A DNA stretch of 64,000 bases from Brachyspira intermedia PWS/A (GTDB lineage: Bacteria; Spirochaetota; Brachyspiria; Brachyspirales; Brachyspiraceae), in the NCBI RefSeq assembly GCF_000223215.1, contig NC_017243.1:2852001-2916000 (forward strand). Reading direction: 5' to 3'. Positions 1 to 64,000 of the stretch are shown one piece after another. How positions within the stretch are numbered: the stretch's first letter is position 1; each line of letters opens with the position of its first letter. The position numbers and the translations under genes are program-made. A model generated the notes under the pieces. That model made no database searches. It was given only the letters and a program-made list of their open reading frames with translations, and was not told where the DNA came from.

Positions 1-462
1 TTTTCTAGCTATTTCTTCAGCAGATAGATCTGTATTTTCACTTAATGCCATTGCTGCAGCTTTAGCATACTGTCCTCCGCTACCTATAGCTAATATATTG
101 TTCTCACTTTCTATAACATCGCCGTTACCTGAAAGTAAAAGCATTTTTTCTTTACTAGCAACTATAATAAGTGCCTGTAAATTTCTAAGCATCTTATCAG
201 TTCTCCATTCGCGTGCAAGCTCAACTGCTGCTCTTGTTAAATCGCCTGAAAATTCTTGAAGTCTTTTCTCAAATTTTTCAAATAATGTAAAAGCATCGGC
301 AGTAGATCCAGCAAAACCTGATATCACTTTACCGCCGTATAATTTTCTTAATTTTACTGCATTAGGCTTCATAACAGTTTCACCTAATGTAACCTGTCCA
401 TCTCCAGCTATTGCTGTAACACCATCTCTGCATACTGCACATATTGTAGTGCCTTTAAACAT
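1..462 (-). CDS. hslV: ATP-dependent protease subunit HslV (partial, 3' end off the window)
   Basis: Proteolytic core subunit of the HslUV (ClpQY) protease, a cytoplasmic two-ring peptidase of the proteasome beta fold that works with the HslU unfoldase. The visible 154 residues begin [10 protein letters not shown], then [13 protein letters not shown], which match the HslV N-terminus. The first Thr of TTI (residue 5) aligns with the catalytic N-terminal Thr, so a four-residue leader MFKG would have to be removed, longer than the single Met of the E. coli enzyme. The reading frame is open to base 1. A gagagg Shine-Dalgarno sits about 11 bases upstream of the ATG. hslU would be expected next, beyond the left edge; that is inference. 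Confidence 0.93.
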
Positions 463-631
463 ATTCTTAATTCCTCTCAATTAATATATTATCTTATATT
501 GTATTATATATTGATTTCTATTGCAAATTTTATTGTACTATTTTTCAATATTATTGACTAATAAAATCAAATATATAACAATATTAAAAAAAACATGATG
601 AATTTTTATAAGTTTATAAAAACTACATAAT

Positions 632-665
632 AAAGGCTTGAAATTTATAAAAATTCCAAGCCTTT
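632..665 (-). terminator. Hairpin terminator downstream of the ankyrin gene
   Basis: Perfect 9-bp inverted repeat aaaggcttg / caagccttt (632-640 and 657-665), extendable inward by AT pairs. It lies just after the stop codon of the ankyrin gene and before hslV, both on the minus strand. The T-tract after the stem is interrupted (ttattatg), so termination may be partial. Confidence 0.6.
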
Positions 666-691
666 CGATCACAATTATAATAAAAATTAAA

Positions 692-2746
692 TTACCACCA
701 TTTTTTATCCAAATTTGGCTTTTTATTGTACTCAGGAAGTATTAATTCCTGTTCATTACCTGTATTATCTTGATTATTATCAGGTATATAAGCAGCACCT
801 CTTAAATAATTAGCTATATTATTATAACCATTGTCTAAAGCTAAATCAGCAGCTGTATACCCATCACTATCTTTCAATGTTTTGTCAGCTTGGCATTTTT
901 CTACTAATGCCACAACACTATCCATATTACCATAAGCAGCAGCATAATGTAAAGCTGTATCATTATTAGAATCTTTTATATTAACATCTGCCTTTCCATT
1001 CTGAACTAATGCTACCAAAGCATCAGTATTGTTTTCTAAAGCAGCATAATGTATAGGATACATATTTTCATTATTAGCCATATTAACACTAGATTTATCA
1101 GAAGCAACTATATTTTTTACAACATCAGAAGATGCATACATGGCAGCATAATGTAAAGCTGTATTTCCATCAGAATTTTGTATTTTTGTATCAGCATCAT
1201 ATTTCAAAAGTACATTAATTGTGGAAGGTTTATTCTTCATAGCAGCCCAATGTAATGGAGTATCATTTCCATTTTTATCAGCTTCATTTACCAATGTTTT
1301 ATCTTTTTCTAATAACAATATAACAACATCATCATTTCCATTTGCTGAAGCTACATGAATAGGCATAGCACCATCTATATCATCTCTAGCTTTTATATCG
1401 CAGCCTGCCTCTATTAAAGTATAAACTATATCAGCATTACCTACATAAGAAGCAACTATTAAAGGAGTAGCCCCGCCTAAATACCAATTATCTAAAGTAG
1501 CTTTATAAGGAAGTTTTGCTTCTTTGTTTATATCTTTATATTTAAGCAAAGCCTCTACTGTATCTAAATTGCTATTTATAACAGCTAAATGTAAAGGAGT
1601 ATATCCGTTTTCATCTACAAAATTAGGATTAACGCCTTCTTTTATTAAGGTATTCAAAGCTATTATATCATTATTTTTAACAGCAACTAAAAGCTCTAAC
1701 TGCTTAACATCTAAATCAACAGCATTTATAGTATTATCAACATATACTTCTTCAGTTTGCTCTTCTACAACTTCTTCCTCATTTTCTCCTGTAACTTCTT
1801 CCTCTGCAGTATCATTTTGAGCATATTCTTCATTTTCTTCCGTAACTTCTTCTTCTGCTACTGTTTCTTCCTCATTATTCACAGCTTCTTCTGTATTATT
1901 ATCTGCAGTATTATTATCAGCAACAACAGTTTCATCTCCTTCCAAATTATCTTCAGGAGTACCTTCTCTTGCTATATTATCATTGCCTGCTAAATAATTC
2001 TTAACATCATCGCCTTTGGCATAATATATAGGCTCATTTCCATCTTTAGTTTTGCTCATTTTATCAGCACCTAAATCAACAAGAGTCTGTACTGTTTGAA
2101 GAGAAGAGAAAGCAGCAGCATAATGTAAAGGAGTCCATCCATCTGCATCTTTAGATTCTATATCTGCTCCATTTTCCATTAATAATTTAACAGTTTCAGG
2201 CTTATCCTTCATAGCAGCCCAATGTAATGGAGTATTTCCTCTATTATCTACATCATTTATAGTAGTAGGATCTTTATCTAAAAGTATCATTACAACATCA
2301 TTATTACCATTAGCAGAAGCCATATGTATAGCCATACTTCCGTCAACATCATCTTGAGCCTTAATATCAGCATTATTCTCAAGTAAAACTGAAACAATAT
2401 TAGTATCACCAATATATGAAGCTAATATTAATGGAGTGGCACCTCCTAAATACCAGCCATCTATACTTACTTTCATATCTAATTTAGAGTTTATATCTAT
2501 GTTTTCATTTTCTAATAAAACATTTACAGTATCCAAATCTTTATTCAAAACAGCTCTATGCAAAGGAGTATATCCTTCATCATCTAGAACGTTTATATCT
2601 ATATCTGCGGAATTATTCAATATATTTGATACATTATCTGAATTTTTTTCATTAATTGCATTAAATAAATTAGTTTCATTTGCAGTTAATGCGAATACAG
2701 AATAACTAAAAGTCAATAGTATAATCAAAAATCTAATATGTTTCAC
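692..2746 (-). CDS. Exported ankyrin-repeat protein with duplicated module
   Basis: 684-residue ankyrin-repeat protein, probably exported: residues 1-19 form a signal peptide (basic MKHIR, hydrophobic core, cut near FAL). Ankyrin helices carry the usual TPLHxA signatures (TPLHRAV, TPLHWAA, TPLHYAA). The repeats form two blocks, about residues 25-250 and 335-660, joined by a very acidic Glu/Asn/Thr-rich linker at about 255-330. The blocks align to each other in order, including the unusual loop WYLGGATPL in both, so the gene arose by duplication of a whole module. The start is GTG at 2746 with a ggag Shine-Dalgarno seven bases upstream. Ankyrin domains bind proteins; the partner here is unknown. 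It is divergent from the alcohol dehydrogenase gene. Confidence 0.85.
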   Translation of the reverse strand: MKHIRFLIILLTFSYSVFALTANETNLFNAINEKNSDNVSNILNNSADIDINVLDDEGYTPLHRAVLNKDLDTVNVLLENENIDINSKLDMKVSIDGWYLGGATPLILASYIGDTNIVSVLLENNADIKAQDDVDGSMAIHMASANGNNDVVMILLDKDPTTINDVDNRGNTPLHWAAMKDKPETVKLLMENGADIESKDADGWTPLHYAAAFSSLQTVQTLVDLGADKMSKTKDGNEPIYYAKGDDVKNYLAGNDNIAREGTPEDNLEGDETVVADNNTADNNTEEAVNNEEETVAEEEVTEENEEYAQNDTAEEEVTGENEEEVVEEQTEEVYVDNTINAVDLDVKQLELLVAVKNNDIIALNTLIKEGVNPNFVDENGYTPLHLAVINSNLDTVEALLKYKDINKEAKLPYKATLDNWYLGGATPLIVASYVGNADIVYTLIEAGCDIKARDDIDGAMPIHVASANGNDDVVILLLEKDKTLVNEADKNGNDTPLHWAAMKNKPSTINVLLKYDADTKIQNSDGNTALHYAAMYASSDVVKNIVASDKSSVNMANNENMYPIHYAALENNTDALVALVQNGKADVNIKDSNNDTALHYAAAYGNMDSVVALVEKCQADKTLKDSDGYTAADLALDNGYNNIANYLRGAAYIPDNNQDNTGNEQELILPEYNKKPNLDKKWW

Positions 2747-2877
2747 CTTTATACTCCAATCTCAAAATAACTAATATTTATAAGTATATTAGATAATAAA
2801 TAAATATCAAGTACAATAAAAATTTATATTTAAAAATTTATTTAAAATAAAATATTTTTTTAGTTTTTATTTTTGTA

Positions 2878-2905
2878 TTGTATTATAAATTAAAATCATT
2901 ATAAT
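2878..2905 (+). promoter_or_regulatory. Possible sigma-70 promoter for the alcohol dehydrogenase gene
   Basis: TTGTAT (2878-2883), a 16-base spacer and TATAAT (2900-2905), about 55 bases before the start codon. The region is very AT-rich, so chance matches are likely. Confidence 0.35.
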
Positions 2906-2959
2906 AATATTTTAGTAAAAAACATTATTATATTTTATTCTATATAAAAGGAAAAGAAT

Positions 2960-4147
2960 ATGCAAAGTTTTATATATAACAATCCAACAAAAGTAATATT
3001 TGGAAAAAATTCCGAAGAAAATACAGCAAAAGAAATAAAAAACTTCGGCGCTAAAAGAGTATTTATAGTTTATGGTACAAAAAGCGTAAAAGAAAGCGGA
3101 TTATTAGAGAAAATAGAAAATATAATAAAAAAAGAAAATATAGAATATGAACTATTCGGAGGAGTGAGAGCTAACCCTACACTATCACATGCTAGAGAAG
3201 GAGTAAAAAAAGCAATAGATTTCAAAGCTGATTTTATACTTGGCATAGGCGGCGGAAGTGCCATTGATACTGCCAAAGCTATAGCTCATGGTGCCGCTAA
3301 TCCAGAAACAGATATATGGGAGTTTTGGACAAGAGAAAAAACTTTAGAAAAAAGTCTTCCTATAGGATGCATACTTACAATATCTGCTGCCGGAAGCGAG
3401 ACAAGTAATTCTTCTGTACTTACTAATGAAGAAACTCTTGATAAAAGAGGTTTTCCTACAGAATTTAACCGTCCTAAATTTGCTATAATGAATCCTTGCT
3501 TAACTTTTACTTTACCATATTATCAAGTAGCATGCGGAATAGTGGATATGCTTATGCATACATTTGACAGATATTTCGGAGACAGTGAAAACTCTATAAA
3601 CGGCGATAACAATCAAACAACAGATGCAATCGCCGAAGCTGTTTTGAGAACTATTTTTAAAAACGGCTTAATAGCGATGAAAGACAAAAATAATTATGAT
3701 GCTATGAGCGAACTTATGTGGTGCGGAAGTTTATCACATAATACTTTAACAGGACTAGGACTTACTTTTGATTTTATAGTTCACAAATTCGGTCATGAAT
3801 TGAGTGCAAAATTTGATTGTGCACATGGAGCAAGCCTTTCTGTAATGTGGGGTTCTTGGGCTAAATACTGTTTAAAAGATAAAAAAGAAAGATTCATTCA
3901 ATATTCAAAAAATGTTTGGAATATAGATGATGATACAGGACTTAAAGGAATAGAAAAAACTATAGAATATTTTAAACAAATCAACATGCCTACCAACTTT
4001 ACAGAATTAGGAGTGGGAATACAAAGCGAAGAAGTTTTGCATGATTTAACAAGAAGATGCATCAAAGATGGTAAATTAGAGTTTAAACATTTCAGAGCTT
4101 TAAATAGAGAAGACGTTTATAATATTTTCAAAATGGCTAATGTTTAA
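2960..4147 (+). CDS. Iron-containing alcohol dehydrogenase (butanol dehydrogenase-like)
   Basis: Cytoplasmic NAD(P)H-dependent group III alcohol dehydrogenase, 395 residues, the family length. The nucleotide-binding loop GIGGGSAIDTAK is at about 95-106. The metal ligands of the family are all present with normal spacing: Asp196 and His200 in VDMLMH, His275, and His289 in CAHG. The sequence is closest to the BdhA/YqhD branch that reduces aldehydes to alcohols; the exact substrate cannot be read from sequence. Start ATG with aaagga about 6 bases upstream. It stands alone, divergent from the ankyrin gene and separated from fabZ by 231 bases with its own promoter, and probably serves fermentative redox balance (inference). 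Confidence 0.88.
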   Translation: MQSFIYNNPTKVIFGKNSEENTAKEIKNFGAKRVFIVYGTKSVKESGLLEKIENIIKKENIEYELFGGVRANPTLSHAREGVKKAIDFKADFILGIGGGSAIDTAKAIAHGAANPETDIWEFWTREKTLEKSLPIGCILTISAAGSETSNSSVLTNEETLDKRGFPTEFNRPKFAIMNPCLTFTLPYYQVACGIVDMLMHTFDRYFGDSENSINGDNNQTTDAIAEAVLRTIFKNGLIAMKDKNNYDAMSELMWCGSLSHNTLTGLGLTFDFIVHKFGHELSAKFDCAHGASLSVMWGSWAKYCLKDKKERFIQYSKNVWNIDDDTGLKGIEKTIEYFKQINMPTNFTELGVGIQSEEVLHDLTRRCIKDGKLEFKHFRALNREDVYNIFKMANV

Positions 4148-4173
4148 TAAATTTATTTTATCAAATAATGTAG

Positions 4174-4211
4174 TAATAATTTATCATTTTTGTAATTATA
4201 AATTATTTTTT
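4174..4211 (+). terminator. AT-only hairpin with T tract after the alcohol dehydrogenase gene
   Basis: Stem aataatttat / ataaattatt (10 bp, no GC pairs) followed by a run of Ts, about 30 bases after the stop codon. Weak on energy because the stem is all A-T. Confidence 0.4.
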
Positions 4212-4309
4212 ATATGTAAATTACCATATATTTTTTAAATAACATTTTATACACAAATATGCTAATACAATCTAAACCATACAAATTACTTCTACAAATA
4301 ATTTTATAC

Positions 4310-4337
4310 TTGTAACTTTAATATTATATGGTATAAT
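4310..4337 (+). promoter_or_regulatory. Sigma-70-type promoter of the fabZ-lpxA-lpxB operon
   Basis: TTGTAA (4310-4315), 16-base spacer, TATAAT (4332-4337), giving a leader of about 35 bases before fabZ. Confidence 0.55.
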
Positions 4338-4378
4338 TTTCGTATATATATTTTGAATAAAATAAGGATTCATTAGAA

Positions 4379-4843
4379 ATGGAAAAAATTAACATAAATA
4401 AAATAATGGAATTATTACCTCATAGATACCCTTTCCTACTAGTAGATAGAGTAGAAAGCGTTGAAGAAGGTAAAATACATGCTATAAAAAATGTAACTTT
4501 TAATGAACCTCAGTTTACAGGACATTTTCCGGAAAGCCCTATTATGCCAGGCGTTTTAATGATTGAAGCATTGGCTCAAACTTCTGGTATTTACTGCTAT
4601 ACAAAAATTTTAAAGCCTGATGAATATGGCAAAAAATTCATGTTCTTTGCTAAAATAGATAATGTTAAATTTAAAAATCCTGTAATACCAGGAGATGTTA
4701 TGGATATGTTTGTGACTGTTGAAGCATTTAGTAATAATCTGCTTAAAACTCATGGAGAAGTAAAAGTTAATGATAAATTAGCTTGCTCTGGAGATTTAGG
4801 TTTATTTTTAGTTGATAAAGAAGCTATGAAAATAGATAAATAA
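4379..4843 (+). CDS. fabZ: 3-hydroxyacyl-[acyl-carrier-protein] dehydratase FabZ
   Basis: Dehydrates beta-hydroxyacyl-ACP in fatty acid elongation, in the cytoplasm. The 154-residue hot-dog protein has the family landmarks: LLPHRYPFLLVDRV near the N-terminus, catalytic His49 in TGHFPE and catalytic Glu63 in LMIEALAQ. Length is typical. The start has aagga about 10 bases upstream and a good promoter. It is followed after 27 bases by lpxA and then lpxB, the common fabZ-lpxA-lpxB arrangement in which hydroxyacyl-ACP supply is shared between phospholipid and lipid A synthesis. Confidence 0.95.
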   Translation: MEKININKIMELLPHRYPFLLVDRVESVEEGKIHAIKNVTFNEPQFTGHFPESPIMPGVLMIEALAQTSGIYCYTKILKPDEYGKKFMFFAKIDNVKFKNPVIPGDVMDMFVTVEAFSNNLLKTHGEVKVNDKLACSGDLGLFLVDKEAMKIDK

Positions 4844-4870
4844 TTATCTTAAATAAAATAAGGAAAATAA

Positions 4871-5665
4871 ATGTCAAATAATATACATCCAACTGCTATA
4901 ATTTCTGATTCTGCTAAAATTGCAGATACTGCAGAAATTGGACCTTATGCTATTATAGAAGGTGAAGTAAGTATAGGAGAAAATACAACTATTGGAGCAC
5001 ATTCTGTAATAAAAGAATATACAACAATAGGTAAGAACAATATAATACATGATCATGCTGTTATAGGAAATCTTCCTCAAGATATACATTTTGATAGAAA
5101 AACTGTTAGCTTTTTAGAGATAGGTGACGGAAATGAAATTAGAGAGTTTGCTAATCTTCATAGAGCATCTAAAGAAAATGCCAAAACTATTATAAAAAAT
5201 AACTGTTATATAATGGCTACAGGGCATGTTGCTCATGACTGTGAAATAAATGATAATGTTATAATATGTAATGGTGCTTTAGTAGCAGGACATGTAAGAG
5301 TTGAAAAAGGTGCATTCATATCTGGAAACTGTGTAGTACATCAATTCTGTGCTATAGGTCAATATGCTATGATAAGCGGTATGTCAGCTGTAGGAAGAGA
5401 TATACTCCCATTTGCATTAACTGCTCATGCAGGTGAAGCAATTATTTATAAGCTTAATTTGGTAGGTATGAGAAGAGCCGGATTTACTTCAGAACAGATT
5501 TCTCAGGCTGAAGAAGCTTATGATATGTGGTTTAATTGGAATAAAACAAAACAAGAATTTTTAGATACATATTTAAATGATACCTCATTAAATCCTATAG
5601 CTAGAGATATTGTAGAGTTTATATCCAAAGCTAGAAGAGGAATAACTCCTAGAAAAACGGTTTAA
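4871..5665 (+). CDS. lpxA: UDP-N-acetylglucosamine acyltransferase LpxA
   Basis: First step of lipid A synthesis: transfers a hydroxyacyl chain from ACP to UDP-GlcNAc. The 264 residues form a left-handed beta helix of hexapeptide repeats (IGENTTIGAHSVI and similar) over about residues 5-190, then a helical C-terminal domain. Catalytic His122 lies in the conserved GHVAHDC. Length matches the family. Aagga stands close to the ATG. It sits between fabZ and lpxB with short gaps, so one transcript is likely. The gene is evidence for a lipid A-type outer membrane, which Brachyspira has and Treponema pallidum and Borrelia lack (established knowledge). Confidence 0.95.
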   Translation: MSNNIHPTAIISDSAKIADTAEIGPYAIIEGEVSIGENTTIGAHSVIKEYTTIGKNNIIHDHAVIGNLPQDIHFDRKTVSFLEIGDGNEIREFANLHRASKENAKTIIKNNCYIMATGHVAHDCEINDNVIICNGALVAGHVRVEKGAFISGNCVVHQFCAIGQYAMISGMSAVGRDILPFALTAHAGEAIIYKLNLVGMRRAGFTSEQISQAEEAYDMWFNWNKTKQEFLDTYLNDTSLNPIARDIVEFISKARRGITPRKTV

Positions 5666-5680
5666 AAAATAAAATAAATT

Positions 5681-6811
5681 ATGAGAATATTTATAGCCAC
5701 TGGCGAAGTTTCAGGCGACATTCAAGGTGCCTTATTAGCAAGAAAAATAAAAGAGCTGGATCCTAATATAATATTAGATGGTTTCGGCGGTGTTGAAATG
5801 CAAAAAGCTAATGTCAATATATTATCTGATATGTCCACTTTATCAACTATAGGAATATTTGAGGGAGCTAATCCTAAAGTTGCTTTTAAAAATCTTGGTG
5901 CTTTTAATAGATTAAAAGAGTATTTAAAAAATAATAAAGTTGATATTATGCTTCTTGTAGACAATCAAGGAGTAAATCTATTATTAGCGAAATACTGTAA
6001 AACCAATAATATACCATATATGTATTATTTTCCTCCTCATGTTGGTATATGGGGAGCTTGGAATGCTAAAAGACTTCTTTCTGCTAAAAAAATAATTACT
6101 CCTTTTTTATTCGATTATGAAGTATATAAAAAGTACGGCTGCGATGTAATGTATAGCGGACATCCGTTTGCAGATTTGAATTATAATAAAAATATTCCTG
6201 AATTAAACATGCCTAAAAAAGAATATACTGTTGGAGTTTTATTTGGAAGCAGAAATCAAGAAATAAAAAAGCTTGCTCCTGTATTTATAAAATCTATGAA
6301 GATGCTTAATGATATGCTTTCTTCAAATATAAGATTTGTAATACCTATAGCATATCCTGAATATAAAGACCCCATAGAAAAAATTCTAGATAGCCATAAA
6401 AATTTATTAGAAAATGTTTCATATTCATTATTATGCGGTGATGATAAAGATTATGTTTATTCTTATTCAGATGCTCTAATAATGTCAAGCGGTACTGCTA
6501 GTCTATTAGCAGCATGCTATGGAAAGCCTATGGTTATATGTTACAAAATATCATTTATAACTTTTTTTCTTGGAAAATTGCTTACAAATATAAAATATGT
6601 TGGTATGCCTAATGTTCTTCTTAACGAGGAAGCCGCTCCTGAACTTTTGCAAAATGACTGCAATCCTAATGCTATTACAAGTCATATTATAAAATATTTA
6701 ACTGATAAAGAATATTATAAAAAAGTAAGTAATAATTTGCTTAGAGTGAGAGAAACTTTAGGTGAAAAAAATGTGCTAGAACGTATAGCAAAAGAGATTA
6801 TAAATTCATGA
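5681..6811 (+). CDS. lpxB: Lipid-A-disaccharide synthase LpxB
   Basis: Glycosyltransferase (GT19, GT-B fold) that joins UDP-2,3-diacylglucosamine and lipid X into the lipid A disaccharide at the inner face of the cytoplasmic membrane. 376 residues, normal length. The N-terminal signature is IATGEVSGDIQGA; the C-terminal half has the nucleotide-sugar site segment MSSGTASLLAACYGKPMVICYK. The usual family motif around residue 90 reads LLVDNQGVNLLLAK rather than the more common IDAPDFN form. Fifteen bases separate it from lpxA, and its stop overlaps the start of the next gene (atga), so the two are translationally coupled. Confidence 0.93.
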   Translation: MRIFIATGEVSGDIQGALLARKIKELDPNIILDGFGGVEMQKANVNILSDMSTLSTIGIFEGANPKVAFKNLGAFNRLKEYLKNNKVDIMLLVDNQGVNLLLAKYCKTNNIPYMYYFPPHVGIWGAWNAKRLLSAKKIITPFLFDYEVYKKYGCDVMYSGHPFADLNYNKNIPELNMPKKEYTVGVLFGSRNQEIKKLAPVFIKSMKMLNDMLSSNIRFVIPIAYPEYKDPIEKILDSHKNLLENVSYSLLCGDDKDYVYSYSDALIMSSGTASLLAACYGKPMVICYKISFITFFLGKLLTNIKYVGMPNVLLNEEAAPELLQNDCNPNAITSHIIKYLTDKEYYKKVSNNLLRVRETLGEKNVLERIAKEIINS

Positions 6812-7617
6812 TAGATTCCAAAACTAATATAGAAGAGATAAGCAAATATATTAAAAATCATAAAAAAGAGCCTATCAAATTTAATATTACTTGGCTTGAT
6901 AGTGCTTCTAAACAGAAAATTAATTTTATCTTGGAAGAAATATTAAAAAAATATAATATAAGTAAATATACAAATGATGCACATTATATTATAATGGAGC
7001 TTATCTCAAATGCTATAAAAGCTAGATATCTTCATGCTATTACAATTAATACTTTAATAGAAAAATTTCCGGATTTTATAGAAAAAATAAAAAATGAAGA
7101 ATATTTTGATGATTATTATATAATGAGTGAATATTCTAATATATTAAAAGATGAGGAAACTATAAAACAATTAAAAGAATTTATAAAATTAGAAAATAAA
7201 CTTATAAAAGATATTGACAATAATATTGAAATTGATGAAGATAAATACTCAAAATTGTTATTATGCAATAGCAAACTTACAATAACATTGATAGTTAGAT
7301 TTAATAAAAATAATATAGAATTTGAAATAATAAATGATGCTCCTCTTACAATGATTAGCAGAACAAGAATAGACTCTAAAAGATTAACATTTAAAGAATA
7401 TTATAAAAATAATTTGGTAGAAAAATTCTTTATGGAGCAATTAGATAATACAGAAAGTGCAGGATTCGGACTTGCTTTATGCGATTTAAGACTTTTCAAT
7501 CAAACTTTAGAGCCTCATAATCATTTAAAAATATACGATGAAAATCATAAAACGCATTCAAAATTGATACTGCCTATCAAAAAAGAATTTACTCTTGTTG
7601 TATACAATAAATATTAA
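6808..7617 (+). CDS. GHKL-like ATP-binding domain protein, coupled to lpxB
   Basis: 269-residue cytoplasmic protein with no signal peptide or membrane segment. It resembles the ATP-binding domain of histidine kinases without a dimerisation/phosphoacceptor part: an N-box-like IIMELISNAIKA (about 61-72, with Glu64 and Asn68) and a glycine-box-like ESAGFGLAL near residue 217, followed by a strand-rich end. The middle is Lys/Glu-rich helix. A canonical D-box (DxGxG) is replaced by NDAPLTM, so ATP binding is not certain. It overlaps lpxB by four bases, which suggests a link to the envelope operon or simple co-transcription. Function unknown; an anti-sigma or regulatory role is only a guess. Confidence 0.6.
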   Translation: MIDSKTNIEEISKYIKNHKKEPIKFNITWLDSASKQKINFILEEILKKYNISKYTNDAHYIIMELISNAIKARYLHAITINTLIEKFPDFIEKIKNEEYFDDYYIMSEYSNILKDEETIKQLKEFIKLENKLIKDIDNNIEIDEDKYSKLLLCNSKLTITLIVRFNKNNIEFEIINDAPLTMISRTRIDSKRLTFKEYYKNNLVEKFFMEQLDNTESAGFGLALCDLRLFNQTLEPHNHLKIYDENHKTHSKLILPIKKEFTLVVYNKY

Positions 7618-7628
7618 AGTTTTAAAAT

Positions 7629-7872
7629 TTATTTACATACCCCGCCCTTTATTCTTTAGAACTTTTATTTAAATATAAAACTTCATTTTTAATTATTAAT
7701 TTATTTAGAAAATAAAGCACCCGCCCAAGTTGTTTTTAAATTTAAAAATCTATTTAACGCACGGTTGACTAAACTTAATAATATAATTAATTTGTAATTA
7801 TTAATAATCTATATTTATAACTTTACTCTGCGTGCGGTGAGAAGATTAAATATATAAATAAATTTGTACTAA
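7629..7872 (+). repeat. Intergenic nested inverted-repeat element, copy A (truncated)
   Basis: Begins with the type-1 end ttacataccccgccctttA, then gcacccgcccaag, then aacgcacggt, an AT-rich centre, and ctctgcgtgcggtgag; the far half (gggtgggaagc and the type-2 end) is missing. It is over 90% identical by eye to copy B over the shared part. It lies between two convergent gene ends (6808-7617 plus and 7945-8727 minus). No coding capacity seen. Confidence 0.8.
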
Positions 7873-7883
7873 ATGTTATAATA

Positions 7884-7919
7884 TAAAAATGATTCCCTAT
7901 AAAAAATTTACAGGGAATC
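7884..7919 (-). terminator. Intrinsic terminator of the 7945-8727 lipoprotein gene
   Basis: On the minus strand, gattccct / agggaatc stem (8 bp, AT-rich inner extension, 7891-7919) followed by atttttata, 25 bases after the stop codon. Confidence 0.75.
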
Positions 7920-7944
7920 AATCTTTAAATTAATAACAATTATA

Positions 7945-8727
7945 TTAATTTAATTTATCTGCATATACATTATAAAGAGTGCTGTCTATCGCACCACTTT
8001 TAGCAGGAGTTTCAGATGTAAGTTCTACAGTGGTTACTTCTCCTTTTATTACTTGATAAGGACCTTTTAACTCTCCTGTTGTACTACCGCCTTTGCTATT
8101 TTCCAATGTTATACCAATAGACTTACCAGTTGCTGGTTTTGCAAATACTTTGAATGATTGTCCATTAGCAAAAGTACTTGATAATAATTGATCTGTTTCC
8201 CAAACTAAATTATTAATATTTATAAAACCTGTATTATTTTTAAACTCTATTACACCATAATTATTAATGAAATTACCTATAGTATCAGAGATTGTTTTTC
8301 CCATACCATTAGGATCATAATAATCCATACTATCAGTTTTAGAAATAATAAAAACAGTTTCATCTGTATCCATTATAGTATCTCCATTTTCTATAGGAGT
8401 AAATATATTTCTGCTTTTTAACTCTGTACCTATTTTAAGCTTTACATAAACATAATCTCCATTATCAGGTATTGTCACTTCTTTATTAACCTGATCAAAT
8501 GAATCAAGTGTAAATGTCTGATTGTTGAATCTTATAGATTCTATATCAGATACAATTCCACCTATTAAATCATCTTTTACTTTAATTTTTATAGTAGCTT
8601 TTTTTGAACCTGATGGCGGTGTAGTACCTTCTCCTCCAGGATTGGTTGGATTATTACTACTGCAGCTTATAGCAAATAATGATAATGAAACAACTAATAA
8701 TAAAATTTTTAAAAATTTTTTGTTCAT
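7945..8727 (-). CDS. Predicted lipoprotein of unknown function
   Basis: 260-residue lipoprotein. Signal peptide MNKKFLKILLLVVSLSLF followed by the lipobox AIS-C (Cys at about residue 22), then a Ser/Asn/Pro/Gly-rich tether (SSNNPTNPGGEG). The body is beta-rich with no domain I recognise. I chose the ATG at 8727 because aaggag stands eight bases upstream; a 14-codon upstream extension in frame would put extra residues before the signal peptide. It is monocistronic, with its own terminator, and is flanked on both sides by copies of the same intergenic repeat element. Likely anchored in the outer or inner membrane facing periplasm or surface; which one cannot be told. Confidence 0.75.
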   Translation of the reverse strand: MNKKFLKILLLVVSLSLFAISCSSNNPTNPGGEGTTPPSGSKKATIKIKVKDDLIGGIVSDIESIRFNNQTFTLDSFDQVNKEVTIPDNGDYVYVKLKIGTELKSRNIFTPIENGDTIMDTDETVFIISKTDSMDYYDPNGMGKTISDTIGNFINNYGVIEFKNNTGFININNLVWETDQLLSSTFANGQSFKVFAKPATGKSIGITLENSKGGSTTGELKGPYQVIKGEVTTVELTSETPAKSGAIDSTLYNVYADKLN

Positions 8728-9158
8728 AATAGAACGCTCCTTAAATAAAAAATTTATAATATACCTCATAGTACCTTTAATTGTTTTGGCTTTATGAGAT
8801 AAAAAGCTAAATTTATAATTTTGAACTACATTTCGAACATTAGTATTTATAATAATATAATTTTTTGTATATGATTTATGAATAAAATAAATATTTGATT
8901 ATTAAAAAAGATAATGATGTGAATAATAAATTGAAAGATAAGAATAAAAAATTAGATAGATATATTAGATGCGATGCGATGCGATGCCTATATCAAATAA
9001 ACAAAACATTTTTTACTTTTACCTTTTTTGTATTTTTCGTTATTATAAGATAAATTATTATAAAGTCAATAAGATTTTCATATAAAATAATCATTTTATT
9101 TAATAAATACATTAATTTTTTATATAAATATAATTATTTTGTGTTTATGTAATAAAAA
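8728..9158. other. AT-rich gene-free stretch upstream of the lipoprotein gene
   Basis: No open frame of interest. It must contain the promoter of the minus-strand lipoprotein gene, but no single -35/-10 pair stands out. The only ordered structure is the GATGC array described separately. Confidence 0.5.
8968..8987. repeat. Short tandem repeat, four units of GATGC
   Basis: Four uninterrupted copies of the pentamer GATGC in an otherwise very AT-rich spacer. Copy-number change is plausible for such a tract, but it lies about 240 bases from the nearest start codon and in no open frame. Confidence 0.85.
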
Positions 9159-9486
9159 TTATTTACATACCCCCCCCTTTATTCTTTAGAACTTTTATTT
9201 GAATATAAAACTTCATTTTTAAATATTAATTTATTCAGAAAATAAAGCACCCACCCAAGTTGTTTTTAAATTTAAAAATCTATTTAACGCACGGTTAGCT
9301 AAACTTAATAATATAATTAATTTATAATTATTAATACATCTATATTCATAACTTTACTCTGCGTGCGGTGAGAATATAAAAATACAAATAAATTTTGGGT
9401 GGGAAGCTATAATTTCAAAATAAATAAAAAAGAAAAATTAATTAAATATTATTAATTAAACAAAAAATATATAGGGCGGGATTTAA
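9159..9486 (+). repeat. Intergenic nested inverted-repeat element, copy B (full length)
   Basis: Complete copy in the same orientation as copy A. In order: type-1 end (atttacatacccccccctt, with C in place of G), gcacccacccaag, aacgcacggt, AT-rich centre, ctctgcgtgcggtgag, gggtgggaagc, and the type-2 end agggcgggatttaaaat. The C-rich left half and G-rich right half can pair as nested arms. It lies between the start of the lipoprotein gene and the 3' end of the Smr gene. Confidence 0.85.
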
Positions 9487-9502
9487 AATAAAGCAAAAAA
9501 TA

Positions 9503-10084
9503 TTATATATCCAAATAAATTATTTTAGCACCGCTTCCTCCAAGATTGATAGGAGCATCAGAAGAATATTTTATATAATTTTTTCCATCTGTTGCTAAAT
9601 AATATTCGACTAGATTTTTTAAAACAGGTATCCTATTCTCACTTCCAAAACCTTTGCCATGTATTATTAGTATTGGGCTTATTTTATTTTTTTGGCATTC
9701 ATAAATAAAATGTTTAATTTCTATTAATGCTCTTTCACTTGTAAGTCCATGTAGATCTAGCCTATCTTTTGGAATGGCATTTTTTATATTAGGCTTGAAT
9801 TTAGTATTAACTTTTCTGTCATGAATAGATTTTTTAGAATGATTAGTGCAATCGAGATTCTCAATTGCACTTAAAAACATTTCTTCATCTTCTTTTGTGT
9901 AGGCTAATTCTTCTTTTGAATTGATTTGAATTTCTTTATTAAAATTATTTTCTTTATCAATTTTATTTTTATTAAATTCTTTTTTTATATCTTCTTTTTT
10001 ATCATTAAACTCATCAGGAAAATGTCCATGCTCTAAATAGAATTCAAATAGTCTTCTCTCTTCTTCTTCAGAATTTTTCGACAT
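9503..10084 (-). CDS. Smr-domain protein
   Basis: 193-residue cytoplasmic protein with a C-terminal Smr domain (about residues 108-193): LDLHGLTSERAL, then LIIHGKG and GSGAKIIYLDI, matching the DLHG and HGKG motifs of the MutS2 C-terminal nuclease-like domain. The N-terminal half is highly charged (Lys/Glu/Asn) and without a recognised fold; the MutS-like ATPase part is absent, so this is a stand-alone Smr protein. Smr domains act on nucleic acids, with endonuclease activity shown for some members; recent work on such proteins also points to collided ribosomes. It lies 23 bases after rho on the same strand and is probably its co-transcribed partner. Confidence 0.8.
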   Translation of the reverse strand: MSKNSEEEERRLFEFYLEHGHFPDEFNDKKEDIKKEFNKNKIDKENNFNKEIQINSKEELAYTKEDEEMFLSAIENLDCTNHSKKSIHDRKVNTKFKPNIKNAIPKDRLDLHGLTSERALIEIKHFIYECQKNKISPILIIHGKGFGSENRIPVLKNLVEYYLATDGKNYIKYSSDAPINLGGSGAKIIYLDI

Positions 10085-10107
10085 ATTAATAAAATCCTAA
10101 AAAATAT

Positions 10108-11607
10108 TTATGAATTTAATAATTTTAAAAATTCAGCATTGTCTTTAGTAGAATTCATTTTATCAACAACAGTTTCTATTAATTGATCTTCATCAATACC
10201 TTGAGACTGCATATATTTTCTTAATGCCCACATTTTATTTTTCTCTTCCTCAGTAAGAAGTAAATCCTCTCTTCTAGTAGAAGAAGAATCAATATCAATA
10301 GCAGGGAAAAGTCTTCTATTAGCAAGTTTTCTATCTAAATGAAGTTCCATATTACCAGTACCTTTGAACTCTTCATAGATATAATCATCCATTTTACTTC
10401 CAGTATCAACTAAAGCAGAAGCAATTATAGTAAGAGATCCACCCTCTTCTATATTACGAGCAGCACCGAAGAATCTTTTTGGTTTATGTAAAGCATTTGA
10501 ATCAACACCGCCTGTTAATACTTTACCGCTTGCAGGAACTACTAAGTTATAAGCTCTTGAAAGTCTTGTGATAGAATCTAATATAATAACAACGTCATGT
10601 TTATTTTCAACTAATCTTTTTGCTTTTTCTAATACCATTTCAGAAACTTGACAATGTTTATCAGGAGTTTCATCAAAAGTAGATGCAATAACTTCAGCTT
10701 CTGGTACTTGTCTTTTCATATCAGTAACTTCTTCAGGACGTTCATCTATAAGAAGAATGAAAAGTTTGATATCAGGATAATTTTTACATATAGCATTAGC
10801 AATTTCCTGAAGCATCATAGTTTTACCAGCTTTAGGAGGTGCTACTATTAATCCTCTTTGACCTTTACCTATAGGAGAAACTAAATTAATAATACGAGTA
10901 GAAATTTTATTAGGAGCAAACTCTAAATCTATACGTTCATTAGGAAAAATTGGAGTTAATTTATCGAAATGAGGTCTTTTATAAAGATTATTAGGTTCTT
11001 CTCCATTAACAGTTTCTATTCTAAGTAAAGCAAAAAATTTCTCTCCGGCATTATCTTTAGGAGGTCTAACTTCTCCAGTAATTAAATCACCAGTTCTAAG
11101 TCCGAAAAGCCTTATTTGAGCAGGAGAAATATATATATCATCAGGTCCAACTAAATAATTACTATTTTTTGAACGCAAGAAACCAAAACCATCTTGTAAA
11201 GTTTCCAAAGTACCTTCAGCAACTATTTTTCCTTCTAAAGCAATCTGTGCTTTTAATATAGCATGCATAAGTTCCTGACGTCTTATATTATTATTAGTGT
11301 CTTTCTTTATACCATAAGATTCAGCAAATTCCAATAATTCCTCAAAAGTTAAAACACTTAATTTGCTAATATAAAGTATATCATGAGGTCTTTTTATTTC
11401 TTTCACTTCATCATTACTTTCTATTTCTTTATCAAATTCATCTTTTTCAAGTACAATTTCTGAATTATTTGTATTTTCTTCATTATTTTCAGCAACAACC
11501 TGTTTTACAACTTTCTTTCTAACAACTTTTTTTACCTGAACAGGAGCTGTTTCAATTTCCTCATTTTCATTAGATACTTTAACACGTTTTTTGGTTGGAA
11601 AAGGCAT
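10108..11607 (-). CDS. rho: Transcription termination factor Rho
   Basis: Hexameric RNA helicase/translocase that ends untranslated transcripts. 499 residues, longer than the ~420 of E. coli because of a charged N-terminal extension (about 1-75). Then the Rho N-terminal helical domain (about 80-125), the cold-shock-like RNA-binding domain with RNP1 GFGFLR (140-145), and the ATPase core with Walker A APPKAGKT (256-263), the DERPEEV segment and Walker [11 protein letters not shown]. The C-terminal R-loop region [10 protein letters not shown] is present. It follows the ribosomal block by 115 bases containing a perfect hairpin, and precedes the Smr gene by 23 bases. Confidence 0.95.
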
Positions 11608-11640
11608 AATAATTCCTTCGATAAATAAGAATCATGCTAA

Positions 11641-11664
11641 GTTATAGCGAATACTCGCTATAAC
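11641..11664. other. Perfect 10-bp hairpin between rplQ and rho
   Basis: gttatagcga, 4-base loop atac, tcgctataac: a perfect inverted repeat with no T tract on either side. It sits midway in the 115-base rplQ-rho gap. It could be an RNA processing site, a stabilising hairpin at the end of the ribosomal message, or an operator; sequence alone does not decide. Confidence 0.6.
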
Positions 11665-11722
11665 TACACGATATAATATTTATCTTAATTTGCTTATATT
11701 AGATTTATAAACTTGATTTAAT

Positions 11723-12109
11723 TTATTTATTTTCAGTTTTAGCAGAACTGCTATCAGATTCGCAAAGCATAATAACACACATGTCAGCAGCATCACCGAA
11801 TCTCTTATATGATAAAATTTTTCTTACATAACCGCCGTTTTTACCAGCATATCTAGGAGCTATATCTTTGAAAAGTTTAGCAAGTATTGTTTTATCTTTA
11901 ACATACTTTGCTACAGTTCTTCTATTATGAACATTATCAACTTTAGCTCTATAAATTATTTTATCAGCTAATTGCTTAATAGCTCTACCCTTTTCTTTAG
12001 TAGTTTCTATTTTTTCATATTTAAAAAGAGAAGTAAGCATATTAGAAAGCATAGCTTTTTTATGTGCACTTGTTCTATTAAATTTTTTTACTGTAACTCT
12101 ATGTCTCAT
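11723..12109 (-). CDS. rplQ: 50S ribosomal protein L17
   Basis: Large-subunit protein near the exit tunnel, 128 residues. N-terminus MRHRVTVKKFNRTSAHKKAM is the L17 signature (usual form MRHRK..GRKLGRTSSHRKAM), followed by LFKYEKIETTKEKGRAIKQLADK. The C-terminal tail is short and Ser-rich. Aaggat lies ahead of the ATG. It closes the ribosomal block, 41 bases after rpoA, the usual place. Confidence 0.95.
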   Translation of the reverse strand: MRHRVTVKKFNRTSAHKKAMLSNMLTSLFKYEKIETTKEKGRAIKQLADKIIYRAKVDNVHNRRTVAKYVKDKTILAKLFKDIAPRYAGKNGGYVRKILSYKRFGDAADMCVIMLCESDSSSAKTENK

Positions 12110-12150
12110 TTTACTATCCTTGAAAGTTTATTAACTTTTATATTATTCTC

Positions 12151-13125
12151 TTATCCTCTCATACCAAGATGAGCATTATACTCAGCTAGCTTTTCTTTAA
12201 TTTCTTCGATAATCATTTCATTAGCACCGATTAATCTTAATAAATCAGCATCAGTTTTAACTGCAACTTTATCTAAAGTTTTCAAATCAGAAGCCATTAA
12301 GAAATTAGCAGTTCTAACAGAGAATTCTACCTCTTCAATATGTTTACCTTTAAGAGAATCAAGCACAGAATCTTTAGGAGTTTCTTCTATTTTTTCATCA
12401 TCTCCATTAGCCTCTTCAGGATCCATAAAATGCTTTAAATTATCTCTTAAAATCTTAGCAGCTTGGGATAAAGCCTTATCAGGAGCTATATTACCCTTAG
12501 TTTCTATCTCAAGAGTAAGTTTACCATAATCTATACGCTGACCTACTCTGATAGGATCAACATTATATTTTACACTTACAATAGGAGAATAAATAGCATC
12601 TATAGCTATAGCATTAATATCTTCTAATAATTCAATATTCATTTCAGCAGGCACATAGCTGTATCCACCTTCAATTTGAATATCCATCTCAAAAGTATAT
12701 CCCTCAGCAATTGTAGCTATATAATAGTCAGGATTATGCACTTGAGCTTCAGTATCATCAGCCACCAAATCTCCAGCAGTGATAACACATGGACCTTCTT
12801 TTTTCATATGAATAGTTTTAGTATCCATATGGCTAGGAAGAGAAACCACAACATTTTTAAGATGCATAATCATAACAATTGTGTCCTCTTTCATTCCAGG
12901 AACATTTTCAAATTCATTGCTAACACCATCAATTTTGATAGTAGTGATAGCATAACCAGGTATAGAAGATAATAGTACTCTTCTTAAAGCATTACCAACT
13001 GTTACCGCATATCCTCTCTCAAAAGGCTGAGCTATAAATTTACCATAAGTAGGAGTTAAATCCTTCTTTTCAAAAGTAACTCTATGAGGATGTCTAATAG
13101 ATTCTAATATTTCTTTTAATGCCAT
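12151..13125 (-). CDS. rpoA: DNA-directed RNA polymerase subunit alpha
   Basis: Assembly platform of RNA polymerase, 324 residues. The N-terminal dimerisation domain has FIAQPFERGYAVTVGNALRRVLLSSIPGYAIT split over about 30-65, the standard signature; the C-terminal domain (about 255-320) with SVRTANFLMASDLKTLDKVAVKT is the part that contacts activators and UP elements. Between them is an acidic linker (MDPEEANGDDEKIEE). Length is normal. It is placed between rpsD and rplQ as in most bacteria. Confidence 0.96.
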   Translation of the reverse strand: MALKEILESIRHPHRVTFEKKDLTPTYGKFIAQPFERGYAVTVGNALRRVLLSSIPGYAITTIKIDGVSNEFENVPGMKEDTIVMIMHLKNVVVSLPSHMDTKTIHMKKEGPCVITAGDLVADDTEAQVHNPDYYIATIAEGYTFEMDIQIEGGYSYVPAEMNIELLEDINAIAIDAIYSPIVSVKYNVDPIRVGQRIDYGKLTLEIETKGNIAPDKALSQAAKILRDNLKHFMDPEEANGDDEKIEETPKDSVLDSLKGKHIEEVEFSVRTANFLMASDLKTLDKVAVKTDADLLRLIGANEMIIEEIKEKLAEYNAHLGMRG

Positions 13126-13155
13126 TCTTAAAATACCCCTTATAAAAGAGTTCCA

Positions 13156-13782
13156 TTACTTAGAATAATACTCAATGATGAGCTGTTCATTAATAGGATA
13201 CTCTATATGCTCTCTTATAGGTAAAGTTACGATTTCGCCTGTCTTATTAGAAAGATCTAAACTTAACCAAGCAGGAACATACTCACTTTTTAAACCTTCC
13301 ACTATAGTTTTTACTTCAGCTACTGCATTACCTCTTTCAGTGAAAGCAACTTTATCACCTACTTTAACACAATAAGAAGGAACTGTCATTCTTTTACCAT
13401 TAACTGATATAAAACCATGAGCTACAAATTGTCTAGCTTGATTTCTGCTTTTAGCAAGTCCAAGTCTGTAAACAACATTATCCAAACGAAGCTCTAATAA
13501 TCTAAGTAAGTTTTCACCGGATACACCAGCTACACGAATAGCCTCATGATAATAATTTCTAAATTGTTTTTCTAAAACGCCGTAAATACGTTTAACTTTC
13601 TGTTTTTCTCTCATCTGAATACCATATTCTGATAACTGTTTCATTTTTCTGTTAGCAGGACCAGGTACATCTCTCTTTTTTGTTATAGCACATTTAGCAG
13701 TAAGACATCTATCGCCTTTCAACATAAGTTTCATTTTTTCGCGGCGACATAATCTGCAACTAGCATCTCTATATCTTGCCAT
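13156..13782 (-). CDS. rpsD: 30S ribosomal protein S4 (zinc-type)
   Basis: Primary 16S rRNA-binding protein, 208 residues, also an assembly and fidelity protein. The N-terminus holds a four-cysteine set C9-x2-C12...C26...C31, the zinc-binding (C+) form of S4. The central S4 RNA-binding domain has LLRLLELRLDNVVYRLGLAKSRNQARQ spread over about 88-115 and GHI-type FISVNGKRM. It lies 42 bases after rpsK and 30 before rpoA. In E. coli S4 represses the alpha operon; no comparable site is claimed here. Confidence 0.95.
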   Translation of the reverse strand: MARYRDASCRLCRREKMKLMLKGDRCLTAKCAITKKRDVPGPANRKMKQLSEYGIQMREKQKVKRIYGVLEKQFRNYYHEAIRVAGVSGENLLRLLELRLDNVVYRLGLAKSRNQARQFVAHGFISVNGKRMTVPSYCVKVGDKVAFTERGNAVAEVKTIVEGLKSEYVPAWLSLDLSNKTGEIVTLPIREHIEYPINEQLIIEYYSK

Positions 13783-13824
13783 AATTATTTATCTCCTATT
13801 ATCAATACAATTCTTAATTAACTA

Positions 13825-14235
13825 TTATATTCTTCTTCTTTTTCTAGGACGGCAGCCATTATGAGGCATTGGAGTAACGTCCTTAATAAGTTTAACTTTA
13901 AGACCTGAAGCTTCAACAGCTCTGATAGAGCTTTCTCTACCCATTCCAGGACCTTTAACATAAACTTCTACTTCTCTTACACCCATTTCATAAGCTTTTT
14001 TAGATGCTTTTTCACTAGCAACTTGTGCTGCGAAAGGCGTAGATTTCTTACTACTTTTGTAATCTCCATCTAAACCTGCACTAGCCCATGATAAAGTGTC
14101 ACCATTTCTATCAGTTATAGTAACTATTGTATTATTAAAGCTAGCCTTTATATGTACTATACCAAAAGCTTCAACTTTTCTATCTTTTTTAATTTTTTTA
14201 TCTTTTAGAGTTTTTTTACCTTTTTGAGTAGCCAC
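13825..14235 (-). CDS. rpsK: 30S ribosomal protein S11
   Basis: Platform protein of the small subunit that helps form the mRNA exit channel, 136 residues. Signatures: [22 protein letters not shown] (about 25-46) and the C-terminal [16 protein letters not shown], almost universal in S11. The first 20 residues are a Lys-rich extension. Sixteen bases after rpsM. Confidence 0.96.
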
Positions 14236-14251
14236 TATTCTCCCCCATTAA

Positions 14252-14641
14252 TTATTTTTTACCTGGTGCTTTTTTCTTACCAGCAATAGCTTTTCTTGCA
14301 CCGCCGCCTCTAGCATTACGAGAGTTTGTACGAGTGCGTTGACCATGTACAGGAAGCCTCTTAATATGACGCATTCCGCGGTATGAGTGAATGTCTTTCA
14401 AACGTTTTATATTATTATAAAGCTCTGTACGTAAATCACCTTCTACTTTAGTAGTGGCTTCTATAGCATCTCTTAAAGCAGTAATTTGTGCATCTGTTAA
14501 ATCTTTAGCTTTAATAGAGTAGTCTATATTAGCTTTATCACAAATAACATGAGCAAGAGTACGTCCTATACCATATATATCAGTAAGGGCTATTTCTATT
14601 CTTTTATTATTTCTTATTTCAACACCCATTAAGCGTGCCAT
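14252..14641 (-). CDS. rpsM: 30S ribosomal protein S13
   Basis: Head protein of the small subunit contacting the P-site tRNA and the B1 bridge, 129 residues. Signatures: ALTDIYGIGRTLAH near the N-terminus and the C-terminal GMRHIKRLPVHGQRTRTNSRNARG, then a basic tail ending KKKAPGKK. Twenty-two bases after rpmJ, sixteen before rpsK. Confidence 0.96.
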   Translation of the reverse strand: MARLMGVEIRNNKRIEIALTDIYGIGRTLAHVICDKANIDYSIKAKDLTDAQITALRDAIEATTKVEGDLRTELYNNIKRLKDIHSYRGMRHIKRLPVHGQRTRTNSRNARGGGARKAIAGKKKAPGKK

Positions 14642-14663
14642 ATTAATTATCTCCTTAAATTAA

Positions 14664-14780
14664 TTACTTCTGTTTTTGTTTATGTCTTGGGTTTTTCTTA
14701 CATATAACTCTAACGACGCCTTTTCTCTTCACTATTTGGCAGTCATTACAACGTTTTTTTATAGAACTTTTTACTTTCAT
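14664..14780 (-). CDS. rpmJ: 50S ribosomal protein L36 (zinc-type)
   Basis: 38-residue protein of the large subunit. Translation from the ATG at 14780 gives [19 protein letters not shown], continuing [19 protein letters not shown], with the zinc-ligand set Cys11, Cys14, Cys27 and His33. It has the usual position between infA and rpsM with 24- and 22-base gaps. It was found by translating the gap between these genes. Confidence 0.95.
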
Positions 14781-14804
14781 TGTAACTAATCTCCATTTAA
14801 TTTA

Positions 14805-15023
14805 TTACTTATAACGATAAATTATTCTACCCTTTGTCAAATCATAGGGAGACATTTCTATAGTTACTTTATCCCCAGGAAGTATGCGAATAAAATTCAT
14901 ACGCATTTTGCCTGATATATGAGCCAATATCCTATGACCATTTTCTAACTCTACTCTAAAAGTAGCATTTGGAAGAGGCTCTACTACAGTACCTTCTACT
15001 TCTATAGTTTCTCTTTCAGCCAT
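14805..15023 (-). CDS. infA: Translation initiation factor IF-1
   Basis: Single OB-fold protein that binds the ribosomal A site during initiation, 72 residues, exactly the family length. Signatures: [24 protein letters not shown], then [19 protein letters not shown] and the end KGRIIYRYK. It lies four bases after secY. The genes adk and map, which often separate secY and infA, are not here. Confidence 0.96.
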
Positions 15024-15027
15024 ATTA

Positions 15028-16368
15028 TTACCTTCTCACCTTAGATTTCTTTAATATGCCGTCGTAGTTATGCATTTGTAAATAGGACTCTATTTGTTTT
15101 AATAACTCAACAGCAACACTTACACTAATCATTACAGATGTTCCACCCATCAAATAAACAAGCGAATTATTTGTACCTCTAAAAGGAGCAAATATAGGAA
15201 TCTTAGACATTAAATCCGGAAATACTGCTATTGCAGCCAAGAATATTGAACCGCCTATAGTTATTCTGCTTAATACTGTCTTTAAATATTCTGCAGTTTG
15301 AGTACCTGGTCTGTAACCTGGTATAAAACCACCGGACTTTTTAAGATTCTCAGCTATATCATCAGGATTAAACTGTACTGATGTATAAACATAGGCAAAC
15401 ATTATAACTAATAAACAATAAAGAATTATGTATGCCCAACTTCCATAAGAGAAGAATCTAAGCAATGCATCAAGCCATCTCCATTGAACTCCTCTAGTTA
15501 AGCTAGCTATTTGAGCAGGAATTGCCATTAAAGCTGAAGCAAATATTATAGGAATTACACCGGATGGGTTGATTTTGAAAGGTATATGAGTTGATTGAGC
15601 TCCGAATACTTTTCTGCCTACAACTCTTTTAGCATACTGAACAGGAATTCTTCTTTGTCCGCTTTCTTCATAAACTACGCAGAATATTACTATTGCGAAA
15701 ATTATAAAGAAAAGAACTATAACTAAAGAATTCAAATATTCACTTTCTCTTTTCTGTATAACATCATATACACCAGCAGGAATACGAGCAACAATACCGG
15801 CAAAGATTATAACAGATATACCGTTACCAAGGCCGCGTTCTGTGATCTGGTCACCTAGCCACATCAAGAACATGGTACCAGCTGTAGCTGTTACAACAAC
15901 TAGAAGTATGAAACCTATACCAGGATTCATAAATATCATAGCACCTTCATTTATACTCTGAATCCAGCTAGCCATAGCTGCAGATTGTACTATACAAAGA
16001 ACAAGAGTTAGATATCTAACATACTGATTTATCTTTTTACGACCACTCTCACCTTCTTTTTGCATTCTTTCCAAAGCAGGAATAACTACACCAAGAAGCT
16101 GCATTATAATTGAAGCAGAAATATAAGGCATAATACCTAATGCTAATATAGAAAATCTAAATAAAGCACCACCTGAAAATAAATCCATTATAGTTAAAAG
16201 TCCTCCTCCGCCTTGAGATGAGGACAAGAAACCTAACAATGCTGTAGGATCTATACCAGGTGTAGGAATATGACTACCTATTCTATAAACTAATATAGCA
16301 ATAACAGTAAATAAGATTCTGCTTCTTAATTCTTGTACCCTAAATATATTAGCAAACGACTTAAACAT
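15028..16368 (-). CDS. secY: Preprotein translocase subunit SecY
   Basis: Channel subunit of the Sec translocon in the inner membrane, 446 residues, ten predicted transmembrane helices. Signatures: [24 protein letters not shown] in helix 1, the plug region, and the cytoplasmic loop motif [10 protein letters not shown] before helix 7, followed by [16 protein letters not shown]. Normal length. It lies between rplO (11-base gap) and infA (4-base gap). Confidence 0.96.
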
Positions 16369-16379
16369 TATAATTTACC

Positions 16380-16871
16380 TTAAGACTTTTTATCTTCTTT
16401 CTTTCTAATATATTTTTTGCGTTCATGTATTACAACTTTACCGCCGGATTTCTCTATTTTTTCTATAGCTTTTTTACTAGCCATATCAACTGTTATAGTA
16501 ACAGCATTTTTTACTTCACCCATAGAAAGAAGTTTAATATAATCTCTCTTAGATGATAAGAAACCCATTTGAAGTAAAGTTTCTCTTGTGATTTCATTAC
16601 CGCCTATAGAATCTAAATCACCAACATTTATAATATTTACACATTTTTTGAAAGCTGCATTAGTGAATCCGCTTTTTGGAATTCTTCTATGCAAAGGCAT
16701 TTGTCCGCCTTCAAAACCAGCTCTTCTGCTGTAACCGGCACGAGACTGAGCACCTTTATCACCTCTGCCTGCAGTACAGCCCCAACCAGAACCTTGTCCG
16801 CGTCCTACTCTATGACGTTTTTTACTAGATCCCTTAGGAGCTCTTAATATTTTTGTATTTTCTTGTGCCAT
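16380..16871 (-). CDS. rplO: 50S ribosomal protein L15
   Basis: Late-assembly protein of the large subunit, 163 residues. Signatures: the Gly/Arg-rich N-terminus RVGRGQGSGWGCTAGRGDKGAQ and GFEGGQMPLHRRIPKSGF. I place the start at the ATG at 16871 (MAQENTKI): an in-frame GTG five codons upstream is itself part of the gtgagg Shine-Dalgarno that serves this ATG. The C-terminus ends in a Lys-rich tail. Eleven bases after rpmD and eleven before secY. Confidence 0.94.
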   Translation of the reverse strand: MAQENTKILRAPKGSSKKRHRVGRGQGSGWGCTAGRGDKGAQSRAGYSRRAGFEGGQMPLHRRIPKSGFTNAAFKKCVNIINVGDLDSIGGNEITRETLLQMGFLSSKRDYIKLLSMGEVKNAVTITVDMASKKAIEKIEKSGGKVVIHERKKYIRKKEDKKS

Positions 16872-16882
16872 TTTTAAGAACC

Positions 16883-17062
16883 TCACTTATACTCTACTTT
16901 AAGAAGATGTGATATTTTATTTATCATTCCATTTATTTGAGGAGTTGCTTCTTTTTCTACAACTCTTTTGCCCTTTTTGAAACCCAAAGCTACAACTGTA
17001 TCTCTTTGAGATTTCTCATAGCCTATAGGAGATTTTACTAATGTTATTACAACTTTAGCCAT
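16883..17062 (-). CDS. rpmD: 50S ribosomal protein L30
   Basis: 59-residue large-subunit protein. From the ATG at 17062 it reads [20 protein letters not shown], then [20 protein letters not shown] and ends LLKVEYK; the [13 protein letters not shown] and LGFKK positions are the L30 signature. Its start overlaps the rpsE stop by one base (taatg), and it ends 11 bases before rplO, the standard spc order. Confidence 0.94.
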
Positions 17063-17580
17063 TATTCTGCCCTCCCATAAATTTGATCTATACTTACACC
17101 TCTTTTGTTAGCCATATATTCTACTGTTTTCAAAGATTTTAAACCTTCAAAAGTAGCTTTAGCTAGGTTCATAGAGTTGTTATTTCCTAAAGACTTAGAA
17201 AGAATGTTTTTAACTCCTGCTAATTCTAATACTGCACGAGCAGGACCTCCAGAAATAACTCCTGTACCTTTAGAAGCTGGTTTCATAACTATTCTGCTAC
17301 TTCTAAATACACCAACTGTATTATGAGGTATAGTTTCACCTTTTAAGTTAACTTCTATCATGTTTTTCTTAGCTTGCTCTATAGCTTTTCTTATAGCATC
17401 TGGTACTTCGTTTGCTTTACCGTAACCTAAACCAACATGACCATTTTTATCGCCTAAAACCATCAAAGCGGCAAATCTAAAACGTCTTCCGCCTTTCATA
17501 ACTTTAGCTACTCTGTTTAAAGTTATTAGACGCTCTTCATACATACTTTTTTCTTCGTTGTTATTTATATCGTGTGCCAA
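17062..17580 (-). CDS. rpsE: 30S ribosomal protein S5
   Basis: Small-subunit protein of decoding fidelity and mRNA entry, 172 residues. Signatures: [21 protein letters not shown] and [20 protein letters not shown] in the N-terminal double-stranded-RNA-like domain, then [23 protein letters not shown]. An N-terminal extension of about 12 residues ([12 protein letters not shown]) precedes the usual start of homology. Overlaps rpmD by one base. Confidence 0.96.
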
Positions 17581-17591
17581 GGTAATACTCC

Positions 17592-17948
17592 TTAAAATTT
17601 CAATCCTGCTTCACGAGCACCGTCAGCTAGGGATTTTATTTTTCCATGATATATATATCCGTTTCTGTCAAATACAACTTCACTTATATTTTTCTCTTTT
17701 GCTCTAGTAGCTAAAACTTTACCTATTTCTTTAGCTATATCCACATTCTTACCGCTTTTTAAATCTTTTTCTTGAGAAGATGCTGATGCTAAAGTTATAC
17801 CTTTGCTATCATCTATTATTTGAGCAGATACATATTTAAGACTTTTATGAACTGTAAGTCTTGGACGCTCTGAGCTTCCTTCTATTCTTATACGTATACT
17901 TCTTTTTCTTCTTTCGCGTTGAGCTTTAATCTTTTCTCTTAAACTCAT
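17592..17948 (-). CDS. rplR: 50S ribosomal protein L18
   Basis: Binds 5S rRNA in the central protuberance, 118 residues. Signatures: [35 protein letters not shown] and the C-terminal [28 protein letters not shown], here cited in shortened form as [11 protein letters not shown]. Length is normal. Ten bases after rplF, eleven before rpsE. Confidence 0.95.
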
Positions 17949-17958
17949 AAAAAACCCC

Positions 17959-18531
17959 TTACTTAGCAGCTTTTTTACTTTCTTTATATTTTACATGCTC
18001 GCCGTCAAATCTAACACCTTTACCTTTATAAGGCTCAACAGGTCTTTTCTTTTTGATATTCATAGCAAGCTCGCCTACTTGTTCTTTATCATTGCCTTCG
18101 ATAGTGATTTTAGTATCTTTTTCAACTGTTACTTTAATACCTTCTGGTATTTTCATTTTTACATCACTAGAAAAACCTAATTGCAATGTTATAGTATCTC
18201 CTTGAACATTAGAACGATAACCTGTACCTTCTAATTGAAGAACTTTTTTATATCCGTTAGTAACGCCTTCTATCATATTAGAAATAAGCTTCCACACCAA
18301 ACCTAATTGTGCAGAGTACTTAGCTTTATTTTCTTTAATAGCTTTCTCGTCAGTACTTTCAATCTTAGGAGGTTTAACCCAAAGAGAATTATTTTCGAGT
18401 TCAAATATTATATAATCAAAAAACTCTCTTGTCAACTCCCCTCTTTTACCTTTTACGATTACTTTATGTCCGTCTATCTTAACTTCAACGCCTTGAGGTA
18501 TCGCTATAGGTTTATTTGCTAATCTACTCAT
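17959..18531 (-). CDS. rplF: 50S ribosomal protein L6
   Basis: Two-domain RNA-binding protein near the factor-binding site, 190 residues. Start MSRLANKPIAIPQGVEV; the C-terminal signature is PVEPYKGKGVRFDGEHV. It is slightly longer than the usual ~180 because of an insertion in the first domain around residues 50-75 (FELENNSLWVKPPKIESTDE). Twenty-four bases after rpsH. Confidence 0.95.
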   Translation of the reverse strand: MSRLANKPIAIPQGVEVKIDGHKVIVKGKRGELTREFFDYIIFELENNSLWVKPPKIESTDEKAIKENKAKYSAQLGLVWKLISNMIEGVTNGYKKVLQLEGTGYRSNVQGDTITLQLGFSSDVKMKIPEGIKVTVEKDTKITIEGNDKEQVGELAMNIKKKRPVEPYKGKGVRFDGEHVKYKESKKAAK

Positions 18532-18555
18532 TATTAATACCCTCTTAATAATTTA

Positions 18556-18957
18556 TTACCAAACGTAGCATAAAACTTCGCCGCCAACTTTTTCTTTTCT
18601 AGCCTCTTTATCTGTCATTACACCTTTACTTGTAGATATTACAGATATACCGAAACCGTTTTTTACTTGAGGTATAGTATCTACTGATGTATAAACTCTT
18701 AAACCTGGAGTTGATACTCTTTGAATTCCTTCTATTACTGAACTTCCCTCATAATATTTCAAATCTATTTCTATGCGGAAGAAATTTTTATCTTTTACTT
18801 CTACTTTTTTGAAGTCATTAATATAACCTTCTTTCTTTAAAATTGCAAGTATATTTTCCATTTTTGTAGAAAAAGGTATAGTAACAGACTCTTTTTTTGC
18901 TCTACAACCATTTCTTATTATAGTTAAAGCATCTGCTATTGGATCATGTACACTCAT
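18556..18957 (-). CDS. rpsH: 30S ribosomal protein S8
   Basis: Central-domain 16S rRNA-binding protein, 133 residues. Start MSVHDPIADALTIIRNG; C-terminal signature GFGISVISTSKGVMTDKEARKEKVGGEVLCYVW in shortened form ISTSKGVMTD and GGEVLCYVW. In E. coli S8 represses the spc operon through the L5 message; the site was not sought in detail. Sixteen bases after rpsN. Confidence 0.96.
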   Translation of the reverse strand: MSVHDPIADALTIIRNGCRAKKESVTIPFSTKMENILAILKKEGYINDFKKVEVKDKNFFRIEIDLKYYEGSSVIEGIQRVSTPGLRVYTSVDTIPQVKNGFGISVISTSKGVMTDKEARKEKVGGEVLCYVW

Positions 18958-18973
18958 TCATATTCTCCTTAAA

Positions 18974-19159
18974 TTACCAACTAGACTTAGTTACGCCCGG
19001 TATCAAACCTTTATTTGCTAAATCTCTAAAACATATTCTGCACATCTTGTACTGTCTTATATAAGCACGAGGTCTGCCGCATATTGGGCAACGATTATAC
19101 TGTCTTGTTTTATATTTTTGTTTTTTTGTAGCTTTAACTTTAAGTGCCAATCTAGCCAT
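18974..19159 (-). CDS. rpsN: 30S ribosomal protein S14, zinc-type
   Basis: 61-residue short form of S14 in the head of the small subunit. Zinc ligands are CPIC (Cys24, Cys27) and CRIC (Cys40, Cys43). Ends [18 protein letters not shown], the standard C-terminus. The start overlaps the rplE stop by one base. The short zinc form goes with the zinc forms of S4 and L36 in this block. Confidence 0.96.
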
Positions 19160-19722
19160 TATTTATTCTCCTGACTTTTAGGTGCTGCACGGAATGGCAA
19201 ACCAACTCTTTCTAATAAAGTGCGTGCCATATCGTCATTATCTGCAGTAGTTACTATTGTTATATTTAAGCCTTTTACGGCATCTGTTTTATCAAAACTT
19301 ATTTCTGGGAATATAGTATGTTCTTTTATTCCTAAGTTGTAATTACCATTACCATCGAAACCTCTTCTAGGAATACCTTGGAAGTCTCTTACTCTTGGTA
19401 ATGCTATGAATATTAATCTCTCTAAGAAGTCATACATTCTTTCGCCTCTTAAAGTTACTCTGCAGCCTATAGGCATACCTTGTCTTAATTTGAAGTTAGC
19501 TATAGACTTTTTAGCTCTTGTTACAACAGCTCTCTGTCCTGCTATTTGGCTTAGTTCTTCTACAGCAGAATCAACATATTTTTTGTCTGTTACAGCCTGA
19601 GTTACTCCCATATTGATTATGATTTTTTCTATTTTAGGGATAGCCATAGTAGAGCTTAAATTCATATCTTTTAGAAGAGACTGTTTAATCTCGTTTTCAT
19701 ACCTATCTTTCAATACTGACAT
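19159..19722 (-). CDS. rplE: 50S ribosomal protein L5
   Basis: Binds 5S rRNA and touches the P-site tRNA, 187 residues. Signatures: [35 protein letters not shown] and [19 protein letters not shown]. Length is normal. Seventeen bases after rplX and overlapping rpsN by one base. Confidence 0.96.
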
Positions 19723-19739
19723 AATTTATTTTCTCCTAC

Positions 19740-20081
19740 TTACTTATCAAGAACTTCGCCTGATTTTTTGGCATATCTTTTTAGTTTACCGTCTACTTCT
19801 TTTCTTCCAACTCTAGTAGCTTTTCCTGCTTTGTTTACTACCATTACATTGGATATATGTATTGAAGCTTCTTTCTCAACTATTCCGCCTTTTTGATTCT
19901 CTTGGCTTTTAGGCATAGTTTTTTTAACCATATTGATGTTTTTTACTAAAACTCTGCCTCTTGTTCTATCTACAGACAATACCTCTCCGCGTTCTCCGCT
20001 TTGCTCTCCAGCTATTACCTCAACAGTATCGCCTTTTTTTACTTTGTATTTTGTCTTACTTAAATCTTGTTTCTTTATCAT
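19740..20081 (-). CDS. rplX: 50S ribosomal protein L24
   Basis: Assembly-initiating large-subunit protein with a KOW motif, 113 residues. Signatures: YKVKKGDTVEVIAGEQSGERGEV and VKKTMPKSQENQKGGIVEKEASI, in part KGGIVEKEASIHISNVM. Starts two bases after rplN ends and stands 17 before rplE. Confidence 0.95.
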   Translation of the reverse strand: MIKKQDLSKTKYKVKKGDTVEVIAGEQSGERGEVLSVDRTRGRVLVKNINMVKKTMPKSQENQKGGIVEKEASIHISNVMVVNKAGKATRVGRKEVDGKLKRYAKKSGEVLDK

Positions 20082-20083
20082 AA

Positions 20084-20452
20084 TTATATTACCTCTGGTG
20101 CAAGTGATACTATCTTCATAAAGCCTCTGTCTCTAAGTTCACGAGCTACAGGTCCGAATATACGTTTACCGCGTGGCTCTCTTTTATCATCTACTATAAC
20201 AGCAGCATTCTCGTCGAAACGAATATATGAACCGTCAGGACGTCTAACTTCTTTTTTTACTCTTACTATTACAGCTTTTACTACTTTACCTTTTTCTATA
20301 GAGCAAGTAGGTATTATATCTGTTACAGAACAGATAATTACATCACCTAAAGTAGCATATCTGCGTCTGCTTCCGCCTAATACCTTAATACATTTTAACT
20401 TTTTAACGCCTGTATTATCAGCTACATTAAGAGTGCTTGGTACTTGTATCAT
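20084..20452 (-). CDS. rplN: 50S ribosomal protein L14
   Basis: Large-subunit interface protein, 122 residues, the invariant length. Start [19 protein letters not shown]; signatures [11 protein letters not shown] and [24 protein letters not shown] at the C-terminus, in short [15 protein letters not shown]. Five bases after rpsQ, two before rplX. Confidence 0.97.
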
Positions 20453-20457
20453 AGTTC

Positions 20458-20820
20458 TTACTCTCCTTCAACCTGTGAAGAAACTGCTGCTTCTGGAGCA
20501 TGTTTTTCACGTTTTAAAACATTCTCTACATCGCTGTCTATAGAATCTTTTTCTATACGCTCTGCTTTTTTGATTATTTTTGTTAATCTGAATTTTTTAT
20601 CTTTACTAAGAGGTCTGCACTCTATCACTCTTACTAAATCACCTTCATGACATTCATTTTTTTCATCATGAGCTTTATATCTTTTATTTTTACTAATAGT
20701 TTTACCATAAAGCGGGTGTTTCTGCTTGCTTTCTACTTTAACAACTATAGTTTTATCCATTTTATCAGAAACTACAATTCCCTCAAGTACTCTTTTATAT
20801 TTTTTTGCTTTGCTTTCCAC
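20458..20820 (-). CDS. rpsQ: 30S ribosomal protein S17 with long C-terminal tail
   Basis: Primary 16S rRNA-binding OB-fold protein. The core (about residues 8-85) has [38 protein letters not shown] and [20 protein letters not shown]. The protein is 120 residues against a usual 80-90; the extra 35 form an acidic/basic C-terminal tail ([17 protein letters not shown] and beyond) of unknown role. Twelve bases after rpmC. Confidence 0.94.
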
Positions 20821-20832
20821 ACTAATACCTCA

Positions 20833-21039
20833 CTATTTTTTTATGCCAAGTTCATGCTGACGAATAAATGTCTTAACTCTAGCTATATCTTTACGAGCTT
20901 TCTTTAATTGATGAGTTTGTCTAGCATCACCAACTACTTTTTCAAATCTATGCTCTTGATATTCTTTTTCTAATTTTAGAAGTTCACCTTTAAGCTCTTC
21001 TAAACCTAATGACTTATAATCTTTAGTGTTCTTAGCCAT
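20833..21039 (-). CDS. rpmC: 50S ribosomal protein L29
   Basis: Helical-hairpin protein at the exit tunnel where SRP and trigger factor dock, 68 residues. Signatures: YKSLGLEELKGELLKLEKEY and the end IARVKTFIRQHELGIKK. Start overlaps the rplP stop by one base. Confidence 0.94.
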   Translation of the reverse strand: MAKNTKDYKSLGLEELKGELLKLEKEYQEHRFEKVVGDARQTHQLKKARKDIARVKTFIRQHELGIKK

Positions 21040-21452
21040 TATATAGCCTCCCTCTTAATGAACTTAGTTTTGATAGGGAGCTTGAAACCAGCTAGTCTGA
21101 AAGCTGATTGAGCTAATTCTTCTGGAACACCTGCTATTTCAAATATTACTTTTCCAGGCTTAACTACAGCTACCCAATATTCAACGTTACCTTTACCTTT
21201 ACCCATTCTAGTTTCAGCAGGTTTTTTAGTATAAGGCTTATCAGGAAATACTTTTATCCACATTTTACCTACACGCTTAACATGTCTTGATATAGCAATA
21301 CGTGCAGCCTCAATTTGTCTATCTGTAAGCCATACAGGCTCTAATGCCATAAGACCATAATCTCCGAAAGTCAAATTACTTCCTCTCTTAGATTTGCCTT
21401 TCATTCTGCCTCTATGATGTTTACGATATTTCATTCTTGATGGTTGTAACAT
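21039..21452 (-). CDS. rplP: 50S ribosomal protein L16
   Basis: Large-subunit protein beside the A-site tRNA, 137 residues. Start [19 protein letters not shown]; signatures [23 protein letters not shown] and [19 protein letters not shown], in part [12 protein letters not shown]. It overlaps rpsC and rpmC by one base on each side. Confidence 0.97.
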
Positions 21453-22189
21453 TATCTATCTCCTTTGGCACTGATAACTTTACCTGCATCATCTTGTTTA
21501 TGTTCTTTCTTATCAAGAATTTCACCCTTATAGATCCACACTTTTATTCCGATAATACCGAATGTAGTAAGTGCTTCTGCAGTGCCATAATCTATATTAG
21601 CTCTCAATGTATGTAATGGTACTGAACCATTTTTGTATTGTTCTGTTCTAGCAATATCAGCACCTGCTAAACGACCAGAACACATAACTTTTATACCTTT
21701 AGCACCTTTCTTCATAGCCTGAGTTATAACACTTTTCATAGCTCTTCTGAAAGCAACACGCATTTCTAATTGACGAGCTACGCTTTGTGCTGCTAAATTA
21801 GCATCTAACTCTGCATCTCTTATTTCTGTAATAGAGAAATGAACTGGTTTTTTAACCATTTTCTGAACAGTTGTTTTTACAGTTTCAACTCTCTGTCCTT
21901 TAGGACCTATTACAACTCCTGCTCTTGCAGTAGAGATGAAAATATTGATTCTATCTGGGAAACGTACTATTTGTATATCAGATATAGCAGGGTCAAAAGA
22001 CTCTTTTTTTCCGCCGATTTTCTTTTGTTCTTCTTTTAATGTTTTATAATAATAATTCATTATATAACGTCTGATAGATAAATCTTCATGCAAACTGTCT
22101 GCATAAGTTCTGCTATCTTCAAACCATTTACTAGACCAAGTTTTGTTAATTCCGAGTCTTAAGCCTATTGGACTAACCTTTTGACCCAT
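21452..22189 (-). CDS. rpsC: 30S ribosomal protein S3
   Basis: Head protein at the mRNA entry channel, 245 residues. Start [20 protein letters not shown]; the KH domain has [14 protein letters not shown] and the C-terminal domain has [19 protein letters not shown] and [20 protein letters not shown], in part [17 protein letters not shown] 15-residue Lys-rich insertion ([15 protein letters not shown]) lies at about 47-62. Three bases after rplV. Confidence 0.96.
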
Positions 22190-22192
22190 AGT

Positions 22193-22600
22193 TTATACCT
22201 CCGCTGCTTTAGGTGCTTCTTCTGTTTTAGCACTCTTAGCTTTTAATTTTTTCTTTTCAGGTTTTTTATCATCACTTAAAATTATAGTAATATGTGAAAG
22301 TCTTTTTAATATTGGATCAGCACTACCTCTGCTTGCTGCACGTATTCTTTTAAGAGTAGGTGCTTTATCAACATAAGCAGTTTTTACCCATAATGTATCT
22401 GGATTGATATTTCTTGATTGGAATATAGCATTAGCTATTCCGCTCTTAATAGCCTTTCTTAGAACTACTGATGACATCTGAGGCATTGTTGCTAGATTAG
22501 ATATAGCATGGTTAACATACTCACCTTTAACAAAAGGAAGTAGTCTTGCTACTTTTCTGCGACCAATGCGTAAATAACGTACCTTTACTTTATAATCCAT
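22193..22600 (-). CDS. rplV: 50S ribosomal protein L22
   Basis: Lines the peptide exit tunnel, 135 residues. Signatures: YLRIGRRKVARLLPFVKGEY and the C-terminal hairpin region LKRIRAASRGSADPILKRLSHI, in part RAASRGSADPI. A Lys/Ala/Glu tail of about 25 residues follows the normal end. Eleven bases after rpsS. Confidence 0.94.
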   Translation of the reverse strand: MDYKVKVRYLRIGRRKVARLLPFVKGEYVNHAISNLATMPQMSSVVLRKAIKSGIANAIFQSRNINPDTLWVKTAYVDKAPTLKRIRAASRGSADPILKRLSHITIILSDDKKPEKKKLKAKSAKTEEAPKAAEV

Positions 22601-22611
22601 AGTCTAAATCC

Positions 22612-22881
22612 TTATTTCTTACCTACTTTAGCGGCACCGGCATGAGATATAAATTTTCTTGTTGGTGCAAATTCGCCTAATTTATGACCTATCATATTTT
22701 CTTGTATATAAACTGCTACAAATGTTTTTCCGTTATGAACATTTATAGTAAAACCTATCATTTCTGGAATAATTGTTGAAGCACGGCTATAAGTTTTTAT
22801 TTGATGCTTATTATCTCCAGCTTGTATCTTCTTAAAAAGATTCTTATCTACAAAAGGTCCTTTTTTAATAGAGCGAGACAT
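22612..22881 (-). CDS. rpsS: 30S ribosomal protein S19
   Basis: Head protein of the small subunit forming bridge B1a, 89 residues. Start [19 protein letters not shown]; signatures [20 protein letters not shown] and [15 protein letters not shown]. Overlaps the rplB stop by one base. Confidence 0.97.
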
Positions 22882-23717
22882 TATTTCTTACCCCCTCTTC
22901 TCTTGATTATTAATCTGTCAGAATACTTGTGTTTCTTTCTAGTCTTGTATCCCTTAGTAGGTACACCTGTAGGTGAAACCGGATGTGGGTTACCTTGTCC
23001 GCTTTTACCTTCACCACCGCCGTGTGGGTGATCTACTGGGTTCATTACAACACCTCTTACTTTAGGTCTTCTACCTTTATGTCTAGTAGTTCCAGCTTTA
23101 CCGTCTGTAGTATTGAAATGATCTAAATTTCCAATCTGACCTATAGTAGCATAACAATTTTCTAGTATTCTTCTTTCTTCGCCTGAACGAAGTCTTATTA
23201 CACAATAACCGCCTGATTTAGCTGTTATTTGAGCACCACCTCCTGCTGCTCTAACAAGCTGACCGCCTTTTCCAGGAGTTATTTCAATGTTATGTATTAT
23301 AGTACCTAATGGAATTTTTTTCAATGGTAAACTGCATCCAATTTTAACTTTTGCATTTTCACCGCTTACTACTCTATCGCCTACATTAAGTCCCAATGGC
23401 CATATTATGTATCTTTTCTCGCCATCTGTGTAGTGTAGTAAAGCTATACGAGCTGTTCTGTTAGGATCATACTCTATAGAAACTACTTTAGCTTCTACAT
23501 CATGTTTATCTCTTCTAAAATCTACAAATCTAAATAGTTTTTTATGTCCGCCTCCGCGACGACGCATAGTTATACGACCATTTGAACCGCGTCCGCTTAT
23601 ACGTTTTTTTCCGCATACTAATGATTTACAAGGCTCATTTGTTGTAATATCCGAAAAATCTACTACTGTACGATAACGCAAACTTGGTGTTGTCGGTTTA
23701 AATTTCTTAATAGCCAT
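22881..23717 (-). CDS. rplB: 50S ribosomal protein L2
   Basis: Required for subunit association and peptidyl transfer, 278 residues. Start [17 protein letters not shown]; signatures [19 protein letters not shown] and the C-terminal [18 protein letters not shown] with the conserved His. Length normal. Twelve bases after rplW. Confidence 0.97.
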
Positions 23718-23729
23718 CGGTATCCCTCA

Positions 23730-24029
23730 TTATTTTACTATATCTATTGATTCTTTGCCGTCAAGAACTATTATCGCTTTTTTATAGCTGCGTGTATATC
23801 CGCGTCTGCTCATTCTGCGATTTTTCTTCTTAGGCTTAACATTTATTATCTTACAATCTAGCGGATGTACATTAAATATTTTCTCAACCGCTTTCTTTAA
23901 TTCTGTCTTATTAGCGTCCTGTCTTACTTTAAATACATAATAACGCTTCTCTGTTCCTCTAGGCTCAGTTCTAAGCATATTACTTTTTTCTGTAAGTATA
24001 GGCTCAATTAAAAGTGAATACATGCTCAT
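23730..24029 (-). CDS. rplW: 50S ribosomal protein L23
   Basis: Exit-tunnel rim protein, the trigger factor docking site, 99 residues. Signatures: EPILTEKSNMLR and YVFKVRQDANKTELKKAVEKIF, then VHPLDCKIINVKPKKKNRRM. Five bases after rplD and twelve before rplB, as in the S10 operon elsewhere. Confidence 0.95.
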   Translation of the reverse strand: MSMYSLLIEPILTEKSNMLRTEPRGTEKRYYVFKVRQDANKTELKKAVEKIFNVHPLDCKIINVKPKKKNRRMSRRGYTRSYKKAIIVLDGKESIDIVK

Positions 24030-24034
24030 ATTTT

Positions 24035-24682
24035 TTAACCCTTAATTCTAGCATTTAATTTAGATAAAGCTGTTTTAGTAAAATATACCTCATCAGCATA
24101 AAATAAAGGATGTATAGACATACTGTCTGCATTTACAAGCTTTAAATCTTTGATGTTTCTTAAAGATAATAATAATTTATTATAATTATCTCCTAAAGAT
24201 TCATCTTTACCTACTACAAATGCCACCTTTCTTGTATTTGGTTCTTTAACCTTACTTATAAAACTAGCCATTCTTTTTGTTTTTGGAGCGTCAAAAGTAA
24301 AATCCTCAAAAACTTTAAGAACATTGCTTCCATATTTTAAAGATAAAACAGACAATAGAGCCTTACGTTTCATTTTCTTTGGCAATCTGTAGCTATAATC
24401 TCTAGGCTTTGGAGTATGTGTTTTACCACCGCCTACCCAAATTGGGGATCTAGTAGAACCTGCTCTAGCTCTTCCTGTGCCTTTTTGTCTCCAAGGCTTT
24501 TTACCGCCTCCTGAAACTTCTGCTCTTGTTTTTGTAGAGTGAGTTCCCTGACGTCTGTTAGCTAATTCATTTTTGATTGCTTCGTAAAGTAGATTATTGT
24601 TAACTTCTGATTTAAATATCTCGTCAACAATCTCTAAATTGCCTACGCTATCTCCATTTTCATTTAGTATTACTACTTCCAT
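24035..24682 (-). CDS. rplD: 50S ribosomal protein L4
   Basis: Large-subunit protein whose extended loop reaches the exit tunnel, 215 residues. Signatures: ANRRQGTHSTKTRAEVSGGG, KPWRQKGTGRARAGSTRSP and the LRNIKDLKLVNADSM region. In E. coli L4 represses the S10 operon; whether it does here is unknown. Twenty-eight bases after rplC. Confidence 0.96.
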   Translation of the reverse strand: MEVVILNENGDSVGNLEIVDEIFKSEVNNNLLYEAIKNELANRRQGTHSTKTRAEVSGGGKKPWRQKGTGRARAGSTRSPIWVGGGKTHTPKPRDYSYRLPKKMKRKALLSVLSLKYGSNVLKVFEDFTFDAPKTKRMASFISKVKEPNTRKVAFVVGKDESLGDNYNKLLLSLRNIKDLKLVNADSMSIHPLFYADEVYFTKTALSKLNARIKG

Positions 24683-24710
24683 TTTATCATCCTGTTATTA
24701 TTTCACTCTA

Positions 24711-25364
24711 TTAATTCATTGAGTTTTTCTTCTTGTTACGTTTCTTTACTGCTGATGTTAATTTCACTATGCTATTTATAGCACCTGGTATAGCACCTTT
24801 TATCATAATCAAATTATCATCTGGTCTTATTTCAACTACTTTTAAGTTTTGTATAGTAGTCAAAGTATTACCCATATGTCCAGGCATACCTTTACCTTTC
24901 CATACTCTTGCAGGGTAGCTGTTACAACCTATAGAACCTGCTCTTCTTCTAAAGTTAGAACCATGGCTCATAGGACCGCCGTCATAATTATGTCTTTTCA
25001 TTACACCGGCAAAACCTCTACCTTTACTCAAAGAACTAACATCTATAAAATCGCCTGCTTGAAATATATCTGCTTTAAGCTCTTGACCTACTGTATAAGA
25101 GCTAGCATCGTCCATTCTGAACTCTTTTAAATATTTCTTAGGCTCTAAATTTGCTTTTTTAAACTGACCTATTTGAGGCTTTTTTAAATGCTTTTCTTTC
25201 ACGGCACCATAGCCTAATTGAATAGCACTGTAGCCATCTTTCTCATTATCTCTTATCTGCATAACTGTGCATGGTCCAGCCTCTACAACTGTTACTGCTA
25301 TAGCATTACCAGTCTCATCGAAAACTGTTGTCATACCCAATTTTTTGCCAATTATTCCTACCAT
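24711..25364 (-). CDS. rplC: 50S ribosomal protein L3
   Basis: Early-assembly large-subunit protein near the peptidyl-transferase centre, 217 residues. Start MVGIIGKKLGMTTVFDETG; signatures SKGRGFAGVMKRHNYDGGPMSHGS and GHMGNTLTTIQNLKVV, in part FAGVMKRHNYDGGP. 104 bases after rpsJ; nothing notable in that gap. Confidence 0.96.
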   Translation of the reverse strand: MVGIIGKKLGMTTVFDETGNAIAVTVVEAGPCTVMQIRDNEKDGYSAIQLGYGAVKEKHLKKPQIGQFKKANLEPKKYLKEFRMDDASSYTVGQELKADIFQAGDFIDVSSLSKGRGFAGVMKRHNYDGGPMSHGSNFRRRAGSIGCNSYPARVWKGKGMPGHMGNTLTTIQNLKVVEIRPDDNLIMIKGAIPGAINSIVKLTSAVKKRNKKKNSMN

Positions 25365-25468
25365 CGGCGAATCCTCTATAATGATTTTACTTACTACTTT
25401 TTAATGTTTCAAACTATTACAGATAAAACGTAGTAAAGCTTTATCTTTAATATTTTTTAATTAAACGC

Positions 25469-25774
25469 TTATTTAAGCTGAACATCAACCCCAGCTGGAA
25501 GCGCCAATTTTTTAAGAGACTCTGTTGTCTGAGGTGTTACATCAAAGATATCTATTAATCTTTTATATATACGCATCTCAAATTGTTCTCTTGACTTTAT
25601 GTTTACATGCGGACTTCTTATTACTGTTACCTTACGTATACTTGTAGGCAATGGTATAGGTCCTGATACTCTAGCACCTGTTTTCTTTACACTAGCTACT
25701 ATAGACTGAGCTGATTGATCAATAAGCTCAATATCAAAGGCTTTTAGTTTAACTCGTATTTTCTGTTCTTTCAT
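25469..25774 (-). CDS. rpsJ: 30S ribosomal protein S10
   Basis: Head protein of the small subunit, also the partner of NusB in antitermination, 101 residues. Signatures: [20 protein letters not shown] and [21 protein letters not shown], then [16 protein letters not shown]. It opens the S10 block, 80 bases after tuf with a hairpin between them. Confidence 0.97.
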
Positions 25775-25806
25775 AGCTTGAATTACTCGCTTTCTCTTAA
25801 TTTATT

Positions 25807-25840
25807 AAAGGGTATATCTTTCAAAAAGGTATACCCTTTT
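25807..25840 (-). terminator. Hairpin between tuf and rpsJ
   Basis: Inverted repeat aaagggtata / tataccctttt (10 bp) with a loop of about 13 bases, 15 bases after the tuf stop. On the minus strand the stem ends in ccctttaataaa, without a clean T tract, so it may be a partial terminator or processing hairpin between the str and S10 parts. Confidence 0.5.
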
Positions 25841-25854
25841 ATTTTCGCTCTAAA

Positions 25855-27081
25855 TTATTCTAATATTTTTGTTACAACACCGTTACCTACTGTTTTACCA
25901 CCTTCACGTATAGCGAATCTTTGTTTTTCTTCCATAGCGATTGGAGTGATAAGCTCGATAGTTAAGTTAGCGTTGTCACCAGGCATAATCATTTGTGCAC
26001 CTTCTGCTAAGTTGATTACTCCTGTTACGTCTGTTGTTCTGAAGTACATTTGTGGTCTGTAACCGCTTACGAAACCGCTGTGTCTTCCGCCTTCTTCTTT
26101 TTTCAAGATATAAACTTCAGCTTCGAATTTTTTATGAGGTGTAATTGTACCTGGTTTAGCCAATACTTGTCCTCTTTCTACTGCTTTACGTTCAATACCT
26201 CTTAAAAGACATCCAACGTTATAACCAGCTATACCAACAACTTCTTTCTTGAACATTTCTACACCAGTACAAGTTGTTTTTTGAGTAGGTCTGATACCAA
26301 CGATTTCAACTTCATTACCTTTCTCAATTTTACCTCTTTCAATTCTTCCTGTAACAACTGTACCTCTTCCAGGAATTGAGTATACGTCTTCGATTGACAT
26401 TAAGAAGTCTTTATCTACTTCACGTACTGGATCTGGAATATATGTATCTAATGCATTTAATAAGTCTAATATACATTTACAATCTGGATCAGTTCTAGGA
26501 TCTTTTCCTGCTTCGATTGCTTGAATAGCTTTGATTGCAGAGCCTCTGATGATAGGAGTTTTAGAACCATCGAAACCATAGTGGTCTAATACGTCTATTA
26601 CTTCTGCCTCTACTATTTCAGCCATTTCTGGGTCATCTAATTTATCACATTTGTTTAAGAATACTACGATGTAGTTTACACCTACTTGTCTAGAAAGAAG
26701 TACGTGTTCTTTTGTTTGTGGCATTACACCGTCTTCTGCTGATACTACTAAGATAGCACCGTCCATCTGAGCAGCACCTGTAATCATGTTTTTAATGTAG
26801 TCAGCGTGACCTGGACAGTCTACGTGTGCGTAGTGTCTGTTGTCAGATTCGTATTCTACGTGTGATGTTGCGATTGTTAATATTTTTGTTGGGTCTCTTC
26901 TACCTTGACTTTCAGAAGCTTTTGCTACTGAGTCATAAGCAACTTTTTGTACTGTTGCTGGGAACATAGCAGATGATACTGCTGTTATTGCTGATGTTAA
27001 TGTTGTTTTACCATGGTCAACGTGTCCGATAGTACCAACGTTTACGTGTGTTTTATTACCTTCGTAAGTTCCTTTAGCCAT
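25855..27081 (-). CDS. tuf: Elongation factor Tu with unusual switch I
   Basis: GTPase that delivers aminoacyl-tRNA to the ribosome, 408 residues against ~394 in E. coli. G1 GHVDHGKT (19-26), G3 DCPGH (88-92) and G4 NKCD (about 143-146) are intact, and domains 2 and 3 look normal ([13 protein letters not shown], GMxDNA-type [11 protein letters not shown]). The switch I region differs: where other EF-Tus read RGITI, this one reads KILTI (66-70), preceded by about seven extra residues ([10 protein letters not shown]). The key Thr (69) and the following TSHVEYE are kept. Located after fusA (75-base gap), the normal str order. It is the only tuf in this window. Confidence 0.95.
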
Positions 27082-27156
27082 TTTAATCCTCCAATTATTT
27101 TATCCTTTAGGAAATTTATTTTTTATTTTAATACTAATATTTTATTAGTTACTTAC

Positions 27157-29238
27157 TTACTTATTATTACCCATTCTAGCACCGATTATCTCTTCTGCTA
27201 CGTTTTTAGGTACTTCCTCATAATGTGAGAACTGCATTGTGTAACTAGCTCTACCTTGAGATACGTTTCTTATACTTGTTGTATAACCGAACATCTCTGC
27301 AAGAGGTACTGTAGCATTAATAGATTTATAACCAGATTTATCTGTAAATCCGTGAACCTGCCCTCTTCTTGAAGCTAAGTCACCTATTATATCACCCATA
27401 TAATCTTCAGGAGTTACAACCTCTACTGTCATCATAGGCTCTAACAAATAAGGATCTGCTTTTTTACATCCGTCTTTGAATCCCATAGAAGCAGCGATTT
27501 TGAATGCCATTTCTGATGAGTCTACTGGGTGGAATGAACCGTCAAATGCTGATACTATAACATCAAGCATTGGATAGTTAGCAAGAACACCTGTATTCAT
27601 AGATTCTACACAACCTTTTTCTACAGCTGGTATATATTCTCTTGGTACTGCTCCTCCAACGATTTCATTGTTGAATTTGAATCCACCATTAGGTTCATTA
27701 GGTCCAATTCTTAGCCATACATCACCATACTGACCTTTACCACCTGACTGACGTACGAATTTACCTTGTACTTCAACTGTTTTCTTGATACCTTCTCTAT
27801 AAGATACTTGAGGACGTCCAACATTTGCCTCAACTTTGTATTCTCTTTTCATTCTATCACAGATAATCTCTAAGTGAAGCTCACCCATACCTGCGATGAT
27901 TGTTTGGCCTGTTTCTTCATCAAAGCTAACTCTGAATGTTGGGTCTTCTTCAGCAAGTCTTGATAAAGCAACTGACATTTTATCTCTGTCGCCTTTTGTT
28001 TTAGGCTCTATAGCAACGTTAATTACTGGTTCTGGGAAGTTGATTGATTCCAAGATGATAGGAGCATTTTCAGGACATAATGTATCACCTGTTGTTGTTT
28101 CTTTAAGTCCTACTGCTGCTGCTATATCACCAGCATATACTTGTTCAATTTCTTCTCTCTTGTTAGCATGCATCTGAAGTATTCTTCCGATACGCTCTCT
28201 TTTACCTTTTGTAGCATTAAGTACATAAGAACCAGATTCTAATATTCCAGAATAAACTCTTAAGAATGCTATTTTTCCAACGTGTGGGTCTGTCATTATT
28301 TTGAATGCTAATGCACTGAATTTCTCATCATCAGCTATTTTTCTTTTTATAACATTACCATCTAAATCAGTACCTTCTACTTCAGGTTTATCTATAGGAG
28401 ATGGTAAATAATCAACTATTCCATTGATTAATACTTGAATACCTTTGTTTTTGAATGCTGTACCGCAGAACATTGGGAAGAAGTCAGCTGTTAATGTAGC
28501 TGTTCTTATAAGTCTTTTTATAGTAGGAACATCTATTTCCTCACCTTCAAAGAACTTATTCATAGCATCATCATCATATTCAACGATTGCTTCTAATAAA
28601 GAATTTCTATATTCCTCTGCTTTTTCTTTTAATTCAGGTCTGATTTCTCTTTCTTCCATTTTCATGCCGTCTTCAGAAACCCAAATTATTTCTTTCATAT
28701 TTACTAAGTCAACAACACCCTCGAAATTACTTTCTGCACCTATAGGTATAACTACAGGGTGACTGTTAGCTTTTAATCTATCTCTAGTTTGATCTAAAAC
28801 AGCGTAGAAATTAGCACCTATCCTGTCCATTTTGTTAACAAAAATAGCTCTAGGAATTTTATAGTTACTTGCTTGTCTCCATACTGTTTCACTTTGAGGC
28901 TGAACACCACCTACTGAACAGAAAACACCTACTGCACTATCTAATACTCTTAAAGATCTTTCTACCTCAGCAGTGAAGTCAACGTGCCCTGGAGTGTCTA
29001 TCAAATTAATTCTATGACCATTCCAAAAACAAGTTGTTGCAGCAGAAGTTATTGTAATACCTCTTTCTCTTTCCTGTTCCATCCAGTCCATTTCAGCTGC
29101 ACCTTCATGAACCTCACCTAATCTATGTGTTTTACCTGTAAAGAACAATATACGCTCACTTAAAGTAGTCTTACCAGCATCGATGTGAGCCATAATACCA
29201 ATATTACGTGTGTTTTCTAACGAAATTTGACGTGCCAC
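27157..29238 (-). CDS. fusA: Elongation factor G
   Basis: Ribosomal translocase GTPase, 693 residues, full length. G1 AHIDAGKTT near residue 17, switch [15 protein letters not shown]3 DTPGHVDF, G4 NKMDR. Domains IV and V follow, with [14 protein letters not shown] and [18 protein letters not shown]. Unlike EF-Tu here, its RGITI motif is normal. Nineteen bases after rpsG. Confidence 0.97.
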
Positions 29239-29257
29239 TTAAATATTCTCCTTAAAA

Positions 29258-29728
29258 TTACCACCTGAAGTGTGCGAACGCTTTGTTACCTTCAGCCATT
29301 CTATGAACTGTATCTCTCTTAGCTACTGCCTGACCTTTACCATCTATAGCGTCTACTATCTCATTTGATAAACGTTCTATCATACTTCTTCCGCCTCTTT
29401 TTCTAGAAGCATCTATAAGCCATGTGAATGCCAAAGAATTTTGTCTGTCTGGTCTTACATCAACAGGAACCTGATATGTAGAACCACCAACTCTTCTTGA
29501 TTTTACTTCTACACGAGGCTTAATATTTTCTATAGCTTCATTAAAAGCCTCTAAACCATCTTTACCTGTTTTTTCTTTAACCAAATCCATAGCTTTATAA
29601 AATATATTTTCAGCTTTACTTTTTTTACCGTCATACATTAGCTTATTTATAAATTTACTAATAACAACGCTTCCATAAACTGGATCAGCATCTATTTTTC
29701 TAGTTTGTGCTCTTCTTCTTCTAGCCAT
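29258..29728 (-). CDS. rpsG: 30S ribosomal protein S7
   Basis: Primary binder of the 16S 3' domain, at the tRNA exit site, 156 residues, the normal length. Signatures: [40 protein letters not shown] in part [11 protein letters not shown], and the C-terminal [20 protein letters not shown] in part [12 protein letters not shown]. Fourteen bases after rpsL. Confidence 0.97.
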
Positions 29729-29742
29729 ATTACTTTACTCCA

Positions 29743-30117
29743 TTAAGCCTTTGGTTTTTTAGTACCATATTTACTTCTAGCTTTCATTCTCTTTTCTACA
29801 CCTGTAGCTTCACGGCTTCCGCGAACTATGTGATAACGACAACCAGGTAAGTCTTTAACCCTTCCGCCTCTTATAAGTACGCGGTTGTGTTCCTGTAATG
29901 TATGGTCTATACCAGGAATATAAGCTGTTACTTCCATACCGTTAGTTACTCTTACACGAGCAATTTTACGCATAGCTGAGTTAGGTTTTTTTGGTGTAGT
30001 TGTTGTTACACGAGTACAAACCCCTTCTCTTTGCGGACATTTCATTAATGCAGGCGATTTTGTCTTGTTTATGATACGCTTGCGACCTTTTCTTACTAAT
30101 TGATTAATTGTAGGCAT
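29743..30117 (-). CDS. rpsL: 30S ribosomal protein S12
   Basis: Decoding-centre protein of the small subunit, 124 residues. Start [13 protein letters not shown]; signatures [21 protein letters not shown], in part KKPNSAMRK with the Lys that is the streptomycin-resistance site, and [17 protein letters not shown] use the ATG at 30117: an in-frame TTG three codons upstream is too close (2 bases) to the agagg Shine-Dalgarno. It is the first gene of the long ribosomal block and has a strong promoter about 190 bases upstream. Confidence 0.96.
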
Positions 30118-30300
30118 AAAATACAAAACCTCTAATTCTTTATTTTTTTACAAGCCAATCCGTTTCAAGGAATGACAATATTAATATTTTTTATTAAACT
30201 TCAAACACGAAACAGTATATCAACTGAGCAATTATAGTATTAAAACCTAATTAATAGTGAGAAAACCATACTATACGCTTTAATCGCTTTTATGAAAGTG
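30118..30300 (-). promoter_or_regulatory. Leader of the str/ribosomal block
   Basis: About 180 untranslated bases between the predicted transcription start (near 30299) and rpsL. It holds a direct repeat aaagcgattaaagcg and several weak stems but no fold I can name. An autoregulatory or antitermination leader is plausible for this operon; that is inference. Confidence 0.4.
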
Positions 30301-30305
30301 AGAGC

Positions 30306-30334
30306 ATTATAAAACAACTATACAAAAAAATCAA
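30306..30334 (-). promoter_or_regulatory. Strong sigma-70 promoter for rpsL-rpsG-fusA-tuf
   Basis: On the minus strand TTGATT, exact 17-base spacer, perfect TATAAT (-10 at 30306-30311, -35 at 30329-30334). Fits the expected start of the ribosomal block. The rest of 30335-30600 is AT-rich with no gene seen. Confidence 0.7.
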
Positions 30335-30600
30335 TAGTATTTAATAGTTTTTTACTATTTTTTAATATTTTCACTAATATTTTCTTATTATTAGTCGCTA
30401 ATAAATACTTCAAATTTTATCACTTTACAATTATTAGATTTTTTAACTTTTTAATTTTTAAAATAAAAAATTCTTAAAATCAAATTAATTATATAATTAA
30501 ATATAACAATTTTTTTTAAAATAAATTAATTCATATTTCCAAATTATAAAAAACTATATGCAAAATATTGATTAAAAACAATATAATTCAATATAAAATA

Positions 30601-30629
30601 TTGCAAAAAAATTATATTTATAGCATAAT
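30601..30629 (+). promoter_or_regulatory. Sigma-70-type promoter of hisIE
   Basis: TTGCAA (30601-30606), 17-base spacer, CATAAT (30624-30629), 30 bases before the hisIE start. Confidence 0.5.
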
Positions 30630-30658
30630 TACTATCAATAATATTTTAGGAATTATTT

Positions 30659-31339
30659 ATGAACAATATAAATCAAAATGAAATATCAAAATTAAAATTT
30701 GACGATAAAGGCTTAATACCAGCCATAGTTATAGATTATTATACAAAAGAAGTTTTAACTCTAGCATATATGAATAAAGAAAGCCTTGAAATAAGCATCA
30801 AAGAAGAAAAAACTTGCTTCTACAGTAGGAGCAGACAAGAATTATGGAGAAAAGGAGAAACTTCTGGAAATTATCAGCATATACAATCAATAAAAAGCGA
30901 TTGTGATAATGATGCTTTAGTTATAGAAGTTATAAAAGATGGTCCTGCTTGTCATACAGGAAGTGAATCTTGTTTCTTTAATGAAGTGTATTCAAAAGAA
31001 GATTATAAAGATTTTTCTATAGACAAACTTTATGAACTTATAAGAGGAAGAAAAATCAATCAAACAGAAGGATCATATACAACTTATTTATTCAATAGCG
31101 GAATAGATAAAATACTAAAAAAAGTTGGAGAAGAATGCACAGAGGTCATAATAGGGGCTAAGAACGACAGTAACAAAGAAACTATATATGAATTGTCCGA
31201 TTTACTTTATCATAGCTTAGTTTTAATGGTGGAAAAAGGCATCACTATCAATGATATAAAAAATGAATTAGCCAACAGATCTATAATAGATAAAAAAGAA
31301 AACAAAAAGCATGAAATAATACAAAATTCTAATACATAA
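30659..31339 (+). CDS. hisIE: Bifunctional phosphoribosyl-AMP cyclohydrolase / phosphoribosyl-ATP pyrophosphatase
   Basis: Catalyses steps two and three of histidine synthesis in one cytoplasmic polypeptide, 226 residues. The N-terminal HisI domain (about 10-115) has SRSRQELWRKGETSGN and the metal-binding SDCDNDALVIEV ... GPACHTGSESCF cysteine/aspartate set. The C-terminal HisE domain (about 122-210) has KVGEECTEVIIGAKN, the EExxE metal motif, and the ELSDLLYHSLVLM helix. Aggaat stands eight bases before the ATG. No other his gene is in the window, so it is a lone his gene here. The C-terminus is Lys/Asn-rich. Confidence 0.93.
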   Translation: MNNINQNEISKLKFDDKGLIPAIVIDYYTKEVLTLAYMNKESLEISIKEEKTCFYSRSRQELWRKGETSGNYQHIQSIKSDCDNDALVIEVIKDGPACHTGSESCFFNEVYSKEDYKDFSIDKLYELIRGRKINQTEGSYTTYLFNSGIDKILKKVGEECTEVIIGAKNDSNKETIYELSDLLYHSLVLMVEKGITINDIKNELANRSIIDKKENKKHEIIQNSNT

Positions 31340-31622
31340 TATTTTTAATCTTATAAAAATTCAATTATAAAAGAATCATTATTATACAAATATATACATA
31401 AAAAATTTTATTATACATTAAAAATTACTAAAAATATATATTTTATTTTTCATTTAAAACAAATTTAAATATAAATTTAATAAAACTAACATACATTATA
31501 AAATTTGTAATCAAAAAAAATCAAAAACGTAAAATAAATATGTGATTTTTTTTAAAAAAACTTTAAAAAAATCATAAAAATGTAAAAAATACAAAAAATA
31601 TATAAAAATATATAATTAAAAA
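31340..31622. other. AT-rich spacer between hisIE and the surface-protein run
   Basis: About 90% A+T. No gene, repeat or convincing terminator seen. Confidence 0.5.
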
Positions 31623-31651
31623 TTGTAATATTTTACTTAGTGATTTATAAT
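31623..31651 (+). promoter_or_regulatory. Sigma-70 promoter of the surface-protein gene run
   Basis: TTGTAA (31623-31628), exact 17-base spacer, perfect TATAAT (31646-31651), about 44 bases before the first gene at 31695. No other comparable promoter is evident before the following closely spaced genes. Confidence 0.6.
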
Positions 31652-31694
31652 ATTAAAATGTTATAAAAAATATTTTAATTTATGGAAATATGCT

Positions 31695-32231
31695 ATGAAA
31701 ACACTATCATTTATTTCACTTATGTCTATCATTTTAATAATTTCATGTACAAAAGATTATGGAGTAAAAGTTACTAAACCAGGAGCTGATTTAATACTTT
31801 CAAAAATGCAAAGCGGTAATTGGGCTGGAGCTTCAGCTAATGGTGATAAACTTAGTATAAATACTGGAAATAATGCGGGAGATTATACTTTTGATTCACC
31901 TGTATTAGGTATAGGCGGTATATACAAAGATAGTAATGGCAAATATATAATGACTGCTCCTGCTGGAAGTGAACTTTATGTTGTAGAAATGGATGAAAAT
32001 GCTAAAAAAGCAGTTGATACTATACTTGATGTTCTTGATGATAAAGGCGGTGAAGCTGTTGTAGGTAATTTAATAAGTTCTATTATGGATAAAGGGGCTG
32101 AAAATATAGATTTAAGTAATTCTGATGAAATATTAAAAGGTACTAACTTATCTGCTGACAAAAAAGCTGAAATTGAAAACATATTGAAAAATTCTCAAGG
32201 CGGATTTAAAAACGGTGAGGCTATAAAATAA
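31695..32231 (+). CDS. Predicted lipoprotein, first gene of the surface cluster
   Basis: 178-residue lipoprotein: short signal peptide MKTLSFISLMSIILI with lipobox IIS-C (Cys at 18). The mature part is Gly/Asp/Lys-rich, soluble, with no domain I recognise; it includes a stretch ILDVLDDKGGEAVVGNLISS that looks helical. It heads a run of seven genes with gaps of 5-35 bases, all for exported proteins, so it is likely part of one envelope operon. Function unknown. Confidence 0.7.
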   Translation: MKTLSFISLMSIILIISCTKDYGVKVTKPGADLILSKMQSGNWAGASANGDKLSINTGNNAGDYTFDSPVLGIGGIYKDSNGKYIMTAPAGSELYVVEMDENAKKAVDTILDVLDDKGGEAVVGNLISSIMDKGAENIDLSNSDEILKGTNLSADKKAEIENILKNSQGGFKNGEAIK

Positions 32232-32252
32232 AAAAATATATTGGTTCTTATT

Positions 32253-33161
32253 ATGAAAAAAATTTTTATATTATTATCTGTTTTATTTTGTTTGAGTGCC
32301 TATGCTTCTGCTAAAGGACTTCCTCTTTCTACAGAAGTAACAGGCGAAGATTACAGCTGGATAAAAGGAAGACAAATGATAAGCGTCAATTTAAATCCGG
32401 GAGGCGCTGTTTTTTATCCTTTATTATTTAACACTGCTGTAAATAATGCTGTAAATCTAACTGGATTAATTGGTATGGATTTAGGCGATATCAATAAATA
32501 TTTTGATTATGCTGATGCCAAAGGTTCTGCTTGGTATATACCTGCCATTTCATATTCATTATTTGTTCATAATCAAATAGCTTTGGAAACAGGAATAGGT
32601 GTTTATTCAAGTACTTATGATTTGACTATAACAAAAGAAAATGCAGGAAAATTGTTGGAAGCATTAGGACAAGGAAATTATGCTGGGGTTGTTGGTAAAG
32701 ATACAACTTTTAATGCCTCATTTATATTTATGCCTGTAACATTCGGAGTAAAATTTTACGGACCTAAAAGACAATTCTATAATGCATTTCGTTTCGGAAT
32801 AGATGCATTCTTCTATACTGTAACTACAGATAATGGACTTACTGGTATAAGAACAGATCATACTGTTCATGATGCTGCTTTATATGTTTCTTATGAGTTG
32901 GGTTGGAATATAGAATTATTCCCTACTAAAGAATGGAGAGTAAAACCAACTATAGATATAGCAATACTTGAAATAGGATATTATGTAAGACCTTGGACTC
33001 AAAATGTATATAACACTGTAACAGGAGGCGTTACTTCTTTGACTGCAGGTTTCTCTGCATTCAATATACCTGCTTGGAGCAGTTTCCCTGATTGGGCAAA
33101 ATATCTTGCAAATATAAGATTTGCATTATTTCCTAGAATTGGATTTAGTTTAAGATTTTAA
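32253..33161 (+). CDS. Predicted outer-membrane beta-barrel protein
   Basis: 302 residues. Signal peptide MKKIFILLSVLFCLSAYASA. The mature chain alternates aromatic and hydrophobic residues in strand-like segments and ends in FPRIGFSLRF, a terminal Phe as in Bam-inserted barrels. I chose the ATG at 32253 (start of MKK) over an in-frame TTG four codons upstream. It resembles the next gene in the strand containing EWRVKPTIDIAILEIGY (next gene: NWEVRPFIDISLLDIGY), so the two are paralogues. Porin or adhesin role cannot be told. Confidence 0.65.
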   Translation: MKKIFILLSVLFCLSAYASAKGLPLSTEVTGEDYSWIKGRQMISVNLNPGGAVFYPLLFNTAVNNAVNLTGLIGMDLGDINKYFDYADAKGSAWYIPAISYSLFVHNQIALETGIGVYSSTYDLTITKENAGKLLEALGQGNYAGVVGKDTTFNASFIFMPVTFGVKFYGPKRQFYNAFRFGIDAFFYTVTTDNGLTGIRTDHTVHDAALYVSYELGWNIELFPTKEWRVKPTIDIAILEIGYYVRPWTQNVYNTVTGGVTSLTAGFSAFNIPAWSSFPDWAKYLANIRFALFPRIGFSLRF

Positions 33162-33173
33162 TGGGTTTGAATT

Positions 33174-33884
33174 ATGAATATAAAGAAAATTATCATTTTT
33201 ATATCTGTACTAATTTTTACATCAGTAAATATAGTTAATGCTCAGGATTATTTAAAGCATTCTTTAGGAATAGATTTTGGTACTACACTATTTTCTATGG
33301 GTACTATGCCTCTTATTACTGAATTAATATTTAAAACTAAAGAAGGTGCCAGCGGTAAATTTTATGATGGTAAATTTGGAATAAGATTAACATATAATTA
33401 TACTTATTTACCTAAACAATCAATAGATGCTACATTAGGTTTTTATGCTTTTGATACTCATTATGGAGATTATGCTGATCCTATAAAAGATAGTGCCGGT
33501 AATATTATAAACTCAGGTACTATAAGTAAATTTTATAATGGAAGCACAATAGCTATACCTGCTTCTATAGGAGTAAGATTTTACTTCAACAAAAATGATA
33601 CTCCTAGCGGTTTTTTCCTCCTTCCTAAAGTTGGTATGACTACATTTATAGTTAATGGTAAAGAATTAAGAGATGATGGAAGTACAAGATATAAAACTAC
33701 TACTGTTTATGATTTCTATATATCCGGAGAAATGGGATTTAGAATAGATTTATTTTCTCAAATGGGTGCTAATTGGGAAGTTCGTCCTTTTATAGATATA
33801 TCTTTGCTTGATATAGGATATTCTTTCACACCTGGCATAAGGTTAATACCTCTTCCTAGATTAGCTGTAGGTATATCTTTTTAA
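33174..33884 (+). CDS. Predicted outer-membrane beta-barrel protein, paralogue of the preceding gene
   Basis: 236 residues with signal peptide MNIKKIIIFISVLIFTSVNIVNA (cut after NAQ or just before). Strand-like segments throughout and a terminal Phe in PRLAVGISF. It shares with the upstream gene the segment WEVRPFIDISLLDIGY and a similar end, so the pair probably arose by duplication. Twelve bases separate the two genes. No named family recognised. Confidence 0.65.
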   Translation: MNIKKIIIFISVLIFTSVNIVNAQDYLKHSLGIDFGTTLFSMGTMPLITELIFKTKEGASGKFYDGKFGIRLTYNYTYLPKQSIDATLGFYAFDTHYGDYADPIKDSAGNIINSGTISKFYNGSTIAIPASIGVRFYFNKNDTPSGFFLLPKVGMTTFIVNGKELRDDGSTRYKTTTVYDFYISGEMGFRIDLFSQMGANWEVRPFIDISLLDIGYSFTPGIRLIPLPRLAVGISF

Positions 33885-33916
33885 TAAAATTGATAATGTT
33901 TTGTAAGGTTTTTAGT

Positions 33917-34582
33917 ATGAAAAAAATTTTATTAATATCAATAATAACTTGCTTTATGAGTTCATCTTTGTTTCCAATAATAGATGCATTCTATATAGCA
34001 CCTAAAATTATATATAATTTCAATGATTCTGGTTATAAAAATAATAAAAATCAGAACATAATGAATAATTATCTTGGAGCAGGTTTTTCTACAGGATTTG
34101 ACTTCTATAGATACCAGAGAAACATACCTTTGAGATTAGAATTAGAATATACTTTCAAAGATGGTATGACAGGAAATTATCATACAGGAAATATAGTAAA
34201 ACAGTCTCAGCATTCTATATTAGCAGCAGCATATTACAGCATGCATATATATCATATAAAAAAGAGTGAATTAAGAACTGTTACCGCTGAAGAAATATAT
34301 AGCAGAACTCCAATAATGTCTTTATATTTAGGACTATTAATGGGTACAAAAATAAATGCAAACACTTATGACAGATGGTTTGAAGAAAATGGAAGAGTTA
34401 AAGCTACTGTAACAGTACCTAGCCCTACATTTGCAATAGGAGGTGCTGTTGGAGTTGATATATATGTTACTAGTTTCCTTAACTTGGATATAGGATACAG
34501 AATACTATATGGTTTGGATAGTGTTTTATCACATGAATTTGCTATAGCAGCAAGATTCCCAATACCGGATCTTAGGAAATAA
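33917..34582 (+). CDS. Predicted outer-membrane beta-barrel protein (second type)
   Basis: 221 residues. Start at ATG 33917 (MKKILLISIITC...), with taagg ahead of it; an in-frame TTG nine codons upstream is not needed. Signal peptide to about residue 24. The body has short barrel-like strands (NNYLGAGFSTGFDFYRY, NIPLRLELEYTFK, LGLLMGTKI) and lacks a terminal Phe (ends PDLRK). It is a paralogue of the gene at 34858: FYIAPKI, NNY-GxGFxxGxD, IPLRLELEY, YSRTPIMSLYLGL all recur there. This pattern is like the OmpW/Omp25-type small barrels; that is inference. Confidence 0.65.
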   Translation: MKKILLISIITCFMSSSLFPIIDAFYIAPKIIYNFNDSGYKNNKNQNIMNNYLGAGFSTGFDFYRYQRNIPLRLELEYTFKDGMTGNYHTGNIVKQSQHSILAAAYYSMHIYHIKKSELRTVTAEEIYSRTPIMSLYLGLLMGTKINANTYDRWFEENGRVKATVTVPSPTFAIGGAVGVDIYVTSFLNLDIGYRILYGLDSVLSHEFAIAARFPIPDLRK

Positions 34583-34587
34583 TACTT

Positions 34588-34845
34588 ATGAAAAAAATAG
34601 CTTTATTATTATTAATCTTAATTGCACTTGCTTCATGCCAAACATCAACTATGATTATAATGCCGGTACAGAATGTTCAAATGCCTGCTTATCCTCCTCA
34701 AAGTTATTTAGGAGAAAAAAGCAAACTTAATTCTAACAGCTATTATAATTTAAATAATAGTTTAGGTATGAATAGCAGTTTATTTAATAACAGTATTTTT
34801 AATACTAATAATTTACTTAGAAAAAATTTTGTTTATTTAAAATAA
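34588..34845 (+). CDS. Small Asn-rich lipoprotein
   Basis: 85 residues. Signal peptide MKKIALLLLILIALA with lipobox LAS-C (Cys at 17), then QTSTMIIMPVQNVQMPAYPP and an Asn/Ser/Leu-rich tail of low complexity (NSNSYYNLNNSLGMNSSLFNN in part). It lies five bases after one barrel gene and 12 before its paralogue, so it is inserted between the two duplicated genes. Function unknown; a structural or barrel-associated lipoprotein is possible. Confidence 0.6.
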   Translation: MKKIALLLLILIALASCQTSTMIIMPVQNVQMPAYPPQSYLGEKSKLNSNSYYNLNNSLGMNSSLFNNSIFNTNNLLRKNFVYLK

Positions 34846-34857
34846 AAGGGTTGTTAT

Positions 34858-35496
34858 ATGAAACGATTAGTGATTATATTATTATTTTTTATTGTTGCCT
34901 TTTCAAGTAAAAGTCTTTCTGCAGCAATTTTCTCAGGTGTTTATATAGCCCCTAAAATCAATTTTAAACATGAAGCTCTAAATAAAACAAATAAATTAGA
35001 GTTAGGAAAACTTCCTTTCCTTGAAAAGAATAATTATGTAGGAGGAGGTTTTGCTGTTGGATATGATTTATTTAGAAAAACTAGATTAGTGCCTTTAAGA
35101 CTTGATATTGAATATATGTTTCAGGGAGTAATTGGTAAAAAAGAAACTTGGATGCAAAGCATAATGGCAAGCGTATATTATGATATAAATATATTTTTTG
35201 TAAGAAATAATGAATTAGATAATCTTACTACAAGAGCTCTTTACAGCAGAGTTCCAAATATGAGTATATATTTCGGACTGTCTTTCGGAAACAGATTATA
35301 TCAAATGCATCATGAATATTCTGATATAGGAAAAGCACTTATAACTAGAAGTTCTTTTGCATTTGGAATTAATGCTGGTTTGGTATATAATATACTTGAT
35401 TGGTTTGCTTTGGATTTAGGATACAGGTATTTATTAGGCTTTGGTTTTCATGATGCTCATGAGGTGCTTCTCGGAGCTAGATTTACAATAAGATAA
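34858..35496 (+). CDS. Predicted outer-membrane beta-barrel protein, paralogue of 33917-34582
   Basis: 212 residues. Signal peptide MKRLVIILLFFIVAFSSKSLSA. Shares with the gene two places upstream the order YIAPKI, NNYVGGGFAVGYDLFRK, VPLRLDIEYMFQG, YSRVPNMSIYFGLSFG and LDLGYRYLLGFG. Ends GARFTIR. Shine-Dalgarno aaaggg. Together they suggest duplication of a barrel gene with divergence. The localisation is inferred from the signal peptide and strand pattern. Confidence 0.65.
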   Translation: MKRLVIILLFFIVAFSSKSLSAAIFSGVYIAPKINFKHEALNKTNKLELGKLPFLEKNNYVGGGFAVGYDLFRKTRLVPLRLDIEYMFQGVIGKKETWMQSIMASVYYDINIFFVRNNELDNLTTRALYSRVPNMSIYFGLSFGNRLYQMHHEYSDIGKALITRSSFAFGINAGLVYNILDWFALDLGYRYLLGFGFHDAHEVLLGARFTIR

Positions 35497-35529
35497 TAGA
35501 TAAATAATTATATTTTAAGAAGGTTAATT

Positions 35530-36260
35530 ATGATAAAAAAATTTTACCTTTAATATTTTTATTAATTTTTGCAGTTTCATGTTCTACTAATGATAAACAT
35601 GTTGTAGTATTAGCTTTCAGTAAACAATTGCATGCAGTACTTTATAATGATAATAGTCAGGCTACAAAAACAGCTTCAAAAACATATACACAAAAAAATG
35701 ATATTACAATTGTAGCAGATTCTATAAAAGAACAAGAAGAATATACAAATAATGAAGAACAACAGATAATAGAAGAAAAAACAGAAGAAAAAGAACTCAC
35801 AAATAATGATGTTATTGAAAAAGAAAAGCCTCAAATTATAAAACAAACTGAAGTGATAAAGCAAGATGATAATGAAATTCTTGTTACCGCCAATATAATA
35901 GCTTTTGATTTTGATTCTTATGAATTAAAAAATGAATATGATGAAGGTATAGATGAAATTTGTAAATATCTAAATAAAAATCAAAATATTAATCTAATAA
36001 TTGAAGGACATAGTGACAGTAGTGGCGATTCTAATTATAATATATATTTATCTGAAAATAGAGCAAAAGCTATATTTGATAAATTAGTAGATAAGGGTGT
36101 AGATAAAGATAGACTTAGATATATAGGATATGGTTCTACTCATTCATCTGAATATAATGATAAAGATAGAAAATGCCAATTTGTAATAATAAATAATTCA
36201 AATGAAGAGAAAGAATATAAAAAAGAAAATGAAACTGATATTATAAAATTAAAAAGATAA
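35530..36260 (+). pseudogene. OmpA-domain lipoprotein, frame broken in a poly-A tract after the start
   Basis: The C-terminal part (from about 35880) is an OmpA/Pal peptidoglycan-binding domain: VTANIIAFDFDSYEL, IIEGHSDSSGDSNYN, LSENRAKAIFDKLVDKGVD and RLRYIGYGS. Before it is a Glu/Lys/Thr-rich linker. A lipoprotein signal reading KKILPLIFLLIFAVS-C is encoded at 35535-35588 in the same frame, but the only start with a Shine-Dalgarno (agaagg, ATG at 35530) is one base out of frame: it reads MIKKFYL and stops. The mismatch lies in a run of seven As (35535-35541); eight As would join the frames. So it is either a phase-variable or slippage-rescued gene, a recent null, or a sequencing error. Without it only a non-ATG start near 35628, lacking a signal peptide, remains. 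It anchors envelope to peptidoglycan in relatives. Confidence 0.7.
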
Positions 36261-36410
36261 TATAGTAAATTATTTTTCACATTTTCTAATTTGTTCAAAA
36301 ATATTTTTAACATAAACTTTATATTTAAAGTATTAAAATTTTCAACGCCTCAAAAGTTTTTAATTTAGAATATTTAAATGATTCTTAATATCACTTATTA
36401 ATCTAATATA
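36261..36410. other. AT-rich 3' flank of the OmpA-type gene
   Basis: No gene seen; the region leads into the GC-rich repeat cluster between two convergent genes. Confidence 0.5.
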
Positions 36411-36658
36411 TACTAAAAAATTTTTAAGTTTGTCAACCGCGAGCTGCGGCACCTTACCGCACGGTACTGTCTCATCTTATCAAATGCCAACTATACGTGC
36501 GGCTGATTACTTATTATTTTAAAAAATTAATAATTTATCTTACAGATAAAACATATTCAACCAATATTATATAATATTTAATATTATAAAAAAATATTAT
36601 TTACATTCATAAAAAAGCAAAAAATGACAAAATATAGTTGTTTAGGTATATACTGAAA
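36411..36658 (+). repeat. GC-rich intergenic repeat cluster, unit 1
   Basis: Bounded by tttttaagtttgtcaa on the left and tgacaaaatatagttgtttaggtatatac on the right, whose inner parts (tttgtcaa / tgacaaa) are inverted. The interior starts with the palindromic ccgcgagctgcgg and a GC-rich stretch, then goes AT-rich. No coding capacity seen. Confidence 0.65.
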
Positions 36659-37083
36659 ATTTTTAAGTTTGTCAATTTTTATATTTTGTAAATATATTAT
36701 CAACTTTTTTGTCGCTCACGCTCTGCGGACTTCGTCAAAGTTGCTGCCACAGGCACGCTTCGCGAAAACGCATATACTACAGCTTAATATTTTAAGAATA
36801 CATGTTAAATGTAATATAATACAGTAATTTTATGTCAAAAATGCAGTTCTTCGCGAAGCGTATCCGAGCCTGTCGAGGATATAGGTTCTCGCCTGCCGAA
36901 GGCACGCACAGTGAGACGTCTTCGTATATGTCACGCCAAAGGCGGACGTCGTCCACCGAGTAGGTGCCTAATCGGCAAAAGAAGTGGGGTGCGGCACGTC
37001 TGTGTGCTTCGCAGCAAAGCCCTGCAGATATTTTAAATTTAAAAAAATTATTTTGACAAAATATGGTTATTTAGGTATATACA
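36659..37083 (+). repeat. GC-rich intergenic repeat cluster, unit 2
   Basis: Same ends as unit 1 (tttttaagtttgtcaa and ttgacaaaatatggttatttaggtatatac), in direct orientation, so the two units are tandem. The interior is GC-rich with several inverted pieces: gcttcgcgaa (about 36756) and ttcgcgaagc (about 36850) about 90 bases apart, gcctgccgaaggc, and gtccaccgagtaggtgcc. Its part 36841-37026 starts atgcagtt and ends aaagaagtggggtgcgg ... gcaaagccctgcag, matching the inverse of the piece at 44608-44659. Confidence 0.65.
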
Positions 37084-37120
37084 ATTTATAAAGTATATTA
37101 CAATCCGCTATAAATTATTT

Positions 37121-39385
37121 TTAACTTTTATACCAAGAAGGAGGATTACTTTCTATAGGCGAATTTGAAAAAGCATATTTCATATTAACATTTTCTCCTA
37201 ATTTCCAAGATTCTAAATCCTGATTGAAATTAATACAGTTATCAAATAAAAATGATATATATTTAATATTAGACATATTCCATTTATATAAAGGCTGATT
37301 GAAATTTGAAGCCCATTGAAACATTGAGGTTATAGATTCAGCATTACTCATATTCCAATCATTTAAAGGCTGATTAAAACTTTTTGCATACCTAAACATA
37401 GCATCTGCATATTTTAATTTGCTTATATTCCATTTAGAAATATCCTGATTAAAAGAATATGCACTTTCAAACATAAAGCTCATAATTTCTACATTACTAA
37501 CATTCCAATTACTTAAATCATTATTAAAAATAATACAATGTGAAAACATAAAATTCATATACTTCACATTAGAAACATTCCAATTATTAAGAGGCTGATT
37601 AAATCTAGTACAGCCTTCAAACATATAAGCCATATCTTCTACTTTAGATACATTCCAATTTTCTATATTATGATTAAAATATACAGCTCCTTTAAACATA
37701 TTATGCATATCTTCTACATTTGAAGTATCCCAAGTTTCAATGCCGTCAAATTTTTCAAGTTTTGAATTCTGAAATAAACCAGACATATCAGTTATCAAAC
37801 TAGTATCTATTTTATCATATTTTACTTTTTCTTTTATTAGTTTTAATAATTCTATTTTGTTTTTAGGTTTATATTTTTCATTATCTTTTAATTCTATTTT
37901 TTTAGCTTTTTTATATTCTGTTATTATACTTTCTTTATTTTCAATTAGTTCTTTTAATTCATCATAATAAGTATTTTCAAGTTTCTTTATAAAATCTTTA
38001 AGTTTATTATATTTCAAAACTTCTTTATAAACTTCTTTTATATTGCAGTTTTCAAGCATATCTAAAAGTTTTTTTCTATTATTTCCTTTAGATAAAAAAT
38101 AAATATTTAATATAGACTTAACATTCTTAAAAGAAGAAGCACCAGAAAAAATATCATCAATAAAGCAAGCCTCATTAATAATCCAATTTTCTATAGAATA
38201 ATTAAAACTTTCTGCACCGCTAAACATATATGACATATAAATTGCACTAAAAACATTCCAGCTTCCAATATCCTGATTAAAACTTTTTGCATTGAAAAAC
38301 ATATAGTTCATATATAAAACATTAGAAGTATCCCAATTATTTAAAGGCTGATTAAAATTATAAGCATTCTCAAACATACCAAGCATATTTTCTGTTTTAC
38401 TTACATTCCAATTATTAATATCTTGATTAAAATTTTCTGCCTCAAAAAACATACATTTCATATTTACTACGTTTGAAGTATCCCATTTGTATAATGGCTT
38501 ATTGAAACTTTTACATTTACAAAACATATTACTCATATCTTTTACATTACTTGTATTCCAATTATTTATATCAGAATTAAATCTATATGCCTCTTCAAAC
38601 ATAGAACGCATATTTTCAACTTTAGAAGTGTCCCAATTATTTAAAAGCTGATTAATTTTTTCTGCACATTTAAACATGCTGTTCATATCCGTAACATTAG
38701 AAACATTCCAATCATTCAAACTCTGATTAAAATTCTTACATCTCTCAAACATACTATACATTTTAGTAACATTAATTACATTCCAATTACTAATAGATTG
38801 ATCAAAATTTTCTGCCTCAAAAAACATGCAGCTCATATTCTCAGCATTAGATGTGTTCCAACTATTTAAATCCTGATTAAATTTTTTACATCCGCTAAAC
38901 ATTCCGTACATATTTTTAACATTACTTACATTCCAATTATTCAAAGGCTGATTGAAAGATGATGCCCCATAAAACATAAAACTCATATTTTCAACATTAG
39001 ATACATTCCAGCTATTTAAATCTTGATTAAACTTCTTGCAGTCAAAAAATATACTGTTCATATCTTTAACTTTATAAACATTCCAATCACCTATATACTG
39101 ATTAAATTCTTCAGCACCGAAAAACATACAAGCCATATTCTCAACATTAGATACATTCCATTTTGATATATCGCTATTAAATGTTCTGCAATTAAAAAAC
39201 ATATCATGCATATCTATAACATTAGAAGTGTCCCAATTTTCTATACCATCAAATTTTTTTCTTTTTGATTCTTTGAATAATACAGTCATATCATTTATTA
39301 AACTTGTATCAATATCGCCCAAATATATACTCTCATCTTTTACTAATTCTTTTAATTCTTCTTTAGTCTGAGGCTTGTATTTCAT
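37121..39385 (-). CDS. DUF285 (BspA-like) leucine-rich repeat protein, duplicated module
   Basis: 754 residues built of ~24-25-residue repeats of the form MxxMFxxaxxFNQxLxxWNxSNVxx, the DUF285 (PF03382) pattern of BspA-like surface proteins. There are two modules: about 1-420 (about 15 repeats) and about 497-754 (about 8 repeats), each opening with the same cap (KYKPxxKxEL..L, then DTSLIxDMxxLF and KFDGIExWDTSNV). A Lys/Glu helical linker joins them. No signal peptide or membrane anchor is seen, which is odd if the protein is surface-exposed; it may be cytoplasmic or use another route. Start ATG 39385; no clear Shine-Dalgarno. Convergent with the OmpA-type gene across the repeat cluster. Confidence 0.85.
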   Translation of the reverse strand: MKYKPQTKEELKELVKDESIYLGDIDTSLINDMTVLFKESKRKKFDGIENWDTSNVIDMHDMFFNCRTFNSDISKWNVSNVENMACMFFGAEEFNQYIGDWNVYKVKDMNSIFFDCKKFNQDLNSWNVSNVENMSFMFYGASSFNQPLNNWNVSNVKNMYGMFSGCKKFNQDLNSWNTSNAENMSCMFFEAENFDQSISNWNVINVTKMYSMFERCKNFNQSLNDWNVSNVTDMNSMFKCAEKINQLLNNWDTSKVENMRSMFEEAYRFNSDINNWNTSNVKDMSNMFCKCKSFNKPLYKWDTSNVVNMKCMFFEAENFNQDINNWNVSKTENMLGMFENAYNFNQPLNNWDTSNVLYMNYMFFNAKSFNQDIGSWNVFSAIYMSYMFSGAESFNYSIENWIINEACFIDDIFSGASSFKNVKSILNIYFLSKGNNRKKLLDMLENCNIKEVYKEVLKYNKLKDFIKKLENTYYDELKELIENKESIITEYKKAKKIELKDNEKYKPKNKIELLKLIKEKVKYDKIDTSLITDMSGLFQNSKLEKFDGIETWDTSNVEDMHNMFKGAVYFNHNIENWNVSKVEDMAYMFEGCTRFNQPLNNWNVSNVKYMNFMFSHCIIFNNDLSNWNVSNVEIMSFMFESAYSFNQDISKWNISKLKYADAMFRYAKSFNQPLNDWNMSNAESITSMFQWASNFNQPLYKWNMSNIKYISFLFDNCINFNQDLESWKLGENVNMKYAFSNSPIESNPPSWYKS

Positions 39386-39622
39386 TATTATGTACCCTTA
39401 ATGTTTTTTATGATTCTATATTATTTTATATATTTTTCAATTTTAATACTAAATATAACAAATAGATTTTATATCAATTTTTTAATATAATACTAAAGAT
39501 TAATTATCGTATAACATTTCAATATAACATTTGTCTTTTTGAAACTTTGACAAAAAAGTTAATATACTCAATTTAATAAAATTAATTATAACTAATATTT
39601 ATTTCTTCTTTTAATTCATATT
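39386..39622. other. AT-rich divergent spacer upstream of the ATPase gene
   Basis: Holds the promoters of the divergent DUF285 and ATPase genes; a TTGACA at 39547-39552 has no well-spaced -10. No gene or terminator seen. Confidence 0.4.
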
Positions 39623-39650
39623 TTGTATTTATGGATAATATATTTATTAT
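39623..39650 (+). promoter_or_regulatory. Possible promoter for the ATPase/nuclease-like pair
   Basis: TTGTAT (39623-39628), 16-base spacer, TATTAT (39645-39650), about 110 bases before the ATPase start. Weak in this base composition. Confidence 0.3.
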
Positions 39651-39762
39651 AAAAATATATAATTATCAGTATTATTTTAAATAACATAAACCTAAAATTT
39701 TGAATATAGACAATTTTTTATATTTTAAGTATAATAGTTTTTATATGATTAATGGAGATAAT

Positions 39763-41052
39763 ATGCAGAAAATAATTATTAAAAATTTACTTATTGTAAA
39801 AAATTTTGAAATGGAAATTGACAAATTCAATTTGATTATAGGGGAACAATCTTCAGGTAAAAGCACAATAAGTAAAGCCATATTTTTCTTCAAAGAAATA
39901 AATGCTCAAATTAAATTTTACATATTTGTTTATAAAAATAATATACAATCTAGTATAAAAAAAATATATAATAATATAATAAAAGATTCTTTTATAACTA
40001 TTTTTGGAAAATTAGAGAATATAGATGATGATTTATATTTAAAATATATATACAAATCTAATACTTCTATAGAAATAACCAAAAAAAATAATGATTTAGA
40101 TATTAATTATAGTGAAAATATAATAGGATTTTTTCATAAATTAGAAATTGATATAAAAAAACTTTTTGAAGAATATTTAAATTTTAATAGTCCGATAAGA
40201 TTTGAAGATATTTTTGAAAGAGGAATAGGTAGAGAAATAGATGATTTTTTTGAAAATGAGTCAATGACCTATTATATACCTGCCTCAAGAAGTTCTATAG
40301 CATTATTAAACAACCAAAGAACCAGACTTGATTATGATACAATAGATTTTATATTTTATCCTTTTATTACACTTGTTGAAAAAATTGAGTTTTTATTCAA
40401 AGATGGAGTCCAAAATTTTATAAAGAATATCAATGATGATTATAAAAAAACAATTCTCAATAAAATGAATAAAAAAATAGAAAAATATATGGGCGGAGAA
40501 TATTTTTGCGATGATAAATTTGGGTATATAAAATTAGAAAATAATAAAAAAATACCTGTAGATAAAATATCATCTGGACAGCAGGAAATATTATGGCTAT
40601 TAAATGTTTTACTAGGTATAACATGGCTAAATAAAAAAAATCAATTTGTTATAATAGAAGAACCAGAAGCTCATCTATATCCCAAAATGCAAAAAGAAAT
40701 TATAGACTTCATTGTTAATTTTATGAATATGACTAATAGCAGTATTTTAATTACAACTCATAGCCCTTATATATTAACAAGTACAAATAATTTGCTTTAT
40801 GCTGGAAAATTAAAAGAAAACTATAAAAACAATAAAGAAAAAATAGAAAAAATTAATAACATTGTAGGTGAATATGGTGCTATCAATCCTAGTGAAATAA
40901 ATGCTTTTAAACTATACTTAAATGATTTTAGATATACAAATATTATTAATGAGGAAAGTGAAATTAACTGTGAAGAAATAGATGATGTATCTAATACCAT
41001 TAATGAAACATATACAAAATTGTTTGATATGGAATTAAATAATGAACAATAA
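39763..41052 (+). CDS. AAA ATPase of the OLD/ABC-like type
   Basis: 429-residue cytoplasmic ATPase of the AAA_15/OLD-like group. Walker A GEQSSGKST (27-35), an ABC-like signature ISSGQQEILWLLN, Walker B FVIIEEPEAHLYP and a switch-His segment ITTHSPYILTST. Between the Walker A and signature lies a long Lys/Asn-rich helical region (about 45-275). There is no C-terminal Toprim nuclease domain, unlike OLD or GajA, so an effector would have to be a separate protein. I use the ATG at 39763 because ggag stands six bases upstream; the longer forms (ATG 39745, TTG 39700) lack one. Its last 11 bases overlap the next gene, so the two are translationally coupled. Proteins of this type are often the sensor/motor in phage-defence operons. 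Confidence 0.8.
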   Translation: MQKIIIKNLLIVKNFEMEIDKFNLIIGEQSSGKSTISKAIFFFKEINAQIKFYIFVYKNNIQSSIKKIYNNIIKDSFITIFGKLENIDDDLYLKYIYKSNTSIEITKKNNDLDINYSENIIGFFHKLEIDIKKLFEEYLNFNSPIRFEDIFERGIGREIDDFFENESMTYYIPASRSSIALLNNQRTRLDYDTIDFIFYPFITLVEKIEFLFKDGVQNFIKNINDDYKKTILNKMNKKIEKYMGGEYFCDDKFGYIKLENNKKIPVDKISSGQQEILWLLNVLLGITWLNKKNQFVIIEEPEAHLYPKMQKEIIDFIVNFMNMTNSSILITTHSPYILTSTNNLLYAGKLKENYKNNKEKIEKINNIVGEYGAINPSEINAFKLYLNDFRYTNIINEESEINCEEIDDVSNTINETYTKLFDMELNNEQ

Positions 41053-41551
41053 TTATGAACTATTAAAAAAAGATGATAGAAAAACTTTATCAGATGCACA
41101 AACAAAACTTTATATAAAAGCAGAAAATGATATTCTTATTATAAAAGTTGATAATGGTATATTTAATGACAATGTAAAAAAATGTGATTACTTAGCATAT
41201 AGAGAAAAAGAAGTTTCTAATTTTATAGAATTAAAAGGTTCAAAAATAGATAAAGCATATATTCAAATTATAGAAACAATCAAAAATATTTCAAACAACG
41301 ATAAATTAAAACATTTAATAGATATAAAAGAATTAAAAGCCTATATAGTAAGTAAAGAAAAAAATAAAATTCCTCAAGGCATAGAAAATAAATCAAAAGA
41401 ATTGGCAAAAATTTTATTTACTAAATCTAAAATAAAACCTCAAGATATGTTTCAGTTAATTAATTATGTTCTTGTGGTTTCTGATAAAGATAAAAGACAA
41501 TCTAATGGAAATAGAATAATATGTTCATATAAAAATCCCATAATATTATAA
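41042..41551 (+). CDS. Small PD-(D/E)XK nuclease-like protein, coupled to the ATPase
   Basis: 169 residues, no signal peptide. The middle holds a PD-(D/E)XK-like core: Asp49 in KKCDYLAY, Glu63 and Lys65 in FIELKG, then Gln75 in AYIQIIETI, spacing D-x13-E-x-K with a downstream Gln as in restriction-type and Holliday-junction-type nucleases. An upstream Glu28 could complete the site. It overlaps the ATPase gene by 11 bases in another frame. The pair would be an ATPase sensor with a separate nuclease effector; I know of no named system with exactly this pair, and the nuclease call rests on motif reading only. It ends close to a copy of the intergenic repeat element. Confidence 0.55.
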   Translation: MNNNYELLKKDDRKTLSDAQTKLYIKAENDILIIKVDNGIFNDNVKKCDYLAYREKEVSNFIELKGSKIDKAYIQIIETIKNISNNDKLKHLIDIKELKAYIVSKEKNKIPQGIENKSKELAKILFTKSKIKPQDMFQLINYVLVVSDKDKRQSNGNRIICSYKNPIIL

Positions 41552-41640
41552 ATATTATTATGTTTACCAAATTATTAACAGTAATTTATCAATTATCAGC
41601 CTATATTATGTAATTTATAAAATTTTAGTTTTTTGTTTTA

Positions 41641-41852
41641 TTTTGAATCCCCGCCCTTTTAAATTTATAGTATTAATTTCAATTAAAAATTTTATTTTAT
41701 CAAAAACTTAAATTAGAAAAAGCACACCCACCCAAGCGCTATTTAAATTTATAATGCATATACCGCATGTTGAATAGATTTTGATATATAATAAAATTGA
41801 ATTGATAATTAAACTTATATTTTTAGTTTCGCTCACCATGCGTTAAAAATAA
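41641..41852 (+). repeat. Intergenic nested inverted-repeat element, copy C (diverged, partial)
   Basis: Contains the C-rich end (gaatccccgccctttt), gcacacccacccaag, a decayed central arm (accgcatgttga) and gctcaccatgcgttaaa; the outer right arm is missing. Lies between the convergent ends of the nuclease-like gene and argH. Confidence 0.7.
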
Positions 41853-41871
41853 TGCAGTAAAAAAATGCAAT

Positions 41872-41910
41872 AAAAAAACAAGAGCACCATTTTTTTATAG
41901 TACCCTTGTT
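41872..41910 (-). terminator. Intrinsic terminator after argH
   Basis: On the minus strand aacaagggtac ... gtgctcttgtt followed by a run of Ts; about 35 bases after the argH stop. Confidence 0.75.
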
Positions 41911-41942
41911 CTATATTTTTTATTTACTTAAAAATAATAAAT

Positions 41943-43331
41943 TTACTTTCCGTTTGATTTAAGCCAGTCTTCGTTTATCTTTATCACTTCTAAAACAGCA
42001 CTCTCGCTAGGACTTCCAATCATTGTCTTGTTAGAAACCTGAGCTTCTGGAGTTATACAAGCATAAATATCATCTTCAAATAAATCGGACTCTTTTTTAT
42101 ATTCTTCTATAGAAAGAGTAGAAAGATTTTTATTGTTGTTGATTGAATATACTACAAGACGGCCTGAAACACCATGTGCATCTCTGAAAGGCATACCCTT
42201 TCTTACAAGATAATCAGCAACCTCAGTAGCATTCAAAAATCCTTCATTAACAGAATTAAGCATATTATCTTTATTGACTTTCATTGTTTTTAATACATTA
42301 GGAAGTATTGATAAACAATTCTTAACATTCTCTAAAGAATCAAATATACCTTCTTTATCTTCCTGCATATCTTTATTGTATGCTAAAGGCAAAGACTTCA
42401 TCACTGTTAATATAGAAAATAAATTTCCGTAAACCCTTCCAGTCTTTCCTCGAATAAGTTCAAGTATATCCGGATTCTTCTTTTGAGGCATTAAACTTGA
42501 ACCTGTTGTAAACTCATCATCAAATTCTACAAATTTGAATTCTGAAGTAGAATATAATATCATCTCCTCAGAAAAACGGCTTAAATGCATCATTATTATT
42601 GATAAAGCAGATTCCACCTCAATAACAAAATCCCTATCAGATACAGCATCCAATGAGTTAAGCATAACATTTTTGAAATTGAGAGTTTCAGCAGTTTTTT
42701 TGTTGTCTATCTTGTAAGTAGAACAAGCCAAAGCACCAGCACCTAAAGGCATAACATCTATTCTTTTGTAGGCATCAGTCAATCTGTCAAAATCTCTTTT
42801 AAACATCTCAACATAAGCACCTAAATAATGTGCAAATGTTATAACCTGTGCCCTTTGAAGATGTGTGTATCCGCTCATATAGGTTTTTGTATGCTCTTTT
42901 TGAATGCTTACCAATGTAGAAATTAAATCTAATATTAAAGATTTTATATTCTCTACTTTGTTTTTTAAATGCATTCTCAAATCAAGTGCAACCTGATCAT
43001 TTCTGCTTCTTCCAGTATGAACTTTTTTTCCTACTTCCCCTACTCTATCAATAAGCCATCTTTCAACTTGAGTATGTATATCTTCTAATTCAAAATCAAA
43101 TTGAAGTTTATTATTTTCAATATCATCTAAAATCTGTTTTAGACCATTTATTATAGTTACGCTTTCATCAAGAGGAATTATTGAGCATTCTCCAAGCATT
43201 TTCGCATGTGCTATGCTTCCTAATATATCCTCTTTGTACATCTTACAATCGAAAGATAATGAAGAGTTAAAATCATTAGCTTCCTTGTTAAGCTCTTTAG
43301 AAAAGCGTCCCCCCCATAATTTTTCTTTCAT
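41943..43331 (-). CDS. argH: Argininosuccinate lyase
   Basis: Last step of arginine synthesis: splits argininosuccinate into arginine and fumarate; homotetramer of the fumarase/aspartase superfamily. 462 residues, full length. N-terminus KLWGGRFSKELNKEANDFN; the catalytic-loop signature is GSSLMPQKKNPD, and the HTGRSRNDQVALDLR segment is present. Six bases after argG on the same strand. No anomaly seen. Confidence 0.95.
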   Translation of the reverse strand: MKEKLWGGRFSKELNKEANDFNSSLSFDCKMYKEDILGSIAHAKMLGECSIIPLDESVTIINGLKQILDDIENNKLQFDFELEDIHTQVERWLIDRVGEVGKKVHTGRSRNDQVALDLRMHLKNKVENIKSLILDLISTLVSIQKEHTKTYMSGYTHLQRAQVITFAHYLGAYVEMFKRDFDRLTDAYKRIDVMPLGAGALACSTYKIDNKKTAETLNFKNVMLNSLDAVSDRDFVIEVESALSIIMMHLSRFSEEMILYSTSEFKFVEFDDEFTTGSSLMPQKKNPDILELIRGKTGRVYGNLFSILTVMKSLPLAYNKDMQEDKEGIFDSLENVKNCLSILPNVLKTMKVNKDNMLNSVNEGFLNATEVADYLVRKGMPFRDAHGVSGRLVVYSINNNKNLSTLSIEEYKKESDLFEDDIYACITPEAQVSNKTMIGSPSESAVLEVIKINEDWLKSNGK

Positions 43332-43337
43332 AATTAA

Positions 43338-44557
43338 TTATTTTAACCCCATTTTTTTAGCTTGCTCTTTCATTAAAGCATTAACTTTCAAAGGCAAACC
43401 GAATAATGTTATGAAGCCTTGAGCATCATGGTGATCATATAATTCGCCTGTAGTAAAGCTAGCCAAACTCTGATTATAAAGTGAATAAGGAGAAGTAACA
43501 CCAGCAGGTATAACATTACCTTTGTATAATTTTAATTTTACTTTTCCTGTTACAGTTTGCTGAGTGCTGTCAATGAATGCACATAAAGCCTCTCTTAAAG
43601 GAGTAAACCATCTTCCGCTATATACTAAATCAGTTAATTTATGAGAAACTACATGTTTGAAATATAATGTCTCTCTGTCTAAACATAAATGCTCAATTTC
43701 TCTATGAGCAGCATAAAGTATAGTGCCTCCTGGAGTTTCGTATACGCCGCGGCATTTGATTCCTACTACTCTGTTTTCTAATAAATCAACTATACCAACT
43801 GCATGCTTTCCGCCTATCTCATTTAAGTATTTAACTAAATCAGAAGGAGAGAAAGTTTTTCCGTCTACTTTAGTTGGTATGCCTTTTTCAAATTCTAATT
43901 CTACAAACTGGCCTTCATTAGGAGCATTCTCTATAGTGTTTGATAATTTAAGAAGTCTTTCATAATTAGGCATATTAGCAGGATCTTCAAGTTCTAATCC
44001 CTCATGTGATAAATGCCAAAGGTTCTTATCTCTTGAATAAGAATCATCTTTCTTCATAGGAACTTCTATATTTCTGTCTTCCAAATATTTGATTTCTTCT
44101 TCTCTTGAAGATATATTCCATTCTCTCCAAGGAGCAATGATTTCAAAGTTAGGAGCTAATGCTTTAACAGTTAATTCAAATCTTACTTGGTCATTACCTT
44201 TTCCTGTAGCACCATGAGCTATAGCAGTAGCACCTTCCTCTAAAGCAACCTCAACAAGTTTTTTTGCTATTAAAGGTCTTGCTGCAGAAGTACCAAGTAA
44301 ATATTTATCTTCATAAGTAGCTTCAGCTTTAACTATAGGATAAATATAATCAGTAACAAACTCATCTTCGCATTTAACTAATCTGTATTTTACAGCACCA
44401 GTTTTTAAAGCTCTTTCCTCTAAACCGTCAGTTTCTGTACCCTGACCAACATCTACACATACAGCGATTACATCATAATCATAATTCTCTTTAAGCCATG
44501 GTATAATAACTGTAGTGTCCAAACCGCCTGAATAGGCTAATACTAATTTTTTTTCAT
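43338..44557 (-). CDS. argG: Argininosuccinate synthase, start frameshifted in a poly-A tract
   Basis: Joins citrulline and aspartate with ATP, the step before argH. The body (from 44522) matches ArgG over its length, e.g. [19 protein letters not shown] and [13 protein letters not shown]. Upstream in the same frame is [14 protein letters not shown], the PP-loop ATP-binding motif, but the only start with a Shine-Dalgarno (gaaggg, ATG at 44555-44557) reads ATG AAA AAA AAT TAG and stops. The run is eight As; nine would give [16 protein letters not shown] in frame. Without a joined frame the ATP-binding loop has no start codon other than a TTG inside it. So either slippage on the A run restores it, the copy is inactive, or the sequence has a one-base error. 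The rest of the gene shows no decay. Confidence 0.85.
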
Positions 44558-44607
44558 GATAAAACCCTTCTTTACTTATAAAATGTTTTTATTTAATTAT
44601 TGATTTG

Positions 44608-44659
44608 CAGGGCTTTGCCCCGCACCCCACTTCTTTTATTGGTATAAAAGAAGCAAAAA
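44608..44659 (-). repeat. GC-rich intergenic repeat fragment related to the 36841-37026 piece
   Basis: Inverse orientation: read on the minus strand it starts atgcagttttttt and ends with aaaagaagtggggtgcgg and gcaaagccctgca, the same ends as the piece in unit 2 of the cluster at 36659-37083 but without its long GC-rich middle. Confidence 0.6.
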
Positions 44660-44783
44660 AACTGCATTTGATAAAGTCAGCTTTTAGGTCTAATCTAATT
44701 TTTTAATATATATTATCAACATATAAAAATGTAGTACTTAAGTTTTTTGCAGTTCATATATGATTATAAAAACTTCTATAAGT

Positions 44784-44838
44784 AACAACAAAAAAGTTGA
44801 TAATACTTTTGTAAAAAATAAAATTGTTTAAGTATATA
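44784..44838 (-). repeat. Fragment related to the ends of the 36411-37083 repeat units
   Basis: aacaaaaaagttgataatacttttgtaaaaaataaaattg is, on the other strand, close to the left part of unit 2 (36672-36712); it is followed by gtttaagtatatatt. It lies between argF and argG. Confidence 0.5.
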
Positions 44839-44853
44839 TTAATTTTTATAATA

Positions 44854-45795
44854 TTATTCTTTTACTATACTGCTCATTATAGCCATTTGAGCATGCATTC
44901 TGTTTTCTGCCTCTTCATAAATATATTGAGAATTCATATTGAATACTTCTTCGCTTATCTCCTCGCCTTTATGTGCAGGCAAACAGTGAAGTGCTATAGC
45001 TCCTTTATTAGCAAGAGCAAATAACTCTTTAGTAAGAGTAAAGCCCTTAAATACATTAAGTCTTTTTTCTTTTTCACTCTCCTGTCCCATAGAAGCCCAT
45101 ACATCTGTATAAACTACATCGGCTCCGCTTACTGCCTCTTTTACATCATTAAGAATATCAACAGTACATCCTGTATTTTTTGCTATGTTCTTAGCTACTT
45201 CTATAGTTTTTGCATCTGGTTCATAACCTTTAGGAACTCCTACTTTAATATTAACTCCTAAAGAAGTACAGCCTGTTAAAAGACTGTTACATACATTATT
45301 ACCATCGCCTATATATGTTAATGTTAAACCTTTCAATTTACCGAAATGCTCTTTCATAGTAAATAAATCTGCCATAATCTGACAAGGATGTGAAAGATCT
45401 GTCAAAGCATTTATAACAGGTACTTTTGAATATTTAGCAAAATCCTCAACATCACTATGAGCAAAAGTTCTAATCATAATCAAATCGCAGTATCTAGAAA
45501 TAACATTAGAACTGTCTTCAATACTTTCTCTCTGTCCCAATATTATTTCATCTTGTTTTAATACAAAAGCATCTCCGCCTAATTTCTTCATTCCTATTTC
45601 AAAACTTAAACGAGTCCTTAAACTAGGCTTTGAAAAATACATCACCATAGTTCTATTTTTCATTATATCAATTTCTTCTCTATTTCTTACCTTTGATTTT
45701 AACTCGAATGTATAATCAATCAATGCTGATAACTCTTCGCTTGTAAAATCTTCCAAATTAATAAAATGTCTTCCTGATAAATTAACTTTTTTCAT
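44854..45795 (-). CDS. argF: Ornithine carbamoyltransferase
   Basis: Makes citrulline from ornithine and carbamoyl phosphate; supplies ArgG. 313 residues, normal length. Carbamoyl phosphate site KPSLRTRLSFE (the STRTR-type motif), HPCQIMADL, and the ornithine site HCLPAHKGEEISEE. It is on the same strand as argG and argH but separated from argG by about 300 bases of repeat sequence. It could act catabolically (arcB) instead, but proximity to argG and argH favours synthesis. Confidence 0.93.
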   Translation of the reverse strand: MKKVNLSGRHFINLEDFTSEELSALIDYTFELKSKVRNREEIDIMKNRTMVMYFSKPSLRTRLSFEIGMKKLGGDAFVLKQDEIILGQRESIEDSSNVISRYCDLIMIRTFAHSDVEDFAKYSKVPVINALTDLSHPCQIMADLFTMKEHFGKLKGLTLTYIGDGNNVCNSLLTGCTSLGVNIKVGVPKGYEPDAKTIEVAKNIAKNTGCTVDILNDVKEAVSGADVVYTDVWASMGQESEKEKRLNVFKGFTLTKELFALANKGAIALHCLPAHKGEEISEEVFNMNSQYIYEEAENRMHAQMAIMSSIVKE

Positions 45796-45902
45796 AATTT
45801 TTTCCCGTTTAAATTTTTATATTATTTTTTGAGTAATACTATATATCGTTTTTATAATTTTGCAATATTTTTATTTTATATTTTTTAAAAAATAAAATAT
45901 AT

Positions 45903-45938
45903 AAAAAAACGTATAACATAAAACTATGCCATACGTTT
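45903..45938 (-). terminator. Intrinsic terminator after the FlgN-like gene
   Basis: Minus strand: aaacgtatggcatag / tatgttatacgttt stem with a run of seven Ts directly after. It separates the FlgN-like gene from argF. Confidence 0.75.
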
Positions 45939-45961
45939 AATTAAGATATAAATATTCTATA

Positions 45962-46471
45962 TTAAACTTGCTTATTTACTAATACTGATAATTTCCTATT
46001 AACAACATGTTCTTTACCTTTGTTGTTATATCCTACTTTTTTGCTTTCATTTAAAACTTCTTTCATATTTGCAAATAAATCTAAAGCTTCATCGAAAAGT
46101 TTAGGAGCTAATTTATTTAGATGTTTTAATCTAGCCATTAAAGTAACTAATTCAAGACGTAATGCTGATATTCTAGCTGTTTTATTCAATGGTATTCTTC
46201 TAATAATATCAGATAATGTTGCTGTTTCTGATAAATGAGGGAATTTATTTAATACTATCAAATCAATGACATTTTCTCTCATTTTTCTAAGCTCATTAGC
46301 TTCAGTCATTTTTTCATTTTGATGATCACAATATAAATGTATATCCTGTAATCTTGTATTGATTATAGAATTAACTTTTTTTTCTTCGTCTTCTAATATT
46401 ACTTTGTAAACTTCTATTTCTTTGGATAAAAGAATCTCTATTTTTGTAAGTTCTTCATATAAGTTAAACAT
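45962..46471 (-). CDS. FlgN-like flagellar chaperone (probable)
   Basis: 169-residue, almost all-helical cytoplasmic protein resembling FlgN (export chaperone of the hook-associated proteins FlgK and FlgL): N-terminal long helix NLYEELTKIEILLSKEIEVYKVIL in part, then LRKMRENVIDLI and IPLNKTARISALRLELVTLM in part. The start is ATG 46471, six bases after aaaggtgg; a GTG three codons upstream lies inside that Shine-Dalgarno. It has its own terminator. The similarity is at the level of length and helical pattern, so the name is tentative. Confidence 0.55.
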   Translation of the reverse strand: MFNLYEELTKIEILLSKEIEVYKVILEDEEKKVNSIINTRLQDIHLYCDHQNEKMTEANELRKMRENVIDLIVLNKFPHLSETATLSDIIRRIPLNKTARISALRLELVTLMARLKHLNKLAPKLFDEALDLFANMKEVLNESKKVGYNNKGKEHVVNRKLSVLVNKQV

Positions 46472-46576
46472 AAATACCACCTTTAAGTTAAAGCAGATTA
46501 AAATTATTAATCAGCTATGTGATAAATTATCGGCAGTTATTATGATTACTTAACATATTTTTTAAAAAATATTATG

Positions 46577-47872
46577 TTAATTTTCCACATCTATAGATTT
46601 TATGGCTTCTATACACATATCTCTATATTCAGGATCAGAATAAGTAAACCAAGCAAGTAATGCCAGCTTTTTAGCTGCACAAGCTACTGTAATAATATGA
46701 TCATTATCTTCTAATTCTTTTTCATATACTATACTTTCTATCTTACCGCTTTGAGATTTAACATCAAGTTTTTCACCTTTATCTTCTCCGGCAATATCTA
46801 TTTGCTTTAATACATATTCCATTATTACATCAATCTCTTCATTGGCAAAAGAGTAAACCTGCATAGCTATATATACATTAATATCTTTGAATTCTATTAA
46901 AGATTTATCATTTCTAAATACATTCATACGCATAGGCAGAATAATAGTAAATCCTGCTGCTATAGAAAAACGTGCCTTTTCAAGTCTGAAACCTATTTGA
47001 AGAGTATCCTGATGATGAGCAGTTTTTTTGCTTTCTATAAATTTAGCCAAATTTTCATCATCCAAATAATGGGCAATATCAATAAGAATGTCCCAAGGGT
47101 ATTTTAATGAAGCATCTTTTTTATATGATTCCTGAAAAGCATACATAATTTTTTTATACATAGTCTTTTCTTTGTTGTCTATAGCCTCTCTGAATGGAAA
47201 ATAAAGCCAAATCATACTAATAAAACTTTTAAACCAGAATTTGGCATTCATCTCTTCGATATCCCATAGGAAGAAATCTGCTGCTAAAGTTAATCTATCC
47301 TCTTCACTGGCATCTATGAAGTCAGTAAACCAATTTTTGCCCCAATATCCCAAAGAAGATAAAGCAAAATACTCTTTTTCTATTACAGGATAATTATAAG
47401 GCATAGATATCATAAAATTACTGAATCCATTATCATGATGAGTTATAAGCATTTTAGCATAATCAGCCAAAGAATTAACAAAAAACTTCTTTAAAGCTTC
47501 AAAATCCCGACTTCTAAAATAACCGCTAGGATCTTTATGAACTAAATCCTCTTTAAACTCTATATCAAGCCTTCTAGCTATTCTATCCAAAACACCTACT
47601 ATAAATCTATGATATCCGGCCCCGAAAGAACCTGTAGTTATAGTTATATATAAAGTATCTGTTTTAAATTCAAAATATATAGGGTCAGCAGAAGGATGAA
47701 AAGAATATATAAGTGTACTTCCATCCTCTATTATAGAAAACTCAGAAATCATTACAAGCGGATTAATATTAACTTCGTTTAAAGAAGAAACTATCGCTTT
47801 AAACAATCTATCTTGGTTAGGAATAACCCTTCTATTATCAAATGTTGCTGACAGCAAAAATTCTACATTCAT
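46577..47872 (-). CDS. Conserved-looking protein of unknown function
   Basis: 431 residues, cytoplasmic by absence of signal peptide or membrane segments. I do not recognise it. It starts MNVEFLLSATFDNRR; the middle is rich in aromatic residues (YWGKNWFTDF, KFWFKSFISMIWLYFPFRE) and the end has strand-helix alternation (DHIITVACAAKKLALLAWF). It ends about 105 bases before the FlgN-like gene on the same strand. No Shine-Dalgarno is clear at the ATG. The aromatic-rich helical middle is the most distinctive part. Confidence 0.6.
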   Translation of the reverse strand: MNVEFLLSATFDNRRVIPNQDRLFKAIVSSLNEVNINPLVMISEFSIIEDGSTLIYSFHPSADPIYFEFKTDTLYITITTGSFGAGYHRFIVGVLDRIARRLDIEFKEDLVHKDPSGYFRSRDFEALKKFFVNSLADYAKMLITHHDNGFSNFMISMPYNYPVIEKEYFALSSLGYWGKNWFTDFIDASEEDRLTLAADFFLWDIEEMNAKFWFKSFISMIWLYFPFREAIDNKEKTMYKKIMYAFQESYKKDASLKYPWDILIDIAHYLDDENLAKFIESKKTAHHQDTLQIGFRLEKARFSIAAGFTIILPMRMNVFRNDKSLIEFKDINVYIAMQVYSFANEEIDVIMEYVLKQIDIAGEDKGEKLDVKSQSGKIESIVYEKELEDNDHIITVACAAKKLALLAWFTYSDPEYRDMCIEAIKSIDVEN

Positions 47873-48014
47873 TTTAATAAAATTCTACTTATTTTATAAT
47901 ATTTACATTGTACTATAATAACATTTTTTATTATTTTAGCAATATATATTTGATAAAGTTTTATATACAAATAGTAAAAATATAAAATTTAGTACACTTT
48001 AACGATATAAACAC

Positions 48015-48043
48015 TTGACTTTTTTTTGATGATATGCTATTAT
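48015..48043 (+). promoter_or_regulatory. Sigma-70 promoter of tRNA-Val
   Basis: TTGACT (48015-48020), exact 17-base spacer, TATTAT (48038-48043), 21 bases before the tRNA. Confidence 0.65.
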
Positions 48044-48064
48044 AACTACACATTTCAAAAGAAA

Positions 48065-48137
48065 GGGCGATTAGCTCAGCTGGGAGAGCGGGTGCCTTAC
48101 AAGCACTAGGTCGGCGGTTCGAGCCCGTCATCGCCCA
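48065..48137 (+). tRNA. tRNA-Val (anticodon UAC)
   Basis: 73 bases. Acceptor stem gggcgat / atcgccc with discriminator A, D-arm gctcagctgggagagc, anticodon arm ggtgc-cttacaa-gcact with TAC, T-arm with ggttcgagcc. No encoded CCA. Followed by a short T run. Confidence 0.95.
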
Positions 48138-48283
48138 ATTTTTTCCCTTTACAAATAAATCTTTTTTGATAAATCTTCCTATTAAATATGATTTTTTTAA
48201 CGATAATATATTTGAATTTAATATTAATACATGTTAATATTATGTAAACAAATAATTTTTTTATAGAGTAATGATAGAATAAT

Positions 48284-49372
48284 ATGACGGTTTTACAATA
48301 TGTTTTAGTAATAACAATTATACTAGTAGTACTGGCACTAATAAGTTTTATAATAAAGGCCGGATCTAAATACAAAATATTTACAATAGCTCTTATGACA
48401 GTTATTGTATCATCTATATCTGCAGTAGGAATAATTTATATAAATAATACTAAAGATATAATGTCCAGTTCTGATTTAAAGCAAATTCAGCTTGAAGAAG
48501 AGAAAAAAAGAATAAGAAAAGATATAATAATAAGACCAGGGGCGATAGAAACTATAGCTCTTCATTTAGCATATTCAAATAGAATATCCCCTCCTACTAT
48601 AAAAAATAGAGAATTAGGATTTTATTTAGACGGAATATGGTTTAACTGGGCTAATGGTAAACTTTTAACCGATGAAGATATGACTAATCAGGATAATTAT
48701 ATACCTTTCGGTTTTTATCCTTATACAATAGATGGACTTCCTGAGGTACAGAAAGAAACTCCTGAAAGAACCAAAGAACTTCAGGAATATTACAAAAAAA
48801 GAGTTAACAATACAAAATATATCAATAATAAATTCTTAGATACTCTTTATGACGGAACAAGCGAAAGGAGTATGATAAAACACATAAGCACAAAAAGTAT
48901 ATTAGGATATAAAGTAAGAGTTCATGACTATGTATATGAACAGCTTTCTAATGTAAGCGTAGAAGTGAAGCTTATAGCTCAAACTAATCAGGAAGTGGAA
49001 AATTTCTTAGATTCTTTGAAAATAGTTAGCGGATATGTTTGGAAAATTATTTCAAAAAGTGCAAGCAGAAGCTATCATAGTTATGGTGTAGCATTTGATA
49101 CTTTACCTAAAAAAAATAATGGTAAGCAAATATATTGGGCTTGGACTAGAGTTAATAATAAAGCTTGGTATGCTGTGCCTTATGATAAAAGATGGCATCC
49201 GCCTAAAGAAGTTGTAGAAGTATTTGAAAAGTATGGTTTTATATGGGGCGGTAAATGGCATAATTATGATACTATACATTTTGAATATAGGCCGGAACTC
49301 ATCATATACAATAAAATTAAAAATGATGAAGATGCCACCTACGAACTTGTAGAAAAATACGGAATATTCTAA
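48284..49372 (+). CDS. M15-family peptidase (D,D-carboxypeptidase/endopeptidase-like), membrane-anchored
   Basis: 362 residues. Two N-terminal hydrophobic segments (about 3-24 and 32-52) anchor it; the rest should face the periplasm. The C-terminal domain has the zinc-peptidase motif SxHxxGxAxD (SYHSYGVAFD, His265 and Asp272) and the third ligand His332 in DTIHFEYRPE, as in VanY/DacB and L-Ala-D-Glu endopeptidases. It should cut peptide cross-links or stems of peptidoglycan. The middle (about 100-250) has no recognised domain. It is 22 bases before the Maf-like gene. Confidence 0.8.
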   Translation: MTVLQYVLVITIILVVLALISFIIKAGSKYKIFTIALMTVIVSSISAVGIIYINNTKDIMSSSDLKQIQLEEEKKRIRKDIIIRPGAIETIALHLAYSNRISPPTIKNRELGFYLDGIWFNWANGKLLTDEDMTNQDNYIPFGFYPYTIDGLPEVQKETPERTKELQEYYKKRVNNTKYINNKFLDTLYDGTSERSMIKHISTKSILGYKVRVHDYVYEQLSNVSVEVKLIAQTNQEVENFLDSLKIVSGYVWKIISKSASRSYHSYGVAFDTLPKKNNGKQIYWAWTRVNNKAWYAVPYDKRWHPPKEVVEVFEKYGFIWGGKWHNYDTIHFEYRPELIIYNKIKNDEDATYELVEKYGIF

Positions 49373-49394
49373 AAATAATCTGCAGAGAAATAAA

Positions 49395-51089
49395 ATGGAT
49401 AATACTATATTCACTAAAAATATAGAGCTTTTAAATAAAAATAAATATAATTTTAGAGCTGTAAAAAAATTAATAGAATATAATGCAGCTAATAATAAAT
49501 ATCAATTAAAGCAGGCTAAAAATGATTTGTTTGCTGTTATGTACAATAATAAACCTTTAACTTCTCTATATAATCCTATGGAAGAAGCTAAAAGATTAAT
49601 ATCACAATTCATAACAAACAATAATGAACATATAGGAATATTTTTATCTATTGCCTCATTCTTTCATATAGAATATTTTTTATCATTAAATGAAAATAAC
49701 AAAGCAATTATAATAGAAAAAGATATAGAAATAGTTAAACTTATTTTAGAAAATTTAAAGCCTTCAAATGAAAATATATTAAAAAATACCATACTCATTC
49801 TAAATGAAGATTTAGAAAATATATTGGCATTCTTTAATTTTTATATGAATGATAATGATTCTAAAAAAATAGTTTATATAAGACATATAAGAGCTTCAAA
49901 TATAGATGATGAAACAAGAGAATATTATGACAATGTTAATATATCTCTTGCCAACAGTATAAAAGAAAAATTAATGTCATTAACATCTAATTATTATTTT
50001 GCTCCTATATGGGCTAGAAATACATTATATAATATGCATTTCAATGAAGGATACTCTATAAAAACATTCTATAATATATTAAAAAGAGAAACACCTGTTT
50101 TATTAGTATCTGCAGGAGCTTCGGCTGATGATTATATAGAAAATATTAAAGAACTATCAAATACTCATTTTGTTATAGTATTATCGCATGCTTTTAATAG
50201 CTTAATAAAAAATAATATAAAGCCTGATGCTGTTGTATCTACTGACGGAGGTTTTTATTCATCGATACATTTAAAAGAACTTCTTAAAAAAGAAAATGAA
50301 AATATAAATATATTTACTACGCATACAGCATATCCTTTTCCTCTCACTCATATAGAAAACAAAAGAATATTTTATTTCTCACATGATGAAAGTTTTGAGA
50401 AGATATTATACCCTATAAATGATGATGATAATAACAATATATATTTCTATATGGAAGGAAGTGTTATAATGCCTGCTTTAAGAATAGCGTATATGCTTAA
50501 TCCTAAATATATACTGCTTGCAGGATGTGATTTTTGTCATATTGATGATAAAACGCATTCTAAATATTCAAATGCTTCAGCCCATGATTATATTAATAGC
50601 AGTAAATTAAAAACTTTTGAATCTGCTAAATATAAAAGGCTTAATGATAATCAAAAAATAAAATGCTATGATAATGTTTATAGAAATACTTCTTCATCAC
50701 TTTTAAGTTATAAAAATCATTTTGAATCTTTAATTGGGGAGATTTCCGAAACTACTGATATTTTTACTTTGACAGTACAATCTGCAAGCATAAAAAATGT
50801 AAAAATATATAATAGTAACAATTTGGATAATAATAAAAATATAGAAATTAAAAACTATTTAAAAGAAAATATAGATAAAGAAAAATTAGTAAAAGAAATA
50901 GATAATTTTATAAATAACATCAACAAAGAAAATATCAATAAAGAAGATTTCAATAACAATATGAAAAATATTGCTGATATAATATCACCTTGGCATGTTG
51001 AAAAATTTGAGAAATCTGTTATAAGCTACGAAGAGTTAAAAAGCTATATGAATAAATGGTATAATGATATAAAATTGCTTATTTATTAA
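49395..51089 (+). CDS. Maf-like DUF115 protein, candidate flagellin glycosyltransferase
   Basis: 564-residue cytoplasmic protein of the motility accessory factor group (PF01973, DUF115). The central domain (about 235-420) has PVLLVSAGASADDYIENIKEL, the glycine/Ser-containing nucleotide-sugar-like loop, then NNIKPDAVVSTDGG, the family's conserved PDxVxxxD. In Campylobacter and Aeromonas, Maf proteins modify flagellins with nonulosonic acids, and spirochaete flagellins carry glycans (established for Treponema). The C-terminus is Lys/Asn-rich and helical. It sits about 3 kb from flaB on the opposite strand. Confidence 0.75.
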   Translation: MDNTIFTKNIELLNKNKYNFRAVKKLIEYNAANNKYQLKQAKNDLFAVMYNNKPLTSLYNPMEEAKRLISQFITNNNEHIGIFLSIASFFHIEYFLSLNENNKAIIIEKDIEIVKLILENLKPSNENILKNTILILNEDLENILAFFNFYMNDNDSKKIVYIRHIRASNIDDETREYYDNVNISLANSIKEKLMSLTSNYYFAPIWARNTLYNMHFNEGYSIKTFYNILKRETPVLLVSAGASADDYIENIKELSNTHFVIVLSHAFNSLIKNNIKPDAVVSTDGGFYSSIHLKELLKKENENINIFTTHTAYPFPLTHIENKRIFYFSHDESFEKILYPINDDDNNNIYFYMEGSVIMPALRIAYMLNPKYILLAGCDFCHIDDKTHSKYSNASAHDYINSSKLKTFESAKYKRLNDNQKIKCYDNVYRNTSSSLLSYKNHFESLIGEISETTDIFTLTVQSASIKNVKIYNSNNLDNNKNIEIKNYLKENIDKEKLVKEIDNFINNINKENINKEDFNNNMKNIADIISPWHVEKFEKSVISYEELKSYMNKWYNDIKLLIY

Positions 51090-51104
51090 AAAATTATTTA
51101 TTAT

Positions 51105-51185
51105 TATTGTTATACTCGTCGACGAAGTCCACCTAGGCAGGTGTAGCATACAATAACCTACTTGGTGGCTACGACTCGCTTTTAT
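51105..51185. repeat. Short GC-rich intergenic repeat piece
   Basis: gtcgacgaagtccacctaggcaggtg ... acctacttggtggctacgactcgc: inverted pieces (tccacctaggcaggt; ccacc/ggtgg) related in composition and motif (gtccaccgagtaggtg) to the unit-2 interior at about 36949. No coding role seen. Confidence 0.5.
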
Positions 51186-51310
51186 ATTTTTATTCTAATA
51201 TTTAAATTTTTTATTTCTAATACTTTACAAAAAATTAACGAGAATTATAATTAGTAAACATAATATATAGTAAAATAAAATTATTAAAATACAGGAGAAC
51301 TAAAAAACAT

Positions 51311-51850
51311 ATGAAAAAAATTGTATTTGTGTTTATAACATTATTAACAATATCAATACAGGCATTCTCTGCTGCTGTAACAACACATTATAATAATTGG
51401 AAAATAAGAAGAATAAGCTATAACAATACTGATACAAAAACTGTTACAATGACTATAAAAAACAATAATAGTTTAGAGGTATATATAGCAGCTAGAAATA
51501 ATCAAGTTAGCGTAAGCATAAACTGGTATAAAGATAAAGTAGATGAAAATACTCCTGTAGTGGAATATAGTTTCAATAATTCTCCTTATAAATCTGTAGA
51601 GCCTTTTATGAGGTCTTCAAGCGATAATTTTGATATATTATACACAATATCACCTGCTTTCGGAATCATACAGGAGAAAGAAGTTATTGATTTTTTAAAT
51701 AAATTAATAAATAGCAAAACTTTATCAATAAGAGCTAATAGTAATAGTGAAGCATATACTATTGATGTTACAGGATTAAAAGAGGCAATGCATAAAACTG
51801 ATTTCTCTGGAACTTTATTAGAAAAATATAAGAGTCAGATATTAAAATAA
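51311..51850 (+). CDS. Exported protein of unknown function
   Basis: 179 residues. Signal peptide MKKIVFVFITLLTISIQAFSA with an AFSA cut site; mature protein is Asn/Ser-rich and strand-rich (TVTMTIKNNNSLEVYIAA, VSVSINWYKD), perhaps a small beta-sandwich. No family recognised. A weak aggag stands about 13 bases upstream of the ATG. Stands alone, followed by two copies of the intergenic repeat element. Confidence 0.65.
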   Translation: MKKIVFVFITLLTISIQAFSAAVTTHYNNWKIRRISYNNTDTKTVTMTIKNNNSLEVYIAARNNQVSVSINWYKDKVDENTPVVEYSFNNSPYKSVEPFMRSSSDNFDILYTISPAFGIIQEKEVIDFLNKLINSKTLSIRANSNSEAYTIDVTGLKEAMHKTDFSGTLLEKYKSQILK

Positions 51851-51871
51851 TAAAACTAAAAATTTTGCTTT

Positions 51872-52083
51872 TATTCCGCACGCAGAGTAAAACTAATAAT
51901 ATAATTTTAATAATAATTCAAATATTATTATATTATAAAATTCTGTTCACCGTGCGTTAAATAGATTATAAATCTAATTAAAACTTGGGCGGGTGCTAAA
52001 ATTTATAATCAAGCTGTAAAGATAAGTAAGACTAGGATTCAAGATAAAGCTATAAACTTTAAGGGGCGGGGTATGTAAGTAAT
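51872..52083 (-). repeat. Intergenic nested inverted-repeat element, copy D (partial, inverted)
   Basis: In the opposite orientation to A and B: ccgcacgcagagtaaaa, AT-rich centre, ttcaccgtgcgttaaa, cttgggcgggtgc and the type-1 end aaggggcggggtatgtaa. The type-2 half is missing. Lies between convergent gene ends. Confidence 0.8.
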
Positions 52084-52140
52084 CTCTTTATTTATTTTTA
52101 TCAACTTTTCCCGCCGCAAAAGTTGCAAAAGTGCAATTTA

Positions 52141-52326
52141 TAATTAAGATAAACTATATTATTTTTATTAACATTATATTATAAATTTAGTTTACCGTAC
52201 ATTAAATGAATTTCAAAGTGAGTTTAAATTTGTGCGAGTGTAAAAATTCTAATTAATCAGAAAAAATAATTAATATTAAAACTCAAGATAAAGTTATAAA
52301 TTTTAAAGGGCGGGCTATGTAAGTAA
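52141..52326 (-). repeat. Intergenic nested inverted-repeat element, copy E (decayed)
   Basis: Same orientation as D and directly after it: degraded tttaccgtacattaaat, gtgcgagtgt and a well-kept type-1 end aaagggcgggctatgtaa. Shows that the elements can occur in tandem and decay. Confidence 0.7.
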
Positions 52327-52440
52327 TTTGTTTTATTTATTAACTTCTATATTTAAAAAAATTAAAATATAAACATATTAAAGTTACACTGTGAATATAA
52401 AAAATTCTTAATATAAACACAGTATAACTTTAATAAAAAA

Positions 52441-53073
52441 TTAGAATCCTAATTCTTCATCTATAAATATAATATGTATTCTGTCTTTTATATGGCATTT
52501 ATTAACTATTATTGTATAAGAACATAATCTTTTTTCTATATCGCAATTTTCTTCATCACAAACCATATTACCTACACAGCAAGGATTATCCACTTTAAAT
52601 CTCACAGAATTTTCACCAGCAGCAATGCTTCTTACTCTTTTTATGGCATCTTCAACTGTATCACAAACCTTATTCCTTCCAACAATCAAAAATACTTTTT
52701 TAGGTCCGTAAATAGTGGCAGCAACTCTATTTCCGCCGCCATCTGTTGATACTATATCACCATTCTTTGTTATGGCATTTGCAGAACATAAATAAACATC
52801 ACTACTAAATGCTTTTACTTCAGCTTCGGCTTTTAATTCTTTATTATTTCTATCTACAAAATTTTTATAGTTTTTTAAATCCTCTAATATCCCCATTTGA
52901 TTAACTGAAGTACTTCCGCCAAAAGTGATAGTATCATTTTCTTTTATTAATGATAATACAAATTTCTTTGCTTCTTCCTTATTTGAAAAACTATCGAAAG
53001 CAAAACCTTTTTTATTGAATTTATCTTTTAAAACTGAAGATAATTTTTGAAAATATTCTTCTTGTACTGTCAT
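52441..53073 (-). CDS. LUD-domain protein (LutC/YkgG-like)
   Basis: 210 residues, one LUD domain (formerly DUF162). Conserved segments: DTITFGGSTSVNQMGIL, AFSSDVYLCSANAITKNGDIVSTDGGGNRVA in part ANAITKNGDIVSTDG, and FLIVGRNKV. Family members take part in lactate or alpha-hydroxyacid oxidation, or are of unknown role. A Cys-rich end (NPCCVGNMVCDEENCDIEKRLC in part) could bind a metal. The start is ATG 53073 with gaggg eight bases upstream; the 15-codon upstream extension is not needed. Lone gene here, without the LutA/LutB partners. Confidence 0.8.
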   Translation of the reverse strand: MTVQEEYFQKLSSVLKDKFNKKGFAFDSFSNKEEAKKFVLSLIKENDTITFGGSTSVNQMGILEDLKNYKNFVDRNNKELKAEAEVKAFSSDVYLCSANAITKNGDIVSTDGGGNRVAATIYGPKKVFLIVGRNKVCDTVEDAIKRVRSIAAGENSVRFKVDNPCCVGNMVCDEENCDIEKRLCSYTIIVNKCHIKDRIHIIFIDEELGF

Positions 53074-53145
53074 AAAAAATCCCTCACTTATTTTAAACTT
53101 TAATTTAGTATAGTACAAGTAATATTTTTTTCAAGTAAATAAAAT

Positions 53146-53452
53146 TTATTCTAACTCCCCGCCCTTTATATTTTATTATTTTATTTAGTCATTTTAACTT
53201 TATTATATTTACTAATTCAATTAGAAATTTTAACGCCCACCCAAGATTTTTTTAAATTTTAAAATCTACAAACCGCACGCAGAGTAAAATTAAAAATATA
53301 TGCTAATTTATAATTATAATTTAAACAAAATATAAAATTTTACTCACCGTGCGCTAAATATATTATTAATCTAATCAAAAGTTGGGTGAGTAATTTAAGC
53401 TTCAAAAAATAATTAATTTTATCATTAAAAAATCTTAAAGGGCTGGATTTAT
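53146..53452 (-). repeat. Intergenic nested inverted-repeat element, copy F (full length)
   Basis: taactccccgccctttata, cgcccacccaag, aaccgcacgcagagtaaaa, AT-rich centre, ctcaccgtgcgctaaa, gttgggtgag and agggctggattta. Both C-rich and G-rich halves are present, so the nested arms can be paired. Located between the LUD gene start and the 3' end of flaB. Confidence 0.8.
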
Positions 53453-53469
53453 AAAAAGCTATAAAAGCA

Positions 53470-53516
53470 AAAAAATAGCCAGTCCCATTGTAAAAATGAG
53501 ACCAGCTATTTTTAAA
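53470..53516 (-). terminator. Strong intrinsic terminator of flaB
   Basis: Minus strand: aaaatagctggtctcatt / aatgggactggctatttt hairpin (17 bp with three wobble or mismatched positions), followed by a T run. It lies right after the flaB stop (53541). Confidence 0.85.
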
Positions 53517-53540
53517 TTAGTATGCTATAAACGTACTATA

Positions 53541-54398
53541 TCACTGAACTAAACGTAAAGCACCTTGGTTCATAGTATTAGCTTGAGCCAACATAGCTAA
53601 ATTAGCCTGACTTAAGATTTGGTCTTTAGCAAATTTAACAGAAGTTTCAGCCATATCAGTATCTCTGATTCTGCTTTCAGAAGCTGCAGTGTTCTCATAA
53701 GCGATCATCAAGCCTTGAGCAGTAAGCTCTAATCTATTTTGGTAAGCACCAAGATTAGATCTTTGTTTAGAAACTTTCATTAAAGCTTCATCAACTAAAC
53801 CTATAGCACTGTTAGCTTTGTCTATAGAAGAAATAGAAATACCAGTACCTTCAGCAGTTTGTAAACCTAAAGCAGCAGCAGTCATAGTTCCTATATAAAC
53901 TCTTCTTCTTTCATCCATGTTGGCACCCATATGAAACCACATAGAAGCAACAGGAGCACCACCCTCATTAGGGTTAGCAAATCTACCAGTTAACATGTTA
54001 AGAGTATTGAACTGAGCTTGGCTAGCAATACGGTTAACTTCGTCTACTAACTGAGAAACTTCAACTTGGATAAGCATTCTATCAGCATCAGTATAGATAC
54101 CGTTAGCAGATTGTACAGCTAATTCACGAATTCTTTGTAAGATGTCTTGGCTCTCTTGAAGATATCCTTCAGTAGTTTGAATGAAAGATATACCGTCTTG
54201 AGTATTTCTTTCAGCCTGACGTAAACCGCGGATTTGTGTTCTCATTTTTTCAGATACTGCTAATCCAGAAGCATCGTCGCCAGCTCTGTTAATTCTCATT
54301 CCAGAAGAAAGAGCAGCCATGTCTTTAGAAAGGTCTACGTTTCTAAATTTTAAAGTACGTTGTGCATTTATAGCACTAATGTTGTTATTGATGATCAT
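53541..54398 (-). CDS. flaB: Flagellin FlaB (periplasmic flagellar core protein)
   Basis: 285-residue core flagellin of the periplasmic flagellum. N-terminal D0/D1 part [20 protein letters not shown], then [22 protein letters not shown]-terminal D0/D1 with [21 protein letters not shown] and [11 protein letters not shown]. The D2/D3 variable domain is almost absent, as in spirochaete FlaB. Start: ATG at 54398, because ggagg is six bases upstream; the in-frame ATG at 54404 directly abuts ggagg, too close. It is strongly terminated and has a long structured leader with a CsrA-like site. Spirochaetes usually have several flaB copies; only one is here. Confidence 0.96.
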
Positions 54399-54404
54399 CG
54401 TCAT

Positions 54405-54440
54405 CCTCCATGATATTTATTCAAAAAGGCATCCGTGCCT
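54405..54440 (-). promoter_or_regulatory. CsrA-like binding region on the flaB leader
   Basis: The message has a 5-bp hairpin AGGCA-CGGA-TGCCT with GGA in the loop (54427-54440), closely matching the CsrA site ACANGGAUG, and a second GGA in the Shine-Dalgarno ATGGAGGATG about 25 bases downstream. The stem is also followed by five Ts, so it could be a small terminator-like attenuator. Inference from the known CsrA control of flagellin in B. subtilis and Borrelia. Confidence 0.5.
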
Positions 54441-54652
54441 AATTGGCAAAAAATATTAAAGAGAATTTAAGGTATTCCGACAATCTAAAATGACTATATG
54501 AAGTTGCCAAAATACCATTAAATTCTATATAATGGATATATTTACGCCAATAAATATATCCCTACAAATTATATGGTATCAACTAAGCAAATAGGGAGTT
54601 CGAGACCGCCAAATACTTGAACTCTCATTTTGCTATACAATAATTTTCGACC
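54441..54652 (-). other. Structured 5' leader of flaB
   Basis: About 245 bases lie between the flaB start and the putative sigma-28 promoter. On the minus strand at least three stems form: gagttc / gaactc (54596-54601 and 54619-54624), a perfect 11-bp ggatatattta / taaatatatcc with a six-base loop ttggcg (54534-54561), and a 13-bp stem (with G-U) closing ggtattttggcaa / ttgtcggaatacc (54472-54517). Three TTGGC pieces occur in or beside these stems; the loop TTGGC and the gccaa just upstream of the CsrA-like hairpin are complementary, so a long-range contact is possible. Confidence 0.55.
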
Positions 54653-54680
54653 CTCTCGGCATAAAGTTTAATTTGGTTTA
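54653..54680 (-). promoter_or_regulatory. Putative sigma-28 promoter of flaB
   Basis: On the minus strand TAAA, a 16-base spacer and GCCGAGAG (consensus TAAA-N15-GCCGATAA). One extra spacer base and two mismatches make it tentative. Confidence 0.4.
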
Positions 54681-54914
54681 GCATTTTTTTCTCTTTTTTC
54701 TTAAAAAAAAATCAAAATAAGTACTATATCATACATATACTACGTAAAATCTAGAAAAATTATAAATTATGACTATTTATACCTAAAAAACATTCAATAT
54801 AATCATCAAAATTATAAAAATAATATCTATTCTATCGTTTTTTTGATTTTTTAAGCATTATATTTTTTAATCTTTAATCATTTTATTAATTTTTTTATAA
54901 TTTTTGATAAAATT

Positions 54915-55248
54915 TTATTTTAACTCCCACCCTATAAATTTTTTGCTATTTATAGTCCATAAAATACTAATTTGTTTGTTAATAATTTCTGTTATTTTAG
55001 CTTCCCACCCTAGCATTTTTTAATTTTTTACTCTTATACCGCACGCAGAGCAAAATAATAAATATATGATTAATTATTAATTTAAATACTACTAGGATAT
55101 AAAGAATCATGCATCGTGCGTTGAGTCAATAAAAAATTTAAATAATGCTTGGGCGGGTGCTTTAATCACTGAGAAGGTAAAAAAGAAAATTAAATTAAAA
55201 TTTCATAGTGATACATTGAAAAAATAAAGGGAGGGGTATGTAAATAAA
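54915..55248 (-). repeat. Intergenic nested inverted-repeat element, copy G (full length)
   Basis: Reads type-2 end taactcccaccctata, agcttcccaccct, taccgcacgcagag, AT-rich centre, tcgtgcgttgag, gcttgggcgggtgc and type-1 end aaagggaggggtatgtaaata. Both halves are full, 334 bases. It is the only copy between divergent genes, in the flaB to 55533 region. Confidence 0.85.
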
Positions 55249-55532
55249 GCTTTTAAATTTAATTTTACTTAATAAACATTTATACTTAAAACAATATTTA
55301 TTGCCTTTTCAGATTTTACTAAGTCCACTAAAAATTGCTATTTTTATTATGTGATTTTATTCATTACAGAATTATATTTTTAGCATTTATATAATATTTA
55401 AAAATTAACATAATAAAATAAATAATACTAAACATTAACTTTAATCATACGATAAGTTTTAACTGCATTTTGTGAATAAATTCATTGCAATTTTTTTACT
55501 ATATTTTATAATTCGATTAGAGGTATAACTCA
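55249..55532. other. AT-rich spacer upstream of the 55533 gene
   Basis: No gene, repeat or convincing promoter identified. Confidence 0.5.
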
Positions 55533-55817
55533 ATGCTTGAAAAAGTAAAAGATTTTTACAGAACAAAAAAGATTTTATTTTTCATAATTTTATTTGTTTG
55601 GTTATTATTAGTAGTAGTCTCTGGAGTATTAATAGGCTCTTGTTCAAGACCTAAAGTGATACCATTAACACCTGAAGAGGAAAATTCAAAAGCTATTAAT
55701 ATTCTCAAAGAAGACGAAGAAAAAATTTTAAAAGGCGAAATGCTATCTACAAAAGAAAATCTAAGTTTTGAAGATTTAGAACACTCAAGAAACTTTGTAG
55801 AAAGCCGAAAAAAATAA
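55533..55817 (+). CDS. Small single-pass membrane protein
   Basis: 94 residues. One transmembrane segment at about 14-36 (ILFFIILFVWLLLVVVSGVLI) preceded by a basic MLEKVKDFYRTKK, then a Cys (SCSRPK) and a Glu/Lys/Asp-rich helical tail. The hydrophobic stretch before Cys could be read as a lipobox (LIGSC), so a lipoprotein form is possible, though the N-terminal part is long for a signal peptide. Shine-Dalgarno agagg nine bases before the ATG. It precedes a TPR protein by 22 bases. No family recognised. Confidence 0.6.
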   Translation: MLEKVKDFYRTKKILFFIILFVWLLLVVVSGVLIGSCSRPKVIPLTPEEENSKAINILKEDEEKILKGEMLSTKENLSFEDLEHSRNFVESRKK

Positions 55818-55839
55818 TACTAACTTTTAGGAGAGAATT

Positions 55840-57138
55840 ATGCGTGTTTTTTTATGTTCTTCTGTTATGGCAATGTTCATTATAATTAATGCTGCATTCG
55901 CTCAAGAAACAATCACTGTACAACCGGATGATAAAGTAGTAACTAATACTTCTTCTGCCCGTGTAAAAAGCGGTCCTATAGAAGATGATTTGATTAAATC
56001 TGTAGATTTAGCTGAAAATACTCTTTTCTCAATAAAATTAAATGCTACTAATTTTGACAGATATATTCGTATAACAAGCTATTCTACTAACCTTGACTTT
56101 GTAAGATTTACAAGAGATAAAACTAATGCTTTCCTTACTTTCAGAACATTAACAGCTGGTATAGGAAAACTTGATTTCCAAGTTGATAATGAAGAAAGCA
56201 TAATAAGAAAATATTTCTATACTATAACTGTAACTAATAGTCAAGGCATAGCTTCTATGGAAACTAATGCTATATTAGATCCTGATAATGAAACTAACAA
56301 TATGTCTACTAATGAAATGATGACTAATGATGTTATGACTAACGATATGATGGATACTAATAACACAGCTACTAATATGGTTAATACAAATGAAGTAGTT
56401 CCTAATGATGCAAATCAAACTAATCAAACAGCATCTACTAATAATGCTCAAACTTCAATAATAAAAAAGCCAGCTGATAAACCTGCTAAAGTAACTGAAA
56501 CTAATCCTGAAATCATAGCATTATTTAATTCAGCAGAAGAATTAAAAAATATTAAAGATTATGACAATGCAGTTAATGCTTACAGCAATATTATAAGTTC
56601 ATATCCAAATTCTAAATATTCTGTATACAGCCATTTTAGAATAGGAGATATTTATAATCAAAAGAAAGATTATAACAATGCTTTTGATATGTATAATGAA
56701 GCTTCAAAATTAAAAAATGCTGGTAATAATGAAAAAGCAGCAGCTATATATTCTATGGGCGTTATGAAAAAATCTGAAAATAAACATGATGAAGCTATCG
56801 TGTATTTCAATGATATAATGAACAATTATTCTCAAACTCCTTTATATGGAAATGCTGTTTATGAAATAGCTGATAGTTTAAAACAACTTGGAAGAATATC
56901 TGATGGTGCTGATATGTTAGAAAAATCTTTAGAAAAAAATGTAAAGTTTTCTAAACGCGGTGATTCTATACTTCTTTTAGCTGAAATATATGAAAAAGGT
57001 GATAACAATATAAGAAATTTTGAAAAAGCTTATAAAACTTATAATTTATATTTAGCTGAATATCCTACTTCTTCTAAAGCTAAATATGCTAATGACAGAA
57101 AAAACTTCTTATCTCGTAATGCAGTTCATTTACAATAA
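55840..57138 (+). CDS. Exported TPR-repeat protein
   Basis: 432 residues. Signal peptide MRVFLCSSVMAMFIIINAAFA. A strand-rich N-terminal domain follows (about 25-145), then a low-complexity Asn/Thr/Met stretch (about 150-205), and TPR repeats to the end (about 215-430), each with A-x-YxxA helices such as IKDYDNAVNAYSNII and NKHDEAIVYFNDIM. The end resembles the outer-membrane assembly (BamD/YbgF) type of TPR. It should be periplasmic and scaffold other proteins. aggagag stands close to the ATG. A perfect terminator ends the transcript. Confidence 0.75.
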   Translation: MRVFLCSSVMAMFIIINAAFAQETITVQPDDKVVTNTSSARVKSGPIEDDLIKSVDLAENTLFSIKLNATNFDRYIRITSYSTNLDFVRFTRDKTNAFLTFRTLTAGIGKLDFQVDNEESIIRKYFYTITVTNSQGIASMETNAILDPDNETNNMSTNEMMTNDVMTNDMMDTNNTATNMVNTNEVVPNDANQTNQTASTNNAQTSIIKKPADKPAKVTETNPEIIALFNSAEELKNIKDYDNAVNAYSNIISSYPNSKYSVYSHFRIGDIYNQKKDYNNAFDMYNEASKLKNAGNNEKAAAIYSMGVMKKSENKHDEAIVYFNDIMNNYSQTPLYGNAVYEIADSLKQLGRISDGADMLEKSLEKNVKFSKRGDSILLLAEIYEKGDNNIRNFEKAYKTYNLYLAEYPTSSKAKYANDRKNFLSRNAVHLQ

Positions 57139-57160
57139 AATAATCAATTAAGAAATTAAT

Positions 57161-57198
57161 ACCCTTTTAGAAATACAATTTTTCTAAAAGGGTTTTTT
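57161..57198 (+). terminator. Strong intrinsic terminator after the TPR gene
   Basis: Perfect 13-bp hairpin acccttttagaaa / tttctaaaagggt followed by a T run. Confidence 0.9.
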
Positions 57199-57306
57199 CA
57201 TGAAAAAAATCAATATATTCAATACATATTCCAATAAAATAAATTCTAATACCATTTTTATTTTTATCGATAATTTAAACGATACATAATACTCTGGAGT
57301 AAACAA

Positions 57307-59283
57307 GTGCCAAGATACGAGCAGCTTAAATCTAAATCTAAAAGTATTTCATATACAAGACAAATTAGAAATGAAAGCAAAGAAATAAATTTAAAGAAAC
57401 CTATAATAATTTCAGCAACTTTTATCATTGCTGCAGCTTTGATATTTACAGTTGTGAAAAAATATTCTCCTATGGTAGATATAGCAATAAAAGATTTCTT
57501 TTCTATAAATCATAGAGAGGCTTTAGTTTTGGAAAGCGATGGAATAACAGAAGATCAAAATAAAATGAGTTTCTTAAATAATATACCGTTATTCAACTTC
57601 TTTATAAAAACTGATACAAATGAAACTCTATCTGTAATGGCCTATGAAACAAATTCTAAAATAGAAACATCTTTAGATATGATGTCAGAAAACATTACAA
57701 ATTCAAGTATAATAACAAAGGAATCCCTACTTCCTTTCTTTAATAATAGCGGAGTAAGTAATTCTATACTTTATGACAGCGGATATATAGATTACGGTAA
57801 CAATCATGAATCAGTAATATTATCAAACAATATGAATACATTAAACAGAATACCTGAAAATGATATTATAAATGATAATGAAGAAAATATCATTGTGGCA
57901 GATATTGAAAATACGCCTAATACTGAAGAAGAAAAAACATATAATTATCTTGAGCAAATGATATTGGAAAATAGACAAAACAATAACACTCAGGATATTA
58001 AAACAACAAATACAATCACTAATAAACAAAATAATACTGAAAGTAAAAAAAGTATATTTGATGATATCTTAAAACCAAAAGATAATACTACAAAAAGAGA
58101 AACTACAACTATGAAGCCGGCATCAACTACTACTTTCAGTACAAGACCTCCTGCCAGCTATGTAGAAAATACTACTAAAAAAGATAATGCAAATAATGAT
58201 CTTAATATTGATAAATATTTAAATAATAATGATGATAAAGAAAAAGTAATAAATAACAATCAAGTTAATAATAATACTGTAAATAATGATAGAAATATAA
58301 ACAATAACAGAAAAGACAATTTAAATAATAATAGAAAAGAAAATATAGCAAATAATAATAGAAATTTAAATAACAATGAGGTAAATAACAATAATGTAAC
58401 AGAAAATAGAAAAGATATAATGCAGAAATCTGTTTATACTATTACTAACTCATTTGATAAATCTAATATTGATTATAACAGAGTAATAAATGATATGGTT
58501 AATCCAAATAATAATGTTGTAAGAGAAAACAATAATAATATAGTCAATGATAGCAAGGTAAATAATAGTAAAGTAAATAATAATATTATTAGTAAAGATA
58601 ATAATTCAATAATAAATAAACCTTCAGAAGAAAAAAATAATATAAATGAAAATAAAGAAAACAATATTATAAAAAATAATGAATTAAAAGATAATAATAT
58701 AAAAGAAACTGATAATAATATAATAAAAAATAACTCAATAAAAAATAATAATGCAGAATATAAAAAAGAAATTATTAAAAAAGCTCAAAGTGATATTAAT
58801 AACTACAATATCAAAAAAGCTAATAATAATATAACAAGAGATTTAAAAGAGAGAAAACTTAAAGAAAACAGTAATGAAGGAATATATTTAGTTGAATACA
58901 GTGAATCAACAGGCTCTATAACTTTGATATTTAGAGAGAGAAAATTTAATAATAAATCTTCTGTAGAGGAAGCTATAAAAGAATTATTAGTTGGTGCTAC
59001 TGATGAAGAAAATAATAGAAATATAATAAGCTGCATACCTAAAGATACTGAACTTCTTGATATATTTATTGAGAATAATACAGTATATTTAAACTTCAAT
59101 GAGAATTTTGAATTTAATCCTTTAGGAAATGAAGGAACTATGGTGCAGATTTATCAGTTTGTATATACAGCAACCCAATTTGAAGGTATAGATAATGTTA
59201 TATTCCTTATCAATGGACAATTAAATGAAACTATAGGTGCAGAAGGTGCTATAGAGAATATGCCTTTCAGCAGATTTGAGTAA
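57307..59283 (+). CDS. GerMN-domain protein with Asn-rich low-complexity region
   Basis: 658 residues. Start GTG (57307) with ggag seven bases upstream. A transmembrane segment lies at about 31-50 (PIIISATFIIAAALIFTVV in part) after a Lys/Arg-rich cytosolic N-terminus. The middle (about 230-500) is a low-complexity Asn/Lys/Ile region (NNNRK, NNNVNN). The last ~125 residues are a GerMN domain: IKELLVGATDEENN, IPKDTELLDIFIENNTVYLNFNENF in part, and VYTATQFEGIDNVIFLINGQ. GerMN domains occur in spore germination protein GerM and bacterial secreted proteins; here it should sit in the periplasm. Such Asn tracts are common in AT-rich genomes. Confidence 0.8.
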   Translation: MPRYEQLKSKSKSISYTRQIRNESKEINLKKPIIISATFIIAAALIFTVVKKYSPMVDIAIKDFFSINHREALVLESDGITEDQNKMSFLNNIPLFNFFIKTDTNETLSVMAYETNSKIETSLDMMSENITNSSIITKESLLPFFNNSGVSNSILYDSGYIDYGNNHESVILSNNMNTLNRIPENDIINDNEENIIVADIENTPNTEEEKTYNYLEQMILENRQNNNTQDIKTTNTITNKQNNTESKKSIFDDILKPKDNTTKRETTTMKPASTTTFSTRPPASYVENTTKKDNANNDLNIDKYLNNNDDKEKVINNNQVNNNTVNNDRNINNNRKDNLNNNRKENIANNNRNLNNNEVNNNNVTENRKDIMQKSVYTITNSFDKSNIDYNRVINDMVNPNNNVVRENNNNIVNDSKVNNSKVNNNIISKDNNSIINKPSEEKNNINENKENNIIKNNELKDNNIKETDNNIIKNNSIKNNNAEYKKEIIKKAQSDINNYNIKKANNNITRDLKERKLKENSNEGIYLVEYSESTGSITLIFRERKFNNKSSVEEAIKELLVGATDEENNRNIISCIPKDTELLDIFIENNTVYLNFNENFEFNPLGNEGTMVQIYQFVYTATQFEGIDNVIFLINGQLNETIGAEGAIENMPFSRFE

Positions 59284-59318
59284 ATTTAATTTTTATACAA
59301 ATTTAATAAAGTAATATA

Positions 59319-59346
59319 TTGATTTTATATATATTTATGTTATTAT
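59319..59346 (+). promoter_or_regulatory. Possible sigma-70 promoter of the rhodanese gene
   Basis: TTGATT (59319-59324), 16-base spacer, TATTAT (59341-59346), 40 bases before the ATG at 59387. Confidence 0.4.
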
Positions 59347-59386
59347 ATATACCCATAGTATGTATATATAAAAATAGGTGTTTATA

Positions 59387-59704
59387 ATGTTAAAATCTTT
59401 AAATGTACAAGAGGCTGCTGATTTAATAAAGTCCAATAATGATATAAAGTTATTAGATGTAAGAAGTAAAATGGAAGTTAATATGACAGGGGCAATAGAA
59501 GGAAGCATATTAATAGATTTAAATGATCCTAAAGCTGAAAATTTAGTTAATGGATTAGATAAATCAGAAAAATATCTTTTGTATTGTGCTACAGGTGCAA
59601 GATCTGAAGCATTAGCTCATTATATGGATAGAAACGGATTTAAAGAAATATATTATCTAATCTACGCCGGACATAGTCAATTAGCAATGGCCTTAAAGAA
59701 ATAA
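59387..59704 (+). CDS. Rhodanese-domain protein (single domain)
   Basis: 105 residues, one rhodanese domain. N-terminus LNVQEAADLIKSNNDIKLLDVRSKMEV, active-site loop CATGARSEAL with the catalytic Cys. It should transfer sulfane sulfur to thiophilic acceptors such as cyanide or a metabolic thiol. The start is ATG 59387 with agg upstream; the GTG at 59378 is also possible. A lone gene between two terminator-like hairpins. Confidence 0.85.
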   Translation: MLKSLNVQEAADLIKSNNDIKLLDVRSKMEVNMTGAIEGSILIDLNDPKAENLVNGLDKSEKYLLYCATGARSEALAHYMDRNGFKEIYYLIYAGHSQLAMALKK

Positions 59705-59739
59705 TTAATAAATTATGATTAATTAATAAAATAATAAAG

Positions 59740-59774
59740 AAAGTTAGTATTCAAAAACGCGAATACTAACTTTT
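59740..59774. terminator. Bidirectional terminator between the rhodanese and OppA genes
   Basis: Perfect 12-bp hairpin aagttagtattc / gaatactaactt with AT-rich tails (aaataataaag before; ttattatt after) on both sides, between convergent genes. Confidence 0.7.
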
Positions 59775-59827
59775 ATTATTATTATGCTCTATTTAATAAT
59801 CGAAAAAATATATATAAAATATAATTT

Positions 59828-61417
59828 TTATTCTATATATGAGTAAAAAAATCTTCTTATTTCCAAAGTATCAACTAGAACATTTTTCAATTTAGGACTT
59901 TGCATAGAACAAGATGTATAATGATAAATAGGTATAAAAGCCATATCCTCGCCTATAAGTTTATCTTCAGCCTTATGCATATTATCCATTCTTATTTTGT
60001 TGTCAATAGTATTTTTAGCCTCTAATATAAGTCTGTCATATTCAGGATCATTATACCCTACTCTATTTCCGGCACTTGTACTAACAAAAAGATCAGCAAA
60101 AGTCATAGGATCAAGATAATCTCCTATCCAATCAGCTCTGCATACAACATAATTTCTTGTCTGTCTGTTCTTTTGAAATACTGACCATTCCTCCTGAGTA
60201 ATAGTCATATCTATATTAAGATTTTCTTTCCACATCTGCTGCACTGCTTCTGCTATAGTAATTCCTACACCTGGATTAGTTTTAAACTCCAATACTGGAA
60301 AATTTGCACCATTAGTATAACCTGCTTCTTCTAAAAGTTTTTTGGCTTCTTCAATATTTGCTTTATAATCTTCTTTTTTAACGCTGTAATATCCGCCTCC
60401 ATTTTCTCTAAAATCACCTTTTATATCTTTTAATCCATAAGGTATGAAAGCAGCTGCAGGTATTTCTCCGCCTTTTGTAATATTTTCTACTATATAGTTT
60501 CTATCTATAGCAAGAGCCAAAGCCCTTCTTACTCTTTTATCTTTCAAAACTTCATTTGTATTATTCAAAGCATAATAAGCTGTTCCTAGAGAAGGTGTTG
60601 TAACTAAATAGCCTTCCTTCCTTAGTAAATCTATATCTGCAGTAGGAACTTTATAGGAATACAATATAGAACCTTCTTTCAAAGCTGCATAAGCTGTAGA
60701 TACATCAGAAAACATAACGAAATCTATTCTCTTAGCTATCATCATATCTTTATTCCAATAATTAGTATTTAATTCCAAAGATATTATCTGATCAGGCTTT
60801 CTATCTATCATTCTGTATGGGCCATTACCTATATATGTTTTAGGAGAAAAAGTCCAATTATCGCTTATGAATTCTTTTCTTAAAGGTGAAAATATAGGAA
60901 TAGCAGCTAATTCCAAAAAGTAAGCAGTAGGACTTTCAAAATATACTTTTAAAGTTCTATCATCTAATGCTTCAACTCCAAGTTTTTCTGTTGCTAGTTC
61001 TCCTTTAAGAATTTTATCAGCATTTTTTATAGGAGTTATTAAAAAGCTGTAGGCTGATGCTGTATTAGGATCTGCCAATCTTCTAAAAGAATATACAAAT
61101 TCATCAGCAACTACATTCTTACCATCAGACCATTTAGCATTATCTCTTAAATGAAATGTAATGCTAAGTCCGTCTTCAGATATATCCCATCTTTCAGCGA
61201 CTCCGCCTATTATATTACCGTTTTCATCTTTTGAGGTAAGACCTTCAAATACATGAACTGCATAAATCATACTATCTATTGCCGATAAAAATGAAGGATC
61301 TATACTTTGAGGTTCTGCCCCAATAGTTACCCTTATAGTTTCAACATAGCTTTTGTCATTACCGCATGATAGCAAAAATAAAAAAACTGTTATTAATAAA
61401 AAAATTATCTTTCTCAT
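59828..61417 (-). CDS. Oligopeptide ABC transporter substrate-binding lipoprotein (OppA-like)
   Basis: 529 residues, family 5 extracellular solute-binding protein. Signal peptide MRKIIFLLITVFLFLL with lipobox LLS-C. Signatures: IGAEPQSIDPSFLSA and GGVAERWDISEDGLSITFHLR in part, PTYIGNGPYRM (SPKTYIGNGPYRM) and RVRRALALAIDRNYIVENITKGG in part. It binds peptides in the periplasm for an Opp/Dpp ABC importer; no permease gene is nearby. It is the third of three tandem paralogues on this strand. Confidence 0.9.
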   Translation of the reverse strand: MRKIIFLLITVFLFLLSCGNDKSYVETIRVTIGAEPQSIDPSFLSAIDSMIYAVHVFEGLTSKDENGNIIGGVAERWDISEDGLSITFHLRDNAKWSDGKNVVADEFVYSFRRLADPNTASAYSFLITPIKNADKILKGELATEKLGVEALDDRTLKVYFESPTAYFLELAAIPIFSPLRKEFISDNWTFSPKTYIGNGPYRMIDRKPDQIISLELNTNYWNKDMMIAKRIDFVMFSDVSTAYAALKEGSILYSYKVPTADIDLLRKEGYLVTTPSLGTAYYALNNTNEVLKDKRVRRALALAIDRNYIVENITKGGEIPAAAFIPYGLKDIKGDFRENGGGYYSVKKEDYKANIEEAKKLLEEAGYTNGANFPVLEFKTNPGVGITIAEAVQQMWKENLNIDMTITQEEWSVFQKNRQTRNYVVCRADWIGDYLDPMTFADLFVSTSAGNRVGYNDPEYDRLILEAKNTIDNKIRMDNMHKAEDKLIGEDMAFIPIYHYTSCSMQSPKLKNVLVDTLEIRRFFYSYIE

Positions 61418-61457
61418 AGAAATTACCCAACATCCAAAACATTATGTTAACACAATA

Positions 61458-61485
61458 TTTATACTCTAATATTAATATTTGTCAA
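61458..61485 (-). promoter_or_regulatory. Sigma-70 promoter of the 59828-61417 OppA-like gene
   Basis: On the minus strand perfect TTGACA (61480-61485), 16-base spacer and TATAAA (61458-61463), about 40 bases before the start codon. Confidence 0.6.
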
Positions 61486-61543
61486 CAAATAAATTGTAAA
61501 AACTAAAAATTAAATTATGAATAATAAAAAAATTTCAATCAAT

Positions 61544-61575
61544 AAAAAAGAGGCTTATAATAAAGCCCCTTTTAA
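61544..61575 (-). terminator. Intrinsic terminator between the two complete OppA-like genes
   Basis: Minus strand: aaaaggggctt / aagcctctttt stem with a T run, 31-62 bases after the stop of the 61606-63204 gene. Confidence 0.75.
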
Positions 61576-61605
61576 AATCAATAATATTTATAATTATTAA
61601 ATTAA

Positions 61606-63204
61606 TTATTCTATATAACAGTAATTAAATTTATGTTTTCCTAAAGCATTGTACACAACATTTTTTAATTTAGGACTAACCATCAAAGTATATGATCTAT
61701 GATAAAGAGGAATAAAAGGCATATCATCAATCAATAATTTTTCTGCATCCATCATATACTTCATTCTAACAGCCGGATCAGCAGTTTTTCTTGCATTGTT
61801 AACTAAAGTATTGTAAGCAGTGTTATCATATAAACCATAGTTGAATGTATTGCCCTTAACCATAATCTCAAGCATAGTCATAGGATCTCTATAATCTGCA
61901 TTCCAAGCCATAGAACCTATATCAAAGTTTCTTTCTAATAAATATTGAAGAACTAAAGGATATTCATCATTCTTTAATGTTACATCTATATTTAAATTAG
62001 ATTTCCACATCTGCTGTATAGCTTCTGCAACTATTATATGAAGTCCAGGAGAAACTCTTATTTCTAATACAGGGAAACCATCTCCATTAGGATATCCAGC
62101 TTCAGCCATTAAAGCCTTAGCTTTTTCAACATTTGCTGTATAATTATCAGTATCTATAAGTATTCCTGCTTCTTCTCTATAAGGACCATTAATACCGTCC
62201 ATAGAAGGAGGAACAAAACCTTGAGCTGCTGCCTGTCCGCCCATAGTTACATTTGATACTAAATAATTTCTATCAATAGCTAAAGATAAAGCCTGTCTTA
62301 CTCTTTTATCTTTCAAAGCATTGTTTGTAATGTTAAGAGATAAATAGAAAGTACCTACTCCGTCTTTAAGAGCAATATAATTTTCTGCTTTTAATTTTTC
62401 TATTTCACTAGAAGGCGGTTCTAATGCTGAAAAATGTATAGTGCCTCCTCTAATTCCAGCAATAGCTGTATTAGGATCAGCCATAGAAATGAATTTTAAT
62501 TTCTTAGCAACTGTTTCATCATTATAATAATTAGTTCTAGCTTCAAAAGTGATGTACTCATCCATTACTCTTTCAGTCATTTGATAAGGACCATTACATA
62601 TATAAGTTTCAGGTGATAAAGTCCAATCATCGCCATACTGTTCTATAATATCCTTTCTTACAGGTGCAAAAACTGAAACTGTAGTCATAAACTCCAAGAA
62701 ATAAGCAGCAGGATCAACAAGCTCAACTTGGAAAGTATGATCATCTATAGCTTTTACACCAAGTTCATTATAATCCATATTACCGGCATTAATCTCTTTA
62801 GCATTTTTTATTATTTCTAATAAAGAAGCATACTGTGCAGCAACATCAGGATTAACAACTCTTTTCCAGCTGTATTCAAAATCATATGCTGTTACAGGTT
62901 TACCGTCAGACCATAAAGCATTAGTTCTTATATGAAAAGTATATGTTTTTCCGTCCTCTGATATATCCCAGCTTTCTGCCATACCGCCTGTAAGTTTTCC
63001 GTCTGCTCCTATTTTTGTTAAACTTTCAAATGGATGATACAACATAGCAGAAACAACATTCAAACTATTTAAACTAGGGTCTATAGTTCTAGGTTCTGCC
63101 CCCATATTAATTACTATAGCATCATTATTATTTCCTCCACTGCCGCCGCATGAAAGAACAAATAATGAAGCAGCCATTAAAAATAAAGTCATTATTTTTT
63201 TCAT
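61606..63204 (-). CDS. Oligopeptide ABC transporter substrate-binding lipoprotein (OppA-like)
   Basis: 532 residues, family 5 solute-binding protein. Signal peptide MKKIMTLFLMAASLFVLS with lipobox VLS-C then a Gly/Asn linker. Signatures: MGAEPRTIDPSLNSLNVV, GGMAESWDISEDGKTYTFHIR in part, SPETYICNGPYQM and RVRQALSLAIDRNYLVSNVTMGG in part. Aggag stands before the ATG. It is closely similar along its length to the next upstream gene (63233 on) and less so to the gene at 59828, so the three arose by tandem duplication. The transporter proper is not in the window. Confidence 0.92.
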   Translation of the reverse strand: MKKIMTLFLMAASLFVLSCGGSGGNNNDAIVINMGAEPRTIDPSLNSLNVVSAMLYHPFESLTKIGADGKLTGGMAESWDISEDGKTYTFHIRTNALWSDGKPVTAYDFEYSWKRVVNPDVAAQYASLLEIIKNAKEINAGNMDYNELGVKAIDDHTFQVELVDPAAYFLEFMTTVSVFAPVRKDIIEQYGDDWTLSPETYICNGPYQMTERVMDEYITFEARTNYYNDETVAKKLKFISMADPNTAIAGIRGGTIHFSALEPPSSEIEKLKAENYIALKDGVGTFYLSLNITNNALKDKRVRQALSLAIDRNYLVSNVTMGGQAAAQGFVPPSMDGINGPYREEAGILIDTDNYTANVEKAKALMAEAGYPNGDGFPVLEIRVSPGLHIIVAEAIQQMWKSNLNIDVTLKNDEYPLVLQYLLERNFDIGSMAWNADYRDPMTMLEIMVKGNTFNYGLYDNTAYNTLVNNARKTADPAVRMKYMMDAEKLLIDDMPFIPLYHRSYTLMVSPKLKNVVYNALGKHKFNYCYIE

Positions 63205-63232
63205 ATTTTTTCTCCTAACATTTTATTTTTTA

Positions 63233-64000
63233 TTATTTAATATATGAATAATTGAATTTATGTCTTCCCAAAGGATTTAATACCACACCCTGCAATTTAG
63301 GATTTTTCATAAAAGAATCTGCTCTATAATATAAAGGTATGATAGGCATTTCTTCCATAAGTATATTTTCAGCTTTAGCCATAGCAGCCATTCTTATTTT
63401 ATTATCTTCAGTTTGTTTTGCTGTTAATAGATTATCATCATATTCTTTATTAGCAAATCCTGTATGATTTACTCCGCCGCCGCTTGTCATAACATCAAGC
63501 ATAGTCATAGGGTCATTATAATCTCCAGTCCAACCCATTCTAGCCATTTGATAATCTTTTTCTACCAAAGTTTGAAGTGTTATAGGAAACTCTTCCTGTA
63601 CTAAAGATACATTAACATTTAAATTCTCTTTCCACATCTGCTGCAAAGCCTCTCCAACTAATACATAAATACCCGGAGAAACTTTTAATTCTATTACAGG
63701 ATAATTTGCACCATCAGGATAACCAGCCTCAGCCATTAATGCTTTTGCTTTTTTTACATTATTCTCATAATCATTAACATCTATATATTCTTTATTTTCT
63801 TTTCTAAATGTACTGTTTAATCCTCTTACTTCAGTAGGAACAAAAGCTCCTGCAGGAACTTGTCCGCCTTTAGTAACATTCTTTACCAAATAGTTTCTGT
63901 CTATTGCAAGAGATAAAGCCTGTCTTACTCTTTTATCTGCAAAAGCCTTATTAGTGATATTTAATTCTATATAATAAGTACCTATAGCATTATTTGCCAC
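63233..64000 (-). CDS. Oligopeptide ABC transporter substrate-binding protein (partial, 5' end off the window)
   Basis: C-terminal 255 residues of a third OppA-like protein; the N-terminal half lies beyond base 64000. Segments RVRQALSLAIDRNYLVKNVTKGG in part, GYPDGANYPVIELKVSPGIY in part and LQQMWKENLNVNVSLVQEEF in part follow the paralogue at 61606, with a 28-base gap. The tandem set suggests different peptide preferences served by one importer, which is inference. Confidence 0.9.
   Translation of the reverse strand: MANNAIGTYYIELNITNKAFADKRVRQALSLAIDRNYLVKNVTKGGQVPAGAFVPTEVRGLNSTFRKENKEYIDVNDYENNVKKAKALMAEAGYPDGANYPVIELKVSPGIYVLVGEALQQMWKENLNVNVSLVQEEFPITLQTLVEKDYQMARMGWTGDYNDPMTMLDVMTSGGGVNHTGFANKEYDDNLLTAKQTEDNKIRMAAMAKAENILMEEMPIIPLYYRADSFMKNPKLQGVVLNPLGRHKFNYSYIK

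Follow-up and report, generated by a model that had tools for sequence, protein, structure and literature searches.

Do repeated elements that lie past the ends of genes serve to end transcription, or are they found there for another reason? The question is raised by a stretch of 64,000 nucleotides of the Brachyspira intermedia PWS/A chromosome (positions 2852001-2916000 of this genome, G000; hereafter the window), in which a preliminary description had recognised seven copies, A to G, of one repeat. According to it, A, C, D and E lie between convergent genes, B and F beside one 3′ end, and G between divergent genes, and all seven placements were confirmed. The copies are listed here with their scores against R1, a profile of 211 positions built from the sequences of 23 copies, together with the features that adjoin them.

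7627-7838, minus strand: copy A, 125.5 bits, in a convergent spacer, second arm missing; outer box CCCGCCC at 7641, inner box CCCGCCC at 7720, box b CGCACG at 7758, box a CGTGCG at 7831
7890-7920, minus strand: terminator-like hairpin, called from sequence, of the gene at 7945-8769, between copy A and this gene
9157-9492, minus strand: copy B, 123 bits on one strand and 66 bits on the other, in a tandem spacer beside one 3′ end; all six boxes, at 9170, 9250, 9288, 9362, 9397 and 9474
41637-41844, minus strand: copy C, 93.4 bits, in a convergent spacer, adjoining the 3′ end of an argininosuccinate lyase gene (Pfam)
41877-41910, minus strand: the lyase gene's intrinsic terminator, located between this gene and copy C
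51876-52083, plus strand: copy D, 144.2 bits, a half array in a convergent spacer; box a at 51877, box b at 51951, inner box at 51987, outer box at 52064
52100-52135, no strand assigned: fragment of a second dispersed repeat (ATCAACTTTTCCCGCCGCAAAAGTTGCAAAAGTGCA), occupying the position where box a of copy E is expected
52131-52328, plus strand: copy E, 74.4 bits, in a convergent spacer
52380-52431, no strand assigned: hairpin of the convergent spacer, located at a LUD-domain gene's 3′ end
53144-53456, minus strand: copy F, 93.1 and 76.6 bits, in a tandem spacer, adjoining the 3′ end of a flagellin gene; boxes CCCGCCC at 53158, CCCACCC at 53236, CGCACG at 53274, CGTGCG at 53348 and GGGTGAG at 53384, the last being a worn inner box
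53474-53510, minus strand: the flagellin gene's intrinsic terminator, located between this gene and copy F
54912-55248, plus strand: copy G, 95.9 and 40.6 bits, in a divergent spacer; all six boxes, at 54926, 55004, 55040, 55115, 55151 and 55229

When copies are aligned in one orientation, many of them prove to be near-palindromes. The full unit is symmetric: an outer and then an inner box, both GGGNGGG, make up each arm, and the two arms enclose box a followed by box b (CGCACG/CGTGCG), with an AT-rich filler and steps of about 78-36-74-36-78 bp. Among 142 units, the step from a to b measures 73.8 bp (SD 0.8, n=107), the one from b to the inner box 36.4 bp (SD 1.0, n=92) and the one from the inner to the outer box 77.6 bp (SD 1.9, n=73). 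The middle letter of GGGNGGG is mostly C or T, both in the inner box (C 61, T 38, A 3, G 2) and in the outer one (C 66, T 22, G 2, A 1), and two such boxes on one strand could possibly form a G-quadruplex. In the window, A, C and D are halves, while B, F and G are near-palindromes of about 335 bp, larger than the preliminary description had it, and each of four motifs exceeds all 100 shuffles. Between copies A and B, which are 93% identical, lies the gene at 7945-8769; in G005 this place is occupied by another gene and a single element.

Regarding the tandem pair, D and E do share one orientation, and E is decayed in its middle with an intact outer box, as had been described: GGGCGGG is kept at 52308-52314, and changes have affected box b, now CGTACA, and the inner box, now TGTGCGAGT. 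In two relatives (L201 and L203), both the inner and the outer boxes of copy E are intact, hence its middle decayed recently in the B. intermedia lineage. As regards the idea that this end of E is either selected or the newest part, a recent decay of the middle fits selection or chance equally. The second dispersed repeat, with its core AAAGTTGCAAAAG and an inverted AACTTTT, adjoins several elements (52100-52135 in the window; L005, L008, L016 and L017).

The family is far larger than the window suggests. A BLAST search with copy D gave 56 matches in G000, and more than 100 element clusters are present in this genome (107 among the best 150 R1 candidates). The 75 clusters found in 824 kb of it comprise 29 simple full pairs, 18 single halves and, for the others, longer mixtures. 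In Brachyspira hampsonii, a tandem array of at least seven units was observed (L139, 5629-7903), with steps of 325-353 bp and matches that alternate in strand.

The preference for gene 3′ ends claimed from the window was assessed on these 824 kb, of which 464 kb had been picked as element-rich. Their 705 spacers are 100 convergent, 501 tandem and 104 divergent, and the 70 that bear the 75 clusters are 27 convergent, 27 tandem and 16 divergent. Convergent spacers are thus clearly over-represented (27/70 vs 100/705; Fisher odds ratio 4.8, p 6e-8), which bears the claim out. Part of the deficit of tandem spacers is due to operons. The convergent bias persists after length matching but is weaker: near the origin, among native spacers of at least 100 nt, elements are found in 13/34 convergent vs 31/174 other spacers (odds ratio 2.9, p 0.011), and when convergent are compared with divergent spacers alone it is again weaker (p 0.04-0.08). 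In 24 near-origin tandem spacers, the element lies at a median of 53.5 nt from the upstream stop and 124 nt from the downstream start. None of the 75 clusters lies mostly within an open reading frame of at least 150 aa, the elements being extragenic and mostly in tandem (unidirectional) or convergent spacers. The suggestion that insertion was tolerated only in such places is nevertheless too strong, since 16 divergent and 27 tandem spacers carry an element, i.e., 43 of the 70 are not convergent. It also overlooks a pattern with respect to the origin: convergent spacers bear an element in 27/74 cases within 500 kb and in 0/26 beyond.

Do the elements then end transcription, as was first suggested? 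That they are terminators or structured RNAs is in agreement with their 3′-end bias and with the strong RNA folding of the full copy B (z -4.7). Moreover, 33 of 79 near-origin gene ends facing an element lie less than 35 nt from it (22/54 convergent, 11/25 tandem) and have no room for a separate terminator, so that an influence of the element on the ending of transcription is possible there. Where at least 35 nt are available, however, near-origin gene ends possess a terminator-like hairpin before the element in 25/46 cases vs 1/46 after shuffling (17/32 convergent and 8/14 tandem ends, with 1 and 0 in shuffled sequences); for ends without elements, a hairpin followed by T is found in 52/76 convergent and 65/193 tandem cases. 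Own terminators are likewise retained beside copies C and F, whereas few such hairpins (G+C hairpin plus T run) are located inside elements (14/150 strands vs 39/150 shuffled, one shuffle each). As for the folding of copy B, a palindrome must fold so, and half copy D folds no better than its shuffles (z -0.82). RNAalifold proposed 12 pairs for 23 copies, of which one has a two-sided, compensatory change; the arms do not covary, those of the same element being 55.8% alike vs 58.0% for arms of different elements (48 elements), and the centre base of the inner box disagrees between arms in 25/35. No Rfam match other than one tRNA was obtained in the window. RNAalifold, the fold score of the half copy and the tests on arms and centre bases speak against an RNA or hairpin function, and a transcription-ending role is unsupported as the main one; we consider terminators or structured RNAs extremely unlikely. 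We are thus faced with an intergenic repeat placed like a terminator yet not behaving like one in its sequence.

A different picture emerges at the scale of the chromosome. PMC3163572 reports that B. intermedia PWS/A has a 3,260-bp plasmid, that its chromosome file was permuted to the skew origin (position 0) and that dnaA is unlinked to this origin. Our skew samples are positive up to 1.65 Mb and negative beyond in G000, where dnaA is at 1.33 Mb, and the S10 operon (ribosomal protein L2), which lies in the window on the minus strand, is directed away from position 0. Using a parS pattern with one mismatch allowed, we located a close pair of parS-like sites in G000 (14.7 and 15.3 kb) and a single pair of this kind in three other complete genomes (G004, G007 and G009); the reversed pattern gave no match. 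Isolated parS-like sites were also called in G000 (1.57 and 1.64 Mb) and in G009 (3.08 Mb). An origin at dnaA, with which the elements would look terminus-centred, was rejected on account of the G000 skew, the direction of the S10 operon and the presence of the parS-like pairs; skew samples also support the origin in G004 and are noisy or too sparse to place it in G007 and G009. The pair in G000 (L070, 14726-15331), whose sites are 590 bp apart, adjoins a gene with a TonB-like C-terminal match, and neither ParA nor ParB was found among the eight neighbouring proteins scanned.

The elements gather around this origin. The 107 clusters of G000 have their centre at 3.255 Mb on a chromosome of 3.305 Mb (resultant 0.60), and the difference between the circular mean of the elements and the parS-like pair is -64 kb (SE 52) in G000, -58 kb (SE 50) in G004, +0.2 kb (SE 49) in G007 and +64 kb (SE 61) in G009. 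In all four genomes the elements are therefore centred on the parS-like pair to about one standard error (offsets of 0.2-64 kb), and distant from dnaA; these genomes are related and many of their sites share ancestry. In the quarter of the origin-terminus distance nearest to the origin lie 68/107 clusters in G000, 62/94 in G004 and 63/97 in G007, where the best 150 hits were used and the gradients are those of well-scoring copies, and 32/48 in G009, whose list is not truncated (96 matches among 150 scored candidates). In a regular sample of 20 windows of G000, an element is present in 6 of the 7 windows that lie less than 500 kb from position 0 and in 2 of the 13 others (p 0.004). Counted per spacer, elements occupy 67/470 near and 3/235 far spacers, the near set including stretches picked as element-rich and the pooled count leaving out the regular windows 165001 and 3135001, which overlap with larger stretches; with such an excess per spacer, the supply of spacers does not explain the centring. 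Per kb, 71 clusters in 564 kb near vs 4 in 260 kb far amount to an about eightfold difference in this partly chosen sample. The second dispersed repeat, with 8 matches near the origin and 0 far in the sample, is too rare and travels with the elements, and hence provides no independent control of the gradient, to which a generally more changeable origin half may contribute. Polar KOPS-like sites were set aside in view of the absence of a strand bias by replichore among clusters with a 30-bit difference between strands (13 minus and 9 plus on one side, 20 minus and 13 plus on the other).

If the boxes are what matters in these elements, they should be kept where the rest is lost, and this is indeed observed at orthologous places. 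Copy C is found at the lyase 3′ end in 5/5 relatives with a lyase region compared, and copy F at the flagellin 3′ end in 5/6 relatives. Among the rows compared (D, 8 of 9, L200 being left out; C, 5 of 6, G004 being left out; F, 6 of 9, with G004 and two second copies left out), G/C cells deviate from the consensus of the set in 7/200 box cells vs 38/160 other element cells for D, 10/125 vs 21/120 for C and 17/234 vs 59/162 for F. Variable columns, a count less sensitive to shared ancestry than that of cells, agree with this (7/25 box vs 16/20 other G/C columns for D, 7/25 vs 13/24 for C, 11/39 vs 25/27 for F). Across 13 spacers flanked by the same genes in G025, changed G/C positions amount to 58/372 in boxes vs 268/751 elsewhere (p 7e-13), three of these spacers having heavily altered boxes (16/23, 11/11 and 16/41). 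The box letters are thus conserved beyond the rest of the element. According to PMC3163572, intergenic DNA of B. intermedia avoids G and C, so that their retention in the boxes points to selection. Copying between sites also shapes the sequence, since the tandem neighbours D and E have changed in concert in L199, L200, L204 and L207.

The family was detected in 23 of 26 Brachyspira genomes and is absent from G001, G003 and G019; it is therefore not essential to the genus. Searching 84,980 species genomes for one exact 16-base box returned 106 stretches, and among the 80 of them listed, 44 are from Brachyspira, all with R1 matches, which occur in none of the 36 others. In the open-licence literature, we found no paper on Brachyspira with repetitive extragenic palindromic elements, a description elsewhere being possible, and the repeat sections of two Brachyspira genome papers mention no such family.

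Several known systems resemble the elements in part. Their distribution, rich at the origin and scarce far from it, is of the Noc/SlmA type, with many palindromic sites and here at least 100 clusters (counted, in three of the four genomes, on the best 150 hits). In Bacillus subtilis, as described in PMC4331003, about 70 Noc-binding sites (NBS) are spread over most of the chromosome and lacking near the terminus; the SlmA-binding sites (SBS) are those of Escherichia coli. Each NBS is a single short site, whereas the Brachyspira element has six boxes spread over about 335 bp, a gene 3′-end bias and a sharper centring. The matS sites of E. coli likewise define one chromosome region; PMC3330122 gives them as 13 bp long, present in 23 copies within 800 kb and bound by MatP in the Ter macrodomain, i.e., at the opposite end of the chromosome, and their size and architecture differ from those of the Brachyspira arrays. 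With parS, bound by ParB, the elements share the place on which they centre, and they differ from it by their sequence and by their number, at least 100 clusters on a megabase scale vs two parS-like sites per origin. Finally, REPs are dispersed extragenic palindromes of 20-40 bp which, as described in PMC3733652, carry GTAG or CGTC tags, are often accompanied by a RAYT and prefer unidirectional or convergent spacers. The Brachyspira elements have the extragenic placement and the inverted pairs of REPs and BIMEs without the tag or RAYT: the consensus of their unit (about 335 bp, or half of it) contains neither GTAG nor CGTC, the unit has six boxes and is parS-centred, and no Y1 transposase was found in seven genomes. 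The boxes GGGNGGG and CGCACG are probably also of another sequence than NBS and SBS.

The explanation that we tentatively prefer, and regard as quite possible, is that proteins bind the elements, which would mark out or organise the half of the chromosome around the origin; in their distribution they bear some resemblance to Noc or SlmA sites, and they would mostly be tolerated past gene ends. The boxes would be recognised by one or more DNA-binding proteins, a nucleoprotein complex being assembled in at least 100 places; the origin half would thereby be marked or folded, for nucleoid organisation, cohesion of the origin domain or a timer of the nucleoid-occlusion type, and the sites would settle past gene ends because they disturb neither coding sequences nor promoters there. 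The binding protein and the function are what we infer from the order, spacing and conservation of the boxes, the lack of covariation between arms, the 3′-end preference and the parS/origin centring in four genomes. A more ambitious and rather doubtful version is that of an origin-domain system proper to Brachyspira, in which a protein reading the six-box array, present in at least 100 copies in a symmetric gradient round parS, would build an origin macrodomain or a nucleoid-occlusion zone, the system having arisen or been lost within one spirochete genus whose dnaA moved from the origin. To our knowledge, no set of DNA sites marking the origin side of the chromosome has been described for spirochetes, and few bacteria have such sites known. 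The family thus offers a ready list of sites and a second handle on the start of replication in a genus with dnaA away from the origin.

The main rival is an old REP- or MITE-like repeat with an insertion bias, selfish or formerly mobile, which would spread by means of an enzyme. Its boxes would have been kept for movement, and regions near the origin or beyond the ends of genes would favour its insertion or survival. The many copies, the inverted pairs, the B. hampsonii array (L139) with its steps of about 350 bp, the copies flanking single genes (43 pairs) and a preference for unidirectional and convergent spacers akin to that noted for REPs in PMC3733652 are all consistent with it. So is the D/E gene pair, adjacent in 14 of 26 species, of which 9 have elements and 5 a bare spacer of 38-71 bp, mostly hairpin; beside the elements, the hairpin is kept in 7 of 9 rows (relatives or self), L204 and L207 being those that lack it. 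Neither a target duplication nor a clean empty site was seen at this pair, the relatives being too diverged to decide; the element arms are inverted, and occupied and unoccupied spacers are too diverged to reveal ends or duplications. Moreover, a Y1 transposase (PF01797) was found in 0/7 Brachyspira genomes searched vs 5/14 known genomes for the control, the places are old, as copies C and F indicate, their box letters have been kept, and the near/far difference (in a partly chosen sample) would exceed a plain gene-dosage effect. A repeat of this kind is in our opinion unlikely to account for the family.

The two other candidates fare less well. Elements could be supercoil sinks, a gyrase or another topoisomerase putatively binding the arrays past gene ends and relaxing transcription-driven supercoils, as proposed for the BIMEs of E. 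coli; the 3′-end and convergent preference is in line with this, as is the binding of gyrase at the 3′ ends of open reading frames reported for E. coli REPs in PMC3733652. A gyrase role alone does not account for the parS centring and the 16 divergent spacers, and we hold it to be improbable. Copies might alternatively act as recombination junctions, i.e., as ends for gene gain and loss in element-gene-element arrangements. Gene order is broken at 15/28 element spacers vs 37/130 against G025 (p 0.014) and at 12/16 vs 33/109 against other relatives (p 0.001), copies A and B flank a gene missing from that place in G005, and in G022 two elements round one gene (24622-24949 and 25927-26254 of the joined L257 and L258) share their left half and differ in the right one, as if an exchange had occurred in the centre of the element. 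However, with native spacers of at least 60 nt the excess of breaks is not significant (p 0.17 and 0.07), and direct orientation does not predominate among the 43 pairs round a single gene (19 vs 24 inverted); palindromy makes orientation doubtful, two assignments disagreeing for two pairs. Cassettes resembling the attC sites of integrons were dropped on the same count, and we judge recombination junctions very improbable, while putative binding sites of the origin half remain the reading that we prefer.

Two further repeat-containing reading frames lie in the window. The one at 37121-39385 encodes 754 aa and contains many 75-nt repeats, and the one at 692-2746 encodes 684 aa and has motifs of 33-35 nt repeated at a spacing in multiples near 99-100 nt, presumably resembling ankyrin repeats.
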